A stretch of DNA of 64,000 nt from Natronomonas marina. GTDB taxonomy: Archaea; Halobacteriota; Halobacteria; Halobacteriales; Haloarculaceae. Both the position numbers and the translations under genes were made by a program. The DNA lies in contig NZ_CP101154.1 of NCBI RefSeq assembly GCF_024298905.1, positions 1,240,001 through 1,304,000 on the forward strand. The letters are read 5' to 3'. Of the stretch, positions 1 to 64,000 are shown in pieces (the first letter of the stretch is position 1; every line of letters starts with the position of its first letter). The notes beneath the pieces are model-generated. The model saw only the letters and a list, made by a program, of their open reading frames with translations, was not told the DNA's origin and searched no databases.

Positions 1-2
1 AC

Positions 3-596
3 ATGAAGGTCTCCACTGGAGGGTACATCGAGAACGTCCTCGTGCGGGACAACGACAAGATTCACGAGTACTTTGAGGAAGCCGAGCGCCTTGGGTTCGA
101 CATCGTCGAGATCTCCAGTGGATTCCTCGCAATGGGTAGCGACGACATCGTCCGCCTGACCGAGGTGGCAGATGAGGAGTACGATATCGAACCGAAACCC
201 GAAATCAATGTCCAGTTCGGCGCGGGCGGTGCCTCTGATCCCGAGGAACTGGAGCGTCAAGGCCAGCAGGACCCCGAACAGGCAATCGAGGAGGGGCGAA
301 AGCACCTCGACGCAGGCGCGGACTTGCTGATGGTCGAGGCTGAAGGGATTACCGAAGAGGTCGAAGAGTGGCGCACCGACGTCGCCTACCGGATCGCCAA
401 CGAACTCGGCACGGAGAATCTGGTGTTCGAGGCGCCAGGACCGGAGATGTTCGAGTGGTACATCAAGAACTTCGGCCCCGAGGTGAACCTGTTCGTCGAC
501 AACAGCCAGATCGTCGAGCTGGAGTGTATGCGCTCGGGCCTGTGGGGCAAGGCGACGACGTGGGGGCGCACTGTCACTTGGAAAGATAAACGCTAG
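3..596 (+). CDS. Phosphosulfolactate synthase (ComA) family protein, 5' end outside window
   Basis: ComA-family TIM-barrel proteins join phosphoenolpyruvate and sulfite to give phosphosulfolactate, the first step of one route to coenzyme M or sulfolactate. The visible 197 residues match the C-terminal three quarters: EISSGFLAM near residue 37, LTEV near 52, DAGADLLMVE near 103, VFEAPGP near 141, and the end pattern LE.MRSGLWG. Known family members are about 250 residues and begin before the part matched here, so the ATG at base 3 is probably internal and the gene starts upstream of the window. The family call is fairly firm. Haloarchaea are not known for making coenzyme M, so the product may be sulfolactate or something else. 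Confidence 0.75.
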   Translation: MKVSTGGYIENVLVRDNDKIHEYFEEAERLGFDIVEISSGFLAMGSDDIVRLTEVADEEYDIEPKPEINVQFGAGGASDPEELERQGQQDPEQAIEEGRKHLDAGADLLMVEAEGITEEVEEWRTDVAYRIANELGTENLVFEAPGPEMFEWYIKNFGPEVNLFVDNSQIVELECMRSGLWGKATTWGRTVTWKDKR

Positions 597-849
597 TAAC
601 GAACACGACGTTTGACCGCACTCGTCCGGACGGAACTCGCACTGAGACTCACATACCGTCTGCAATTAGTGGTCAGCGATCAGTAATTCTTGTTCGGAGT
701 GTTTGCTGCATACACTCTCTGGGTCTTGTTTAGATGCCTGATTTCATCGGATAAAGCCCTTGATCCCGGTGGGTTCCACTTGATCGGCGGAGTCACGAGC
801 GGTCGTTTGAGTCAACTGGCTATGATGTACTGTTCAGAATAATGAACGA

Positions 850-994
850 TTAGTCATGCGGGACAGCTGTGTTTCGCATTGGGCCACCACAATCGGGACA
901 CTTGTTTCCCTGCCCCGCGTTTTTAACACCGGTTCCACACTCTCGGCACACATACACCGTTCCTTCAGGGTGATCCGGATCGGTTTCTCTCATG
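850..994 (-). pseudogene. Rubrerythrin-like small zinc-ribbon protein, frameshifted
   Basis: Read on the minus strand from ATG at 994, the frame gives M-R-E-T-D-P-D-H-P-E-G. After one extra base at 961 the next frame continues T-V-Y-V-C-R-E-C-G and later C-P-D-C-G-G to a TAA at 850. Joined, this is a complete 47-residue haloarchaeal rubrerythrin-like zinc ribbon with two CxxC knuckles. The total of 145 nt is one more than a whole number of codons, so the break is a single-base insertion in the run cgtttcc. It may be a real inactivation or a sequencing error. The family role is unknown; such small zinc ribbons are common in haloarchaea. Confidence 0.65.
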
Positions 995-1049
995 ATCTAC
1001 CAGTAGAGGCTCAAGACTGTTAAGATACAGGCTGCACCCTCACAGTACT

Positions 1050-1199
1050 TTAGCTAACGGCGAATAGTCGAGCTCCACAGTCTGGGCATTCGAGCCGGTA
1101 CTGGCCACCATCAGAAGGAACGTTCCAATCGCCTTCAATGGGGCTTTCGTGCCCACATGACGAACAGAAGAGGACTGCTTTCCGCTTAGATCTATTCAC
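1050..1199 (-). CDS. Small zinc-ribbon protein (DUF8106-like), 49 aa
   Basis: This 49-residue reading frame has a GTG start at 1199 and a TAA at 1050. It carries two CxxC-type knuckles, C-S-S-C-G-H near residue 12 and C-P-D-C-G near 38, separated by a tryptophan-containing hairpin (GDWNVP). The pattern matches small haloarchaeal zinc ribbons of the DUF8106 type, of unknown function. The start codon overlaps the stop of the upstream tfb gene by 4 nt (GTGA), so the two are almost surely co-transcribed and translationally coupled. A role in transcription is only suggested by this linkage. Confidence 0.7.
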   Translation of the reverse strand: MNRSKRKAVLFCSSCGHESPIEGDWNVPSDGGQYRLECPDCGARLFAVS

Positions 1200-2188
1200 C
1201 CACTTGACACCTCGTCTGCCGCTTCAAGAATTTCCGTGTACCGGTTCCGAATCGTGACCTTGCTCACGTTAGCGATTTCGGCCAGATCGTCCTGGATGAC
1301 GTCTTGATTTGTGAGTTTGGCAGCTGCATATAGCGCTGATGCTGCAATCCCGACTGGGTTTCGCCCACTGTGAACACCCGCTTCGACCGCGGCTTGAGTC
1401 AGTTCCCGACTTCGACGTTCCGTTTCATCGGGACACTCCAGCTGGGAAGCGAACCGGGCAATGTATGCTTCAGGATCCGTCGGGGCCATTTCGAGCTCCA
1501 GTTCATCTGCCAGATAGCGATAGGTGCGCTCGATCTCGATTTTATCGACACGACTCACGGCAGCAACTTCATCGAGTGTCCGGGGCGCATTCTCCAGACG
1601 TGACCCGGCGTAGAGGGCTGCTGTTGCCATTCCCTCGATCGACCGGCCCCGGAGCATGTCCTTTTCCAGTGCCTGCCGATACAACACACTCGTCGTTTCC
1701 CTGATCGGATCGGGACATCCAAGCGCGGAGGCCATCCGGTTGATCTCCCCCAGCGCCTGCTTTAGATTCCGTTCCCGATTGTTTTTCGTCCGAAACCGCT
1801 CGTCCCATTTCCGGAGGCGTTGCATTTTCTTTCGCTGACGGGACGAGAGCGACCGTCCATACGCGTCTTCGTCTCGCCAGTCAATAACCGTCGATAGGCC
1901 ACGATCGTGTAATTGCTGGGTTTGGGGGGCTCCGACCCGCGACTTGTCATTCTTTTCGCGCGAATCGAACGCACGCCATTCAGGTCCGCGGTCAATCTGA
2001 TCTGATTCGAGTACGCGGCCACAGTCTTGACAGTGGGTTTCGGCCTGTGCCTCGTCGTGGACGATGCGTCCACTGCACTCCGGACACGTTCTGGCCGATG
2101 GTTCATTCTGCTCCTCTTCGGCCGTCTCACCGTGTTCCTCGGGAGAGCCTTCTTCGCGAACCCTTGGCGTAGTAAATGATTCAGTCAC
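1196..2188 (-). CDS. tfb: Transcription initiation factor TFB paralogue
   Basis: TFB (archaeal TFIIB) bridges TBP at the TATA box and RNA polymerase. The protein of about 330 residues has an N-terminal zinc ribbon with C35, C38, C53 and C56, a B-reader/linker segment (GPEWRAF, then GLSTVIDW), and two cyclin-fold repeats (about residues 120 to 225 and 230 to 328); the C-terminal VSKVTIRNRYTEI is the usual second-repeat recognition helix. A GTG start at 2188 is preferred because it gives a normal N-terminus; an ATG at 2251 would add 21 atypical residues. Haloarchaea carry several TFBs, and this one sits in an accessory region with its stop overlapping a zinc-ribbon gene. Confidence 0.92.
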   Translation of the reverse strand: MTESFTTPRVREEGSPEEHGETAEEEQNEPSARTCPECSGRIVHDEAQAETHCQDCGRVLESDQIDRGPEWRAFDSREKNDKSRVGAPQTQQLHDRGLSTVIDWRDEDAYGRSLSSRQRKKMQRLRKWDERFRTKNNRERNLKQALGEINRMASALGCPDPIRETTSVLYRQALEKDMLRGRSIEGMATAALYAGSRLENAPRTLDEVAAVSRVDKIEIERTYRYLADELELEMAPTDPEAYIARFASQLECPDETERRSRELTQAAVEAGVHSGRNPVGIAASALYAAAKLTNQDVIQDDLAEIANVSKVTIRNRYTEILEAADEVSSG

Positions 2189-2478
2189 GTTCAGCTCCCC
2201 CCGATAACAGAGCGGGAGCGTCGCTGCCGGCGGGACAAGCGGATATCCCAAACCCGGTAACTCTGGAAAGTGGCAGACAAACGGGGTATACCGACTCTGA
2301 GCGGAGGTCGGCTATCAGACTGCTTCCTGGACTGACGAGCAGGGGATAATGATACCATGTACGGCTTTTGACCCCGTACGATAGTAAGTTTTTATATCGC
2401 AAAAATCGATTACCGATCTGACTACTCAGACTCGGAGATTAAGAGAATATTCATAGAGATAGCTATTAAAGATAGTTA

Positions 2479-2517
2479 TGAATCAAACTTATGGGGCCAG
2501 AGTCTCAACGTAAGTTC
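2479..2517 (+). promoter_or_regulatory. sufB promoter with motif shared with nfu
   Basis: TGAATCA (2479-2485) is followed by a TATA-like TTAT (2489-2492) that lies 29 nt before the ATG at 2518, then GGCCAGAGTC (2495-2504). The same three elements with identical spacing precede the nfu gene at 6621. The position of TTAT fits a leaderless transcript starting at or next to 2518, and this decides the sufB start against the ATG at 2491, which falls inside the box. Confidence 0.75.
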
Positions 2518-3948
2518 ATGAGTTCAGAACAAGACCATCTTCAAGACACTGATACCGAAGCTCGCTTCGAGTTCAAGAAGGAGGAGAAGTCGGCCTTCGA
2601 GGCTGAGAAAGGGCTCACCGAGGAGACTATCCGCCTGATCTCGGAAGACAAAGACGAGCCCGAGTGGATGCTCCAGCGCCGGCTGCGAGCGCTGAAGCAG
2701 TTCCAGGAGATGCCGATGCCGACCGACTGGCCTGGTCAGCCGGACCTGAGCGAGGTCGACATCGACGAGATCGTCCCCTACATTCGCCCGGACATCGAGA
2801 CGCGCGGCGGCGCCGAGAACTGGGAAGACCTTCCCGAGGAGATTCAGGACACCTTCGACAAACTCGGCATCCCCGAGGCCGAGAAGAACGCCCTCTCGGG
2901 CGTCGGCGCCCAGTACGAGTCCGAAATCGTCTACCAGAACATGCAAGAGCGCTGGGAGGACAAGGGCGTCATCTTCTGTGACATGGACAAGGCCGTCCAG
3001 GAGCATGAAGACATCGTCAAGGAGTACTTCATGACCAAGGCCGTGCCACCGAGCGACAACAAGTTCGCGGCGCTACACGGCGCGATCTGGTCGGGCGGCT
3101 CGTTCGTCTACGTCCCCGAGGACACGAACGTCGACATGCCCGTGCAGGCGTACTTCCGGATGAACTCTGAGGGGATGGGCCAGTTCGAACACACCCTCAT
3201 CGTCGCCGAGGAGAACTCCGAAGTTCACTACATCGAGGGCTGTTCCGCGCCGAAATACTCGGCGTTCAATCTCCACAGCGGTGGCGTCGAGGTGTTCGTC
3301 AAGGAGAACGCTCACGTCCAGTACTCGACCGTCCAGAACTGGTCGAAGAACACCTACAACCTCAACACCAAACGCGCCATCGCCGAGAAGGACGCCACAA
3401 TGGAGTGGGTGTCGGGGTCGATGGGCTCGAAAGCCACGATGCTGTACCCCTCGACCATCCTCAAGGGCCCCGGCGCGACGGACAACCACATCACCATCGC
3501 CATGGCTGGCGAAGGACAGAACATCGACACCGGCGCGAAGGTGTACCACAACGCGCCGAACACGAAGTCGACCATCGAGTCCAAATCCATCGCCAAGGAC
3601 GGCGGCCGCACCAACTACCGCGGCCTCGTCCACATCGCCGACGGCGCTACTGACTCCTCGACGGCCGTCGAGTGTGACGCGCTGATGTTCGACAACGAGT
3701 CGACGTCGGACACGATGCCGTACATGGAGATCGAGGAGTCGAAAGTCGACGTCGCCCACGAGGCGACCGTCGGCAAGATCGGTGACGAGGACGTCTTCTA
3801 CCTCGAATCACGTGGGCTGGACGACGACGACGCAAAGCAGATGATCGTCTCGGGGTTCATCGAGCCGCTCACGGAGGAACTGCCCATCGAGTACGCGGTC
3901 GAAATGAACCGGCTCATCGAACTCGAGATGGAGGGATCGCTCGGGTAG
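2518..3948 (+). CDS. sufB: Fe-S cluster assembly scaffold protein SufB, orphan copy
   Basis: SufB is the scaffold of the SufBCD complex on which Fe-S clusters are built. The 476-residue protein has normal family length and ends in the usual beta-helix and C-terminal helical domain. Recognisable segments are the ALHGAIWSGG and VYVPE block near residues 190 to 205, EGCSAPKYSA near 240, and the late ECDALMFDNES block containing the conserved cysteine of the SufB active region. No sufC or sufD lies beside it, which is unusual because haloarchaea normally keep sufBCD together. A complete suf operon may exist elsewhere, making this an accessory copy. The start is set by the promoter spacing. Confidence 0.93.
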   Translation: MSSEQDHLQDTDTEARFEFKKEEKSAFEAEKGLTEETIRLISEDKDEPEWMLQRRLRALKQFQEMPMPTDWPGQPDLSEVDIDEIVPYIRPDIETRGGAENWEDLPEEIQDTFDKLGIPEAEKNALSGVGAQYESEIVYQNMQERWEDKGVIFCDMDKAVQEHEDIVKEYFMTKAVPPSDNKFAALHGAIWSGGSFVYVPEDTNVDMPVQAYFRMNSEGMGQFEHTLIVAEENSEVHYIEGCSAPKYSAFNLHSGGVEVFVKENAHVQYSTVQNWSKNTYNLNTKRAIAEKDATMEWVSGSMGSKATMLYPSTILKGPGATDNHITIAMAGEGQNIDTGAKVYHNAPNTKSTIESKSIAKDGGRTNYRGLVHIADGATDSSTAVECDALMFDNESTSDTMPYMEIEESKVDVAHEATVGKIGDEDVFYLESRGLDDDDAKQMIVSGFIEPLTEELPIEYAVEMNRLIELEMEGSLG

Positions 3949-3990
3949 TGACCAGGGCGGCTGAACGCTAAACTACTAGAGGATATCTCA

Positions 3991-4329
3991 ATGGCTATCG
4001 ATCCGAGTTTCGAGACCACCCACGAGGAAGTTGACCGCCACGAGGACCACCGGGTATGGACGACAGATGGCGAGGAACCAAGGGAGGATAAACAGGGCAT
4101 CCACGGAACCCATGTCGCAGTGGATTTCGACATCTGTATCGCGGATGGGGCCTGTCTGGAGGATTGCCCCGTCGACGTATTCGAGTGGACCGATACCCCT
4201 GGCCACCCCGAGTCCGAAATCAAGGCCGACCCCACCTACGAGGACCAGTGCATCGACTGTATGCTCTGTGTCGACGTCTGCCCTGTCGACGCCATCGACG
4301 TTGACCCGGGACGTGCTGGGAGGCTCTGA
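3991..4329 (+). CDS. Zinc-containing 7Fe ferredoxin, Sulfolobus type
   Basis: A 112-residue electron carrier. Cluster I ligands are C49, C55 and C59 (CIADGAC then CP), and cluster II ligands are C87, C90, C93 and C97 (CIDCMLCVDVCP). The C-x5-C-x3-C spacing fits a 3Fe-4S first cluster, as in Sulfolobus zinc ferredoxins, and the segment FEWTDTPGHPESE is closely like that family. The N-terminal extension holds several histidines (H11, H17, H20, H38, H41) that could bind zinc. Haloarchaea mostly use plant-type 2Fe-2S ferredoxins, so this is atypical. A purine-rich ribosome site (agagga) lies just upstream. The broken oxidoreductase beta gene downstream suggests it once served 2-oxoacid oxidation. 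Confidence 0.85.
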   Translation: MAIDPSFETTHEEVDRHEDHRVWTTDGEEPREDKQGIHGTHVAVDFDICIADGACLEDCPVDVFEWTDTPGHPESEIKADPTYEDQCIDCMLCVDVCPVDAIDVDPGRAGRL

Positions 4330-4353
4330 CCCCCGAGAGGAGGAGCGCTGACG

Positions 4354-4740
4354 ATGATTCTGACATTACAGTGTTACCGGTGCGGGACCGACTACGAGTA
4401 CGTTGGCACCTCGCCTCATCCAGGCCAGTGCCAGGCGTGTGGCTCGCCGTGTGTTCCCCCTGCAGGGAGCCTCAGCGTCCTCAACAGCGCTCACTGGGAG
4501 AGCGCAAACGGCCTCTCGAAAGTCTGGGTGTATGCGCTCGACGAACGAGATCGCCCGTTCGAATTCGAGGTCGCCGCACAGGGCAACCGTGGAAAGTTAG
4601 TGGCACTGCGAGTCGACGGTATATCCGTTGCTCCACAAGTAGACGAGACACTCGAAACGCTTCCTCCGGCAGTGAACACCGAACTCGCTGACGCAGGAAT
4701 TGAACGAGTAGATCCCAATACACTCAAACAATCGAAGTGA
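4354..4740 (+). CDS. Zinc-ribbon protein of unknown function, 128 aa
   Basis: The protein begins with a zinc ribbon (C7, C10, C26, C29: CYRCG and CQACG). A globular segment of about 95 residues follows, with predicted beta strands (KVWVYALDE, PFEFEVAA, KLVALRV) and an acidic tail. I do not recognise the family. It starts 24 nt after the ferredoxin gene on the same strand and ends about 96 nt before the broken ferredoxin oxidoreductase gene, so it probably belongs to the same transcript. A redox-partner or assembly role would be inference from position only. Confidence 0.6.
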   Translation: MILTLQCYRCGTDYEYVGTSPHPGQCQACGSPCVPPAGSLSVLNSAHWESANGLSKVWVYALDERDRPFEFEVAAQGNRGKLVALRVDGISVAPQVDETLETLPPAVNTELADAGIERVDPNTLKQSK

Positions 4741-4836
4741 TGACAAGCATTCATTTGAGCGACTGGTGACCGGGAATGAGAAACAATACGCCGGCGAATC
4801 CGGCTGTCAAGATCGGGAGGCAGAGAGGATAACAAC

Positions 4837-5696
4837 ATGAGCTCAGACGTCAGATTCACCGACTTCAAATCCGACAAGCAGCCCACCTGGTGTCCCGGCT
4901 GCGGTGATTTCGGGACGATGAACGGGATGATGAAAGCGCTCGCAAACACCAGCAATGACCCGGACAACACGTTCGTCGTCGCCGGTATCGGGTGCTCGGG
5001 GAAGATCGGTACCTACATGCACAGCTAGGCGCTCCACGGCGTCCACGGCCGCGCGCTCCCTGTGTTGGAACGAAGCTGGCCAACCCGAACTTGGAGGTCA
5101 TGGTCGCCGGTGGTGACGGTGACGGGTACTCGATCGGTGCGGGCCACTTCATCCACGCCGTCCGCCGCAACGTCGACATGAGCTACGTCGTCATGGATAA
5201 CCGCATCTACGGGCTGACGAAAGGCCAAGCCTCGCCGACATCGCGTGAGGACTTCGAGACGTTGACGACGCCCGATGGTCCGAAACAGCCGCCGGTCAAC
5301 CCACTCGCGCTCGCGCTGGCTGCCGGCGGGACGTTCATTGCTCAGTCGTTCTCGTCGGACGCACAGCGCCACACCGAGATCGTCCAGCAGGCGGTCGAAC
5401 ACGACGGCTTCGGCTTCGTCAACGTCTACTCACCATGTGTCACGTCCAACGACGTGGATACCTACGACTACTTCAGAGACTCCATCGTCGATCTACAAGA
5501 AAGCGACCACGACCCCACCGACTACGACGATGCCAAAGATGCCATCCTCGACGCCGACAAGGAGTACCAAGTCATCATTTACCGAGACGAGAACTCCACC
5601 CCCTGGGAACAGCGCGAAGGACTCACCGAGAACATGGCCGACATTCCCGACGGCGCCCCGGACGACGCGATGGACCTCGTCGGAGAGTTCTACTGA
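4837..5696 (+). pseudogene. 2-oxoacid:ferredoxin oxidoreductase beta subunit, broken
   Basis: The beta subunit of 2-oxoacid:ferredoxin oxidoreductases binds thiamine diphosphate and an Fe-S cluster. The N-terminal part (WCPGCGDFG, then GIGCSGKIG) and the C-terminal part (GGDGDGYSIGAG with the ThDP signature, then DNRIYGLTKGQ) are both well preserved. There are two lesions: a TAG at 5026-5028 where a tyrosine codon (TAC/TAT) is expected after MHS, and a frame change between about 5061 and 5067 where the C-terminal half resumes with G-T-K-L-A-N-P. Together they prevent a full-length product. The alpha subunit gene, normally adjacent, is absent on either side. Total length fits an intact ancestor of about 287 codons. 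Confidence 0.88.
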
Positions 5697-5868
5697 GCGA
5701 TCACAGATACTGACATGTCGGTTCACCGTTCGCCCGCTGTCCCAACCGGTGTCGTGTCGAACTATCGTGGATGCGAAGACGCTCTGATCAACATTGCGCC
5801 TATTCTGAATCGCGTAGACGACGACACTCCCCGATCCGGGATTGGATGCCTTTCGTATCGATAACACC

Positions 5869-6018
5869 ATGCCAGAATGCAGCACCTGCGGAGAGCACGT
5901 TTCGGATCGGTTCATACGAGTGTTTGGCGATGAGTCAGGCGTAGTGTACGCGTGTCCTGCTTGTTCAGCGAATGCTGGCATCGGAGAAGCGACACGCGAG
6001 CGGAGCGATCCGGTCTAA
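5869..6018 (+). CDS. Small zinc-ribbon protein (DUF7563-like), 49 aa
   Basis: A 49-residue reading frame from ATG at 5869 to TAA at 6018. It has CSTCG near residue 4 and CPAC near residue 31, flanking the segment HVSDRFIRVFGD. This layout matches a widespread haloarchaeal family of tiny zinc-binding proteins (DUF7563) with no known function. It stands alone between the broken oxidoreductase gene and a convergent DUF5783 gene. The family match rests on remembered motif similarity. Confidence 0.65.
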   Translation: MPECSTCGEHVSDRFIRVFGDESGVVYACPACSANAGIGEATRERSDPV

Positions 6019-6125
6019 TTCAATTCAGTAGCTCAGGGGGCGAGAGCGAAACGATATCACTACCGCTGTATTCGTGGCGACTATTTTTTGATCCACCCTC
6101 CAGATCAAGGGACCCTGCCCCGCGC

Positions 6126-6446
6126 TTACTCTTCAAATCCGAAGATCTGGCGCAATTCATCTTCGATCCGATCGACGAATTCAGTGAGAAGGGCATCAAA
6201 GGTCTCCTCGTCGCCGGGCAAGGTCTGTTTCCGCTCTTCAATATCGTCAGGTAAGGTGATACGGAATTGTCCATCGCCCTCGTAGACCGGTTCACTCTCG
6301 TTGAGCACCTGTCGGTCGATGGCGCGAAGAACCTCTGAGTCGGCCTGTCCGTGGAGTTGCTGGTACGCATTCGAGTATGCCGTCTCCAGTTCTTCGAAGT
6401 AATGGACGTATTTGTCTTCGAATTTCTCCGGGTCGAATTCGGTCAT
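6126..6446 (-). CDS. DUF5783 family protein
   Basis: A 106-residue acidic, mainly helical protein of the haloarchaeal DUF5783 family: FDPEKFEDKYVHYFEELE at the N-terminus, then NESEPVYEGDG and an LPDD segment, ending in an amphipathic helix (FVDRIEDELRQIF). Function unknown. The start is taken as the ATG at 6446, not the GTG one codon earlier. It is transcribed towards the DUF7563-like gene and away from nfu, with about 175 nt between its start and the nfu start, so the upstream space could carry divergent promoters. Confidence 0.75.
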   Translation of the reverse strand: MTEFDPEKFEDKYVHYFEELETAYSNAYQQLHGQADSEVLRAIDRQVLNESEPVYEGDGQFRITLPDDIEERKQTLPGDEETFDALLTEFVDRIEDELRQIFGFEE

Positions 6447-6581
6447 CACTGGATCGACGGTCGGAAGAATAAAAGATTCAGTGCCCGGACCTGGCAGTGA
6501 CTACACCCCTGGCCACTCGGGAGTTGGGGGACTAATTATACCGCTGATGATATCACTTTAGAACATGTCAAAAAATCATGT

Positions 6582-6620
6582 TGATTCAGAGTTATACGGC
6601 CAGAGTCGAAACAGCGGGGT
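6582..6620 (+). promoter_or_regulatory. nfu promoter with motif shared with sufB
   Basis: TGATTCA (6582-6588), a TATA-like TTAT (6592-6595) and GGCCAGAGTC (6598-6607) stand at the same distances from the ATG at 6621 as the matching elements ahead of sufB. The TTAT box lies 29 nt before the ATG, as expected for a leaderless transcript. TGAnTCA is a perfect 7-bp palindrome in the BRE/operator position just upstream of the TATA box. Confidence 0.75.
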
Positions 6621-6986
6621 ATGAGTTCCGAAGCGAAAAGTGAGGATGACCTGCGCGAGGAAATCGGTACCTTCCTACAGAAGAACTTTCCACAGATCGA
6701 AATGCACGGCGGGTCGGCAGCGATCCAGAACCTTGACCGGGAAAGCGGCGAGGTGTCCATCCAACTCGGAGGTGCGTGCAGCGGGTGCGGTATCTCTCCG
6801 ATGACGATTCAGGCCATCAAGAAACGGATGGTGAACGAGATTGCCGAAATAGAGACCGTTCACGCTAATACCGGCGGTGGTGGCGGGAGTGGCCACGGCG
6901 GCAAGAGCCCGTCATTCCCTGGAGAAACAACCGACAGCGGAGAAAGCGGCGGAGAGGACGATGGAGCCCCGACCGCACCCTTCTAG
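6621..6986 (+). CDS. NifU-like (Nfu) Fe-S cluster carrier
   Basis: Nfu-type proteins bind a 4Fe-4S cluster through a CxxC pair and pass it to target enzymes. The 121-residue protein has the Nfu fold in residues 10 to 85: EMHGGSAAIQNLD, then the ligand motif GGACSGCGISPMT with C53 and C56, then AIKKRMVNEI. A glycine/serine-rich, disordered acidic tail follows (about residues 86 to 121). It is probably co-regulated with sufB through the shared upstream elements, giving scaffold and carrier a common control although they lie 4 kb apart. Confidence in family is high; the client is unknown. Confidence 0.88.
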   Translation: MSSEAKSEDDLREEIGTFLQKNFPQIEMHGGSAAIQNLDRESGEVSIQLGGACSGCGISPMTIQAIKKRMVNEIAEIETVHANTGGGGGSGHGGKSPSFPGETTDSGESGGEDDGAPTAPF

Positions 6987-7132
6987 AGGTTCTTTTTCAG
7001 CATATCAACACCCGTCTCCAAGAAATAATCGGTGATTGAAGCCCCAGCCTATTTCAAGAGCGATCACTCCAGAAGATTCAGCGAGTGACAAGAATAAGTT
7101 GCTTCCAGTAGATTCGGAACCGTATGCATTGA

Positions 7133-7420
7133 GACGGCCAGTCTCAACTACTGAATGAAGCTGGAATCAACCGGAAAATCTACGCGGATGCGAATGCCGG
7201 AACCGATGGAGAAGGCAATAAGATTCCGAACCGATGGAAAATTACCGCTCATAACGTACGCCACGGGTTTAGTACGTACATGGTCATTGAGACTGACGCC
7301 GGACTATGGGAGGTATCACGAGCGATGGGGCATCCGTCAGTAGAAATCACACAGCGGATGTACGTTAATGACGGTCCCCGTGCGGGGATTGACCACCTCC
7401 ATGAGTATGGTCCCGAGTGA
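7133..7420 (+). pseudogene. Tyrosine integrase, C-terminal fragment
   Basis: The open frame after a TGA at 7130 encodes about 95 residues that match the end of a phage/XerC-type integrase: ITAHNVRHGFSTYMV (the H-x-x-R box), AMGHPSVEITQRMYVN (the G-H box plus catalytic tyrosine), then a short tail and TGA at 7418. The N-terminal DNA-binding domain and the first catalytic arginine are missing, so it cannot be an active recombinase. It marks a decayed integrated element. I found no tRNA or obvious att repeat beside it. Confidence 0.8.
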
Positions 7421-7507
7421 TCATCTATACTGTCCTACCCTGTACTGGAGGACATAATTAGACGGTAGTTTTAGTCTAGTTGGAGACGTTTGCCGTATCA
7501 GAATAGT

Positions 7508-7848
7508 TAATCGAAATTAGGTATTCCGGCATGTTGTTCTGACGAATCAGATTCTTGAAGTCGGGTGAGGTCGTCATGCAACACGGCATCGACGACTCGC
7601 CTGGCCTTTTCATCTGTTAGTGGTGTGTCGTATAGCGACCGAAAATCCGCCATTCGTTTAGCGGCGGGTAGATACAGTGAATCTGGTGGAGCGACTGAAT
7701 TGGCGGCTCTTCGTCGGTGACGTAGTCATGTATCTTAGGACCATCCGCATGTTTATCTTTCTCGTCCTGCGTTATCGCCCATTCAATATGTTCTTGTTGA
7801 ATATCAGTCAATTCCTCCCCATCTAGTTTGTAATAGCTATTTGGTTCA
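7508..7848 (-). pseudogene. Degraded gene of unknown family, frameshifted and 5'-truncated
   Basis: On the minus strand, one frame (about 7848 to 7700) reads N-S-Y-Y-K-L-D-G-E-E-L-T-D-I-Q-Q-E-H and another (about 7725 to 7508) reads A-P-P-D-S-L-Y-L-P-A-A-K-R-M-A-D-F-R, then TPLTDEKARRVVDAVL, ending at TAA 7508. Both look like ordinary haloarchaeal protein, and the frames swap around 7700. The 5' end runs into the right end of the neighbouring TnpB element at about 7860, suggesting that insertion cut the gene. I do not recognise the family. Confidence 0.45.
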
Positions 7849-7881
7849 GGTGTTGAAACGATTTCTAGTATTCGTGAACTA

Positions 7882-7930
7882 CCCCTGCCTACTCACTCAC
7901 GGCTATGCCGTTCGTTCCTTGAGGCAGGGG
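7882..7930 (-). ncRNA. Right-end hairpin, candidate omega-RNA end of the TnpB element
   Basis: A perfect 9-bp stem (CCCCTGCCT at 7882-7890 pairing with AGGCAGGGG at 7922-7930) encloses a 31-nt loop. The tnpB stop codon (7903) lies inside the loop, so the structure overlaps the coding 3' end, as known for TnpB guide (omega) RNAs. The loop sequence CAAGGAACGA is nearly repeated in the right end of the neighbouring element. Transcription is not shown by sequence; the RNA role is inferred from the family. Confidence 0.5.
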
Positions 7931-9168
7931 CTTCCTGTTTCCACGACGGAACTTGCAGACACTTCATGGATGGCATCCGTGTCCACAGCGGTTCCAGTCT
8001 CCGCAGGCGTTGCTTCGGAGTGAACCACTCCTAGCTTCCGCAAGCCCCGTTCCCAGACGTTCAACGCGGCATTATAGTCACGGTCGGTTTCAAAACCGCA
8101 ACTCGGGCATGAGTGTTCCCGGACCCACAACGGCTTCTCGGTTTTCACACCACACTGATTGCATTCTTTCGTCGTGTCTTCCGGGTCAACTTCCACGACG
8201 TGACACCCACGCTTGTTACCGTGGTGTTTGAGAATAGTGATGAAGGCTCGCCATCCAATTTCGTGGGTGTTCCGACCGTTCTTGTCGTCTTCAAGCAGTG
8301 ACTTCACGTTGAGGTCTTCCACAAACACAGCGTCGAACTCGCTGGTGTAGAACGCCGCAACCTTATGCTTGAAGTCCAGTTTCTTCTGCCGCATCCGCTT
8401 ATGCACTTCAGCCACCGTCTGTCGCTGTTTTTCCCAGTTGTTCGACCGGTGTTCTTTCCGGGAGAGCTTCCGTTGTTCCCGCTCCAAGCGTTCACGGTCA
8501 CTGGATAAGTCGAGACGACTGATTTGGCGTCCATCAGAGTCATGGAAGTTCGTGATGCCGAGGTCCAACCCGACAGTATCCTCGGTGTCAATCTCGTCGG
8601 GGGCCGGTTTCTCAGGTGCGCCTTCTTCAATGTTGAGGCAGGCATACCATGCACCCGTCTGGTCTTTTTTGACCGTGACGTGTTTCACGTCAACGTCGTC
8701 TGGGAGTGGTCGATGGAGCCGTATCGGAACGTCGATGGTGTCGCCGTTGACTTTCTTGAGTGTCAGGAGTCCACGTCCATTGGGGCCACTCTTCTCATCG
8801 AGTTCGAAACCCCGTTGGCGATACGTGAAACTCCGATACTCCTGTGGCGCTTTCCAGTTTAACGACCCAACCGAGTAGCCTTTCTGCTTGAGTTTCCCGA
8901 GGTTTTCGATGTTGGTGGCAATCTGCTCAACAGCCTGTTGAAGGACTGTCGAGTAGATGTTCGTCAGATCAGTCCACCAGTCTTTCAAATCGGGGATCTC
9001 ATCTCTGACCTGTGTGACGCGCTGTTTGACAGTGCCCTCGGTTTCGGGTATCCGGTTGTAGCGGTACAGACTGTGGTTGTAGAGTTGTCGCACGGTGTCA
9101 CGCACCCAGTCCAGTTGCTCCCGCTGCTGACTGTCAGGAAACAACCGATACTTGAGTGCGTAATCCAT
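7903..9168 (-). CDS. tnpB: TnpB RNA-guided nuclease of an IS1341-type element
   Basis: TnpB is an RNA-guided DNA nuclease, ancestor of Cas12, that helps retain IS200/IS605-type elements. The 421-residue protein is full length: helical N-terminal domain, RuvC-I aspartate D202 (GLDLGI), RuvC-II glutamate E284 (FVEDLNV), a zinc knuckle C336/C339/C354/C357 (CNQCG, CPSCG), and RuvC-III D364 (DRDYNAALN). All catalytic residues are present, so it is probably active. The C-terminal codons form one arm of the right-end hairpin. It has no TnpA partner here. Confidence 0.93.
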   Translation of the reverse strand: MDYALKYRLFPDSQQREQLDWVRDTVRQLYNHSLYRYNRIPETEGTVKQRVTQVRDEIPDLKDWWTDLTNIYSTVLQQAVEQIATNIENLGKLKQKGYSVGSLNWKAPQEYRSFTYRQRGFELDEKSGPNGRGLLTLKKVNGDTIDVPIRLHRPLPDDVDVKHVTVKKDQTGAWYACLNIEEGAPEKPAPDEIDTEDTVGLDLGITNFHDSDGRQISRLDLSSDRERLEREQRKLSRKEHRSNNWEKQRQTVAEVHKRMRQKKLDFKHKVAAFYTSEFDAVFVEDLNVKSLLEDDKNGRNTHEIGWRAFITILKHHGNKRGCHVVEVDPEDTTKECNQCGVKTEKPLWVREHSCPSCGFETDRDYNAALNVWERGLRKLGVVHSEATPAETGTAVDTDAIHEVSASSVVETGSPCLKERTA

Positions 9169-9200
9169 GCGCCGTACCTCGATTATCCACCTGTAGAAAC

Positions 9201-9890
9201 TTAAAGATAAGCATCCCTCGCAGGGCGATTCATCCCCACCCTACTCGCTCCCATCCGGTCGCTCCTTGAGGGTGGGGGCTTCTCGCCCAATCTGCTAATG
9301 CCGAGGTCGATACCCGCCGTCTTCTCGCCGGGGGCGTCCTCGACGGGAATTTCCTTCTTGCAGACGAGGTGCAGTTTCCAGCGGTTGCCGTTCCAGACGG
9401 CACGCACCTGTTGGATGTTCTCCACCTGTACGTCGGAGCGGGTTTCGTACTCCGCGAGGATGTAGTCAGACCGATTCTCTTTCAGGTTGAAGCCTTTTGA
9501 GAGCCGGAGTTGGCCGTGCTTGTCGTCGTGTTTGATGCCCTTCTGTTTCCACGTCACGGTCGAGCGTGGATGGTCATCGCCACGTTTCCGGTAGCCCGGT
9601 GGGTTGTTGCCGTCGTCGGAGTTGTACCAGCCCGTGAACGCCTCAGCAAGTTCTTCGAGAACTCGCTGACTTGACTGAGAATGGAGGTCACTGTAGCGTT
9701 CGTGGTCTTTCAACTCCGATTTCAGTTCGGCTTCGTCGGGTATTTCGCCATCGTCATCCCACCGTTGTTGGATATAGTAGCGACCGACGTTCCACAGTTT
9801 CGATGCGGCAAACCCGCACTGGTCGAGGTCGTCACGAACCTGACTGTGGTTCGTGATGCGTGCGACGTAGGTGCGGGTCGTCTCCAGCAT
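9201..9890 (-). pseudogene. TnpB of a second element, catalytic half deleted
   Basis: A 229-codon frame. Residues 1 to about 199 are a normal TnpB N-terminal domain up to RuvC-I (GIDLGIS, D195). The RuvC-II, zinc-knuckle and RuvC-III regions (about 200 residues) are missing. Instead the frame runs straight into the element's right-end sequence (R-L-G-E-K-P-P-P-S-R-S-D) and stops outside it. The junction is near 9288-9297. The nuclease cannot be active. It belongs to a TnpB lineage different from the neighbour, with little similarity in the N-terminal part. The deletion preserves both the N-terminal domain and the right end. Confidence 0.85.
9234..9277 (-). repeat. Right-end hairpin of the deleted TnpB element
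   Basis: A 9-bp perfect stem (CCCCACCCT at 9234-9242 with AGGGTGGGG at 9269-9277) encloses a 26-nt loop containing CAAGGAGCGA on the minus strand. Flank and loop match the right end of the neighbouring element (GAAGCCCC before the stem, CAAGGAnCGA in the loop), while the stem bases differ but stay paired. Such covariation supports a conserved structure, either a TnpA recognition hairpin or the omega-RNA scaffold. Confidence 0.65.
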
Positions 9891-9897
9891 CGTACTG

Positions 9898-9921
9898 TGT
9901 TCATAACTAGTTATGAAACAA
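9898..9921. repeat. Perfect 24-bp palindrome upstream of the deleted tnpB
   Basis: The palindrome is centred on ACTAGT and reads TGTTTCATAACT followed by its exact reverse complement. It begins 8 bp from the tnpB start. It could be the left-end recognition hairpin of the element or an operator covering the tnpB promoter. Confidence 0.7.
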
Positions 9922-10002
9922 AGTCTATTAAAATATGTGTTTGACGTGGAATATCCGGCCTGTCGGAGTCGGTGGAAAGAGTCACTGAGTGACGGCGCGT
10001 AT

Positions 10003-10022
10003 CCACGCCGTGAACGGCGTGG
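10003..10022. repeat. Hairpin CCACGCCG-TGAA-CGGCGTGG
   Basis: A perfect 8-bp stem with a TGAA loop lies between the deleted TnpB element and the first core gene. It may be the outer left end of the element, which in IS200/IS605 relatives is a small hairpin, or a terminator. Sequence composition changes to high GC just after it. Confidence 0.5.
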
Positions 10023-10085
10023 TATTGCGCCTGTTCAGCCTATAACAAGGTGAAGGGGTCCAGTCGGGTGGGACGGTGTAACACA

Positions 10086-10379
10086 ATGAAATTCGTCGCG
10101 ACACTCGAACATTCCGCCGACAATTGCTGGGCACGGGAAGAGCTCAAGGAGACGGCCAGAGCGTGGATCGGGAGTACAGAGAAGCGAGCAGCGGAACACG
10201 ACGCGGAACTGCACGGCTCGTACGTGACGCCTAACGAGCACAGGATGTACTTCGTGCTGGAAGCCGAGCGTTTCGACGACGTCACCAATTTCCTCGGCTC
10301 ACCGTTCCTCGAGGACCACGATGGCCGAATCGCACCCGTGATGACGTTCGGCGAGGTCGAGGAAAGCGTCCTCGAGTAA
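10086..10379 (+). CDS. Conserved hypothetical protein, 97 aa
   Basis: A small soluble alpha/beta protein starting MKFVATLEH. Visible blocks are NCWAREELKETARAW, HGSYVTPNEHRMYFVLEA, and a C-terminal FLEDHDGRIAPVMTF. The alternation of strands and helices resembles a ferredoxin-like dimeric barrel, but I cannot name a family. The ATG at 10086 is preferred to the one at 10050, whose extra 12 residues look random. The next gene follows after 2 nt, so the two form an operon. Confidence 0.6.
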   Translation: MKFVATLEHSADNCWAREELKETARAWIGSTEKRAAEHDAELHGSYVTPNEHRMYFVLEAERFDDVTNFLGSPFLEDHDGRIAPVMTFGEVEESVLE

Positions 10380-10381
10380 GC

Positions 10382-10531
10382 ATGGCGGACAGAAACCACC
10401 TCCACGTCTGCCGGCACTGCGGGAACGTCGTTGCGACATCGTCGACGACGGGCCCGAAGTCGTGTTTCAACTGCGAGGGAGAGGACTTCTCCCGGTACAT
10501 CAGCCTGCCGGAACAGGCGCTCGACGGCTAA
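10382..10531 (+). CDS. Small zinc-ribbon protein, 49 aa
   Basis: The reading frame runs from ATG at 10382 to TAA at 10531. It has CRHCG near residue 10 and CFNCEGED near residue 28, four cysteines that can bind one zinc, and a C-terminal helix (ISLPEQAL). It starts 2 nt after the stop of the preceding hypothetical gene and is surely co-transcribed. Function unknown; it resembles other haloarchaeal micro zinc ribbons in size and layout but not in sequence. Confidence 0.6.
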   Translation: MADRNHLHVCRHCGNVVATSSTTGPKSCFNCEGEDFSRYISLPEQALDG

Positions 10532-10656
10532 CGGCCGCGGCGGTCGACGTCGGCGACCGGGGCGCCGCGGTCCCTCTCTTCGGGGGCACGGCCGCGCTCC
10601 GTGAACGCACGGGTCACTACTGATTTATCACCTCTGCCGACGTTTCGGTGGTAGAT

Positions 10657-11013
10657 ATGTCCTCAGAAGCCGTTTCGACAGACGTACAGCGGTCGCTCGT
10701 CGCCACCGTCACGACCGAGACCGTCGCCGGGCACGAGATAGTGGAGGTGCTCGGTATCGCCCGCGGCAACACCGTCCGGGCGCGGAACGTCGGCCGAGAC
10801 ATCACCCAGGGAATACGGAACCTCGCCGGCGGGGAACTGAAGGCCTACTCGACGTTGCTCTCCGATGCCCGCGATCAGGCCATCGAGCGGATGGAAGCGG
10901 ACGCCGTCGAGATGGGAGCCGATGCCGTCGTGAACGTCCGAATGGAAACGTCCGAGGTGACCCAGGGCGCTTCGGAAGTTATCGCCTACGGTACGGCCGT
11001 CAGACTCGACTAA
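10657..11013 (+). CDS. UPF0145 (YbjQ-like) family protein
   Basis: A 118-residue protein of the YbjQ/UPF0145 family, a compact alpha/beta fold that forms ring-like oligomers; function is not established, although some members are annotated as heavy-metal-binding. Diagnostic stretches are HEIVEVLGIARGNTVRARN, the DITQGIRNLAGGELKAYS helix, and MGADAVVNVRMETSEV. The ATG at 10657 is preceded by a TATA-like TTTAT about 30 nt upstream, supporting a leaderless start over the in-frame GTG at 10648. It stands alone. Confidence 0.9.
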   Translation: MSSEAVSTDVQRSLVATVTTETVAGHEIVEVLGIARGNTVRARNVGRDITQGIRNLAGGELKAYSTLLSDARDQAIERMEADAVEMGADAVVNVRMETSEVTQGASEVIAYGTAVRLD

Positions 11014-11632
11014 TTCTCTCACTCCGTTCGTTCGGAAGAGTGCTCCGTCGGGGATCCGAACCCGATGCCGGACCTCGCGTCCGGCGTCACCCCACGATTG
11101 ATTGGTTCCGTATTGGCGGAGGGCGTCGGCGGTCATCAGCCCGACGTCGAAGGGGTCGCTCTCGTACCACTCGTGGAGCCGGGTGGTGATATCGTCCCCG
11201 TCGAAGGCGTCCCAGTCCTCCGGGTACACGCGGGACGGTACACTGTCCCGGCGCGTAGAAGGTTCAACCATTCCTTCCACCGGCTCTTCTCTCCGGGGGG
11301 CGGCAAACGTGGCGCGACGCGGCTCCGAAGAGCGCGAAATACCGGTAAATACCGCTGCTGGCCTTCCATGCGTTCATTTACCAAAGGACACCTTCCTCAC
11401 AGGTTTTTTATTCGGGGATTACTTCCGGGCAACCAGATTATGGTTCGCCACGTCGACGAGAGCGTCGATGCGTTTCGAATCGTGATGTCTTCGTCGGGAG
11501 GATTTACCTGAATGCCGGCGAGACGGTCCCCCACGGCGGCCGGATGCCGTTCCCTCCAGGCGGACGGTGCGGCGCGACCCGGCGAGCACCTCGCAACCAC
11601 GGCGACGGACACTCTCCTGATACGCTAAACCG
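11014..11632. other. 619-nt stretch without a confident gene
   Basis: On the minus strand, an open frame from ATG 11271 downward reads like haloarchaeal protein for about 80 codons (RVYPEDWDAFDGDDITTRLHEW, then MTADALRQYG) before running antisense into the UPF0145 gene. It may be a gene remnant of unknown family, but no clean stop supports a complete gene. AT-rich patches at about 11337-11353 and 11400-11415 could be promoters. The stretch just before the TauE/SafE gene shows nothing else I can name. Confidence 0.35.
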
Positions 11633-12718
11633 ATGAGTACGAGTACGAGTCAACGGCTCCAGAAGTCGTTTCTGAAGTATCAGCACCTCTTCGTCTTCAC
11701 GGCGCCGGTGCTGTTCGTACTGCTCGTCTTTTTCGCCGCCCCGATCTCGGGCGACGGCGGTTCGGGATACTGGCTGGAGTACTGGTGGCTGTTCCCCTTC
11801 TTCCTGCTGGGGGCGACCATCGTCAACACCGTCGGCATCAGCGGGTCGGCGCTGTTCGTCCCGTTCTTGATCTTCATCTTCCCGGTCTTCGCGTATCCCC
11901 TCGAACCGGAGACGCTGGTGAAGGTGGGGCTGATCAGCGAGTCCTTCGGACTGTCCAGTTCCGCCATCGCGTTCGTCAAGCACGGCCTCGTCGACCGGCG
12001 ACTGGCGCTGACGCTCGTCGCCGGCAGCGTCCCGTTCGTCGTGGCCGGCGCCATCCTGTCGTTCTTCATCCCGGAGCCGCTGTTCCACGCCGCACTCGGC
12101 GTTGCGCTCCTGACGGCGGCGTACCTCATGTTCAAAGCGGACCTCGACCACGAGGAGGCCGCCGAAAGCGACGCGACGGCGGCGGCCGACGGCGGTACGT
12201 CCGAGGAGTTGCCCGACGACGACGGCAAACTCGGGCCGGCCGGCGTCGGCAGGGACGGCGACGGACAGGTCACTCGCGTCGACCGCGTCGGCGAGACCTA
12301 CCGGTACTCGCTGACGGGCTATCTCGAACGGTTCGCCAACTACAGCATCGGCGGGACGTTTCAGGGGCTGGCTGGCTTCGGCATCGGCGAACTCGGGATC
12401 ATCTCCCAGCTCCGGACGGAGGTCCCGACCCGGATCGCTATCGGGACGAACCACATCGTCGTCGCGGCCACGGCCATCCTGGCCTCGCTCGTCCACATAT
12501 TCGGCGGGGCCATCGTTCCCGGCGGCCACGCGCTGAGCATCGCCAAGACGCCGTGGAACATGGTCGTCTTCACCGTGCCGGCGACCGTCACCGGCGGCCA
12601 GATAGCCCCCTACGTCTCGAACGCCCTGGACACCGACGTGATCAAGAAGGGCGTGGGCGTCCTCTTTTCGGTCATCTCGATCGCGCTGTTCCTGATGGCG
12701 ACCGGGATCGGGATGTGA
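11633..12718 (+). CDS. TauE/SafE family sulfite/anion exporter
   Basis: A membrane protein of 361 residues with about eight hydrophobic segments, in the TauE/SafE (DUF81) family of putative sulfonate or sulfite exporters. The repeats show the family's paired halves: GATIVNTVGISGSALFVPF (residues 58 to 77) and GTFQGLAGFGIGELGII (about 242 to 258), both with the glycine-rich re-entrant pattern. Between them is a long acidic cytoplasmic loop (residues 175 to 225) typical of haloarchaeal versions. Substrate cannot be told from sequence. No neighbouring sulfur gene helps. Confidence 0.88.
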   Translation: MSTSTSQRLQKSFLKYQHLFVFTAPVLFVLLVFFAAPISGDGGSGYWLEYWWLFPFFLLGATIVNTVGISGSALFVPFLIFIFPVFAYPLEPETLVKVGLISESFGLSSSAIAFVKHGLVDRRLALTLVAGSVPFVVAGAILSFFIPEPLFHAALGVALLTAAYLMFKADLDHEEAAESDATAAADGGTSEELPDDDGKLGPAGVGRDGDGQVTRVDRVGETYRYSLTGYLERFANYSIGGTFQGLAGFGIGELGIISQLRTEVPTRIAIGTNHIVVAATAILASLVHIFGGAIVPGGHALSIAKTPWNMVVFTVPATVTGGQIAPYVSNALDTDVIKKGVGVLFSVISIALFLMATGIGM

Positions 12719-12742
12719 CCCCGGTCGCCCGGCGCCGGACGC

Positions 12743-13717
12743 CTACCTCCGGGCCGGGGCCAGCGTCTCGACGGTCCGGTCGGTGACGGCGTCGCTGGCG
12801 CCTCCGGGGACGGCGACGATCGGCCGGTCGACGACATCGAGCGCCGCGATGTCGTCGAACTGCTCGCGGGCCCGGTCGGGCGTGCCCGCCACCGCCAGTC
12901 CCTCGACCATCTCGTCGGTGACTGCCTCCCGCGCGCCGGCGCGGTCGCCTGCCTGCCAGGCCGCCGCGATCTCGTCCGTTCCCTCGTAGTGGGCGGCCAC
13001 CGCGGCCCGGTAACCCGCCCCGCTACCGACGTAGTACGCGATGTGTCCCCGGACGGTCTCGACGGCCTCCTCTGGGTCCTCGCTGACAGCCGACGGGACG
13101 TACGGGGCGACCGTGATGTCGGCGGGGTCGCGGTCGGCCTCGCGGGCGGCCTCGGCGACCGTCTCGAAGGCCGCCCCCAGGTCGTGGAACGGGATGTTGT
13201 GCGGGAGCCAGCCGTCGACGGTCCGGCCGACGGCACGGCGCATCGCCGGCCCGAGAGCGGCCCCGTAGACCGGCACGTCGGTTTCCAGGGAGGGGAAGTC
13301 CGCGACCGAGAACACCTGGCCGTCGTATTCGATACGTCCCTCGCCGGTGAGGAACCGCCGGGTGAGTTCGGCGGTCTCGTGGAAGCGACGCGGCGGGTTC
13401 TCGAAGGCCATGCCGTGGAGGTCCTCGACGACCTTGCCGGTGCTCGTCCCCAAACCGAGACGGAAGCGGCCGCCGGAAATCCTCTGGATGGTGGCTGCGG
13501 CCTGGGCCAGCGTCGCGGGCGTTCGCCCGTACGTGTTGACGATGGCGGTTCCCAGATCGATCCCCTCGGTCGCCTCCGCGGCGGCCGTCAGCGCAACGAG
13601 CGAGTCACGGCCCCACAGTTCACCGGTCCACAGACAGTCGTACCCCAGTGCTTCGGCCCGGACCGCTAGGTCCGAGACGCTACCGTCCGCGCTCAACGTG
13701 ATGAGGTCTGTTGGCAT
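12743..13717 (-). CDS. F420-dependent LLM-class oxidoreductase
   Basis: A 324-residue TIM-barrel protein of the luciferase-like (LLM) superfamily, of the haloarchaeal F420-type branch. Visible marks are GYDCLWTGELWGRDS near residue 30, the cofactor-loop region TYGRTPATLAQAA, the glycine segment GGRFRLGLGTS, and VPVYGAALGPAMRR. Such enzymes use reduced F420 to reduce or oxidise carbonyls and similar substrates; the actual substrate is unknown. The start is placed at the ATG at 13717, giving MPTDLITL; an ATG 15 nt upstream is possible. The gene converges on the TauE/SafE gene. Confidence 0.85.
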   Translation of the reverse strand: MPTDLITLSADGSVSDLAVRAEALGYDCLWTGELWGRDSLVALTAAAEATEGIDLGTAIVNTYGRTPATLAQAAATIQRISGGRFRLGLGTSTGKVVEDLHGMAFENPPRRFHETAELTRRFLTGEGRIEYDGQVFSVADFPSLETDVPVYGAALGPAMRRAVGRTVDGWLPHNIPFHDLGAAFETVAEAAREADRDPADITVAPYVPSAVSEDPEEAVETVRGHIAYYVGSGAGYRAAVAAHYEGTDEIAAAWQAGDRAGAREAVTDEMVEGLAVAGTPDRAREQFDDIAALDVVDRPIVAVPGGASDAVTDRTVETLAPARR

Positions 13718-13803
13718 ACCTTCCACAGACATCGAACGAAGTAAAAGCTATGCAGTGGGCGACGGGTCCTGTTCAGAGAAGCGACGGCTGGCCGACGTGG
13801 GGT

Positions 13804-13840
13804 GCCCTGGTGGACTGAACGGGCGAGGGCTTTCGAGCCG
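13804..13840 (+). repeat. Solo arm of a MITE-like repeat
   Basis: This segment (CCCTGGTGGACTGAA, then GGGCGAGGGCTTTCGAG) matches the right arm of the complete 184-bp inverted-repeat element at 60226-60409 with few differences. The left arm is not present here, so it is probably a decayed or partial copy. It lies between the F420 oxidoreductase start and the phosphoesterase gene. Confidence 0.6.
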
Positions 13841-13926
13841 TTCTCTACCCCGTCTCCGACGCCTCTCTGAACACCGCCCCGGCGGTCGCCCGAGGCTTCT
13901 TTTCCGGTGGCGACGAAGACCCCCAC

Positions 13927-14439
13927 ATGAAGCTCGGCGTCATCTCCGACACCCACGACAACGTCCCGGCAGTGCAGGCGGCAATGGATCGCTTTGCGTC
14001 CGCGAACGTCGAGGCCGTCGTCCACTGCGGCGACTTCATCTCGCCGCCGGTCGTCCCGCACCTGGACCTGGATGGCGTGCCGGTCCACGCCGTCCGCGGC
14101 AACAACGACGGCGAACGGGAGGGGCTGATCGACGCCTTCGGATCGCTTGACGGCGGTCGGCTCCACGGCCGGTTCGCGGAACTGGAGTTCGGCGGCCTTG
14201 AGTTCGCTGTCCTGCACGGCGAACAGCGGCCGGTCATCGAGGCGCTTGCAGCCTCGGGGGAGTACGACTACGTCCTCCACGGGCACTGGCACGTCCGGGA
14301 GCGCCGTGAGGTCGGCGAGACGACGGTCGTCAACCCCGGGGCGCACTTCCCGACCGTCGGCGACGACGACCGGACGGTCGCCGTCGTCGACACGGACGCC
14401 GACGACGTCGAGTTCCTCGGCGTCGAGGACTCCGTATGA
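13927..14439 (+). CDS. Metallophosphoesterase, YfcE/MJ0936 family
   Basis: A 170-residue phosphodiesterase of the calcineurin-like superfamily. The metal and active-site motifs appear in order: ISDTHDN (residues 6 to 12), VHCGDF (about 33), RGNNDGE (about 58), LHG (about 97), HGHWHV (about 118) and NPGAHF (about 136). The family cleaves phosphodiesters with two divalent metals; the natural substrate is unknown. The 3' end overlaps the next gene by 4 nt (ATGA), showing a tight operon with an acetyltransferase. Confidence 0.92.
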   Translation: MKLGVISDTHDNVPAVQAAMDRFASANVEAVVHCGDFISPPVVPHLDLDGVPVHAVRGNNDGEREGLIDAFGSLDGGRLHGRFAELEFGGLEFAVLHGEQRPVIEALAASGEYDYVLHGHWHVRERREVGETTVVNPGAHFPTVGDDDRTVAVVDTDADDVEFLGVEDSV

Positions 14440-14930
14440 GCGTGACCGTTCGGCCGGCCAGCGAGGAGGACATCGAGACCGTCGAGGCTGTCGCGCGGGA
14501 CGCGTGGTACGCCGCCTACGGCGGCTTCCTCGCCCCCGAAACCGTCGAGGCGGGGCTGGCGGAGAACTACGACGCGGAGCTACTGGCGGCGGCCGTCGAC
14601 CACGACGACGTCGAGTTCCTCGTCGCGGTCGCGGACGGCGAGGTGGTGGGCTTTGCCAGCGCCGAGCGGACGTGGGCCGACGAGGTGGAGTTACACACCC
14701 TCTACGTCCACCCCGACCGCTGGGGCGAGGGCGTGGGGTCGGCGCTGCTGGACGAGATAGCGGAGTGGGCGCGCGAGGTGGGCGTCGACCGAATCGCCTG
14801 CGGCGTCCTCGCCGACAACGCCGTCGGCGTGGGGTTCTTCGAGGCGCGGGGGTTCACCCGGGGGCTCGAGGCCCGCGGCGAGGTCGGCGGCGAACTCCAC
14901 CCCGAGTACGAGTTCGAACTGGAGTTGTAG
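14436..14930 (+). CDS. GNAT family N-acetyltransferase
   Basis: A 164-residue GNAT acetyltransferase that uses acetyl-CoA. The N-terminal VTVRPASEEDIETVEAVA, the strand ELHTLYVHPDRWGEGVGSALLD with the acyl-CoA binding R/Q-x-x-G-x-G/A pattern (residues 86 to 107), and the closing NAVGVGFFEARGF helix are standard. Substrate unknown. It is translated from a 4-nt overlap with the phosphoesterase upstream. About 80 nt downstream starts the independently promoted KH-domain gene. Confidence 0.9.
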   Translation: MSVTVRPASEEDIETVEAVARDAWYAAYGGFLAPETVEAGLAENYDAELLAAAVDHDDVEFLVAVADGEVVGFASAERTWADEVELHTLYVHPDRWGEGVGSALLDEIAEWAREVGVDRIACGVLADNAVGVGFFEARGFTRGLEARGEVGGELHPEYEFELEL

Positions 14931-14982
14931 CGGCGCGTCGGGTCCCGGTCCGTGGGTATCGAACACACGCCCCGGCGAACCC

Positions 14983-14988
14983 TTAAAA
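14983..14988 (+). promoter_or_regulatory. TATA box of the KH-domain gene
   Basis: TTAAAA inside the palindrome CCCTTTTAAGGG-like context (CCTTAAAAGG) lies 23 to 28 nt before the ATG at 15011. This spacing fits a leaderless archaeal transcript. Confidence 0.65.
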
Positions 14989-15010
14989 GGGCGCCCACCC
15001 AAGCGAGGGT

Positions 15011-15559
15011 ATGAAACACGTCACTGTTCCCGACGACCGCATCGGCGTGCTCATCGGCGAGGGGGGTGAGACCATGCGGGAGATCGAGTCCCGCGCCGAG
15101 GTCCGTCTGGACATCGACAGCGAGACGGGGTCGGTGAAGATCGAGTCCGTCGGCGACCCCATCCTCGGGCTGAAGGGGCCGGACATCGTCGAGGCCATCG
15201 GCCGCGGGTTCGCTCCGGAGGAGGCGATGCGCCTGCTCGACGACGAGATGCAACTGTTCGACATCGTCGACATCGAGGCGGCCACGCGGAACAAGAACGA
15301 CCTCCGGCGGCAGAAGGGCCGTCTCATCGGCGAGGACGGCCGGACCCGCGAACTGATGGAGGAACTCAGCGGTGCCGACGTGGTCATCTACGGAACGACG
15401 CTCGGCATCATCGGCAAGCCCGAACAGGTCGAGGCCGTCCGCAGTGCCGCCGAGATGATACTCGACGGCGCGCCTCACGGGGCGGTCTACTCGTTTCTGG
15501 AGCGCCGCCACAGCGAGATGAAGTCCAACGACATCGAGTACCACCAGTTCACGGGCTGA
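15011..15559 (+). CDS. KH-domain rRNA-processing protein (Pno1/Dim2/Krr1-like)
   Basis: A 182-residue RNA-binding protein with two KH domains. The first carries GVLIGEGGETMREIE (residues 12 to 26, the GxxG loop as GEGG) and the second GRLIGEDGRTRELMEELSG (about 102 to 120). Archaeal members resemble eukaryotic Pno1/Dim2 and Krr1, which act in small-subunit ribosome assembly. In many archaea the gene sits beside eIF1A and the RIO1 kinase; here neither is present. A leaderless TATA box lies about 25 nt upstream. Confidence 0.9.
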   Translation: MKHVTVPDDRIGVLIGEGGETMREIESRAEVRLDIDSETGSVKIESVGDPILGLKGPDIVEAIGRGFAPEEAMRLLDDEMQLFDIVDIEAATRNKNDLRRQKGRLIGEDGRTRELMEELSGADVVIYGTTLGIIGKPEQVEAVRSAAEMILDGAPHGAVYSFLERRHSEMKSNDIEYHQFTG

Positions 15560-15572
15560 GCGCCGGCCGGCT

Positions 15573-15971
15573 TCAGAACGGGGCCTCGGCGTCGTCGGTC
15601 GCTGCGCTTTCTTCCGCTGTCGCGTCCGGAACGTTCAGCGTCTCCGCGAGTTCGCCGCGCTCCTCGAGTTCCGTCAGGATGTCGCTGCCGCCGACGAACT
15701 CGCCGTCGACGAAGGTCTGCGGGATCGTCTCCCAGCCGCTGTGGGCCTCCAGTTCTGCCCGGAAGGCGTCGAGGTTCTGGAGCGTGTCGATCACCTCGAC
15801 GTCGTCGCGGTACTGTTTTATCAGTCCGAGCGCGCGCTCGGAGTAGCCGCACTGCGGCATCAGTTCGTCGCCCTTCATGAACAGTGCGACCTCGTTGTTC
15901 TCGATGGCGCCGTCGACGCGCTGTGCCACCGCGTCGGCGTCGAGTTCGGGTTCGTTCGGGTCGAAGGTCAT
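15573..15971 (-). CDS. Monothiol glutaredoxin-like protein (CGYS)
   Basis: A 132-residue glutaredoxin of the monothiol Grx4/GrxD class, which binds or delivers Fe-S clusters using glutathione-like thiols. The fold is clear: VALFMKGDELMPQCGYSERAL, then WETIPQTFVDGEFVGGSDIL with the cis-proline. The active-site motif is CGYS where most members have CGFS. Haloarchaea use gamma-glutamylcysteine, so the partner thiol probably differs. A disordered acidic tail of about 20 residues follows. The gene converges on the KH-domain gene with 13 nt between stops. Confidence 0.9.
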   Translation of the reverse strand: MTFDPNEPELDADAVAQRVDGAIENNEVALFMKGDELMPQCGYSERALGLIKQYRDDVEVIDTLQNLDAFRAELEAHSGWETIPQTFVDGEFVGGSDILTELEERGELAETLNVPDATAEESAATDDAEAPF

Positions 15972-16160
15972 CGCTACGGCGTTGGCGGGCCCGACGAATA
16001 GGCGTTGTGCCGACGCATTTCGGGGAGATCGTCACCGGATCGTCCCGGGCTGGCGTCGCCGACCGAACTGCGAAAAAGTAATATATAAATATTGTGTGTA
16101 ACGTGTTCACATCCTCACAGCGGCCCCTTCCGGCGGTTTCCGGAGCCGATTTCAGCAACT

Positions 16161-16168
16161 TTTATATA
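16161..16168 (+). promoter_or_regulatory. Thermosome gene TATA box
   Basis: TTTATATA lies about 28 to 35 nt before the ATG at 16196. A second AT-rich tract (16073-16095) lies further upstream and may belong to heat-shock control, as thermosome genes are usually heat-inducible. Confidence 0.7.
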
Positions 16169-16195
16169 GAACCACAGACAATCGTTCAGACGACC

Positions 16196-17896
16196 ATGGC
16201 ACAACAGATGGGCAACCAGCCCCTCATCGTTCTCTCGGAGGAGAGCCAGCGAACGTCCGGGCGCGACGCCCAGTCGATGAACATCACCGCCGGCAAGGCG
16301 GTCGCCGAGTCCGTACGGACGACGCTCGGTCCCAAAGGGATGGACAAGATGCTCGTCGACTCGACGGGCAACGTCGTCGTCACGAACGACGGCGTCACCA
16401 TCCTCGGCGAGATGGACATCGAGCACCCGGCGGCCAACATGATCGTCGAGGTCGCCGAGACACAGGAGGAGGAGGTCGGTGACGGCACGACCACGTCGGT
16501 CGTCATCGCCGGCGAACTCCTCTCGAAGGCCGAGGACCTCCTCGAACAGGACATCCACGCCACCATCCTCGCACAGGGGTACCGGCAGGCCGCCGCCGAG
16601 GCCAAGGAGATTCTCGAGGACATCGCCATCGACGTCGACGCCGACGACACCGAGATCCTCGAGTCCATCGCCGCCACGGCGATGACCGGCAAGGGCGCCG
16701 AGGCCTCGAAGGACCTGCTGGCGGAACTCACCGTCCAGGCCGTCCGTGCGGTCGCCGACGACGGCGACATCGACACGGACAACATCAAGATCGAGAAGGT
16801 CGTCGGCGGCGCCGTCGACGAGTCCGAACTCGTCGAGGGCGTCATCGTGGGCAAGGAGCGCGTCCACGACAACATGCCGTACTTCGCCGAGGACGCCGAC
16901 ATCGCGCTGCTGGACACGCCCATCGAGGTCAAGGAGACCGAGATCGACGCCGAGGTCAACGTCACCGACCCCGATCAGCTCGAGCAGTTCCTCGAGCAGG
17001 AGGAACGCCAACTGCGGGAGATGGTGGACAAGCTCAAGGAGGTCGGCGCTGACGTCGTCTTCTGCCAGAAGGGCATCGACGACATGGCCCAGCACTACCT
17101 CGCCCAGGAGGGCATCATCGCCGTCCGCCGGGCGAAGAAGTCCGACATGAAGGCGCTGGCCCGCTCGACCGGCGGCCGCGTCGTCTCCAACATCGACGAC
17201 ATCACCGAGGAAGACCTCGGCTTCGCCGGCTCCGTCGCCCAGAAGGACATCGCCGGCGAGGAGAAGATCTTCGTCGAGGACGTCGAGGAGGCCCGCGCGG
17301 TCACGCTCATCCTCCGCGGCGGCACCGAGCACGTCGTCGACGAGGTCGAGCGCGCAGTCGAGGACAGCCTCGGCGTCGTCCGCACGACGCTGGACGAGGG
17401 CAAGGTCCTGCCCGGCGGCGGCGCCCCCGAGACGGCGCTGGCGCTCGGCCTGCGTGACTACGCCGACTCCGTCGGCGGCCGCGAGCAGCTGGCCGTCGAG
17501 GCTTTCGCCGACGCCGTCGACGTCATCCCGCGGACGCTGGCGGAGAACGCCGGTCTCGACCCCATCGACTCGCTGGTCGACCTCCGCAGCCAGCACGCCG
17601 ACGACGGCTCCGTCTTCGGGCTGGACGCCTACACCGGCGACGTCGTCGACATGGAAGACGACGGCGTCGTCGAGCCGCTCCGCGTGAAGACCCAGGCCAT
17701 CGAGTCCGCCACCGAGGCGGCCGTGATGATCCTCCGCATCGACGACGTCATCGCCGCCGGCGACCTGAAGGGCGGTAGCTCCGACGACGACGACGGCGAG
17801 GACATGCCCGGCGGTGCCGGCGGCCCCGGCGGCGGCATGGGCGGCATGGGCGGCGGCATGGGCGGCATGGGCGGCGGCATGGGCGGCATGATGTAA
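16196..17896 (+). CDS. Thermosome subunit (group II chaperonin)
   Basis: The thermosome is a double-ring ATP-dependent chaperonin in the cytosol. The 566-residue protein has [16 protein letters not shown] and [11 protein letters not shown] near the N-terminus, the nucleotide motif [16 protein letters not shown], the apical domain with the helical protrusion, and LPGGGAPE in the C-terminal equatorial domain. It ends in the characteristic Gly-Gly-Met repeats (GGMGGM) that extend into the ring cavity. The ATG at 16196 is chosen because the longer frame from 16094 would run through the promoter. Haloarchaea have two or three paralogues; which one this is cannot be told. Confidence 0.97.
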
Positions 17897-18040
17897 TCCC
17901 CGGGCCACGCCACAGCCACACCACCCGACCGACCCTCGTACCGCCTTCCGAACGTTTCTCCATTTATCGAACGCGCAGTGGTTGGTCTCGCAGCCGTCTC
18001 TCGCCGACGCGCTCTACCCTCGCCGTCTTCCCGGAGGCCG

Positions 18041-18586
18041 CTACCAGGGTTCGTCCTTCAGTCCCAGCGCGTACGCGATACCGTTCGTCGAGACGTGCAA
18101 CAGCGGCGTGAGGACGACGACGGCGACGAGGACGGGCAGCGTGAACGTCGCCAGGAACCATTCGGTCGCCACGAGAAGCGTCAGTGCCAGCGAGACGACC
18201 ACGAAGTCCAGCTGGTCGACGCCCGGGAAGGCGGCGCCGCGCTCCCGGCCGGTCCGGCGCTTGAGGAACGACGCGAGAATGTCACCGAGCATCGCACCGA
18301 AGGCGAGCGCCACGGCCGCGAGCAGCGGGAACTCGGGGACGCCGACCCCGGTCGCGTCGGTGGCGACCGGCCGGAGCCGGTTGAGAACTAGGGCGACGGC
18401 GACGCCGACGGCGGTGCCGACGGCGGTCCCTCGCCAGGTCTTGCCGTCGCCGAGGGCGCGCTTCCCGTCCGAGAGGGTCCGACCGCCGTCAATCGGGCGG
18501 CCACCGCCGGCCAGCACCGCCGCGTTGTTCGGGACGTACGCGGGCAGCATCGCCCACACCGCGACGACGACCGTCTCGACTACCAT
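18041..18586 (-). CDS. carS: CDP-archaeol synthase CarS
   Basis: CarS transfers CMP from CTP to digeranylgeranylglyceryl phosphate, giving CDP-archaeol for archaeal phospholipids. The 181-residue membrane protein has about five TM segments and the family motifs [13 protein letters not shown] (residues 12 to 24), [17 protein letters not shown] (about 46 to 55), [17 protein letters not shown] and FPGVDQLDF (about 120 to 128). The length is normal. The start is the ATG at 18586, beginning [11 protein letters not shown]. It is divergent from the proline dehydrogenase gene, with 89 nt between starts. Confidence 0.95.
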
Positions 18587-18675
18587 GTGCCGGGGTCCGC
18601 GCGGCCCGCCTAAAAGACCGGCGAGTCCGCCCGGAAAGGGGTACGCTCTTGAGCAGCCCGGCAGTATTTGCCAGC

Positions 18676-19512
18676 ATGATACCGCCAATCGCCCGACGGT
18701 TCGTCGCCGGCGAGACGGCCGCCGCCGCGATGGACCACGCTCGCCAGCTCAACGACGACGGCGTCGGCGCGATTCTCAACCTCCTCGGCGAGCACTACGA
18801 GGCGCGCGGCCCGGCCGACGAGGACGCCGACACCTACCGCGACCTCCTGGCGGAACTCGGCGCGACGGACCTGGACGCCTGCATCTCGGTGAAGCCCTCA
18901 CAGCTCGGTCTCGACGTCGGCGAGGCACTCTTCCGGGAGAACCTCGGGCGCGTCGTCGACGCCGCCGCGGAGCACGACCGGTTCGTCTGGGTGGACATGG
19001 AGGACCACACGACCACCGACGCGACACTGGACGCCTTCGAGACCCAGGTCCGGCGCTACCCCGAGATGGGGCTCTGCCTGCAGGCGAACCTCGAACGGAC
19101 GCCGGGCGACGTCGAACGGCTGGCGGATTTGCCGGGGAAGGTCCGTCTGGTGAAGGGCGCCTACGAGGAACCGGCCGACATCGCCTACACGGACAAGGCG
19201 CGCGTCGACGCGGCCTACCGCGACCTCCTCGAACTCGCCTTCGAGACGTTCGACGGCGGGGTCGCGGTCGGAAGTCACGACCCCGAGATGATAGCCCTGG
19301 CCGGCGACCTCCACGAGGCGTACGGCACCGACTACGAGGTACAGATGCTGATGGGCGTCCGCGAGGACGCCCAGCGAGAACTGGCCGCCGACGGCGTCAC
19401 CGTCTACCAGTACGCCCCCTACGGGACCCGGTGGCTGTCGTACTTCTACCGTCGCGTCATGGAGCGCAAGGAGAACGCCCTGTTCGCGCTGCGGGCGGTC
19501 GTGAGCGGGTAG
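18676..19512 (+). CDS. Proline dehydrogenase
   Basis: A 278-residue FAD-dependent proline dehydrogenase (PutA domain) that oxidises proline to pyrroline-5-carboxylate. Motifs of the TIM barrel are visible: [11 protein letters not shown] (about 77), [12 protein letters not shown] (about 103), LQANLERT (about 133), [10 protein letters not shown] (about 156) and the C-terminal [22 protein letters not shown]. Length is that of monofunctional PRODH. The ATG at 18676 matches the family start; an ATG 27 nt upstream is less likely. The partner P5C dehydrogenase is not adjacent. Confidence 0.93.
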
Positions 19513-19563
19513 GTCCTCCGGGCGGGACGGCGGGTCGGACGTTCGGGCGGTGGTACGGTGGGG

Positions 19564-20205
19564 TCAGTCGTCGGTGGTCTCCTTCTCGTCGGCCCTGGCG
19601 ACCGGACCGCCCTCCGTCACGTCGATGGCGATGCCTGTGTTCTGGTTCTCGCCGAAGCCGGCGCTGAGGATTCGCGTCAGGGCGTCCTCCACGCTCTCGT
19701 TTACCTCCTCGTACTGGTCGGGTTCGACCTCGACGACGAAGCCGGTCGTGATGTTGGGGGCGGTCGGCAAAAAGAGGACATCTCGGCCGTCCGGCGTCGT
19801 CTTTCCCGTCTTGAACGCCGTCATCCGCATCCCGTTCCAGGTCTCTATCTTCACGGGCGTCTGGAGGTCCTCGGGACCGGAGACCGCGGTCTCGACGGCC
19901 ATCTTCGAGGCGTTGTAGACGACGCGGAGCCCCGGCAACTGGTTCATGATATTGTCGAGGGCGGCCTCCAGAAGGTCACCCAGCGTGGTCCGCATCAGGT
20001 ACCCGATGGAGAGGACCAGGAGTGCGAACAGCACGAGCGTGATGGCCACCTGGACGATGGGGTCCTGGTTGGTCAGCACGCTATCGACGTAGGGGATGCT
20101 CGCTATGGTCCGGTAGATGACGGCGACGACGTACGCCGTGACGATGAGGGGCACGAGGATGACGAGCCCGCTCGCGATGTCTCGCTTCCAGGAGGACGGC
20201 AGCAT
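19564..20205 (-). CDS. DUF502 family membrane protein
   Basis: A 213-residue protein of the DUF502 family: two TM helices (residues 10 to 32 and 52 to 72), then a soluble beta-rich domain with IPGLRVVY-like NQLPGLRVVYNASKM, FKTGKTTPDGRDVLFLPTAPN and TGFVVEVEPDQYEEVN. Members are found in bacteria, archaea and plants (LIKE-COV), with a suspected role in membrane trafficking or envelope integrity; no reaction is known. The acidic tail is typical of halophiles. It is convergent with proline dehydrogenase. Confidence 0.9.
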   Translation of the reverse strand: MLPSSWKRDIASGLVILVPLIVTAYVVAVIYRTIASIPYVDSVLTNQDPIVQVAITLVLFALLVLSIGYLMRTTLGDLLEAALDNIMNQLPGLRVVYNASKMAVETAVSGPEDLQTPVKIETWNGMRMTAFKTGKTTPDGRDVLFLPTAPNITTGFVVEVEPDQYEEVNESVEDALTRILSAGFGENQNTGIAIDVTEGGPVARADEKETTDD

Positions 20206-20297
20206 TCGTTTCCATATTCGCCTACCGTGTATTCAGGGCTTCGACCGAGCAGCTCCCGGTCGGGCCGGCACCGACGCGCCGAGGCTCGACCGGCCGC

Positions 20298-21665
20298 TCA
20301 CTCCGAGGGGAGGCTCCCGCGCTCCTCGAGCATCGAGGCCGCCCGCTCGGCCCAGCCGCCCCCGTAGAAGCCGACGGTGACGACGAGCGCCATCCAGACG
20401 AACGTCAGCCCGATCCCGGCGTACGCGCCGACGACGCCGTACCCGAGCACGACGCCGACCAGGTAGGTGAACCCGAGCATGAAGAGGGCCATCCCGGAGG
20501 TACGTGCGAGGAAGGGCAGGCGCGTCTCGCTGGCGCCCGCCAGCGACCCCTGTAGCACCGCGAACGTGACGAGGAATGGCGCGGTGAGCCCGTAGACGCG
20601 GGCGAAGTTCGTCGCGTGCCGGGCGGTGGTTGCGTCGTCGGCGAACGCCGAGACGACGGGCTCGGCCGCGACGGCCAGCAGCGCGCCGACGCTCCCGACC
20701 GTCAGGGCGCCGAGCGCGACGGTCGCCCAGCCCCGGAACCGGGCCTCGGCTGGATCGCTTTCGCCGAGCGATTGCCCCACGAGCACGCTCGCGCCAACGT
20801 AGAACCCCCGGGAGAGCGGCCCAGTCACCTGCTGGTAGAGCCGGCGGCCGATGTGGAATGCGGCGTTTATCTCCGTCCCGAAGCCGAGCAGGATGGCGTT
20901 GAGCGGGAACTCCGCCAGCGTCGAGGCGAGGCCCTCGGCGACCGACGGCGCGCTCACGCGGAGCAACTGGCTGGTGATGACGAGGTCCCGTGGTCGGGTG
21001 AGGTTCGCGTCGGCCCAGTCGGTCGCGAGCGCGACGAGGAGCATCGTCGCGGTGAACACGTTCGCGGTCGCCGTCGAGATTCCGACGCCAACGACGGCCA
21101 GCCGCGGCGCCCCGAACAGCCCCAGTCCGAGGATCACCGACCCGGCGATGTTGAGGCCGTTGGCGACGATGTTGACGTACATCGGCGTTCGCGTGTCGCC
21201 CGTCCCCTGGAGCGAGCGGGCGGCGATGAGACCGACGTGACGGGCGGGAGCCGTCGCAAGGACGATAGCGAGGTACCGCCCGCCGACGCGGGCGACCTCC
21301 GCGGGCGCACCGAGCAGCGCGATCGCGGGTCGACCGAACGAGACGCCGAGAACGGCGAAGGGGACGCCGACGACGGCGCCGACGACGAGCGCCTGCGAGA
21401 TGGCCTCGTCGCGGTTCGCGGTCGCGCCGCTCCCGGTGTCCTGCGAGGACAGCGCGATTGCACCGCTGCCCATCCCGAGGCCAACCCACAGGGGGAACCT
21501 GGCGTAGAGGTCCGCGAGACCGATCGCCGCGACGGCCACCGGCGAGAACAGCGCCGTCACGACGATGTCGACGGTCCGCATCAGCGTCCGCGTCGTCTGC
21601 TCGACCATCACCGGCCACGACAGCGACAGGACGCGGCGCCACACCGACAGGAGCCGCTCGCGCAT
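20298..21665 (-). CDS. MATE family efflux transporter
   Basis: A 455-residue multidrug and toxin extrusion antiporter with about 12 TM helices in two homologous halves. The N-terminal half shows the usual PVMVEQTTRTLMRTVDIVVTALFSP and GLADLYARFPLWVGLGMGSGA; the middle shows LQGTGDTRTPMYVNIVANGLNIAGSVIL, and the second half repeats the same pattern (LQGSLAGASETRLPFLA). MATE pumps use proton or sodium gradients; in a haloarchaeon sodium is likely but not proven. The gene is divergent from a gamma-glutamylcyclotransferase-like gene 63 nt away. Confidence 0.93.
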   Translation of the reverse strand: MRERLLSVWRRVLSLSWPVMVEQTTRTLMRTVDIVVTALFSPVAVAAIGLADLYARFPLWVGLGMGSGAIALSSQDTGSGATANRDEAISQALVVGAVVGVPFAVLGVSFGRPAIALLGAPAEVARVGGRYLAIVLATAPARHVGLIAARSLQGTGDTRTPMYVNIVANGLNIAGSVILGLGLFGAPRLAVVGVGISTATANVFTATMLLVALATDWADANLTRPRDLVITSQLLRVSAPSVAEGLASTLAEFPLNAILLGFGTEINAAFHIGRRLYQQVTGPLSRGFYVGASVLVGQSLGESDPAEARFRGWATVALGALTVGSVGALLAVAAEPVVSAFADDATTARHATNFARVYGLTAPFLVTFAVLQGSLAGASETRLPFLARTSGMALFMLGFTYLVGVVLGYGVVGAYAGIGLTFVWMALVVTVGFYGGGWAERAASMLEERGSLPSE

Positions 21666-21727
21666 CGGCGGTCCTTCGGACGCCCCCGGTTAGACCTTTC
21701 TTGTAGCGGCGACGCCAACGCGACCCC

Positions 21728-22108
21728 ATGGACGCCTTCGTCTACGGGACGCTCCGGGACCCGGACCGGGCCCGCGAGGTGCTCGGGCACGCCGATTTCG
21801 GGCCGGACGCACGGCTCGTCGGTCTCCGTCGCGTCGAGAGCCGGTATCCGACGCTCGCGCCGGGCGGGGAGACTGAGGGGCGGGTGCTACGGCTGGCCGA
21901 GGGCGACCTTGATACGCTCGACGCCTACGAGGGTCTCGACCGGGGGCTCTACGTCCGCGTCCGGGTGCCGAGCGACCGCGGCGAGGTGTGGACCTACGTC
22001 GGCGACCCCGACGCTCTCGGGGTGGATGTCACCTGGCCGGGCGACGGTGTCCTCCGGAACCGCGTCGAACGGTACGTCGAGGAACGCGACGTCCGCGTCG
22101 AACTGTAA
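21728..22108 (+). CDS. Gamma-glutamylcyclotransferase-like (AIG2-like) protein
   Basis: A 126-residue protein of the GGCT/AIG2 fold. The N-terminal substrate loop AFVYGTLRDP (residues 3 to 12) is diagnostic, and the middle GRVLRLAEGDLDTLDAYEGLDRGLYVRV contains the family's catalytic-glutamate region (YEG). Members cyclise gamma-glutamyl amines or amino acids. Haloarchaea accumulate gamma-glutamylcysteine, so turnover of that thiol is conceivable but not shown. Single gene, divergent from the MATE pump. Confidence 0.87.
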   Translation: MDAFVYGTLRDPDRAREVLGHADFGPDARLVGLRRVESRYPTLAPGGETEGRVLRLAEGDLDTLDAYEGLDRGLYVRVRVPSDRGEVWTYVGDPDALGVDVTWPGDGVLRNRVERYVEERDVRVEL

Positions 22109-22240
22109 CGAGCAGGCGGGACATCGCTTTTGTGACAGCCCGTGTCCCGCACTATCGCTTCGGCGGACTGCCGGCAATCGTCAGCGCACGGGCACGGTGG
22201 TCCCGTCCCGGTACTTGAATACAGGGGTGTGGCGTCGGGC

Positions 22241-22975
22241 TCAGAAGGAGACGTTCGTCTCGGTGCCTTCGGTCGCCTCTTCGAGGCCGTCCTCGGCCAC
22301 GTCGTCGGTGAACTGCTCGCTCATCTCGGTCTCGAGGAGGACGTCCTCGAACTCGCTTTGGAAGCGTTCGCTGACGCGTCGTGATTCGTTTTGGGCCTCG
22401 ACGACCCGGCGATACCGCCGGACCGTCGACGCGGAGACGTCGAGGCGCTCGGCGATCTCGCTCGTGGGGTACTCCTCGGCGAGCAACTCCCGGAGGTCGG
22501 TGAGTTCGAAGGGGGGGTCGGTATCCCGGTCGCGGACGAGATGGAGGTCCATACGGGCGCGGAAGACGTCGAGGCGCTCGGCGATCTCGCTCGTGGGGTA
22601 CTCCTCGGCGAGCAACTCCCGGAGGTCGGTGAGTTCGAAGGGGGGGTCGGTATCCCGGTCGCGGACGAGATGGAGGTCCATACGGGCGCGGAAGACGTCG
22701 CGGCGCGAGACGTCGAGGGCGTCGGCGATAGCGGCGTCGGAGTCGCCCTCGTAGAACCGTTCGACGACCCCTGCGAGTTCCTCGTCGGACAGCGCGGTCT
22801 CGAACTCGTGGTCGGCCCGCATCCGCTCGACTATCTCGACGAGTCGTTCCTCGGACGCGCGCTCGGCGGTCAGCGAGCCTCGGGGTTCCTCTTGGGTTTC
22901 TGTCACGGTATCTTCGTCCGCGACATCCTTGAATATATCCCGCAACTCTTCCGTGTTTTCGGTCACAGTGGCCAT
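22241..22975 (-). CDS. Conditioned-medium-induced protein 4-like HTH protein with internal duplication
   Basis: A 244-residue acidic protein resembling the haloarchaeal family annotated as conditioned medium-induced protein 4. The N-terminus TEELRDIFKDVADEDTVTETQEE is the family signature. The core carries two helix-turn-helix-like units: DAAIADALDVSRRDVFRARM (about 78 to 98) and TSEIAERLDVSASTVRRYRR (about 170 to 190). A 43-residue block (DVFRARMDLHLVRDRD to SEIAERL) occurs twice in a row, about residues 92 to 134 and 135 to 177, from a perfect DNA duplication. A TATA box (TATATAA) about 22 nt upstream suggests a leaderless transcript. A regulatory role is inferred from the HTH units. Confidence 0.75.
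   Translation of the reverse strand: MATVTENTEELRDIFKDVADEDTVTETQEEPRGSLTAERASEERLVEIVERMRADHEFETALSDEELAGVVERFYEGDSDAAIADALDVSRRDVFRARMDLHLVRDRDTDPPFELTDLRELLAEEYPTSEIAERLDVFRARMDLHLVRDRDTDPPFELTDLRELLAEEYPTSEIAERLDVSASTVRRYRRVVEAQNESRRVSERFQSEFEDVLLETEMSEQFTDDVAEDGLEEATEGTETNVSF
22435..22700. repeat. Perfect 129-bp tandem duplication inside a gene
   Basis: Bases 22435-22571 and 22564-22700 are identical, with period 129 bp (exactly 43 codons). The shared junction sequence is AGACGTCG, an 8-bp microhomology at each border. No substitution separates the copies, so the event is recent or the copies are being homogenised. Confidence 0.95.
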
Positions 22976-23056
22976 TTAATTGTGTCTTGACAATATATAA
23001 ACGTATCGTTCGCTGTCAATCGGTACAGTGAAGTCGGTTGACGAGCGAGGCCGCTC

Positions 23057-23647
23057 ATGGCCGATGCCACGACTTCCGAGGTCGACCTCGTCGGCGACGA
23101 AACCACGCTCAACATCGCGCGGGCGGCGCTGTTCGCGGCGCTGACGGGCGCGTTCGCGTTCGTCTCGTTCCCGATTCCCGTGACGTCCATCAACGTGACG
23201 CTACAGGTTCTCGGCGTGTTCCTCGCGGGAATCCTGCTCGGCCCGGTGTGGGGCGGGGGCGCGATGGTCCTGTACCTGGCGGCGGGCGCCGTCGGCGCGC
23301 CCGTCTTCGAGGGCGGTTCGGCGGGGCTCGCCAACCTCCTCGGCGGCGACCCGTCCTTCGGCTACCTCTGGTCGTACCCGCCGGCGGCGGCCCTCGTCGG
23401 CTACGTCGTTCACGGTACGTCGGAACTCCGGGAGCCGTCGGCGGTTCCCGTTTCACGGCTCGTGGCCGCGATGACCGCCGGAACCGTCGTCATCTACGCC
23501 CTCGGGACTCTCGGTATCATGTACGTCCAGGCCATCGGTCCGGTCGCGGCCATCCTGGCGGGCGTGGTGCCGTTCGTCCCCGCCGAGATAATCAAGATGG
23601 TCGCCGCAATCCTCGTCGTGCAGACCGACGCCATCCGCGCCGGATGA
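23057..23647 (+). CDS. bioY: Biotin ECF transporter S component BioY
   Basis: BioY is the membrane subunit that binds biotin in energy-coupling factor transporters. The 196-residue protein has about six TM helices with the family features FPIPVTSINVTLQVLGVFLAGILLGP (residues 38 to 63), the GAPVFEGGSAGLANLLGG loop, and FVPAEIIKMVAAIL near the C-terminus. The stop overlaps the start of the ATPase gene (ATGA), beginning a three-gene operon bioY-bioM-bioN. The start at 23057 sits 17 bp after an upstream TGA and gives a normal N-terminus. Confidence 0.95.
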   Translation: MADATTSEVDLVGDETTLNIARAALFAALTGAFAFVSFPIPVTSINVTLQVLGVFLAGILLGPVWGGGAMVLYLAAGAVGAPVFEGGSAGLANLLGGDPSFGYLWSYPPAAALVGYVVHGTSELREPSAVPVSRLVAAMTAGTVVIYALGTLGIMYVQAIGPVAAILAGVVPFVPAEIIKMVAAILVVQTDAIRAG

Positions 23648-24342
23648 TACGGACGGACGGGCTGACCCACCGCTACGGCGACACCACCGCCGTCGACGGC
23701 GTCTCCCTCACCGTCGAGGACGGTTCCTTTCTCGTCCTGGCGGGCGCCAACGGCTCCGGCAAGACGACCCTCGTCAGGCACTTCAACGGTCTCCTCGAAC
23801 CGGACGAGGGCGAGGTGTACGTCGACGGCGACCCGGTCGGCGAGGACCTGGTGGCGGCCAGAACCGCCGTCGGGATGGTCTTCCAGAACCCCCGTGACTG
23901 CTTCGTCGCCGCCACCGTCGGCGCCGACGTCGCCTTCGGCCCGGAGAACCTGGGACTGCCCCGCGAGGAGATAGACGCCCGCGTCGGGTCGGCGCTGTCG
24001 GCGGTCGGGATGGCCGACCGGCTGGACGAACGCATCGACCGGCTCTCGGGCGGCGAGCAGGCCCGGGTCGCCATCGCCGGCGCGCTGGCCATGGAGCCGT
24101 CCCACCTCGTGCTGGACGAACCGTTCACCGGGCTGGACTGGCCCGCGAGGGAGCAACTGTTCGACCGCCTCGCGTCCCTCCACGAGACCGGAACGAGCGT
24201 CGTCGTCGTCACCCACGACCTCGGAGCGGTGAGCGAACTCGCCGACAGGGTGGTCGTCCTCGCCGACGGCGAGATCGCCGTCGACGGCCCGCCCGCGGCG
24301 GTCGAGTCGGACCTGGAGGCGCTCGACGTCCGGCCGCCATGA
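23644..24342 (+). CDS. bioM: Biotin ECF transporter ATPase BioM (EcfA)
   Basis: An ABC ATPase of 232 residues that powers the ECF transporter. Walker A is GANGSGKTT (about 34 to 42), the Q-loop is VFQNPRDCFV (about 79), the signature is LSGGEQARVAIA (about 137), Walker B is LVLDEPFTGLD (about 156), and the H-switch is VVVVTHDLG (about 185). The ATG overlaps the bioY stop and its own stop overlaps the bioN start, so expression is coupled. A single ATPase implies a homodimer, as in the three-component BioMNY systems. Confidence 0.95.
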   Translation: MIRTDGLTHRYGDTTAVDGVSLTVEDGSFLVLAGANGSGKTTLVRHFNGLLEPDEGEVYVDGDPVGEDLVAARTAVGMVFQNPRDCFVAATVGADVAFGPENLGLPREEIDARVGSALSAVGMADRLDERIDRLSGGEQARVAIAGALAMEPSHLVLDEPFTGLDWPAREQLFDRLASLHETGTSVVVVTHDLGAVSELADRVVVLADGEIAVDGPPAAVESDLEALDVRPP

Positions 24343-25055
24343 CGCTGGCCTACGAACCGGGGGCGACGCCTGTCCACCGGCTCGACCCCCGGTCGAAGCT
24401 TCTGGTGCAGGTGGCCTTCGTCGCGGCCGCCTTCGTCTACACGACGCCCCGGGGCCTCCTCGCGCTGACGGCCCTCGTCGGCGGCATACTTGCGGTGGCC
24501 CGGACGTCGCCGCTCGGGAGCCTCTGGGAGTTCCGGTTCGCCCTGCCCGTCGTCGTCGTGGCACCGCTTCTGGAGGGCGCGACGCTCGGGTCACCGTGGT
24601 TCGTCGTCGCCGACGCGGTCGGGCCGGCGCTTGCGAGCTATCGTGTTGTCCTCGTGTTGCTCCTCACCGCCGCCTACGTCCGGACGACGCCAGTCCGGGA
24701 GTCCCGGGCGGCGATCCAGCGGACGGTGCCCGGCAAGGCGGGCCAGTTTCTCGGGATGGGTGCGGCGTTCGTCTTCCGGTTTCTCCCCGTCCTGCAGGAC
24801 GATGTCGCCCGCATCCGGGACGCCCAGCGTGCACGCCTCGGCACCGAGCGGTCGATAGTCGACCGAATCCGGCTCCTGACCGTCGCCGCGCTGAACCGCG
24901 CCTTCGAGCGGGCCGACCGTCTCGCGCTCGCGCTACAGGCTCGCTGTTTCGCCTGGAACCCGACCCTCCCCGAGTTGCGGTTCGGCTACCGTGACGGGCC
25001 GGCGCTCGCGCTCGCTGCCGGCCTTCTCGTCGTCGCCCTCAACGGCGCAATATAA
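24339..25055 (+). CDS. bioN: ECF transporter T component BioN (EcfT)
   Basis: EcfT links the ATPases to the substrate-binding S component. The 238-residue protein begins with the typical VHRLDPRSKLLVQVAF and has TM helices up to about residue 115. The coupling-helix region bears ESRAAIQRTVPG and DAQRARLGTERS, where the family has its short Ala-Arg-Gly/Ser motifs. It starts in a 4-nt overlap with bioM. The operon ends here; a separate TATA box precedes the next gene. Confidence 0.92.
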   Translation: MTLAYEPGATPVHRLDPRSKLLVQVAFVAAAFVYTTPRGLLALTALVGGILAVARTSPLGSLWEFRFALPVVVVAPLLEGATLGSPWFVVADAVGPALASYRVVLVLLLTAAYVRTTPVRESRAAIQRTVPGKAGQFLGMGAAFVFRFLPVLQDDVARIRDAQRARLGTERSIVDRIRLLTVAALNRAFERADRLALALQARCFAWNPTLPELRFGYRDGPALALAAGLLVVALNGAI

Positions 25056-25128
25056 GGGAGCCGGCAATCAACAGTGTCAGCGGTTGAAACCCTCTCGTGT
25101 GGCGGTCTCGTGGGGCCGTGTAACAAAA

Positions 25129-25134
25129 CTTAAG
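25129..25134 (+). promoter_or_regulatory. TATA-like box of the HdrD-like gene
   Basis: CTTAAG within AAAACTTAAGC lies 26 to 31 nt before the ATG at 25160, consistent with a leaderless transcript that is independent of the bioYMN operon. Confidence 0.6.
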
Positions 25135-25159
25135 CGGATACGTCCCCGCGTGTTTTCGT

Positions 25160-27337
25160 ATGCCATCGCCGCTTCCGCTCCAGGCAGGGGGTGAGGTCGC
25201 CCGCGAGACCTACTGGCAGATCGGCCCGGTCCAGAAGGTGGTCTTCTACTTCCTCGCCACGCTGACCGTTCTCGTCGCCGCCATCGGTATCTACCAGCGA
25301 TTCGCCCGCTACGCGGAGGGTACCGAGGACTGGTTCGACCGTCTCGACGACCTGCCGAGACGGATCGCCTCGGCGGCCAAGATCGTCGGCTCCAACGAAA
25401 AGCAGTTCAACCGCGACCTCGTCGGCGGGCTGATGCACGCCTTCATCCTCTGGGGCTTTCTGACGCTGCTCATCGCAACGACCATCCTCTTCATCGACAT
25501 CGACCTCTACCGAGTCGCCACCGGCGAGTCCTTCTGGGTCGGCGACTTCTACCTCTCCTACCAGCTGGTGACCGACGCTCTGGGACTGCTGTTCGTCGTC
25601 GGCCTGGGCGTGGCCATCTGGCGCCGCTACGTCAGGCGGAACGACCGGCTGTGGGGCAAGCACACCAACTGGGAGGACGCCTTCCTCGTGTGGTCTTTGT
25701 TCCTCATCGGCCTCGGCGGGTTCCTGCTGGAGGGGCTCCGCATCCTCGGGCAGGGTCCCGAGTCAGTCAGTTTCGTCGGTACCGCCGTCGCCCTCGGCCT
25801 GGGCGCCATCGGGATGGACGCCTCGATGGCCGCTGCCGTCTATCCGCTGGCGTGGTGGTCCCACACCCTGCTGGCGTTCGTCTTCATCGCCGCCATCCCC
25901 TACGCCAAGCCGTTCCACATGTTCTCGTCGTTCGCCAACGTCGTCACCCGCGACGAGAAAGCGGGCGCCCGCCTGCCGGGCGTGCCCTCGGACCTGGACG
26001 CGACCAACGCCGAGTCCATCGACGACTTCACCTGGAAGGAACTGCTCGACCAAGACGCCTGCACGAAGTGCGGCCGCTGTTCGTCGGTCTGTCCGGCGAA
26101 GGCCTCCGGTCGACCGCTGGACCCTCGCGACGTCATCCTCGATTTGAAGGAGTACCGCCAGGACCTCGACGCCGGCGGCGAGACCAAGGAGATAATCGCC
26201 GACGGCAGCGGCGTCATCGACACCGAGACGATGGAGTCCTGTATGGCCTGTATGGCCTGCATGGACGCCTGCCCGGTCGAAATCGAGCACCTCAAGAGCT
26301 TCACCCGGCTGAACCGCCAGCAGGTCGACCAGGGCGACGTCCGCCCCCAGATTCAGGACACCTTCCAGAACGTGATGACGAAGGGCAACACCTTCGGCGA
26401 CTCGCCGTCGGACCGCGGCGCCTGGACCGACGAGTTGGAGTTCGAGGTCGCGGACGCCCGCGAGGAGTCCGTCGAGTACCTCTGGTACGTCGGCGACTAC
26501 CCCAGTTACGACGACCGCAACAAGAAGGTCGCCCGCTCGCTTGCCCGCATCTTCGAGCACGCCGACGTCTCCGTCGGCATCCTCTACGAGGACGAGGTGT
26601 ACGACGGCAACGACATCCGGCGCATCGGCGAGGAGTTCCTGTTCGTCGAACAGGCCGGCACGCTCGTCGACAGCTTCCAGCAGTGCGACTACGAGAAGAT
26701 CGTCTGTACGGACCCCCACTCGTACAACACGTTCAAAAACGAGTACCCGGAGGTCGACTTCGAGGAGTTCGCCGACGACCCGATGATGGAGTTCGCCATC
26801 GAGGGCTACTGGAACCGCGAGGGCGACGTCGAGGTGTACCACTGGACGCAGGCCGTCGAGGAACTGGTCGGCGTCGACGCGCTCGGGCTCGCGGGGAACG
26901 AACTCGACTACACGGTCACCTACCACGACCCCTGTCACCTCGGACGGTTCAACGACGAGTACGAGGCGCCGCGGGAACTCGTCCGCGCGACCGGCTGTGA
27001 CCTCCACGAGATGCCGCGCAACCGGGAGAACTCCTTCTGCTGTGGCGGCGGCGGCGGCGGTCTCTGGATGGACCTCGAGGAGGAGGAGAAACCGAGCGAG
27101 GAACGCCTCCGGGAGGCCCTGGAGGACACCGAGGCCGGCGACGCCGTCGAGAAGTTCGTCGTCGCCTGCCCGATGTGCATGACGATGTACGAGGACGGCC
27201 GCAAGACCGGCGGCTTCGAGGAGGACATCGAAATCGTCGACGTCGCGGAACTCATCGTCGAGGCCCTCGACGCGAACGGTGCCGCCGTCACCGCGGGGGC
27301 CGACACCGGCGCGGACGCCGCCCCGGCGGACGACTGA
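25160..27337 (+). CDS. Membrane-bound heterodisulfide reductase-like Fe-S oxidoreductase
   Basis: A 725-residue fusion. Residues 1 to 260 form a NarI/HdrE-like domain with about five TM helices and histidines suitable for b hemes. Residues 290 to 385 contain two 4Fe-4S ferredoxin motifs (CTKCGRCSSVCP and CMACMACMDACP). Residues 440 to 700 form the HdrD-like CCG region. The second CCG half is complete (YHDPCHLGR, then FCCGGGG, then CPMCMTMYED), but the first is degenerate: TDPHSYNTFKNEYP stands where CPHC is usual, so probably only one CCG cluster forms. Membrane electron transfer is likely; the partner is unknown. The GGR-family flavoprotein starts 60 nt downstream. Confidence 0.88.
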   Translation: MPSPLPLQAGGEVARETYWQIGPVQKVVFYFLATLTVLVAAIGIYQRFARYAEGTEDWFDRLDDLPRRIASAAKIVGSNEKQFNRDLVGGLMHAFILWGFLTLLIATTILFIDIDLYRVATGESFWVGDFYLSYQLVTDALGLLFVVGLGVAIWRRYVRRNDRLWGKHTNWEDAFLVWSLFLIGLGGFLLEGLRILGQGPESVSFVGTAVALGLGAIGMDASMAAAVYPLAWWSHTLLAFVFIAAIPYAKPFHMFSSFANVVTRDEKAGARLPGVPSDLDATNAESIDDFTWKELLDQDACTKCGRCSSVCPAKASGRPLDPRDVILDLKEYRQDLDAGGETKEIIADGSGVIDTETMESCMACMACMDACPVEIEHLKSFTRLNRQQVDQGDVRPQIQDTFQNVMTKGNTFGDSPSDRGAWTDELEFEVADAREESVEYLWYVGDYPSYDDRNKKVARSLARIFEHADVSVGILYEDEVYDGNDIRRIGEEFLFVEQAGTLVDSFQQCDYEKIVCTDPHSYNTFKNEYPEVDFEEFADDPMMEFAIEGYWNREGDVEVYHWTQAVEELVGVDALGLAGNELDYTVTYHDPCHLGRFNDEYEAPRELVRATGCDLHEMPRNRENSFCCGGGGGGLWMDLEEEEKPSEERLREALEDTEAGDAVEKFVVACPMCMTMYEDGRKTGGFEEDIEIVDVAELIVEALDANGAAVTAGADTGADAAPADD

Positions 27338-27397
27338 GGTCGGTTCTTTCGGTTAGAGTCAGGAAAACTAATTACCACCACGCGAGAGGAAACCACT

Positions 27398-28639
27398 ATG
27401 CCAGAGCGCTTTGACGTGGTCGTCGCCGGCGCGGGACCGGCGGGCGCACAGTGTGCCCGCGACGTCGCGGCCCGCGGCTACGACGTCGTCGTCCTCGAGA
27501 CGGAACCGGAGGCGGAGTTCCCACGTCAGAGCAACAAGTCCACCGGCGGCACCTTCCCCTCGATGATGGCGTCGTTCAACGTGCCCGACGAGGTGGTGAT
27601 GAACTTCACCGACAACGTCGTCATCGAGTCCCCGAACGACTACTTCGTCCAGCACAACCCCGGCGCAGTGTTGGACTTCGGCGCGTTCAAACGGTTCCTC
27701 GTCGAGGACAGCCGCGAGAAGGGCGCCGAGTACTGGTTCGACGCCCGTGTCTCGAAGCCGATCATCGAGGACGGCGAGGTGGTCGGCGTCCGGTTCAACG
27801 GCTCCGAGGAGGTCTACGCCGATGTCGTCGTCGACGCGACCGGACCGGCGGCACCGCTTGCGAAGGCACTCGACGTCTGCGATCTGGACCGCAACAACCA
27901 AGCCATCGGCATCGAGTACGAGTTCGAGGGCGTGGCGATCGACCACGACGAGTACGCCGACCTCCACGACGCGATGATGCTGCGCCTGGACCACGAGTAC
28001 GCGCCCGGCGGCTACTCGTGGATCTTCCACACGGGCGAGGACACGGCGAAGGTCGGGCTCTGCTACATCCGCAACGACAGCTACCAGCGCTACTCGGAGG
28101 TCGACCGCACCATCGACGGCTACCTCGATCACTGGCTGGAAACCGACCCGCGCTTCGAGGACGCCACCCGCATCGAGGGGAGACAGCACCGCGGCTCCGC
28201 CCACATCCAGCCGCCCGCGTCGCTGAGCACGGACAACTTCATGGCGGTCGGCGACACCGTCCCCACCATCGACCCGCTGTGGGGGGAGGGCATCCACAAG
28301 GGGATGAAGTCCGGGCGCGCTGCGGCGATCACCATCGACAACTGCTTCAGCCGCTCGGAGCCGGACACCTCCGCCGAGGCGCTTTCGACGTACGACGACC
28401 TCTGGCACGAGGACGTCGCCCCGCGGATGAACTCGCGGCTGCGGATGACTCATCTCCTCTACCTCGCGCCGAACGACCGGTACGACCGGCTCCTGGCCGA
28501 CCTCAACCGCCTCGATCACGACACCCTCACGCGGGCCAACGACGGCGACCTCCGGGCCATCACGAAACTCCTCCACCTCCGTGACCTGCCGGTTCTCGCT
28601 CGCTTCCTGAACCAGTACTACCGGTCGGGTAGTGCGTAG
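27398..28639 (+). CDS. Geranylgeranyl reductase family flavoprotein
   Basis: A 413-residue FAD enzyme of the family that saturates geranylgeranyl chains of archaeal lipids and related isoprenoids. The N-terminal dinucleotide motif is VVVAGAGPAGAQCA (residues 6 to 19), the substrate-region motif is GGYSWIFHTG (about 203), and the second FAD motif is AVGDTVPTIDPLWGEGIHKGMKSG (about 281 to 304). It lies 60 nt downstream of the Fe-S membrane protein on the same strand, which makes an electron-donor relationship plausible. Whether it acts on phospholipid, menaquinone side chain or carotenoid cannot be decided. Confidence 0.87.
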   Translation: MPERFDVVVAGAGPAGAQCARDVAARGYDVVVLETEPEAEFPRQSNKSTGGTFPSMMASFNVPDEVVMNFTDNVVIESPNDYFVQHNPGAVLDFGAFKRFLVEDSREKGAEYWFDARVSKPIIEDGEVVGVRFNGSEEVYADVVVDATGPAAPLAKALDVCDLDRNNQAIGIEYEFEGVAIDHDEYADLHDAMMLRLDHEYAPGGYSWIFHTGEDTAKVGLCYIRNDSYQRYSEVDRTIDGYLDHWLETDPRFEDATRIEGRQHRGSAHIQPPASLSTDNFMAVGDTVPTIDPLWGEGIHKGMKSGRAAAITIDNCFSRSEPDTSAEALSTYDDLWHEDVAPRMNSRLRMTHLLYLAPNDRYDRLLADLNRLDHDTLTRANDGDLRAITKLLHLRDLPVLARFLNQYYRSGSA

Positions 28640-28872
28640 CGTGCGGGTGGCGTGACGCTGCAACGGCTGGAGGCCCTTCGAAACCCCTCGCCTGCTCGGT
28701 ACCGGGGACTCGCTGGTGAACGTCCGTCTCGGACGACGCACGCGAGCGACGCGAGCGCGCCGAGCGAGGCCCCCGACGCCAGCGAGTCGGAGCGTTCGAC
28801 GTGATCCGGAGAATCATTCTCGGGCGTACCCGAACAGCACCGGTGGGACGACCACAGGATTGAAGTAGGTGT

Positions 28873-28921
28873 GTAAAGTACGCTTTACTGTAAAGGGAGC
28901 TTTACGACAAGTGCCCTTTAC
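28873..28921 (+). promoter_or_regulatory. Triple palindromic operator GTAAAG-N4-CTTTAC
   Basis: Two perfect 16-bp palindromes (28873-28888 and 28890-28905) and one degenerate copy (28906-28921, left arm GACAAG) stand side by side upstream of the DUF2178 gene at 28932. The CTTTAC arm of the second palindrome occupies the TATA position (about -27 to -32 from the ATG). A bound repressor would therefore block TBP. The XRE-type protein encoded at the end of this operon is the obvious candidate ligand. Confidence 0.8.
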
Positions 28922-28931
28922 AGGTGATACC

Positions 28932-29345
28932 ATGACCGGAAACGCGAACCCGACGACGAATCAGCCCTCCAGGCGACGGCGCTACCGGATCGCGATGTAC
29001 GGCGCGCTAGCGGTGGGAATCGTCAGTTACATAGCCGGCCTTCGCCTCGAGCTACCGCTCGTCGCACTCGGCGTCTACTGGGCTGGCTTCCTGGGCTTCG
29101 TCGCCGTCTGGAAGGGCAGTTCGGTGACGCTGTACGACGAGCGCCACGAACGGATGGAGGCGAAAACTGCGACCACGACGGTCGGTATCATTGCCATCGT
29201 CCTCATCGCAGTCGCGCCCGCGACGCCCGCCCTCCAGGCGGCCGGATACGCGCTGCCGCCCCTCGCCATGGGCGCGCTCTACGGCTACGCCGGCATGTTC
29301 GGCGTCTACGGGCTCGTGTACACCGCCGTCGTATTGCGCTCCTGA
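28932..29345 (+). CDS. DUF2178-like small membrane protein (first copy)
   Basis: A 137-residue protein with four predicted TM helices arranged in two pairs, around a central loop containing YDERHERMEAKT. The loop motif YDER-x-x-x-M is shared with the next gene, showing the two are paralogues, and the pattern fits DUF2178-type membrane proteins that often sit beside small HTH regulators. No catalytic residues are evident. The ATG at 28932 lies 10 nt after the operator. It is the first gene of a three-gene operon. Confidence 0.7.
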   Translation: MTGNANPTTNQPSRRRRYRIAMYGALAVGIVSYIAGLRLELPLVALGVYWAGFLGFVAVWKGSSVTLYDERHERMEAKTATTTVGIIAIVLIAVAPATPALQAAGYALPPLAMGALYGYAGMFGVYGLVYTAVVLRS

Positions 29346-29377
29346 ACAACCATCGAACGACACCCCAATACACGACA

Positions 29378-29776
29378 ATGAGCACGACTACGACACGATT
29401 CGACCCCGGTACGTACAAACGTGCTACCGTCGGTCTCAGCCTGCTCGCTGCCGTCGCGCTGGCGGCCGGGACAGTCCTGCAGCGACCGTTCGTCGGCATC
29501 GGCATCTACGTCCTCGCGCTCGGGACGGTCTTCGCCCTGCCGGCGGTGACCGAGACCAGAATCTACGACGAGCGCGACGACGAACTGATGGGCCGGGCGA
29601 GCGCGACGACACTGACGCTGTTCGGCTGGCTGTCGGCGCTGGTCTACCCCTCGCTGGTCGCGCTGTCGGCGACCGGACAGTTCTCGTGGGGGCCCGCGAG
29701 TAGCGCGGTGGCATTCGCAACCGCGGGTCTCTACGGGACGCTCGGACTCGTCGTCCTCTACTACCGGTACCGATGA
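29378..29776 (+). CDS. DUF2178-like small membrane protein (second copy)
   Basis: A 132-residue paralogue of the preceding protein, with four predicted TM helices and the cytoplasmic loop ETRIYDERDDELMGRAS corresponding to YDERHERMEAKT upstream. It follows 32 nt after the first copy and its stop overlaps the start of the XRE regulator (ATGA). The constant pairing of two such membrane proteins with the regulator suggests that they form a hetero-oligomer and may signal to it, but that is inference. Confidence 0.7.
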   Translation: MSTTTTRFDPGTYKRATVGLSLLAAVALAAGTVLQRPFVGIGIYVLALGTVFALPAVTETRIYDERDDELMGRASATTLTLFGWLSALVYPSLVALSATGQFSWGPASSAVAFATAGLYGTLGLVVLYYRYR

Positions 29777-29964
29777 AGAACGACCTCCGGGAGCGACGGG
29801 AGGCCGCCGGCATGAGCCAGGCCGACCTGGCGGCGGCCGTCGACGTCACGCGACAGACGATAAACGCCATCGAGCGCGAGCGGTACGATCCCTCCCTGGA
29901 GCTGGCCTTTCAGCTGGCCGCCCACTTCGAGTGCCGCATCGAGGACATCTTCACGCCGGAGTGA
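29773..29964 (+). CDS. XRE-family transcriptional regulator (YozG-like), 63 aa
   Basis: A stand-alone Cro/CI-type helix-turn-helix of 63 residues: LRERREAAGMSQADLAAAVDVTRQTINAIERERYDPSLELAFQLA covers the five-helix fold, and the C-terminal FECRIEDIFTPE is typical of the YozG group that dimerises on short palindromes. The start overlaps the stop of the second DUF2178 gene. It probably represses its own operon through the three GTAAAG-N4-CTTTAC sites 840 bp upstream. Confidence 0.9.
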   Translation: MKNDLRERREAAGMSQADLAAAVDVTRQTINAIERERYDPSLELAFQLAAHFECRIEDIFTPE

Positions 29965-30048
29965 CGCAGCGGTCCCGACGGCGCGACGAACGACCGCCGG
30001 AGCCTCGTCGCCAGCGAACTTATGTCTCCCTGGGCCCACGTTCCGGCA

Positions 30049-30693
30049 ATGCCGCCGACCCTCGTGACCGTCGCCGTCGGCGTCCTCCTGGGGGTCGCGC
30101 TGCTCGGGGCCGCCTTCGACCGGAAGTCGATGGCCGTCGTCGTCGCCGCCGCCGCCCTGCCCGACCTCGACGCCCTCCTCAGCCTGTGGATCCACGGCGC
30201 GACCAACGCCGCCCTCCACACGCTGTTCGTCCCCCTCGCCGCTGGAGCCGTCCTCTACTACGACACCTCCCGAGAGGAATCGTGGCTCCGCTCCCGCTAC
30301 GGCTGGTACGGCGTCCGGATCGCCTGGGTCGCCGTCGCCGTCTACGCCGTCGCCGGTATCGGGCTGGACCTGTTCAACATCCAGAGTGCGGCCGTACTGT
30401 ACCCCGTCTCGAACCGCTACTTCGCCATCGTCGGCAAACTCGTCCTCTCGACGCAGGAGGGCGTCGTCCAGACCTACGTCGAGTTCGGCGACGGCTGGCT
30501 GGTCGCCGCCACCCAGGGCACGACCGAGAGCCGCCACATGGCCTCGTGGGTCAACCCCACGCCCGGCACGTCCAACCCCCCGGGCGTCGACCGGCAGGTC
30601 CACCTCGTCGACTCGGGGTGGCAACTCGTCGTCGTCGCGGCGGCCGCGGCGATCCTGCCGGCCCGCGCCCTCGTCGAACGGAGGGGTCGCTGA
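30049..30693 (+). CDS. DUF457/YdjM-like membrane protein (first of a pair)
   Basis: A 214-residue membrane protein resembling the YdjM/DUF457 group, often annotated as membrane-bound metal-dependent hydrolases. Likely metal ligands include ALPDLDALL (about residue 40) and NAALHTLFVPL (about 55), in or near TM helices. An external segment with a serine/threonine-rich loop (QGTTESRHMASWVNP) follows, and a last TM helix ends the protein. The ATG at 30049 is preferred because a TATA-like CTTATG lies 25 to 30 nt upstream. The stop overlaps the start of a paralogue (TGATG). Confidence 0.65.
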   Translation: MPPTLVTVAVGVLLGVALLGAAFDRKSMAVVVAAAALPDLDALLSLWIHGATNAALHTLFVPLAAGAVLYYDTSREESWLRSRYGWYGVRIAWVAVAVYAVAGIGLDLFNIQSAAVLYPVSNRYFAIVGKLVLSTQEGVVQTYVEFGDGWLVAATQGTTESRHMASWVNPTPGTSNPPGVDRQVHLVDSGWQLVVVAAAAAILPARALVERRGR

Positions 30694-31358
30694 TGCCCTC
30701 CTCGGTCGTCCACGCCGGACTCGCCTTCCTCCTGGCGGTCGGCCTGCTCGGGACCTACTACGACAGGCGGGCGCTGGTCGTCGTCGTCGGCGTCCTGCTT
30801 TTCCCGGAGGCCGACACGCTGGCGGGACTCGTCCTCGACGGCGCCCACCGGGCGCTGCTGCACAACCTCCTCCTCCCGCTCGCCGTCGGGGCGGTGCTGT
30901 ACTGGGACACCGCCCGCGAGAAGTCGTGGCTGCGGGCGCGGTTCGGCGCCGCCGCCGCCCGAATCGCGTGGGTCGGTCTCTTCGTCCACGTCTTCGCCCA
31001 CGTCGCGCTCGACTGGTACCACCTCGAGGGGGTCAACCTGTTTTACCCCGCCATCGACCGGTTCTTCCAGCTCGGCGGACGGGCGTACCTCTCGACCGCC
31101 GACGGGTTCGTCCAGACGTTCGTCGAGATCACCGCCGACCCCGACACCGGAACGACGACCGTCGACGCCGGCCAGAGCGGGACCACCAGCAACACCCACG
31201 TCGCCAACCCGGCCCAGCCGTCCGACGAACCGGGTCCGGGACCGACCGACCGCCGGGCGCCCGTCGCGGTCCGGGGGTGGCAGCTGTACTTCGTCGTCAC
31301 CGGACTCCTCACGCTGGGTGCGAAGCGACTACAGTCCTCGCCCCCGGACGACGAGTAG
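30693..31358 (+). CDS. DUF457/YdjM-like membrane protein (second of a pair)
   Basis: A 221-residue paralogue of the preceding protein, with the matching order of parts: VVGVLLFPEADTLAGL, HRALLHNLLLPLAVGAVLYWDT, SWLRARFG, then STADGFVQTFVEI, a long hydrophilic loop (about residues 145 to 190, rich in T, S and P) and a last TM helix. In the potential metal site FPEAD replaces LPDLD, so the two copies have diverged at the acidic residues. It begins in a one-base overlap with the first copy and is followed directly by a GNAT gene, forming a tight operon. Confidence 0.65.
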   Translation: MPSSVVHAGLAFLLAVGLLGTYYDRRALVVVVGVLLFPEADTLAGLVLDGAHRALLHNLLLPLAVGAVLYWDTAREKSWLRARFGAAAARIAWVGLFVHVFAHVALDWYHLEGVNLFYPAIDRFFQLGGRAYLSTADGFVQTFVEITADPDTGTTTVDAGQSGTTSNTHVANPAQPSDEPGPGPTDRRAPVAVRGWQLYFVVTGLLTLGAKRLQSSPPDDE

Positions 31359-31874
31359 ATGGACGCGACGGACTCGGTCGGGCTGCGACCGTACGACCCC
31401 GACGACGACCGGGCGGCGCTGTGGGCGCTGAAGACCGACTTCGAGACGGCGCTGGGTGCCGGCGGCGGCGAGGAGAAGGCTGCGAGCTACGAGGAGAAAC
31501 TGACCGACGACTACCGGCGGCGGTGGCTGGCGTGGGTCGACCGCTGCGTCGACGACGAGTCACGCTGTGTGACCGTCGCGGAGGCGGCGGACGGCGAACT
31601 CGTCGGCTACGTCTTCCTGTTGCCCGAGCGACTGGCGTTCGTCTGGGACGCCGCGGTCGTGAACGAACTCTACGTCGCCCCGGCGTCCCGCGGGACTGGC
31701 GTCGCCGACGACCTCTTGGCGGCGGCGACGGCGCTGGCCGAAGCGCAGGACCTCCCGCTGGAGCGGTTGCTGCTCGACGTCGACCCCGGCAACGAGCGCG
31801 CCCGCGCCTTCTACGAGCGGCACGGCTTCGAGCCGTGGGGCGAAATCGTCGCCCGCCCGCTAGGAGAGGACTGA
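31359..31874 (+). CDS. GNAT family N-acetyltransferase
   Basis: A 171-residue GNAT enzyme. The acetyl-CoA site is in VNELYVAPASRGTGVADDLLAAA (residues 102 to 124), and the final strand and helix NERARAFYERHGFEPWGE are typical. The ATG follows the stop of the DUF457-like gene with no gap (TAG then ATG), so it is translated from the same mRNA. Its 3' end overlaps the convergent membrane-protein gene by 15 nt. Substrate unknown. Confidence 0.88.
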   Translation: MDATDSVGLRPYDPDDDRAALWALKTDFETALGAGGGEEKAASYEEKLTDDYRRRWLAWVDRCVDDESRCVTVAEAADGELVGYVFLLPERLAFVWDAAVVNELYVAPASRGTGVADDLLAAATALAEAQDLPLERLLLDVDPGNERARAFYERHGFEPWGEIVARPLGED

Positions 31875-32438
31875 CTGCTCGTCGGTCGTCGCGGCGGCGA
31901 CGACGCCGCCCAGCGCGCCGAAGACGGCGGGATAGAGCAGCCCCGCGAGGACGAGCGCGGGCAGCAGCGCCGGCGCCCCGGATGCGTCGCCGACGGTCAC
32001 CTCGAACAGGAAGACGCCTGCCACCGACAGCACGAGGTAGCCGGGAACGACGAGCGCGCCCGTGATGGCACCTTCGGCGGTGTCGGCGATGCCGCGGTAG
32101 CGACCGATCGCAAGCCCCGCCGCGAAGAGCAAAAGCGGCGGGACGACGAACAGGACCACGGAGAATCCGTCCTCGCCGCCGACGAAGTTCTGCGGGAGCG
32201 AGATCGGGACGTTGACGTACCGGATCGAGACGAAGTGGGCGTTGTAGAACACCCACCCGACGAGTTCGTACGTCGCCGAATCACCCTCGGCGAACTGGAC
32301 GAACCTGTTTATCAGGCTGTCGTCGAGTTCCGTCGCCGAGAGCAGGTACGTGAGGACGTACCCGACGAGCCACGCGACGAGCCCGGCTGCTGCACCCACG
32401 ACGTACGGCCGACCGTCGTTGTTCTGCCCGACTGACAT
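31860..32438 (-). CDS. Haloarchaeal membrane protein of unknown function
   Basis: A 192-residue protein with five predicted TM helices: residues 12 to 35, a loop with SINRFVQFAEGDSATYELVGWVFYNAHFV-type sequence, then helices near 92, 118, 145 and 168. The pattern (helix, external loop with an aromatic WVFYNAHFV stretch, four helices) is common in haloarchaeal hypothetical membrane proteins. I cannot assign a role. A TATA box (TATAAAAAAT at 32461-32470) lies 23 to 32 nt ahead of the start, and so fits a leaderless transcript from the ATG at 32438. Confidence 0.7.
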   Translation of the reverse strand: MSVGQNNDGRPYVVGAAAGLVAWLVGYVLTYLLSATELDDSLINRFVQFAEGDSATYELVGWVFYNAHFVSIRYVNVPISLPQNFVGGEDGFSVVLFVVPPLLLFAAGLAIGRYRGIADTAEGAITGALVVPGYLVLSVAGVFLFEVTVGDASGAPALLPALVLAGLLYPAVFGALGGVVAAATTDEQSVLS

Positions 32439-32484
32439 ACTGGTCGTGTGGTCACCCGGGTATAAAAAATGGCTTGTGGCCGGA

Positions 32485-33321
32485 TTACGCCAGCGTTCCT
32501 TCGGTGTCGACGCCGTAGACCCGCGCGGGCGTCTCGACGTGGGCGCGATACAGCGCGTCCCCGTAGCCCTCCTGGGCGAGCCACGTCGTCCGACTCGGGA
32601 CCGTCTTCGGGCCGAAGACGGCCCCCGGTCGGTCGGGGTCGTCGATGAAGTCCGTCTCCATGAAGAAGGGCCAGTCGCCGCCACAGGCCCGCTCGAGTTC
32701 GTCCTTGTCGCAGACGACGCTCGGAATCGGACCCTCGACGTAGCCGTCGGCGTAGTGCTTGACGACCCGCTCGCGGGGGAGCCCGGCGGCCTCGGCCCAC
32801 TCGGCGACCTCCCGGAAGTCCTCGCCGCCCTCGGTGTGTAGCTGGACGGCACAGCCCACCTCGGCGCCCCGCTGGAAGGCGTGGCGCATCACCTCGTTGG
32901 AGGCCGCCCAGACGGCGTCGTCGACATCGTAGTGGGGTCGGCCGGACTTGATGGCCAACGCCGGGCCGTCGGCGGCGTACTCGGCGGCCACGTCGATACC
33001 GGTCCGCATGAGGTCGGCGGCCTCGTCGGGGTCGTAGCCGCGGTCGACGAGTCGGGAGACGAGCGCCGGATGCACGCCGAGGACGGGCCAGGCGCGGCCG
33101 GGCAGTATCTCGTCGGCTTCCGCCGTCACCTCGACGGTGATGTCGAACGTCTCCCGGAAGCCGTCGGCGTCGTCGACCTCGCCGGCCAGGTTCCAGGAGG
33201 GCTTGTTCAGGACGTTCAGGTGGGTGCCGCCGGCCTCGGCGAACTCGGCGGCGGCCTCGGCACCCCGGCCGTTGACCGGGTCGAGGTGGAGGTGGTTGTC
33301 GAGGACGGGTCCGTCGTACAT
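32485..33321 (-). CDS. TatD-related metal-dependent hydrolase
   Basis: A 278-residue amidohydrolase-superfamily protein, like archaeal TatD-related hydrolases. The first metal motif DNHLHLDP (residues 8 to 15), GVHPA (about 78), the histidine VQLHTEGGED (about 146), VVKHYADGYV (about 172) and the late MSETD-type FMETDFIDDPDRPGA (about 205) are in the expected order. It probably hydrolyses a phosphoester or amide bond; the substrate is unknown. The start at 33321 (MYDGPVLDNHLH) is preferred to a start 12 codons earlier. Confidence 0.85.
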   Translation of the reverse strand: MYDGPVLDNHLHLDPVNGRGAEAAAEFAEAGGTHLNVLNKPSWNLAGEVDDADGFRETFDITVEVTAEADEILPGRAWPVLGVHPALVSRLVDRGYDPDEAADLMRTGIDVAAEYAADGPALAIKSGRPHYDVDDAVWAASNEVMRHAFQRGAEVGCAVQLHTEGGEDFREVAEWAEAAGLPRERVVKHYADGYVEGPIPSVVCDKDELERACGGDWPFFMETDFIDDPDRPGAVFGPKTVPSRTTWLAQEGYGDALYRAHVETPARVYGVDTEGTLA

Positions 33322-33376
33322 GCCCGCCCCTTCGAGCGGTCGGGCCAAAAGCGGCACGCTCCGGGCGGCCCGGGCC

Positions 33377-34414
33377 TCACCCCCGGAGCAACTCGAAGGT
33401 GCCGACGGTCTCGCCGACCACCCAGCCGACGAAGACGAGGTAGGCGACGAGGAGCGCGTACGCCTCCGGGTCGGTCAGCGAGAGGTCCGTCCGCAGGAAC
33501 GCGAAGAGCAGTACCGTCGCCACGGTCAGCACGCCCATCATCGGCGCCGCGACGGTGAAGGAGACGGTGGCGCTGCCGGCGATGAGCACGCCGATCGGAA
33601 TCGCAACCAGCAGGTCGAACGTGTTGCTCCCGAGGACGTTCCCGAGGCTGGTGACGGTTCGGCCGCCCCGGGCTGCCCGGACGCTGACGAGCGCGTCCGG
33701 CAGGCTCGTCGCCGCCGCGATGATGGTCACGCCCGCGAGGAACTCCGGGATGTCGAAGGTGGCGTTCAGCCCGTTGACGGCCCCGACGAGCAACTCGACG
33801 GCGACGAGGATGACGACCAGGCCGACCGCCAGCCACCCCCACTCCCGGCGCACGTCGATGTCGCTGCCGGCGTCGTCGCCGTCGTAGTCGCCGACGTCCT
33901 GCCACTGGATGAACAGGTACAGCCCGTAGACCGAGAGCGGAATCGTTGCGAGCAGCCGGGTGACGCTCCCGTCGAGGGTCGTCCCGCCGTCGACCGGGAA
34001 GTAGATGATGGCCAGCGCGAACGTGATGACGAGCGTCGAGACGGCGAGCATGTAGAACTGCGCCTCCTTGTAGACGACCGTCCGGTCCACGTCGAGGGGG
34101 TTCTTCGTCACGATGCCGGAGACGGCGGGGATGACGAGGATGTTGAAGATCGCGGACCCGACGATGGCGCCGACGCCCATCCCGAAGGAGTCTTCGAGGG
34201 CAGTGATGACGACGCTGGCCAGTTCGGGGAAACTCGACCCCACGGCCACGACGACCGACCCCTGCACCACCGGCGGCAGCCCGTAGTACGCCGAGAGGTC
34301 CTCGGCGGAGCGCTCCAGCCACCCGCTCCCGGCCCATATCATCGCCGTGGTGACGGCGACGACGGCGACGTACACCGCCGTACTGTCGGGCAGGAGACCG
34401 CCCAGGACCGTCAT
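33377..34414 (-). CDS. Sodium/calcium exchanger family transporter (CaCA)
   Basis: A 345-residue cation exchanger with two alpha-repeats, the signature of the Ca2+/cation antiporter superfamily: GSSFPELASVVITALED...GAIVGSAIFNI (about residues 56 to 90) and ATSLPDALVSVRAARG...GNVLGSNTFDL (about 238 to 275). An acidic cytoplasmic loop (about 170 to 195) separates the halves, each with about five TM helices. Length is typical of archaeal exchangers such as the Methanocaldococcus NCX. The start is at the ATG 34414. It runs in the same direction as the TatD-like gene 56 nt downstream. Confidence 0.93.
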   Translation of the reverse strand: MTVLGGLLPDSTAVYVAVVAVTTAMIWAGSGWLERSAEDLSAYYGLPPVVQGSVVVAVGSSFPELASVVITALEDSFGMGVGAIVGSAIFNILVIPAVSGIVTKNPLDVDRTVVYKEAQFYMLAVSTLVITFALAIIYFPVDGGTTLDGSVTRLLATIPLSVYGLYLFIQWQDVGDYDGDDAGSDIDVRREWGWLAVGLVVILVAVELLVGAVNGLNATFDIPEFLAGVTIIAAATSLPDALVSVRAARGGRTVTSLGNVLGSNTFDLLVAIPIGVLIAGSATVSFTVAAPMMGVLTVATVLLFAFLRTDLSLTDPEAYALLVAYLVFVGWVVGETVGTFELLRG

Positions 34415-34502
34415 CGGCAGCCCTCCGTCGGGGTGGTGTCGTTCCGGCCGACGGCCGGAACGACCGCGCCGGGCGCGGGGAGTGTGATACCGGCAGCCAT
34501 GG

Positions 34503-34943
34503 TCACTCCAGGGTTATCTCGTCGTTGGCGGCGTTTCTGAGCGCGTCCGAGCGGCCGTGGACGCCGGGCGCGACCGCGACCGTCCGGAGGCCACGCTTTG
34601 CCGCCGTCTCCAGCACCGGCTTGAAGTCCGTGTCCCGGGAGACGACCACGAGCGTGTCGAACTGCCCGGCAGTGACGCCCTCGACGGCGTCGACGGCGAG
34701 TTTCACGTCGACGTCGCCGCTGGTCGTCACCACCTCGAACCCGCGGGCCTCCGCGGCCTGTATCAGGCCGGCGCTGGCGTTCTCGTCGACGTAGACCCGC
34801 GAGACCGCGACCGGCCCCTCCTCGCGGGCTATCTCCCGAAGGTCATCGAGGTCGACGTCGAACTCCGAGCGGAAGACGTTCGGGCCGTCGACGAAGATAC
34901 CGACCCGCCTCGCCCGGCCGCGGAGTCGATCCAGCAGTCCCAT
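34503..34943 (-). CDS. NYN-domain (LabA/TIGR00288-like) protein
   Basis: A 146-residue PIN-like NYN domain, probably an RNA- or DNA-cleaving or nucleotide-binding fold. Acidic residues in the expected places are VGIFVDGPNVFR (D19), SGDVDVKLAVDAVE (about 76 to 88) and VVVSRDTDFKPVLE (about 100 to 113), giving the four-acid site of PIN/NYN nucleases. The archaeal group (TIGR00288) has no established target. It is divergent from gcvT with 79 nt between starts. Confidence 0.85.
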   Translation of the reverse strand: MGLLDRLRGRARRVGIFVDGPNVFRSEFDVDLDDLREIAREEGPVAVSRVYVDENASAGLIQAAEARGFEVVTTSGDVDVKLAVDAVEGVTAGQFDTLVVVSRDTDFKPVLETAAKRGLRTVAVAPGVHGRSDALRNAANDEITLE

Positions 34944-35022
34944 ATTCGGCCTCCGGGGGCCCTCGTCAAATCGCTGACGGTCGGACGGAAGGACTTACTC
35001 CCCGGCCGCCGAGGCCCCGGGT

Positions 35023-36105
35023 ATGTCACTCAGAGCGCCGCCGCTGGCCGCCGCCCACGCCGACGCGGGCGCGAAACTGACCGAGTTCGGCGGCTGGGAG
35101 ATGCCCGTCGAGTTCGACTCCATCCGCACCGAACACGAGGCCGTCCGGACGGCCGCCGGCAAGTTCGACGTCTCCCACATGGGCCAGATCGAGGTGTCGG
35201 GACCGGACGCGGCCGAACTGATGGACCGCCTGACCACGAACGATATTTCCGCCCTCGGCCCCGGTGACGCTCAGTACGCCGCCATCACCGACGAGGACGG
35301 TCACATGCTGGACGACACCGTCGTCTACCGACTCCCGGAGGGGGACGGCTACCTCTTCGTCCCGAACGCGGGCCACGACGCCGAGACCCACGAGCGGTGG
35401 GTCGACCACGCCGAGGCGTGGGACCTGACGGCGACCGTCGACAACCGGACCGACGAGTACGGGATGGTCGCCCTCCAGGGCCCCGACGCCATCGACCTCC
35501 TCGGCGACCTGTGCGAGTCGCCGGGCGATATCGGTCGGTTCACCGCCGAGCGCCGGACGATCGGGGGCGCCGACTGTCTCGTCGCCCGCACCGGCTACAC
35601 CGGCGAGGACGGCGTCGAGGTGCTGTTCGACGCCGACGACGCGGCGGCCGTCTGGGCGGCGCTTGAGTGTCAGCCCTGCGGACTCGGCGCCCGCGACACG
35701 CTCCGTCTGGAGTCCGGGTTCCTGCTGTCCGGGCAGGACTTCCACCCCGAGGAGAACCCCCGGACGCCGTTCGAGGCGGGCATCGGCTTCGTCGTCGACC
35801 TCGACACCGAGTTCGTCGGCCGCGAGGCCCTCGAACGGCAGCAGGAGACGGGCGTCGAGGAGACGCTCGTCGGCTTCCGTCTCCGCGAGCGCGGCATCGC
35901 GCGCCACGGCCACGAGATAGTCGTCGACGGCGACGTCGTCGGGACGGTCACCAGCGGGACGATGAGTCCGACGCTCGGCGACGCCATCGCCCTCGGGTAC
36001 GTCCCGGTCGCACACGCCGACCCGGGGACGGCGCTTTCGGTGGTCGTCCGGGGCGAAGAGAAGCGGGCCGAGGTCGAGTCGCTGCCCTTCTACGAGCAAT
36101 CCTAA
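35023..36105 (+). CDS. gcvT: Aminomethyltransferase GcvT
   Basis: The T protein of the glycine cleavage system moves the aminomethyl group from the lipoyl H protein to a folate carrier, releasing ammonia. The 360-residue protein has the family blocks AKLTEFGGWEMPVEFDSI (about residues 13 to 30), KFDVSHMGQIEVSGPDA, RTGYTGEDGVEVLFDADD (about 190) and LRLESGFLLSGQDF, with the acidic residue of the folate site in that region. gcvH lies 11 kb away at 47335 and gcvP is not in the window, so the system is split. Confidence 0.95.
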   Translation: MSLRAPPLAAAHADAGAKLTEFGGWEMPVEFDSIRTEHEAVRTAAGKFDVSHMGQIEVSGPDAAELMDRLTTNDISALGPGDAQYAAITDEDGHMLDDTVVYRLPEGDGYLFVPNAGHDAETHERWVDHAEAWDLTATVDNRTDEYGMVALQGPDAIDLLGDLCESPGDIGRFTAERRTIGGADCLVARTGYTGEDGVEVLFDADDAAAVWAALECQPCGLGARDTLRLESGFLLSGQDFHPEENPRTPFEAGIGFVVDLDTEFVGREALERQQETGVEETLVGFRLRERGIARHGHEIVVDGDVVGTVTSGTMSPTLGDAIALGYVPVAHADPGTALSVVVRGEEKRAEVESLPFYEQS

Positions 36106-36115
36106 CCCGGCGATG

Positions 36116-36967
36116 TCAGGCGACGACGAGCCAGGCGCCGAACACCGCGAGCGCGCCGGCGACGGTGCTGGCGACGGCGTGGACGCGCATGCGGTCCAGC
36201 AGCGCGTGGGCGTCGGCGTCAACGCCGGCCGCCTCGGTCACCTCGCCGCCGACCTCGCACTCCGGCAAAAAGTCCATGGCGACGTGGAGGAAGACGCCGG
36301 CGGCGAACCCGAAGATGGCGGCGTTGACGGCGGGCGTGCTGGGCGGCTGCAACAGTGCCGTCGGAATCGCCGTCAGGCCGACGCCCGCCGACGGCAACAG
36401 CAGCACCGAAACCGGCTCGTCGGCGCCCCGGAGCCTGCGGGCCGCCGCGTAGCCCGCAGGTCCCTTGTGGGAGACGATGGACAGTCCGAGCAGGAGCCCC
36501 AGCCCCGGCAGCGCCGCGTACACCAGCCCGATGATGGCGCCGGCCGAAAGCGAGTGGGCCGCCAACTGTGCCGGCGCGCTGTCGAAGGCCTCGCGGTGGC
36601 TGAGGCGGTGCCCGACGGTGTGGCCGCTGTATCCCCCGAGTAGGCCGGCTGCGACGCCGAACCCGCCGACCGCCGAGTCGAAGCCGATGGCCTGCGGTAC
36701 GAGAAAGACCGCGGCGCTCGTGACCATCGCGCCGCTGGCGAGACCGTAGCCCCACACGAGTCCGACGGCGTCCTCCCCGTCGGTGCGGGCCCCCAGGGCC
36801 GCCGCGCCGGCCATCGCGGCGAAGGCCACCCACGAGATGACGAGCACCTTCCAGGGGGCGCCCGCCAGTACCAGTCCCGTCAGTCCAACCAGCCCGACGA
36901 CGCCGGCGACGCCGACCAGGGAGGGGCGGTCCAGTCCGATGTTCGCGCTTCCGGTATCCGTTCCCAT
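36116..36967 (-). CDS. ZIP family metal transporter
   Basis: A 283-residue divalent metal permease of the ZIP family with about eight TM helices. The metal-binding helix 4 appears as LAAHSLSAGAIIGLVYAALPGLG (about residues 134 to 156, histidine in the pore) and helix 5 as LLGLSIVSHKGPAGYAAARRL (about 159 to 178, with the conserved H-K-x-P). A further FAAGVFLHVAMDFLPEC segment ends the bundle. Zinc, iron or manganese could be substrates. It is convergent with gcvT (10 nt apart) and divergent from the Nif3-like gene. Confidence 0.9.
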   Translation of the reverse strand: MGTDTGSANIGLDRPSLVGVAGVVGLVGLTGLVLAGAPWKVLVISWVAFAAMAGAAALGARTDGEDAVGLVWGYGLASGAMVTSAAVFLVPQAIGFDSAVGGFGVAAGLLGGYSGHTVGHRLSHREAFDSAPAQLAAHSLSAGAIIGLVYAALPGLGLLLGLSIVSHKGPAGYAAARRLRGADEPVSVLLLPSAGVGLTAIPTALLQPPSTPAVNAAIFGFAAGVFLHVAMDFLPECEVGGEVTEAAGVDADAHALLDRMRVHAVASTVAGALAVFGAWLVVA

Positions 36968-37093
36968 CTACCCGAAACTACTAACATAGGAACTGATAAT
37001 ACCATCGATTCACAAATACAGGAGAATTCTTAATAACCCCGAGCGAACCGCCGGGCCGGGCGATACAAGAGTCCCCGGCGAGAGGGAGCGTGT

Positions 37094-37861
37094 ATGGAGC
37101 TTTCGGAGTTCTGCGACCGGCTGGACGACCGGCTGGATCACGGCGCCTACGCCGACGTCGACGCGAGTCCGAACGGCCTGCAGGTCGGGCGCGCGGACGG
37201 ACGCGAGGTCGAACGCGTCGCCGTCGCCGTCGACGGCGTCGAGGCGACCGCGACGGCGGCAGCGGAGGCGGGTGCGGACCTGCTCGTCGTCCACCACGGG
37301 ATGGTCTGGGGCGGTCTCGACCGGGTGACGGGCCGGGAGTACGACCGCGTCGCCGCGCTCGTCGAGAACGACCTCTCGCTGTACGTCTCCCATCTCCCGC
37401 TGGACGGCCACGACGAACTCGGCAACGCCGCACGGCTGGCCGACTTCCTCGACTGCGAGGTGACCGGACCGTTCGGCGAACTGGGCGGCGTCACCATCGG
37501 TCAGCGGGCCAGCGCCGCCGACCCCTACACGGTCGAGGGGCTGCGGGACCGGCTGTCGGCCCTGGACACCGGCGGGAAACCCGTCGACGTGCTGGACTTC
37601 GGTCCCGACCGCATCGAGGACGTCGGCATCGTCACCGGCGGCGGCGCCGACTGGGTGCGCGAGGCGGCCGAGACCGGCGTCGACGCCTTCGTCACCGGCG
37701 AGGGAAAACAGAAGGTCTACCACGAGGCCCGCGAGGCCGGTCTGAACGTCTTCCTGGCGGGCCACTACGCCACCGAGACGTTCGGCGTCCGGGCGCTGGC
37801 GGACCTGGCCGAGTCGTGGGGGCTGGAGACGACGTTCCTCGAACACCCGACCGGGCTGTAG
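37094..37861 (+). CDS. Nif3-like dinuclear metal center protein
   Basis: A 255-residue protein of the Nif3/DUF34 family, toroidal hexamers with a two-metal site and suggested GTP cyclohydrolase-I-like or regulatory roles. Metal-ligand segments are LLVVHHGMVW (about residues 66 to 75), the YVSHLPLDGH block (about 98 to 107), and the late FVTGEGKQKVYHEAREAGLNVFLAGHYATETFG (about 200 to 232) with its histidines and glutamates. Archaeal members are short, without the bacterial inserted domain, as here. Function remains unsettled. Confidence 0.92.
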   Translation: MELSEFCDRLDDRLDHGAYADVDASPNGLQVGRADGREVERVAVAVDGVEATATAAAEAGADLLVVHHGMVWGGLDRVTGREYDRVAALVENDLSLYVSHLPLDGHDELGNAARLADFLDCEVTGPFGELGGVTIGQRASAADPYTVEGLRDRLSALDTGGKPVDVLDFGPDRIEDVGIVTGGGADWVREAAETGVDAFVTGEGKQKVYHEAREAGLNVFLAGHYATETFGVRALADLAESWGLETTFLEHPTGL

Positions 37862-37933
37862 GCGCTCGCTGGAGGGGCGGCTCCCGGTCGCCCCGGACAG
37901 GTTTCAACACTCCGGCGTGTCAACCGCCGGCAC

Positions 37934-39343
37934 ATGGACGAAGCGAGCGGGCAGAACATCGACGGTGAGGCGCCGGTGGCCGAGACCGTAGTCGAGACCG
38001 AGGGAGCAACGGTCACCGAGAACGCCGAACTCGAGCGCACGCTCGGCCTCTCGGGGGGGCTGGCCATCGGCATCGGGACGATGATCGGCGCCGGCATCTT
38101 CGTCTTTCCCGGCCTGGCGGCGGGGCGTGCCGGGCCCGCCGCGGCGGCCTCCTTCGCCATCGGCGCGGTGATCGCGCTGCTCGTGGCGCTGCCGGCCTCC
38201 GAGCTGGCGACCGCGATGCCGAAGTCCGGCGGCGGTTACTACTTCATCTCGCGGGGGCTGGGCGCGCTCGCCGGAGCCGTGGTCGGTCTCTCGCTCTGGT
38301 TCGGGCTGGTGTTCGCAACGGCGTTTTACCTCGTCGGCTTCGGTTTCTACGCCGTCGACGCGCTGGGACTGGCGGGCGTCGCCGCCGGCGAGGGACTGGT
38401 CATCCCCATCGCGCTGCTGGTCGGCGCAGGCTTTACAGTCCTGAACGTGACCGGCACGGAGAACGCCGCCAAACTCCAGAACGGCGTCGTCGCGCTGCTT
38501 TTGGCGATACTCGGCGTCTTCCTCACGTTCGGCGTCCTCGACGCCGTGGGGGTCGTCGGTCGACCGACCGCACCGGAGCGGTTCGCACCGTTCGGTCCCT
38601 TTCCCGTCCTCTCGACGGCTGCCCTGGTCTTCACCTCGTATCTCGGCTTCGCACAGGTGGCGACCGTCGCCGGCGAGATGAAGGCGCCCGGCCGGAACCT
38701 GCCGCTGGCGATGGTCGGGTCGGTCCTCGTCGTCGGCGTCCTCTACGTGGCGACCATCTTCGTTGCGACGAGCGCGATCGGCAGCGAGGCGCTGGGTCGA
38801 CTCGGAGAGACCGCGATGGTCGAGGTCGGCGGCGAGTTGCTCGGGCCGGCAGGCGCGCTGGCCATCGTCTTCGGCGGCCTGCTGGCGACGATGTCGAGCG
38901 CGAACGCGTCGGTCCTCTCGACGTCGCGGGCCATCTACGCCGTCTCGAAGGACGCGCTGTTGCCGCGACGGGCCAGCCGGATCAATCTCCGGTACGGCAC
39001 GCCCCACGTCGCGCTGGGGCTGGCCGGTGGACCCATCCTGGCGCTGACCGCGACGGGCCAGGTCGAGATACTCGCCGAGGTCGCTTCCTTCCTCCATCTC
39101 GTGATGTACGGGCTGATGTGCGTGGCACTGATAGCACTCCGTCGGGACGAACCCGAGTGGTACGACCCGGACTTCCGCGTGCCCGGCTACCCCGCGGTAC
39201 CGGTCGTCGGCGCCGTCGCGAGCTTCGCGCTCATCGGGTTCATGCAGCGGCTCTCGCAGGTCGTCGGCCTCGCCATCATGGCCGCCACGGCCGGGTGGTA
39301 CTTCTATTACGCCGGGGACGTGAAACTCAAGGGGGCTCTCTGA
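37934..39343 (+). CDS. APC family amino acid permease
   Basis: A 469-residue permease of the amino acid-polyamine-organocation superfamily with about 12 TM helices. TM1 has the unwound G-x-G motif in [15 protein letters not shown] (about residues 50 to 64); TM6 has the [25 protein letters not shown] segment (about 236 to 260), and [27 protein letters not shown] (about 316 to 342) marks TM8. The gene overlaps the start of a universal stress protein gene (TGATG), a common haloarchaeal arrangement in which the USP probably modulates the transporter. Confidence 0.93.
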
Positions 39344-40038
39344 TGACCCGCGTGCTCGTTCCCGTCGAGATACTGGAGGGCGAGTCGGTCGCCGCCGGCC
39401 TGATGGACCTGCTCGGCACCGTCGACGTGACGGTGCTCGGCTACCACGTCCTGCCGGAGCAGACGCCGCCGGACCAGGCCCGCGAGCAGTACGAGGAGCG
39501 GGCCGTCTCGGCGCTGGAGGACGTCGCCGACGAGTTCCGCGCGGCGGGCGGGGCCACCGAACCCCGGCTCGTCTTCACCCACGACCGCCAGCAGACGGTC
39601 GACCGGGTCGCCGACGAGGTCGGCGCCCGTGCCTACGCCATCAACGGCGCGACCGGCGAGGTCGAGCGCCTCCTCGTCCCGCTATCGGGCGACGTGGCGG
39701 TCGACCGCGTCCTCGGGTTCGTCGCCGACCTCGTCGGCAACCGTGACATCGCCGTGACCCTCTTTCTCGCCAGCGCGTCCGAGGGGGCCGGCGAGCGGCT
39801 GGAGCGGGCCGCGAGCCGGCTCCGCGAGGCCGGCATCGAGACGACGACCGAACACGTCCTCGCCGGCGACCCGTTCGACGCGCTGGTCGAGGCCGTCCCC
39901 GACCACGACGCCATCGTGATGGGCCAGGCGGCGCCGTCGCTGTCCGCCTTCCTGTTCGGAGACGAGGCCGAACGCCTCGCGGCAGCCTCCGTCGGCCCGG
40001 TGCTCGTCGTCCGGTCCGTGGAGGGGCTGGACGGCTAG
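39343..40038 (+). CDS. Universal stress protein, two-domain-like
   Basis: A 231-residue UspA-family protein: the first half ([15 protein letters not shown], then GYHVLPEQTPPDQ) and the second half (RLLVPLSGDVAVDRVLGFVADL ... AGDPFDALVEAVPDHDAIVMGQAAPS ... GPVLVVRSVEG) are two Usp folds in tandem. The second keeps the nucleotide-region pattern near MGQ; the usual G-x2-G-x9-G is weak, so ATP binding is uncertain. It starts in a one-base overlap with the permease gene, pointing to a regulatory partner. Confidence 0.85.
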   Translation: MTRVLVPVEILEGESVAAGLMDLLGTVDVTVLGYHVLPEQTPPDQAREQYEERAVSALEDVADEFRAAGGATEPRLVFTHDRQQTVDRVADEVGARAYAINGATGEVERLLVPLSGDVAVDRVLGFVADLVGNRDIAVTLFLASASEGAGERLERAASRLREAGIETTTEHVLAGDPFDALVEAVPDHDAIVMGQAAPSLSAFLFGDEAERLAAASVGPVLVVRSVEGLDG

Positions 40039-40730
40039 CGGGTCGCCCGCTTCCACTCCCCGAGACCGACCACCTCGCCGTCGACCGTCCCGGCGTCGGC
40101 CGCCGTCGCCGCCCACCAGAACATCGGCGCGACGTCCTCGGGCGCCCGGCCCTGCATGTGGTTCGTCAACTCGGTTTCGACCTGGCCGAGGTCGAGCACG
40201 CCGACGACGGCGTCCAGTTCCGCGGCGAACTGGCGGACGACGGCCTCGGCGCCGGCCTTCGAGACGGCGTAGGCGCCGAACCCGCTCTTGGCCTCGCGGG
40301 CGACGGCCCCCGAGGGGACGAACGCGCGGGCGCCCTCGGTGAGGTGCGGGACGGCCTCCCGGATGGTCGTGAAGACGCCCCGGACGTTCACCCGGAGCGT
40401 GTCGTCGAACCCCGAGTAGCTCTCCTCGTCTAGCGGCGTCTCGCCCGGGGCGCCGTGGTAGACGCCGGCGTTGGCGACGACGCAGTCGATGCCGCCGGTC
40501 TCGCCCGCCCGCGCCGCCGTCTCCATCAGCCGCTCGACGTCGTACTCGTCGCGGACGTCGGCCCGCATCGCCGTCGCCGCGCCGCCCGCCGCCGAGACCT
40601 TCCCGGCGACGGCGTCGAGTTCCTCGGCGTCCCTCGCACACAGCACGACGTGGACGCCCTCGGCCGCGAACCGGCGGGCGACCGCCTCCCCGACGCCGCG
40701 GGAGGCACCGGTGACGACAGCAGTGTCCAT
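40035..40730 (-). CDS. Short-chain dehydrogenase/reductase
   Basis: A 231-residue classical SDR. The NAD(P) motif is VVTGASRGVGEAVARRFA (residues 5 to 22), ADVRDEYDVE holds the acidic adenine-contact, VVANAGVYHGAP is the N-A-G motif (about 82), and the catalytic S-Y-K set is VPSGAVAREAKSGFGAYAVSKAGAE (Y and K about 147 and 151). The arginine after the glycine motif (CAR) suggests NADP. The start at 40730 (MDTAVVTG) is preferred to a longer frame that would run into the crtI promoter. Its stop overlaps the convergent usp gene. Confidence 0.92.
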   Translation of the reverse strand: MDTAVVTGASRGVGEAVARRFAAEGVHVVLCARDAEELDAVAGKVSAAGGAATAMRADVRDEYDVERLMETAARAGETGGIDCVVANAGVYHGAPGETPLDEESYSGFDDTLRVNVRGVFTTIREAVPHLTEGARAFVPSGAVAREAKSGFGAYAVSKAGAEAVVRQFAAELDAVVGVLDLGQVETELTNHMQGRAPEDVAPMFWWAATAADAGTVDGEVVGLGEWKRATR

Positions 40731-40794
40731 ACCGTCGGGTCGGCCGGCGGCGACAAGGACGTTTCCCAAGGGGTCCGGATTTCCCACACACCCG

Positions 40795-40802
40795 TTTTAA
40801 TG
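40795..40802 (+). promoter_or_regulatory. crtI TATA box
   Basis: TTTTAATG lies 25 to 32 nt before the ATG at 40827, consistent with a leaderless transcript for the crtI-lyeJ-cruF operon. Confidence 0.65.
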
Positions 40803-40826
40803 GGGGTTCCGAACAAAGGACGAGGT

Positions 40827-42308
40827 ATGTCCACCGACGAGTCAGTCGTCGTCGTCGGATCCGGCTTCGGCGGCCTCTCGACGGCCTGCTACCTCGCCGA
40901 CGCCGGTCTCGACGTGACGGTGCTGGAGAAGAACGAACAGCTTGGGGGCCGCGCCTCCGTGCTGGAGACCGATGGCTTCCGGTTCGACATGGGGCCCTCC
41001 TGGTACCTGATGCCCGACGTCTTCGAGCGGTTCTTCTCGCACTTCGGCCGCGAGCCGTCGGACTTCTACCGTCTCGAACGGCTCGACCCCCACTACCGCA
41101 TCTTCTTCAAGGACGGCGACTCCGTCGCGGTGACCGACGACCGCGAGGAGATGTACGACCTCTTCGAGTCCTACGAGGACGGCGCGGGCGCGGCCCTGGA
41201 GTCGTACCTCGACACCTCCGAGACCCACTACGAGGTGGCCATGGAGGACTTCGTCTACACCGACCGACCGCGGCTCCGGGACTGGATCGACCTCGACGTC
41301 ATGCGTGCAGCGCCCATCGGTCTCCAGTTGCTCGGCACGATGGACGACTATGTCGACGACTACTTCGAGCACCCGAAGCTCAAACAGATCGCCCAGTACT
41401 CGCTGGTCTTCCTCGGGGGCGCGCCCTCGAACACGCCGGCGCTGTACAACATGATGAGCCACGTCGACTTCAACCTCGGCGTCCACTACCCCGAGGACGG
41501 CATGCGGTCGGTCGTCGACGCCTGCGTCGAGTTGGGCCGGCAACTCGGCGTCGACTACGTCACGGACGCCGAGGTGACCGAAATCGTCAATCGGAAGTCG
41601 GGGTTCGTCGTCGAGAACCGGGCCGGCGACGTCCGCGCCGACTACGTCGTCAGCGACGCCGACTACGCCCACACCGAGCAGGAACTGCTCCCCGAACACG
41701 AACGGCAGTACGACGAGGAGTACTGGGACTCCCGGACGTACGCTCCCTCGGCGTTCCTCATGTACATGGGCGTCGAGGGCGACGTCGAACCGCTGGCGCA
41801 CCACACGCTGGTGTTGCCGACCGACTGGGACGGCCACTTCGAGCAGATATTCGACGACCCCGCCTGGCCCGAGGACCCCGCCTACTACCTCTGTGTCCCC
41901 TCGAAGACCGACGACGACGTCGCCCCCGAGGGCCACTCGAACCTCTTCGCGCTCGTCCCCATCGCGCCCGGTCTCGACGACACCGAGGAGGTCCGCACCT
42001 GGTACCGGGACCTCCTCTTGGACGACATCGCCGCCAACACCGGCGTCGACCTCCGGGACCGCATCGTCTTCGAGGAGACCTTCGCCGTCTCGGAGTTCGC
42101 CGACCGGTACAACAGCCGCGAGGGGACCGCCCTGGGACTGGCCCACACGCTCCGACAGACCGCACTCCTCCGGCCGCCGCACCGCTCGGAGGACTGCCCG
42201 GGACTGTACTTCACCGGCTCCTACACCACGCCCGGCATCGGCGTCCCGATGTGTCTCATCAGCGGCGAGCACACCGCCGACGCGCTGCTGGAAGATACCC
42301 AGGCCTAA
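40827..42308 (+). CDS. Phytoene desaturase-family carotenoid enzyme (CrtI/CrtD)
   Basis: A 493-residue FAD amine-oxidoreductase fold enzyme. The N-terminal motif VVVVGSGFGGLSTACYLADAG (residues 8 to 28) and the C-terminal bacterial-type desaturase signature PGLYFTGSYTTPGIGVPMCLISG (about 461 to 483) are clear. Members either desaturate phytoene to lycopene or introduce the 3,4-double bonds of bacterioruberin (CrtD). As it heads an operon with lyeJ and cruF, a CrtD role is likely, but CrtI cannot be excluded without phylogeny. It is separated from crtB by about 3.9 kb. Confidence 0.88.
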   Translation: MSTDESVVVVGSGFGGLSTACYLADAGLDVTVLEKNEQLGGRASVLETDGFRFDMGPSWYLMPDVFERFFSHFGREPSDFYRLERLDPHYRIFFKDGDSVAVTDDREEMYDLFESYEDGAGAALESYLDTSETHYEVAMEDFVYTDRPRLRDWIDLDVMRAAPIGLQLLGTMDDYVDDYFEHPKLKQIAQYSLVFLGGAPSNTPALYNMMSHVDFNLGVHYPEDGMRSVVDACVELGRQLGVDYVTDAEVTEIVNRKSGFVVENRAGDVRADYVVSDADYAHTEQELLPEHERQYDEEYWDSRTYAPSAFLMYMGVEGDVEPLAHHTLVLPTDWDGHFEQIFDDPAWPEDPAYYLCVPSKTDDDVAPEGHSNLFALVPIAPGLDDTEEVRTWYRDLLLDDIAANTGVDLRDRIVFEETFAVSEFADRYNSREGTALGLAHTLRQTALLRPPHRSEDCPGLYFTGSYTTPGIGVPMCLISGEHTADALLEDTQA

Positions 42309-42342
42309 TTACCCCGCGTCCGAACGACCCACGTCTCCACGC

Positions 42343-43215
42343 ATGACGGACACGCTCCTGGACCGGACGCTGCCCAGCGAGACGACGCGGGCGGGCTACG
42401 TCCTCCGGATGTCCCGGCCGCGCTTCTGGCTCTACCTCGCCGGGCCGGTGGTCGTCGGCGTCGCCTACGGCGCCGACGGGCCCGCCGAACTGTTCGCCCC
42501 CGTCGCCGTCGCGCTGTTCGCGTACTTCCTCCTGCCGGCGAACGTCTTCCTCTACGGCGTCAACGACGTCTTCGACGCCGACATCGACGAGGGCAACCCG
42601 AAGAAGGACGACCGCGAGGTCCGCTACCGGGGCGACCGCCTCGTGCCGGCGCTGGTCGTCCTCACCGGCGCGGCCGGTCTCGCCTTCCTCCCGCTGTTGC
42701 CGACGGCCGGCGCCGCCGCGATGGTCGCCTTCCTCCTCCTGGCCGCCGAGTACTCCGCGCCGCCGCTGCGGTTCAAGACGACGCCGTTTCTCGACTCGGT
42801 CTCGAACGGGCTGTACGTCCTGCCGGGCGTCGTCGCCTACGCCGCCCTCGCCGGTCGGGCGCCGCCACTCCTGGCCGTTGCCGGCGGCTGGCTGTGGGCG
42901 ATGGGGATGCACACCTTCTCGGCCATTCCCGACATCGAACCCGACCGCCGGGCGGGGATTCGGACGACGGCGACCGTCCTCGGCGAGCGGCGAACCTACG
43001 CCTACTGCGGGTGCTGCTGGCTGGCGGCCGCGGCCGTCTTCGGGGTCGTCCATCCCTTCTTCGCCGCCGTCCTCGGGGTGTACCCGCTGTTCGTCGCCGG
43101 CATCGTCGCCGCCGACGTCGACGTCGACCGGGCCTACTGGTGGTTCCCGGCGGTCAACACCGTCGCCGGCATGGCCCTGACGCTGGCCGCGCTGTGGGTG
43201 ATGCTGTATGGCTAG
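42343..43215 (+). CDS. lyeJ: Lycopene elongase/1,2-hydratase LyeJ (UbiA family)
   Basis: LyeJ adds C5 units to both ends of lycopene on the way to C50 bacterioruberin. The 290-residue UbiA prenyltransferase has about eight TM helices and both Asp-rich motifs: NDVFDADIDEGNPKKDDREV (about residues 77 to 96) and the second, IPDIEPDRRAGIRTTATVLG (about 200 to 219). The KKDDR run after the first motif is typical of the haloarchaeal enzyme. It lies 34 nt after crtI/crtD and its 3' end overlaps cruF by 8 nt. Confidence 0.92.
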   Translation: MTDTLLDRTLPSETTRAGYVLRMSRPRFWLYLAGPVVVGVAYGADGPAELFAPVAVALFAYFLLPANVFLYGVNDVFDADIDEGNPKKDDREVRYRGDRLVPALVVLTGAAGLAFLPLLPTAGAAAMVAFLLLAAEYSAPPLRFKTTPFLDSVSNGLYVLPGVVAYAALAGRAPPLLAVAGGWLWAMGMHTFSAIPDIEPDRRAGIRTTATVLGERRTYAYCGCCWLAAAAVFGVVHPFFAAVLGVYPLFVAGIVAADVDVDRAYWWFPAVNTVAGMALTLAALWVMLYG

Positions 43216-44032
43216 CGTCGAGTTGCCGGCGCGGGGCCGCTTGGAGGCCCGCCTCGACGAACTCGTCGTCGAGAACCGCTTCACCATCGCCGTCGTCTTC
43301 CCGGCGCTGGGTGCGGTGACGCTGCTTGCCTCCGCCGAGGGGCTGTTACCCGGGCCGCTCTCCTTCAACCCCTACTTCCTCCTGTTCGGCGTCGCGGTGA
43401 TGCGGCTGCCGCTCGTGGCCGGACTCGCGCCCGTCTTCACGCGGCGGGCCGCCGCCGGTTTCGCCGCCCTCTGTGGCTACACCTACGCCGTCGAACTCGT
43501 CGGCGTCCGGACCGGCTACCCCTACGGCGCCTTCGAGTACGGCATCGACCTCGGGCCGATGGTCGCAGGGATTCCGGCCGCGCTGCCGCTGTTCTTCGTC
43601 CCGCTCGTGGTCAACGCCTACCTCCTGTCGCTGCTCCTGTTCGGCGACGCCGCCCGCCGGGCGACCGTCCGCGTGCCGGTCGTCGCCGCCGCCGTCGTCG
43701 GGATGGATCTCGTGCTCGACCCCGGCGCCGTCGCCGTCGGCTTCTGGGCCTACGAGGCCGGCGGCCTCTACTACGGCGTGCCGTGGCTCAACTTCGCCGG
43801 GTGGGTGCTGTCGGCGACCGTCTCCGTCCTGCTCGTCGACGCCGCCCTGGACCGGGAGCGCGTCCTCGGGCGCCTGGAGTCCTGCCGGTTCATGCTCGAC
43901 GACCTGGTGAGCTTCGTCATCCTGTGGGGGACGATCAACCTCTACTTCGGCAACTGGGTGCCGGCGGCGCTTTCGGCGGCCTACGGTTACGGTCTCTACC
44001 GGACCGACCGCTTCGACTTCCCCGAGCGGTGA
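43208..44032 (+). CDS. cruF: Bisanhydrobacterioruberin hydratase CruF
   Basis: CruF hydrates the terminal double bonds of bisanhydrobacterioruberin, completing bacterioruberin. The 274-residue membrane protein of the DUF422/CruF family shows GYTYAVELVGVRTGYPYGAFEYG (about residues 90 to 112), VVNAYLLSLLLFGD, and VVGMDLVLDPGAVAVGFWAYEAGGLYYGVPWLNFAGW (about 160 to 196). It overlaps lyeJ by 8 nt and is the last gene of the crtI/D-lyeJ-cruF operon, the usual haloarchaeal order. Confidence 0.92.
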   Translation: MASVELPARGRLEARLDELVVENRFTIAVVFPALGAVTLLASAEGLLPGPLSFNPYFLLFGVAVMRLPLVAGLAPVFTRRAAAGFAALCGYTYAVELVGVRTGYPYGAFEYGIDLGPMVAGIPAALPLFFVPLVVNAYLLSLLLFGDAARRATVRVPVVAAAVVGMDLVLDPGAVAVGFWAYEAGGLYYGVPWLNFAGWVLSATVSVLLVDAALDRERVLGRLESCRFMLDDLVSFVILWGTINLYFGNWVPAALSAAYGYGLYRTDRFDFPER

Positions 44033-44039
44033 TGGGAGT

Positions 44040-44498
44040 TCAATCACCACTCAGGTCAGCAATCGCCATCCCGAGACCGATATTTAACGAAACCAGAGCG
44101 ATGGAGAAGACGAATAAATAAAGCATTATCGTGAACTCCACGGAGAGTTGAGCGACGTTTTCTGACGGCATATCGATCGCCCCGACAGCAAACACTTCTA
44201 CTGGCGTGTACACTTCTTGCATCACGATCAGAGCTGTACCGATTATTCCTCCGAACGCTATCACCCACCAACTGCCACCGCTGTCTCCCTTCATTCCGAG
44301 AATACGGACGTGGTCTATTAGAAGGAACACACCGAACGAATATAGTAGGAATACCGAGATAGCATACAATCTGTTCGGTATAAGGAGGAAATACGACACG
44401 GATCCGATCACCGACCCTGTGATAGTTCCTAAGATTGCACTCCCCGTTCGATACATATCTATATACTGTCGTATAGGTCGCCGGGTTCTTCGAGACAA
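44040..44498 (-). CDS. Low-GC orphan membrane protein, 152 aa
   Basis: A 152-residue protein with four predicted TM helices (about residues 20 to 40, 43 to 62, 74 to 94 and 120 to 147) and a basic N-terminus. I see no known family. Base composition is clearly lower in GC than the genes on both sides, and the codons include many A/T third positions, so it was probably acquired. It lies in the convergent gap between cruF and the carotenoid oxygenase. The coding strand faces cruF. Confidence 0.6.
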   Translation of the reverse strand: MSRRTRRPIRQYIDMYRTGSAILGTITGSVIGSVSYFLLIPNRLYAISVFLLYSFGVFLLIDHVRILGMKGDSGGSWWVIAFGGIIGTALIVMQEVYTPVEVFAVGAIDMPSENVAQLSVEFTIMLYLFVFSIALVSLNIGLGMAIADLSGD

Positions 44499-44750
44499 CC
44501 CGCAGTGGCGGTTATGAGGCCGATCCGACCTGCTTCGAGCACCACGCGACGATTCATTCGAATTTCCTTTCGATAGTTACGTAAAGTGCTTTCTGCAGAG
44601 TCAAAGAGGATTGTGAGTCACCCTTCCTGCTCGATTGTCAGGGGTACTGAGCGGATTTTCCAGCGGTTTTCAGCATCGATAGAACCGGATTGCTGCGTCA
44701 AGCGGCTTCGTCAGCTGGCGGCCGAGGGCGCTGACCCCGTCCGCGGCACA

Positions 44751-46178
44751 CTACCCCTCGAGTTCGGGGAAGAACCGCCCGTGGAAGCCGAATGGGAGGG
44801 CGTGCGGCAGCGGCGCTCGCGCTCGCTCGGTGAGCGTTTCCGCGTCGAAGACGAGCAGCATCGACCGCTCGCGGCGGGTGTCGAGCGCCGGCGCCAGGAC
44901 GACGCCCTCGTCCTCGCGGTCGGTGTCGGGGTGGGGAACCATCCGGGGTTCCTCGACGTAGACGCCTCGCTCCCACCACTCGACGGCCGTCCCTCGCTCG
45001 AGGTCGACCTTCACGAGGCCGTTGGCGCCCTCGCGGTCGGTCGCCTGCGCGTAGGCGTAGCGGTACTCCCGGCCACGGACCGACTGCGGGACCGTCGGCA
45101 GTTCCAGGCCGCCGTCGTAGCGCCGCGAGCGCTCGACGCGGTCGGTTTCGAGACCGAGTCGGTAGCGGTCCAGCCGACCGGGAGGTGCCGCCGCGAAGGC
45201 GTCCCCCGAGAGGGTGTCGAACGACAGCGCGTCGACGATGCCGGCGTCCTCGAAGGCCACCAGGTCGACCACCAGGTCGTCGCCGTCCTCGAAGGCGTTG
45301 ACGTGGTGGAAGACGAAGGCGGGCGGCCCCCGGCGCTCGGCGACGAGGTCGCCGGTGTCGCGGTCGACGACGAGAAAGCGGGTCTCCCGGTCGGCGTCGT
45401 ACTCGAAGGCGTCGAAGATGCCGTCACCCCACGGCGAAAGCGCTCGCAGGATGGAGATGCGGAGCGGCGGTTCGACGAGGACGGCGTAGTTCTCGGTCAG
45501 GACGCAGTCGTGGACGTAGCCCGGGCCCTCGGCGTCGACGGCGGCGAACCGCTCGCGCCCGGCGCTGCCGAAGGGGACGCGGTAGAGGTGGTACTGCGGC
45601 GTCCGGCCGAACGTCGTCGAGTAGCCCACCGTCTCGCGGCGCACCGGGTCGACGGTGACGTGGGCCGTCGCCATGTGCTCGGGGACGTCGTCCGTCCAGC
45701 GGAACTCTCCGCGGGTCTCGAGCGTCACGGGATCGAAGGCGACCCGGCGCGGCGCCTCCGTCAGCGCGACGTAGTGGTCGCCGAACCGGGCGACGTGGAC
45801 GTTGGCGTTGTCGGTCGACTCCGGCGGGCCGAGCGCGGCCAGCCACCGCCGGGCCTGTTCGAGGACGCCGCCGGTGGTGGCGAACTCGCCGGCCGTGCCG
45901 CCGTCCTCGGCGTCGGCGTAGGCGTCCGTCCGCAGGAACCGGTTCGTGTAGCGCACCTCGCCATCGTCGAACCCGTACCGGCGCAACATGGCGAGACCGT
46001 CGAACCAGTGGGTCGCCCGCTCGTCGCCGAACTCGAAGCTCCCGGGCCCGTTGCGTATCAGCGCCCCCGAGAGCCACCCGGGAATCGACCCATCGACGGG
46101 CAGTCGGTTGGCGTCGTACTCCTCGCTCTCGGAGAGCGACTGGAATCCGAGTTCGTAGGCGCGGTCGGTCCCCGCCAC
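44751..46178 (-). CDS. Carotenoid cleavage oxygenase (RPE65/CCD family)
   Basis: A 475-residue non-heme iron oxygenase. The four iron-binding histidines appear in order in MATAHVTVDP (about residue 171), YVHDCVLTENYAVL (about 221), FVFHHVNAFEDGDD (about 286) and the C-terminal FGFHGRFFPE (about 466). Family members cut carotenoids; in a haloarchaeon the likely product is retinal from beta-carotene, as an alternative to Brp/Blh, but apocarotenoids from other substrates are possible. A GTG at 46178 immediately follows the crtB stop, so the gene is coupled to phytoene synthase. Confidence 0.87.
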   Translation of the reverse strand: MAGTDRAYELGFQSLSESEEYDANRLPVDGSIPGWLSGALIRNGPGSFEFGDERATHWFDGLAMLRRYGFDDGEVRYTNRFLRTDAYADAEDGGTAGEFATTGGVLEQARRWLAALGPPESTDNANVHVARFGDHYVALTEAPRRVAFDPVTLETRGEFRWTDDVPEHMATAHVTVDPVRRETVGYSTTFGRTPQYHLYRVPFGSAGRERFAAVDAEGPGYVHDCVLTENYAVLVEPPLRISILRALSPWGDGIFDAFEYDADRETRFLVVDRDTGDLVAERRGPPAFVFHHVNAFEDGDDLVVDLVAFEDAGIVDALSFDTLSGDAFAAAPPGRLDRYRLGLETDRVERSRRYDGGLELPTVPQSVRGREYRYAYAQATDREGANGLVKVDLERGTAVEWWERGVYVEEPRMVPHPDTDREDEGVVLAPALDTRRERSMLLVFDAETLTERARAPLPHALPFGFHGRFFPELEG

Positions 46179-46179
46179 G

Positions 46180-47133
46180 TCAGCGCATGGGAACCGGCCC
46201 GCCGGGACCGGCCGCTGGCGACCGGTCGTCGGTCATCGAGAGGCCGCTGACCTTCTCGAAGACGGCCTCGGGGTCGTCGGACCACAGCCAGTGCCACCGC
46301 GTCCGCGCGACGAGTGCGAGTTTCCGGAGCGTCCCCAGCGAGGGCGTCGCCGTGACGGTGTCGTGGTCCCGCGCCCGGACGAGGCGGTGGTGGTCGACGT
46401 ACAGCACCGCGGCGGTCAACACGGGCAACTGGCAGTCCTTCGGGAGGTACTTGATACCGGCGACGCCCTCCCGATAGAGACTCTCGGCGCGCCGGAGTTC
46501 GTGCTCGATGGCGTCGCCGAGTTCCTCGGTGAACCGCCGGGTCTCGATCGCTTCGGGTTCGGCGCCGTACGCCGAGAGCGTCTCCTGCGGCAGGTATATC
46601 CGGTCGCGGTCGACGATGTCCTCGCCGACGTCCCGGACGAAGTTCGTCAACTGGAAGGCCTCGCCCAGTTTGCGGGCGTGCGGGAGGGCGGTCTCGAGGT
46701 CGTCCGTCTCCATGATGGTGGTCATCATGACCCCGACGGCGGCGGCCGACCCACGCATGTACTCTTCGAGTTCCTCGTAGGTCTCGTAGCGGGATGTCTC
46801 GATGTCGGTCAGCATCGCGTCGATGAACACCTCGACCTCCTCGTCGGGGATACCGTACTCCTCGCGCACCTCGGAGAAGGCTGCCAGAACGGGGTCGTCG
46901 GTCGGTTCCCGGCCGAGGGCGGCGTCCCGAATCTCGAGTAGCCGCTCGCGCTGCTCGTCGGGCGACATCCCGCCCGGATCGTCGACCACCTCGTCGGCGA
47001 CCCGGAAGAACGCATAGAGGACGTACGTCGGATGCCGAACCCGTTCGGGCAACAGCCGCGTCGCAAAGTAGAAGGTCTTCCCGGTCTGCCGATGGATAGA
47101 CCTGCTTTCGGCGAGTTGGGTGTCGTCGACCAT
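46180..47133 (-). CDS. crtB: Phytoene synthase CrtB
   Basis: CrtB condenses two geranylgeranyl diphosphates to phytoene. The 317-residue protein has the two Asp-rich motifs: VADEVVDDPGG (about residues 42 to 52) and NFVRDVGEDIVDRDRIYLP (about 168 to 186). The blocks KTFYFATRLLP (about 18) and YLPKDCQLPVLTAAVLY (about 239) are also characteristic. The ATG at 47133 gives MVDDTQLAES; the longer frame upstream reads through non-coding sequence. It is the first gene of a two-gene operon with the carotenoid oxygenase. Confidence 0.95.
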   Translation of the reverse strand: MVDDTQLAESRSIHRQTGKTFYFATRLLPERVRHPTYVLYAFFRVADEVVDDPGGMSPDEQRERLLEIRDAALGREPTDDPVLAAFSEVREEYGIPDEEVEVFIDAMLTDIETSRYETYEELEEYMRGSAAAVGVMMTTIMETDDLETALPHARKLGEAFQLTNFVRDVGEDIVDRDRIYLPQETLSAYGAEPEAIETRRFTEELGDAIEHELRRAESLYREGVAGIKYLPKDCQLPVLTAAVLYVDHHRLVRARDHDTVTATPSLGTLRKLALVARTRWHWLWSDDPEAVFEKVSGLSMTDDRSPAAGPGGPVPMR

Positions 47134-47334
47134 TCGGTTGCGTGTACGTAGGTGCCGATTCGTCTTATTTGTTTGTGAGTGGGAAAAGGAGGGACCGTCC
47201 GCAGGCGACGGTTTCGGCGGCCAGCGGGGGTCTCGTTCTCCACGGCGGCCATCGGCCGACGGTCTTCGAAGCGACCGAATCCGCGAGCGAGCCGTCATTC
47301 TCGAGGCGTTCGCCGCGGTCGGTGCGGCCGGGTC

Positions 47335-47718
47335 TCAGGCGATCTGGTCCTCGTACTCGGCGGGCGACAGAAGCGCATCGAGGTCGCCCTCCTCGGCGAG
47401 TTCGACCTCCAGCATCCAGCCGTCGCCGAAGGGCGCCTCGTTGACCAGTTCGGGTTCGTCGAACAGCGCCTCGTTGACGGCCGTCACCTCGCCTGACACC
47501 GGCGCGTACAGGTCCGAGACGGCCTTGATGGACTCGATGACGCCGAACTCGGCGTCCCGCTCGATTTCGTCGCCGACCGACGGGAGTTCGACGAAGACCA
47601 CGTCGCCGAGTTCGTCCTGTGCGAAGTCCGTAATGCCGATGCGGACGGTGTCGCCGTCGGGTCGCGCCCACTCGTGGGTCTCCAGATACCGACAGTCGTC
47701 GGGAACCTCGAAGCTCAT
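47335..47718 (-). CDS. gcvH: Glycine cleavage system H protein
   Basis: GcvH carries the lipoyl group that shuttles the aminomethyl intermediate between the P, T and L proteins. The 127-residue protein has [33 protein letters not shown], then the lipoylation site [17 protein letters not shown] with K65. Length and motif are standard. It is separated from gcvT (35023) and the window has no gcvP. The start at 47718 is the ATG that matches the family; an upstream ATG (47757) would add 13 unlikely residues. Confidence 0.95.
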
Positions 47719-47763
47719 GGCTCGTGTATCTGCTGTGGGGAACGTAGTGCTTTCCACTTCGGC

Positions 47764-48573
47764 TTAGGTGTCGCCCACCTCGGCGTGAGCGAAGACGAAC
47801 TCCCGGAGGAGTTTCGCCGCCAGCGAGGCCGCCTGTCCGTCGTCGCGGTCGTTCACCTCGACGACGTCGAAGCCGACGGCGTCGGGCGCGACCGCACGGA
47901 CGACCCGACGCATCTCCCGGGGCCGGAGGCCGAACGGTTCCGGCGTCCCGGTTCCGGGCGCGAAGGCGGGGTCGGCGGCGTCGACGTCGACGCTGAGGTA
48001 GGCGTCGCCGTCGAACGAGGGCTCCCAGTCGGGGACGGCCTCGGGAGCGACGACCGTCACGTCGGTCTCGGCGGCGCGGTCCCACTCGGTCTCGCTGCCG
48101 GTCCGGGCGCCGAGCAGCACCGCCTCGTCGGCGACCCCGAGAGCGTGGTGGGTGACGGTGGCGTGGGAGAACTCGTCGCCGGCGTACGACTCGTAGCAGT
48201 CGAGGTGGGCGTCCAGACAGACGTAGACGTCCGGGTCGGCCGCCCGGAGGCCGGCGACGGTGACGGTGTGCTCGCCGCCGACGAGAAGCGGGAGTCGACC
48301 GGCCTCGTGGTGGTCACCGAGGCGGCCGGCGAGGAACTCGAGGTAGTCGGCGGCGTCGTTCCAGGGGTCGACGTCGCCGGCGTCGGCGACGAGATCCGAG
48401 AAGTGGCGGTCGGTGCGGTGGTCGTAATCGTCGAACGGGCGGGCGAACCGCCGGACGCGTTCCGGGCCGAACCGGGCGCCGGGACGGAAGGTAGTGGAGA
48501 CGTCGAGCGGCGCGCCGACGACGGCGTAGCGGGCCGCCTCGGGGTCGGCACTCGCGCCGGGGAACTCGCCCAT
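47764..48573 (-). CDS. speB: Agmatinase SpeB (ureohydrolase)
   Basis: A 269-residue binuclear manganese ureohydrolase: LLVGGEHTVTVAGLR (first metal histidine, about residue 97), VCLDAHLDCYES (DAHxD, about 118), YLSVDVDAADPAFAPGTGTPEPFG (DxD, about 190). Archaeal members cleave agmatine to putrescine and urea. The gene lies 6 nt from eIF5A (whose stop is at 48580), and in Haloferax volcanii agmatine-derived units are used to modify eIF5A, with agmatinase acting in that pathway. This neighbourhood supports agmatine as the substrate rather than guanidinobutyrate. Confidence 0.92.
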   Translation of the reverse strand: MGEFPGASADPEAARYAVVGAPLDVSTTFRPGARFGPERVRRFARPFDDYDHRTDRHFSDLVADAGDVDPWNDAADYLEFLAGRLGDHHEAGRLPLLVGGEHTVTVAGLRAADPDVYVCLDAHLDCYESYAGDEFSHATVTHHALGVADEAVLLGARTGSETEWDRAAETDVTVVAPEAVPDWEPSFDGDAYLSVDVDAADPAFAPGTGTPEPFGLRPREMRRVVRAVAPDAVGFDVVEVNDRDDGQAASLAAKLLREFVFAHAEVGDT

Positions 48574-48579
48574 GCGACC

Positions 48580-48954
48580 TCAGACGACCTTGCGCTGGCC
48601 CTCGTACTCGAGGTACTCGATCTCGTCGTCGGGCGAGGGGTCCAGGTCCTCGGGGATGCGCATCGTGATGGTCTCGTAGGTCTCTAAGTCCATCACCTGC
48701 ATGTCACCGCCGGAGACGGAGACGACCTGGCCCTGCTTGCGGTTGACGATGGGCACCCACACCTTCGCGTCGACCGGCTGGGTGAAGTTGCGCTTCTGGC
48801 CGTCGAAGACGCCCTGACCCTCGACGCGGGCCTTCGCGCTGCCGTGTTTTCCGGGCTTGGACGTGCTGTAGGAGGAGATCTTCGACGGAACGTCGTCGAT
48901 CATCACGTAGTTGCCCTCCTGGAGGTCTCGGACCTCGGTCTGCTCTTTCGGCAT
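48580..48954 (-). CDS. Translation factor aIF5A
   Basis: aIF5A assists peptide-bond formation at difficult sequences after deoxyhypusine modification of a lysine. The 124-residue protein has the SH3-like N-domain with the exposed loop [12 protein letters not shown], where K36 in GKHG is the modified residue, and an OB-fold C-domain ([22 protein letters not shown]). It is upstream of and co-directional with the agmatinase gene, which starts 6 nt after its stop. Start: ATG at 48954. Confidence 0.95.
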
Positions 48955-49006
48955 ACCCACCGGTTCCCGTCGGCGGAGTATAAACGGTTTGGAACCGTCC
49001 GGGCCG

Positions 49007-49492
49007 TCAGGCCGCGACGTAGCCGCCGTCGGCCCGTTCCGCGAGGCTGAGCACGACCGCCCACTCCAGCAGCCGCCGGACGCGCTCGCGCCAGACGCCC
49101 GCCTCGTCGGTGTGGCGGAGCCGTTCCCACTGCGGGACCCGGTCCTCGAGTCGCTCGAAGACCGCCTCGACGCCAATCGGTTCCTCGACGGCCGAAAGCA
49201 CCGACAGCACCTCCTCGGCGAGGTAGACCCGCTCGCGGAACGCCCCCCGGAGCCGCTCGGGGTCGGCCTCGAGGGGGAGCCGCCGGTACTGGCCCTCCGT
49301 CTCCTCGACGAGTTCCAGCGCCCGGAGGAAGGTCAGCCACTCCTTGGCGGCGTCCTGGGCGGCCACGTCGGTCCGCCGCATCAGCCGCGCACAGCAGGAC
49401 GTCTCCCCGTCGGGGACCAGCGGAACCGCCGCCTGCATCTCGGCGACGGACTCGACCGACGCCGCGGGCTCCGGGAGGACCTTGAACTTCAC
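49007..49492 (-). CDS. Conserved haloarchaeal protein of unknown function, coupled to mch
   Basis: A 161-residue, mainly helical protein. It begins [10 protein letters not shown] (GTG start at 49492), then has a cysteine pair in [48 protein letters not shown], followed by two helical repeats. The overall layout (a winged-helix-like middle with [22 protein letters not shown]) could be a DNA-binding or protein-interaction fold, but no family is recognised. The start overlaps the mch stop by 4 nt (GTGA), so it is translated with mch. Confidence 0.65.
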
Positions 49493-50427
49493 GGCGACAG
49501 GCCGAAACTCTCGGCCAGGAGCGCCTCGTCGGTCCCGCCGACCACCTCGACGCCCTCGCCCGCCACGTCGACGGTCACCTGCGCGGGCGCGAACACCTCG
49601 ACCGGAACGTCGTAGAAGTCCCAGTCGTGTTCGGCGAAGACCTCGGCGAAGGTGGTCCCGTAAGCCTCGCCGACCGTCGAGGTGATTTCGCCGAAGCGGT
49701 CGAAGGCGGCGTCGACGGTGACGTGGACCTGCCCGCCGTACGCCAGGGCGTCGTTGGTGCGGGCCATCGCCGCCTCGTCGTCTTCGGCGACGGGCGCGAC
49801 CGGCGCAGCGCCGGCGACCGACAGCACGTCGAGAGGGTCGTAGCCGAGTTCCGACAGCCGGAAGACCGCGAGTTCGGCGGCCCGACTCGCCAGCGCGACG
49901 CTGCCGGTGACGCTGGCCGTCGAGAACGTCGGCAGGAAGACGCTGGAGACGGGGACGCCGGTCATCTCGGCGACGTGTTCGGCGACCGCCTCGCCGGGCA
50001 ACGCGTCGCTCTCGACGGCCAGCACCGCGAAGTCGGCGGCGTCCCGGTAGCCGACCCGCTGGAACTCCTCCTCCTCGGCGACCAGCGCGCGGGCGGGACC
50101 GCTGCCGAGTCCCTCGAAGCCCTCGACCGACAGCTCCCAGCCCGCCTTCTGGGCGCACAGAAGCGCCAGCGCGGGGTGGTCCGTCGTGGTCTCGACGTGG
50201 GTCAGCGGCGCGCCGGCCACCTCGTCGACGCCGGTCTGGACGGTCGCCAGCCCGCCCGTCTGTATCTCGGCGAGCAGGAGGCCGGCCTCGATGCCGCCGA
50301 CCGCCTCGACGCCGAAGTCCAGCACGACGGCGCCGTTGTCGAGTTCGTGGACCTCGATGGCCAGTTCGTCAGCGAAGTCGATGGCCTCGTCGGCGAGTTC
50401 GACGGCCATCCGGTTGAGACTCTCCAT
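49489..50427 (-). CDS. mch: Methenyltetrahydromethanopterin cyclohydrolase Mch
   Basis: Mch interconverts methenyl- and formyl-tetrahydromethanopterin; in haloarchaea it works on folate-type or methanopterin-like C1 carriers. The 312-residue protein shows the family features: LLLAEIQTGGLATVQTG (about residues 48 to 64), THVETTTDHPALALLCAQKAGWEL (about 74 to 97), the GSGPARAL motif (about 106) and VPVSSVFLPTFSTASVTGSVALASR. Presence of gcvT/gcvH in the same window is consistent with active C1 metabolism. The start ATG at 50427. Confidence 0.94.
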   Translation of the reverse strand: MESLNRMAVELADEAIDFADELAIEVHELDNGAVVLDFGVEAVGGIEAGLLLAEIQTGGLATVQTGVDEVAGAPLTHVETTTDHPALALLCAQKAGWELSVEGFEGLGSGPARALVAEEEEFQRVGYRDAADFAVLAVESDALPGEAVAEHVAEMTGVPVSSVFLPTFSTASVTGSVALASRAAELAVFRLSELGYDPLDVLSVAGAAPVAPVAEDDEAAMARTNDALAYGGQVHVTVDAAFDRFGEITSTVGEAYGTTFAEVFAEHDWDFYDVPVEVFAPAQVTVDVAGEGVEVVGGTDEALLAESFGLSP

Positions 50428-50487
50428 ACCCCGTTGTCGGGTGGTTCGGGTGAAAAGGGTTCGTGACTCCGGTGGGGTTGGAGGTCC

Positions 50488-59405: not shown

Positions 59406-59496
59406 CCGGCGACCCGGTGACCGTCCGACGACCGGGCGAGCGGGACCGGTCCGACCCGGAAGACACTTACCGGACAGCCCGCTACCGTACGAGTCC

Positions 59497-60129
59497 ATGA
59501 CTGTCCCGCCGTACGACCACTGGGCGTTCGACCTCGACGGGACGCTCGTCGACGTCGAACCGGCGTACATCCACGACGTTTTCGGGCGGGTGGGCGACCG
59601 CCTCGGCTACGGGTTCACCGACGAGCAGGCCGAGACCATCTGGCACGGTCTCGGCGGCGTCCGCAACGACCAGCTCGAGGCGTGGGGCGTCGACGTCGAT
59701 GCCTTCTGGGAGGCGTTCCACGCCGAGGAGGACGGCCAGGCCCGCGCGGAGGCGACCTTCCTCCACGACGACGCGGCCGTCGTCGGCGAACTCGAGGCGC
59801 CGACGGTGCTGGTGACCCACTGCCAGGAGCACCTCACCGACCCGGTGCTGGAGACGCTGGACATCCGGGACTGGTTCGACGCGGTGGTCTGCTGTACGCC
59901 CGAGACGGGGTGGAAACCCGACCCCGAACCGGTCCACATGGCGCTACACGCGGCCGGCGCCCGCGGCGGGTCGGGCGTGCTGGTCGGGGACGGCCCGCAG
60001 GACGTCGGTGCCGCCTGGAACGCCGGTCTCGACGGCGCCCACGTCGAGCGCCACGGCCACGAACGGCGCGGTCTCTGTGTGGTCGGCGACCACCGCCTCG
60101 AAGGGGTCGACGAACTCGTCCAGTCGTAG
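59497..60129 (+). CDS. HAD-superfamily phosphatase (second)
   Basis: A 210-residue HAD hydrolase with motif I AFDLDGTLVDVEP (residues 10 to 22), motif II LVTHCQEH (about 105), motif III lysine in TGWKPDPEP (about 138) and motif IV VLVGDGPQDVGAAW (about 158). The helical cap (about 28 to 95) is of the C1 type. The serine or threonine expected in motif II is the T of VTH. Substrate unknown. It follows the LWR-salt gene by 91 nt. Confidence 0.87.
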   Translation: MTVPPYDHWAFDLDGTLVDVEPAYIHDVFGRVGDRLGYGFTDEQAETIWHGLGGVRNDQLEAWGVDVDAFWEAFHAEEDGQARAEATFLHDDAAVVGELEAPTVLVTHCQEHLTDPVLETLDIRDWFDAVVCCTPETGWKPDPEPVHMALHAAGARGGSGVLVGDGPQDVGAAWNAGLDGAHVERHGHERRGLCVVGDHRLEGVDELVQS

Positions 60130-60225
60130 CGTTCGTCGAACGCGCGGTGCGGAAGGGCGGTGTTCGGATGAGCGTGCGAATGTAGTGGGTGGTTCACGGA
60201 TATCGGAGCGAACTCACTCGTTGAC

Positions 60226-60409
60226 GACCTCGAAAGCCCTCGCGGCGCTCGACCCTCCGGGACTCGCTGCGCGCCTCGGTCGCTCCGCTCCCTGCGGTGC
60301 TTGCGTCGTCCGGGAGGGGCCGACCGCCGCTCGCCCTTTCAGTCCGCCAGGATGTCGGCTGACCCCGGCGGTCCCTGGTGGACTGAAAGGGCCGAGGGCT
60401 TTCGAGGTC
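60226..60409. repeat. 184-bp MITE-like element with 17-bp perfect inverted repeats
   Basis: The ends GACCTCGAAAGCCCTCG (60226-60242) and its exact reverse complement (60393-60409) flank about 150 bp. Inside, CCCTTTCAGTCC (about 60337) and GGACTGAAAGGG (about 60379) form a second inverted pair. No open reading frame is plausible. A partial copy of the right arm lies at 13804-13840. Structure and repetition suggest a non-autonomous mobile element or a structured intergenic repeat. The remainder of the 395-nt gap (60130-60524) holds the usp promoter. Confidence 0.7.
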
Positions 60410-60495
60410 ATCACGCCGAGTTCGAAGCCAGTCTACCGGACCACTCGGTAAACACTCTCGTTCGAACGCCACCCCCGGAAGGGACCGGCGATTCA

Positions 60496-60500
60496 TTTAT
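60496..60500 (+). promoter_or_regulatory. usp TATA-like box
   Basis: TTTAT in ATTCATTTATTCTC lies 25 to 29 nt before the ATG at 60525, consistent with a leaderless transcript. Confidence 0.6.
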
Positions 60501-60524
60501 TCTCGATCCCGTACAACTTCACAC

Positions 60525-61028
60525 ATGACGTTCGTCGTCCCCTTCGACGGCTCGGAACTGGCCGAGACCGCGCTCGTTCGCGCGAGCGAGTTCGCAGACG
60601 TACTCGACGAGCGGGTCCTGGCCGTGACGGTCGTCCCGCGCCGGAACAAGCAGTACGCCCGCGAACACGGCTGGCTTGGCCCGGAGGAACCGTTCGACGT
60701 GAAGTCCATCATCTCGTCGCTCCACGAACGGGTCGTCGACCTCGTCCCCGAGGCCGACTTCCGCCACATCACCGTCGACAAGTACGCCCCGACCGGGACG
60801 ATAAGCACGCAGATCTCGAAGGCCGCCCGTCAGGAGGACGCCTCGATGGTGTTTCTCGGCAGCGAGAACGCCGGTCGCATCGTCACCTCGGTCACGAGCG
60901 TCGGCGGCAATATCTCGAGCCGTGGCGGATACGACATCGTCATCATCCGGAACCGCGCGCCCTCGAAGATCGAACGGCTCCAGGACGCGGGCGACCCCGA
61001 CGCGAAGTCGGATTTCTTCGTCACGTAA
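60525..61028 (+). CDS. Universal stress protein UspA family
   Basis: A 167-residue single-domain Usp. The fold begins MTFVVPFDGSELAETALVRASEFAD with the D of the nucleotide site. The region expected to bear the ATP motif G-x2-G-x9-G-S/T is replaced by VFLGSENAGRIVTSVTSVGGNISSRGGYDIVIIRN, which keeps glycines but not the exact spacing, so binding is uncertain. The insert QYAREHGWLGPEEPFDVKSI is seen in other haloarchaeal members. Monocistronic; downstream AT-rich promoter belongs to the next gene. Confidence 0.85.
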   Translation: MTFVVPFDGSELAETALVRASEFADVLDERVLAVTVVPRRNKQYAREHGWLGPEEPFDVKSIISSLHERVVDLVPEADFRHITVDKYAPTGTISTQISKAARQEDASMVFLGSENAGRIVTSVTSVGGNISSRGGYDIVIIRNRAPSKIERLQDAGDPDAKSDFFVT

Positions 61029-61132
61029 CCGGGCCGTCCGCCGTAACCGAGGATTCAGTTGCGACCTGGATTTATTATCTCTCTATATTATAGAAAATTT
61101 AATAATTTGTCGTCGACTAGTCCCCTTCGCGT

Positions 61133-61807
61133 ATGGTCCTCGGAGAGGTCACCCGTTCACTCCTCGGGAGCTTACTGGCTCTCTCGGTCATCGTCGTCGG
61201 CACGTACTTCATAAAAGCCGCCGTCGGCTACGTCGTCTGGGCCGTGAGAGATTCGGCGACCGACGTCGGGACCACGGTCGACGCTCTACCCGAAGACATC
61301 GACCGGGGATCGAAGAGGAAGGTAGTCGACGGCGACCGGATCACGGCGACGCGGTTCAGCACGCTTCCGCCGCGATGGGTGGTGAGTTCGACCGCGGTCG
61401 AGACGCTCGACCGAGACGAACTGGAGTGTCTGATTTCGCACGTCTCGTCCCACGTCCGCAGTCACGGTCGAGCGATACACAACGTGGCAATCGGAGTCGG
61501 CGTGGTGCTGGTACTCGCTGCTCCGCGGATCGGTGCCGCGTTCCCACCGGGTTTGAACCGGCTCCTTCCGGTTGCGGGGTTCCTCCCCGCAGTCGGGTAT
61601 TTCGCGGTCTGCCTGCCGGTGATCGAACGGTGGCTGGTCTATCGTGCGGACCGCCGGGCAGCGGCGAACTGCGGACGCGGGACGTATCTGGAGTTCCTCG
61701 AGACGAAGACGCGAGTCGACCCGTCCCGAGCGGTCTGGCAGCGGTGGCTGGAACCCACCCCCGAACGGCGCCTCGAGAAGCTCCGGGCCCGCGTATCCGC
61801 CGAATAG
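61133..61807 (+). CDS. M48 (HtpX/Oma1)-like membrane protein lacking catalytic residues
   Basis: A 224-residue protein with an N-terminal TM helix (about residues 12 to 35), a segment WVVSSTAVETLDRDELECLISHVSSHVRSHGRAIHNV (about 82 to 119), then two TM helices (about 120 to 165) and YRADRRAAANC (about 171 to 181). The layout is that of M48 peptidases, in which H-E-x-x-H and a later E-x-x-A-D carry zinc and catalysis. Here the first is H-V-S-S-H and the second starts with Y-R-A-D, so both glutamates are lost. It is probably a pseudo-enzyme. An AT-rich promoter (61080-61110) precedes it. Confidence 0.6.
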   Translation: MVLGEVTRSLLGSLLALSVIVVGTYFIKAAVGYVVWAVRDSATDVGTTVDALPEDIDRGSKRKVVDGDRITATRFSTLPPRWVVSSTAVETLDRDELECLISHVSSHVRSHGRAIHNVAIGVGVVLVLAAPRIGAAFPPGLNRLLPVAGFLPAVGYFAVCLPVIERWLVYRADRRAAANCGRGTYLEFLETKTRVDPSRAVWQRWLEPTPERRLEKLRARVSAE

Positions 61808-61862
61808 TTGGCGCCGACTCGGGGCGACCGCTACGGACCGCGATACGTCGCCGGGCGCTCGG

Positions 61863-63812
61863 TCACTCCGCCCGATAGCCCGGCAGGTCGGCCACGACGT
61901 CCTCGACGGACGCCAGGGCGGTCTCGAAGTCCCGGACGCCCGGCTTCTCGCGGCGGGCCTCGCTGGCGACAACCCGGACGGACTCCTCGCCGCAGGCCAC
62001 GAAGCCCATCCCGAGCGATTCGGCCGTCGCCCGCAGGCCGAGACCGGCGTCGGCCGCCCCCGCCAGCACCTTCCTCGCGGGCGATTCGTGGGCCCGGACC
62101 GCGAACTCGAAGCCGTCGATTCCCTCGACGAGACTGTGGCGGTCGACGCCGCGCTCGTCGGCCAGGTCGGCGACGGCGTTCCCGAGCGTCGTCCGCAGCC
62201 CCGAGTCGGTCGTCCGGTTGACGAACCGCACCTCGCGGTCGACCAGGTCGGCCACCCCCTCGACTCCCTTCGGATTGCCCTCGGGAACGAGTAGCCCCCA
62301 CTCGCGGGACCAGCCGCCGAGTTCGACGGCGCCGTCGGGGTCGGCCTCGCCCGTGAGGACGGCCACGTCGGTGACGCCGTCGCGGAGTCGGCGTGCCCCC
62401 TGCCGGCTGCCCACGCCGAGGTAGCGCGGCCGCTCGACGCGGTCGAGCAACCGGGAGAGGGCGGGGTCGTCCTCGCCGGCACCGAAGACGGCGGGCGGCC
62501 GGACGTCCGGCGAGAACAGCTGGACCTCGACGCGCTCGTCGGCGTCGAGGTACTCGACGTCGGGCGGGACCGCGACGACGCCGTCGGCCTCGACGAGGCT
62601 CGTCGTCGCGCCGCTGCCCTTGTCGACCGGGTAGACGAGCGTCTCGCCGTCGCCGTCCGTGACGAGGCCGACCGGCATGTACCGCAGGCGGCCCTCCTCG
62701 TAGCGCTCCCGGACGGCCATCGACCCCTCGACGGTCGCCGTCTGCGGTTCGGGCAGGCCGGCGGCCTCGCGGATGGCCGGTGCGACGAAGGTCCGGAAGA
62801 TGGTCAGCGCCGAGACGGGGTAGCCGGGCAGGCCGACGTATGCACTCCCGGCGAGCCGGCCGACCAGCATCGGCTTGCCCGGCTTGACCGCGACGCCGTG
62901 CAGCAGGAGTTCGCCGGACTCCTCGACGACGCGGTAGATGACGTCGACGGCCGACGCCGAGGTCGACCCCGAGGACAGCACCAGGTCGCACTCCGCGGCG
63001 GCCTCCCGGAGGACGGACTCCATGGCGTCGTAGTCGTCGCCGGCGTGGGGGTAGAGCCGCGCCTCGCCGCCGGCCTCCTCGACGGCCGTCGCCGTCGTGT
63101 AGCTGTTGACGTCGTATATCTCGCCGGCGTCGCTGTTCAGCGGGTCGCCGGGCCGGACCAGTTCGTCGCCCGTCGAGATGATGCCCACCGTGGGCCTCCC
63201 GCGGACGGGCACCTCGTCGACGCCGAGCGCCGACAGCAGGCCGATTTCCCGCGAAGTGAGCACCGTTCCCGGCCCGAGCGCGCGCTCGCCGGCCGCCACG
63301 TCCGCGCCGGCGAACATCACGCGGTCGCCCGGCGCCAGCGACGTGCGGACGAGGACGTCGTCACCCTCCGCGTCTCGCGGTTCGGACTCGCTCCGCTCGC
63401 CCTCTCCGCGAGACCGTTCGGTGTCGCTCCGCGACACCCTGTCCGTTCGCTCGACCATTACCACCGCGTCGGCGCCGGGCGGCAGGACGGCGCCGGTCGA
63501 TACCTCGGCGCACTCGCCGTCGCCGACCTCGACGTCGGGTTCGACGCCGGCGTGGACCTCGCCGACCAGTTCGAGGCGGGCGGGCTCGGCCTCGTCGGCG
63601 CCGAAGGTGTCGGCCGCCCGGACCGCGTAGCCGTCGACGCTGGCGCGGTCGAAGCCCGGCACGTCCAGTTCCGCGTCGACGCGTTCGGCGAGCACGCGGC
63701 CGCGGGCCTCACGGAGCGGGACCGTCTCGTCGTCCGGCCGCAGCTCCAGCGACGCGATGGCCTCGCGGGCCGCCTCGGGGTCGGCGAGGTCGCGGAACTC
63801 CTTTCTACTCAT
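61863..63812 (-). CDS. MoeA-like molybdotransferase fused to a periplasmic-binding-like domain
   Basis: A 649-residue fusion. Residues 1 to about 415 are a MoeA (molybdopterin molybdotransferase) with FDRASVDGYAVRA (about 51 to 63), STGAVLPPGADAVV (about 96), VGIISTGDELV (about 203), DVNSY (about 228), SSGSTSASAVDVIY (about 270) and PGKPMLVGRL...GLPGYPVSA. Residues from about 430 form a PBP-like domain (YLGVGSRQGARRLRDGVTDVAVLTG, then FVNRTTDSGLRTTLGN, then PARKVLAGAADAGLGLRATAESLGM-type) as in ModE/MobA-linked proteins that sense molybdate or precursor. The start ATG at 63812 overlaps the stop of the upstream moeA by 8 nt. Confidence 0.9.
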   Translation of the reverse strand: MSRKEFRDLADPEAAREAIASLELRPDDETVPLREARGRVLAERVDAELDVPGFDRASVDGYAVRAADTFGADEAEPARLELVGEVHAGVEPDVEVGDGECAEVSTGAVLPPGADAVVMVERTDRVSRSDTERSRGEGERSESEPRDAEGDDVLVRTSLAPGDRVMFAGADVAAGERALGPGTVLTSREIGLLSALGVDEVPVRGRPTVGIISTGDELVRPGDPLNSDAGEIYDVNSYTTATAVEEAGGEARLYPHAGDDYDAMESVLREAAAECDLVLSSGSTSASAVDVIYRVVEESGELLLHGVAVKPGKPMLVGRLAGSAYVGLPGYPVSALTIFRTFVAPAIREAAGLPEPQTATVEGSMAVRERYEEGRLRYMPVGLVTDGDGETLVYPVDKGSGATTSLVEADGVVAVPPDVEYLDADERVEVQLFSPDVRPPAVFGAGEDDPALSRLLDRVERPRYLGVGSRQGARRLRDGVTDVAVLTGEADPDGAVELGGWSREWGLLVPEGNPKGVEGVADLVDREVRFVNRTTDSGLRTTLGNAVADLADERGVDRHSLVEGIDGFEFAVRAHESPARKVLAGAADAGLGLRATAESLGMGFVACGEESVRVVASEARREKPGVRDFETALASVEDVVADLPGYRAE

Positions 63813-64000
63813 GGTACTCCCAGTTCTCGACGGCGACGGTCTCGCCGGCCGGTATCCCCTCCCGCGGTTCGGGGACGACGACCCAGCCGTCCGCCAGGGC
63901 GACGCTGGAGAGGACACCGGCCCCGCTGGCCCGAGTCGGCGTCGCCTCCAGGCCGTCGTCGCTCTCGTCTCGTGGCCCGTTCCCCTCGCCGCTGGACCCG
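63805..64000 (-). CDS. moeA: MoeA family protein, 5' part outside window
   Basis: Only the last 64 codons are visible, ending at TAG 63805. They read S-G-A-G-V-L-S-S-V-A-L-A-D-G-W-V-V-V-P-E and then IPAGETVAVENWEY, which is the normal C-terminal domain IV of MoeA (the ADG and PxGE-type signatures). It is thus a canonical MoeA lying upstream of the fused copy and overlapping it by 8 nt, so the two are one operon. The preceding 15 or so residues (rich in D, E, S and R) form the linker. Confidence 0.85.
   Translation of the reverse strand, partial: GSSGEGNGPRDESDDGLEATPTRASGAGVLSSVALADGWVVVPEPREGIPAGETVAVENWEYHE

Follow-up and report, generated by a model that had tools for sequence, protein, structure and literature searches.

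Tandem duplications that arise at short homologies, by slippage or by microhomology-mediated routes, show an exact copy in tandem with a short direct repeat at its boundaries, and the locus described here likewise has this form. Microhomology-mediated end joining has been described in Haloferax volcanii (PMC7776575), where the products reviewed are gene deletions and rearrangements, in contrast to the tandem duplication reported here. Judged by titles and abstracts, no relevant literature was found on short-homology in-frame duplications in bacteria.

The Natronomonas marina protein that carries the duplication is related to "conditioned medium-induced protein 4" (Cmi4), the name given to plasmid-borne haloarchaeal homologs in Halomarina. 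The protein from a Halomarina sp. BCD28 plasmid is alike over most of the length of the query (residues 1-224, 92%) at 32% identity (E 5e-16), while homologs on Haladaptatus and Halococcus plasmids carry the names "response regulator receiver protein" or "hypothetical protein", and no near DNA match was found on plasmids. In Haloferax volcanii, disruption of a gene named cmi4, a possible orthologue, is on record (PMC3462420). Full-length matches elsewhere hold one copy of the segment, whereas the Natronomonas marina gene holds two. A PDB sequence search with the protein found no relative.

The duplicated segment and its host gene

The window, that is, the whole 64,000-nucleotide stretch of Natronomonas marina DNA that was analyzed, contains the following features at this locus.

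22241-22975, minus strand: gene for the two-HTH protein, an ORF of 244 aa (201 aa minus the extra copy); Pfam HTH_23
22435-22563, minus strand: repeat unit, gene-downstream copy, approximately residues 136-178; exact period-129 match of 137 bp
22564-22692, minus strand: repeat unit, gene-upstream copy, approximately residues 93-135; exact period-129 match of 137 bp
22693-22700, minus strand: third AGACGTCG, closing the repeat; 8-bp microhomology, reading CGACGTCT on the coding strand
22708-22715, minus strand: fourth AGACGTCG, in the first HTH, at the LDVS codons
23057-23647, plus strand: BioY biotin transporter subunit, divergent from the HTH gene; Pfam BioY, E 1.9e-34
24339-25055: ecfT (CbiQ); Pfam CbiQ, E 2.4e-22

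The first-pass annotation had described a perfect 129-bp tandem duplication at 22435-22700 with 8-bp microhomology at its junctions, in frame within an HTH regulator-like gene, and each of these points was borne out. Positions 22435-22571 and 22564-22700 are identical without a mismatch, an exact self-match of 137 bases at offset 129, so that the array comprises two 129-bp units and a closing 8-bp AGACGTCG, which recurs at 22435-22442, 22564-22571 and 22693-22700. The two copies of the segment thus abut, are identical, and share 8 bp at their joint. TRF reports the array with period 129 and a score of 540; no other array in the window comes near it. A chance origin of the 137-bp match is excluded, because no other exact match at offsets of 20-1499 bp anywhere in the window exceeds 42 bp, a length reached in a low-complexity array. 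A separate, perfect 21-bp x 3 array, GGCGGCGGCATGGGCGGCATG, is found by TRF at 17828-17890.

The host gene is a 244-codon minus-strand ORF whose product contains two HTH_23 stretches (Pfam, E 3.3e-13). The repeat unit was originally said to cover the segment between the two HTH-like units plus half of the second; the linker and the leading half of HTH2 do lie within it, but the description needs correcting in that the final helix of HTH1 is also inside.

Single-copy relatives and the age of the duplication

Matches to the protein were found in 14 of 20 genomes of the genus and in 140 of 146 genomes of the family, Natronomonas marina included in each count. They are mostly full-length and single-copy, and the duplication is absent from every match listed among the 139 matching genomes of the 145 other family members. 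Two overlapping partial matches (query 2-135 and 89-199) occur, within the 146 family genomes, in Natronomonas marina only. Three further genomes (G022, G023 and G135) show a match broken into two pieces that lie close together with essentially no overlap, a pattern that differs from that of the duplication and may reflect an insert, a stretch that has diverged or perhaps a frameshift; a few weak family matches are partial. With one 43-residue copy taken away, the remaining 201 residues line up gap-free across the joint with the orthologues, most of which measure 197-200 aa when counted from the corresponding start. The single-copy state of the orthologues in genus and family indicates that one copy is ancestral and the duplication derived in the Natronomonas marina lineage, and the earlier suggestion of a derived duplication without counterpart in relatives was upheld by this comparison across the 146 family genomes. 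A 24-mer spanning the junction had no match in viral contigs.

The two copies show zero differences over approximately 31 synonymous sites, placing dS below ~0.1. The duplication had been called very recent; it is young by this measure, while the "very" is only loosely bounded, and gene conversion could hide its age by keeping the copies alike.

Perfect identity, together with the restriction of the duplication to this one genome in the family search, is also what would be seen if assembly or polishing had introduced the extra copy into a gene that has only one in the cell. We regard such an artefact as unlikely, since the genome is assembled in 2 contigs at 99.98% completeness and a joint with 8-bp microhomology is expected from a biological event. 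The background of tandem duplication was surveyed in 40 sampled stretches (800 kb), 20 further stretches (400 kb) and the window, ~1.26 Mb of the 3.99-Mb genome in all, and no other full exact duplication with a period of at least 100 bp was found in this sample. A lone duplication in ~1.26 Mb therefore argues against a systematic assembly fault rather than against a single one. Other perfect tandem arrays in the same ~1.26 Mb have periods of 24-48 bp or multiples thereof, several of them in low-complexity coding DNA, and at longer offsets there are some short or partial direct repeats. One perfect 39-bp tandem array (L087:6225-6396) contains a 133-bp exact match at period 39.

Probable origin between short repeats and the reading frame

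In the single-copy gene, CGACGTCT stands at both ends of the 129-bp unit and contains the Asp-Val codons that each HTH repeats. We propose that in a single-copy two-HTH gene 129 bp were duplicated in tandem between the two 8-bp direct repeats, whether through slippage at replication, through unequal exchange or through end joining. The lineage-specific duplication is most likely microhomology-mediated, near neutral or mildly harmful, and without a designed function. Counting against this explanation, the fourth AGACGTCG (22708-22715) belongs to a 12-bp direct repeat shared with the second HTH at an offset of 144 bp in the single-copy gene, which was present yet unused by the duplication; the longest homology was therefore not decisive.

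The preserved reading frame carries little information on selection, because direct repeats in this coding DNA are themselves mostly in register: a count over 35 kb of probable coding sequence in the window puts 85% of repeats of at least 8 bp (n = 1162, offsets 20-499) and 92% of those of at least 10 bp at a spacing that is a multiple of three. The in-frame state needs no selection and is the default outcome here. The locus illustrates neatly how, when a genome is high in GC, codon periodicity puts microhomology duplications in frame by default, and in such genomes "in frame" should not count as a sign of selection.

The first-pass annotation had further raised the possibility of a phase-variable length switch or a population polymorphism; in such a case the 137-bp repeats would recombine and copy number would shift the activity of the protein. 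Perfect direct repeats of 137 bp can recombine, and a change of length near this site is tolerated, as in the Halopenitus persicus homolog discussed below. The switch found no support, however: the unit of 129 bp is 43 codons, so gain or loss of a copy keeps the frame and would not turn the gene off. Moreover, there are just two copies, every full-length family match is single-copy, and no variation in the copy number of the 129-bp unit was seen among the other species of the family search (one genome per species). We therefore consider a polymorphism or length switch very unlikely. It is hardly to be expected that a half-HTH altering DNA-site spacing combines with copy number varying in the population to give reversible regulation, for example of the divergent bioY operon.

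The Halopenitus persicus homolog (L035:5287-5364) carries an 18-bp unit repeated 4.3 times, in frame, directly before the conserved FRARMDL, and most of its units contain GACGTC. Length near the FRARMDL motif has changed more than once in the family, independently.

The altered protein and its gene neighbourhood

The spacing of the two HTH units was predicted to be altered, and the spacer is indeed longer by 43 residues, with HTH1 (~residues 61-105) and HTH2 (~158-200) both whole in the two-copy protein. As read from the sequence, the front of HTH2 in the insert passes directly to HTH1's final helix, with SRRDV around the turn left out. The insert would thus be a half-HTH hybrid, five residues short around the turn, between intact HTH units, and it is unlikely to work as a third HTH. 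The cell probably still makes the protein, in which the DNA-binding units would sit farther apart; this change is likely to be close to neutral or slightly harmful. The AlphaFold models, both weak (5 sequences, mean pLDDT ~60), give almost all of residues 106-151 a pLDDT below 50 in the two-copy protein, with block means of ~74-91 for the HTH units, and the same helix order apart from the insert in a single-copy relative (L031); Foldseek found no match for the two-copy model in the PDB at E <= 0.001. In nature, proteins with several HTHs may get their start when half of a DNA-binding domain is duplicated in this way.

The duplicated block contains FRARMDLHL, the most conserved motif of the family, and could in consequence have a selected effect, a point against the near-neutral duplication favored above. 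That the extra segment is a selected third DNA-contacting or spacing module is nonetheless extremely unlikely: the reading frame is intact without a stop in the gene, and the conserved helix is in the insert, but frame retention is expected by chance, the hybrid is without five residues at the HTH turn, AlphaFold does not model the insert confidently, and the host gene is dispensable.

Dispensability within the genus follows from five of its species, in which the bioY-ecfA-ecfT locus is conserved but the HTH gene is absent from it. G001, G005, G008, G017 and G019, each at least 94% complete, retain bioY, ecfA, ecfT and the Fe-S gene, while tblastn of the 10-kb region gave no convincing copy of the HTH protein and whole-genome searches gave no match, with only a weak one (E 1.5e-4) in G017. 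Because the gene is dispensable, a tolerated accident, as proposed for the microhomology-mediated duplication, is plausible.

Past the HTH gene the order is bioY, ecfA, ecfT and then a large Fe-S protein, a neighbourhood conserved in relatives; the HTH gene is divergent to bioY-ecfA-ecfT (window 22241-25055) in the fetched gene-bearing genus members and in two Halobellus species. Regulation of bioY by the HTH protein may be suggested as a lead only, since bioY persists in the five genus members that lack the gene and other genera show the reverse: in several of them the HTH gene lies near the Fe-S protein gene, with no bioY in the fetched neighbourhood. No relevant literature on BioY regulators in haloarchaea was found, judged by titles and abstracts. 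Lastly, on a Halomarina plasmid (L157:24-3606) the homolog adjoins genes annotated as rod-determining factor RdfA and an archaea-specific SMC-related protein.
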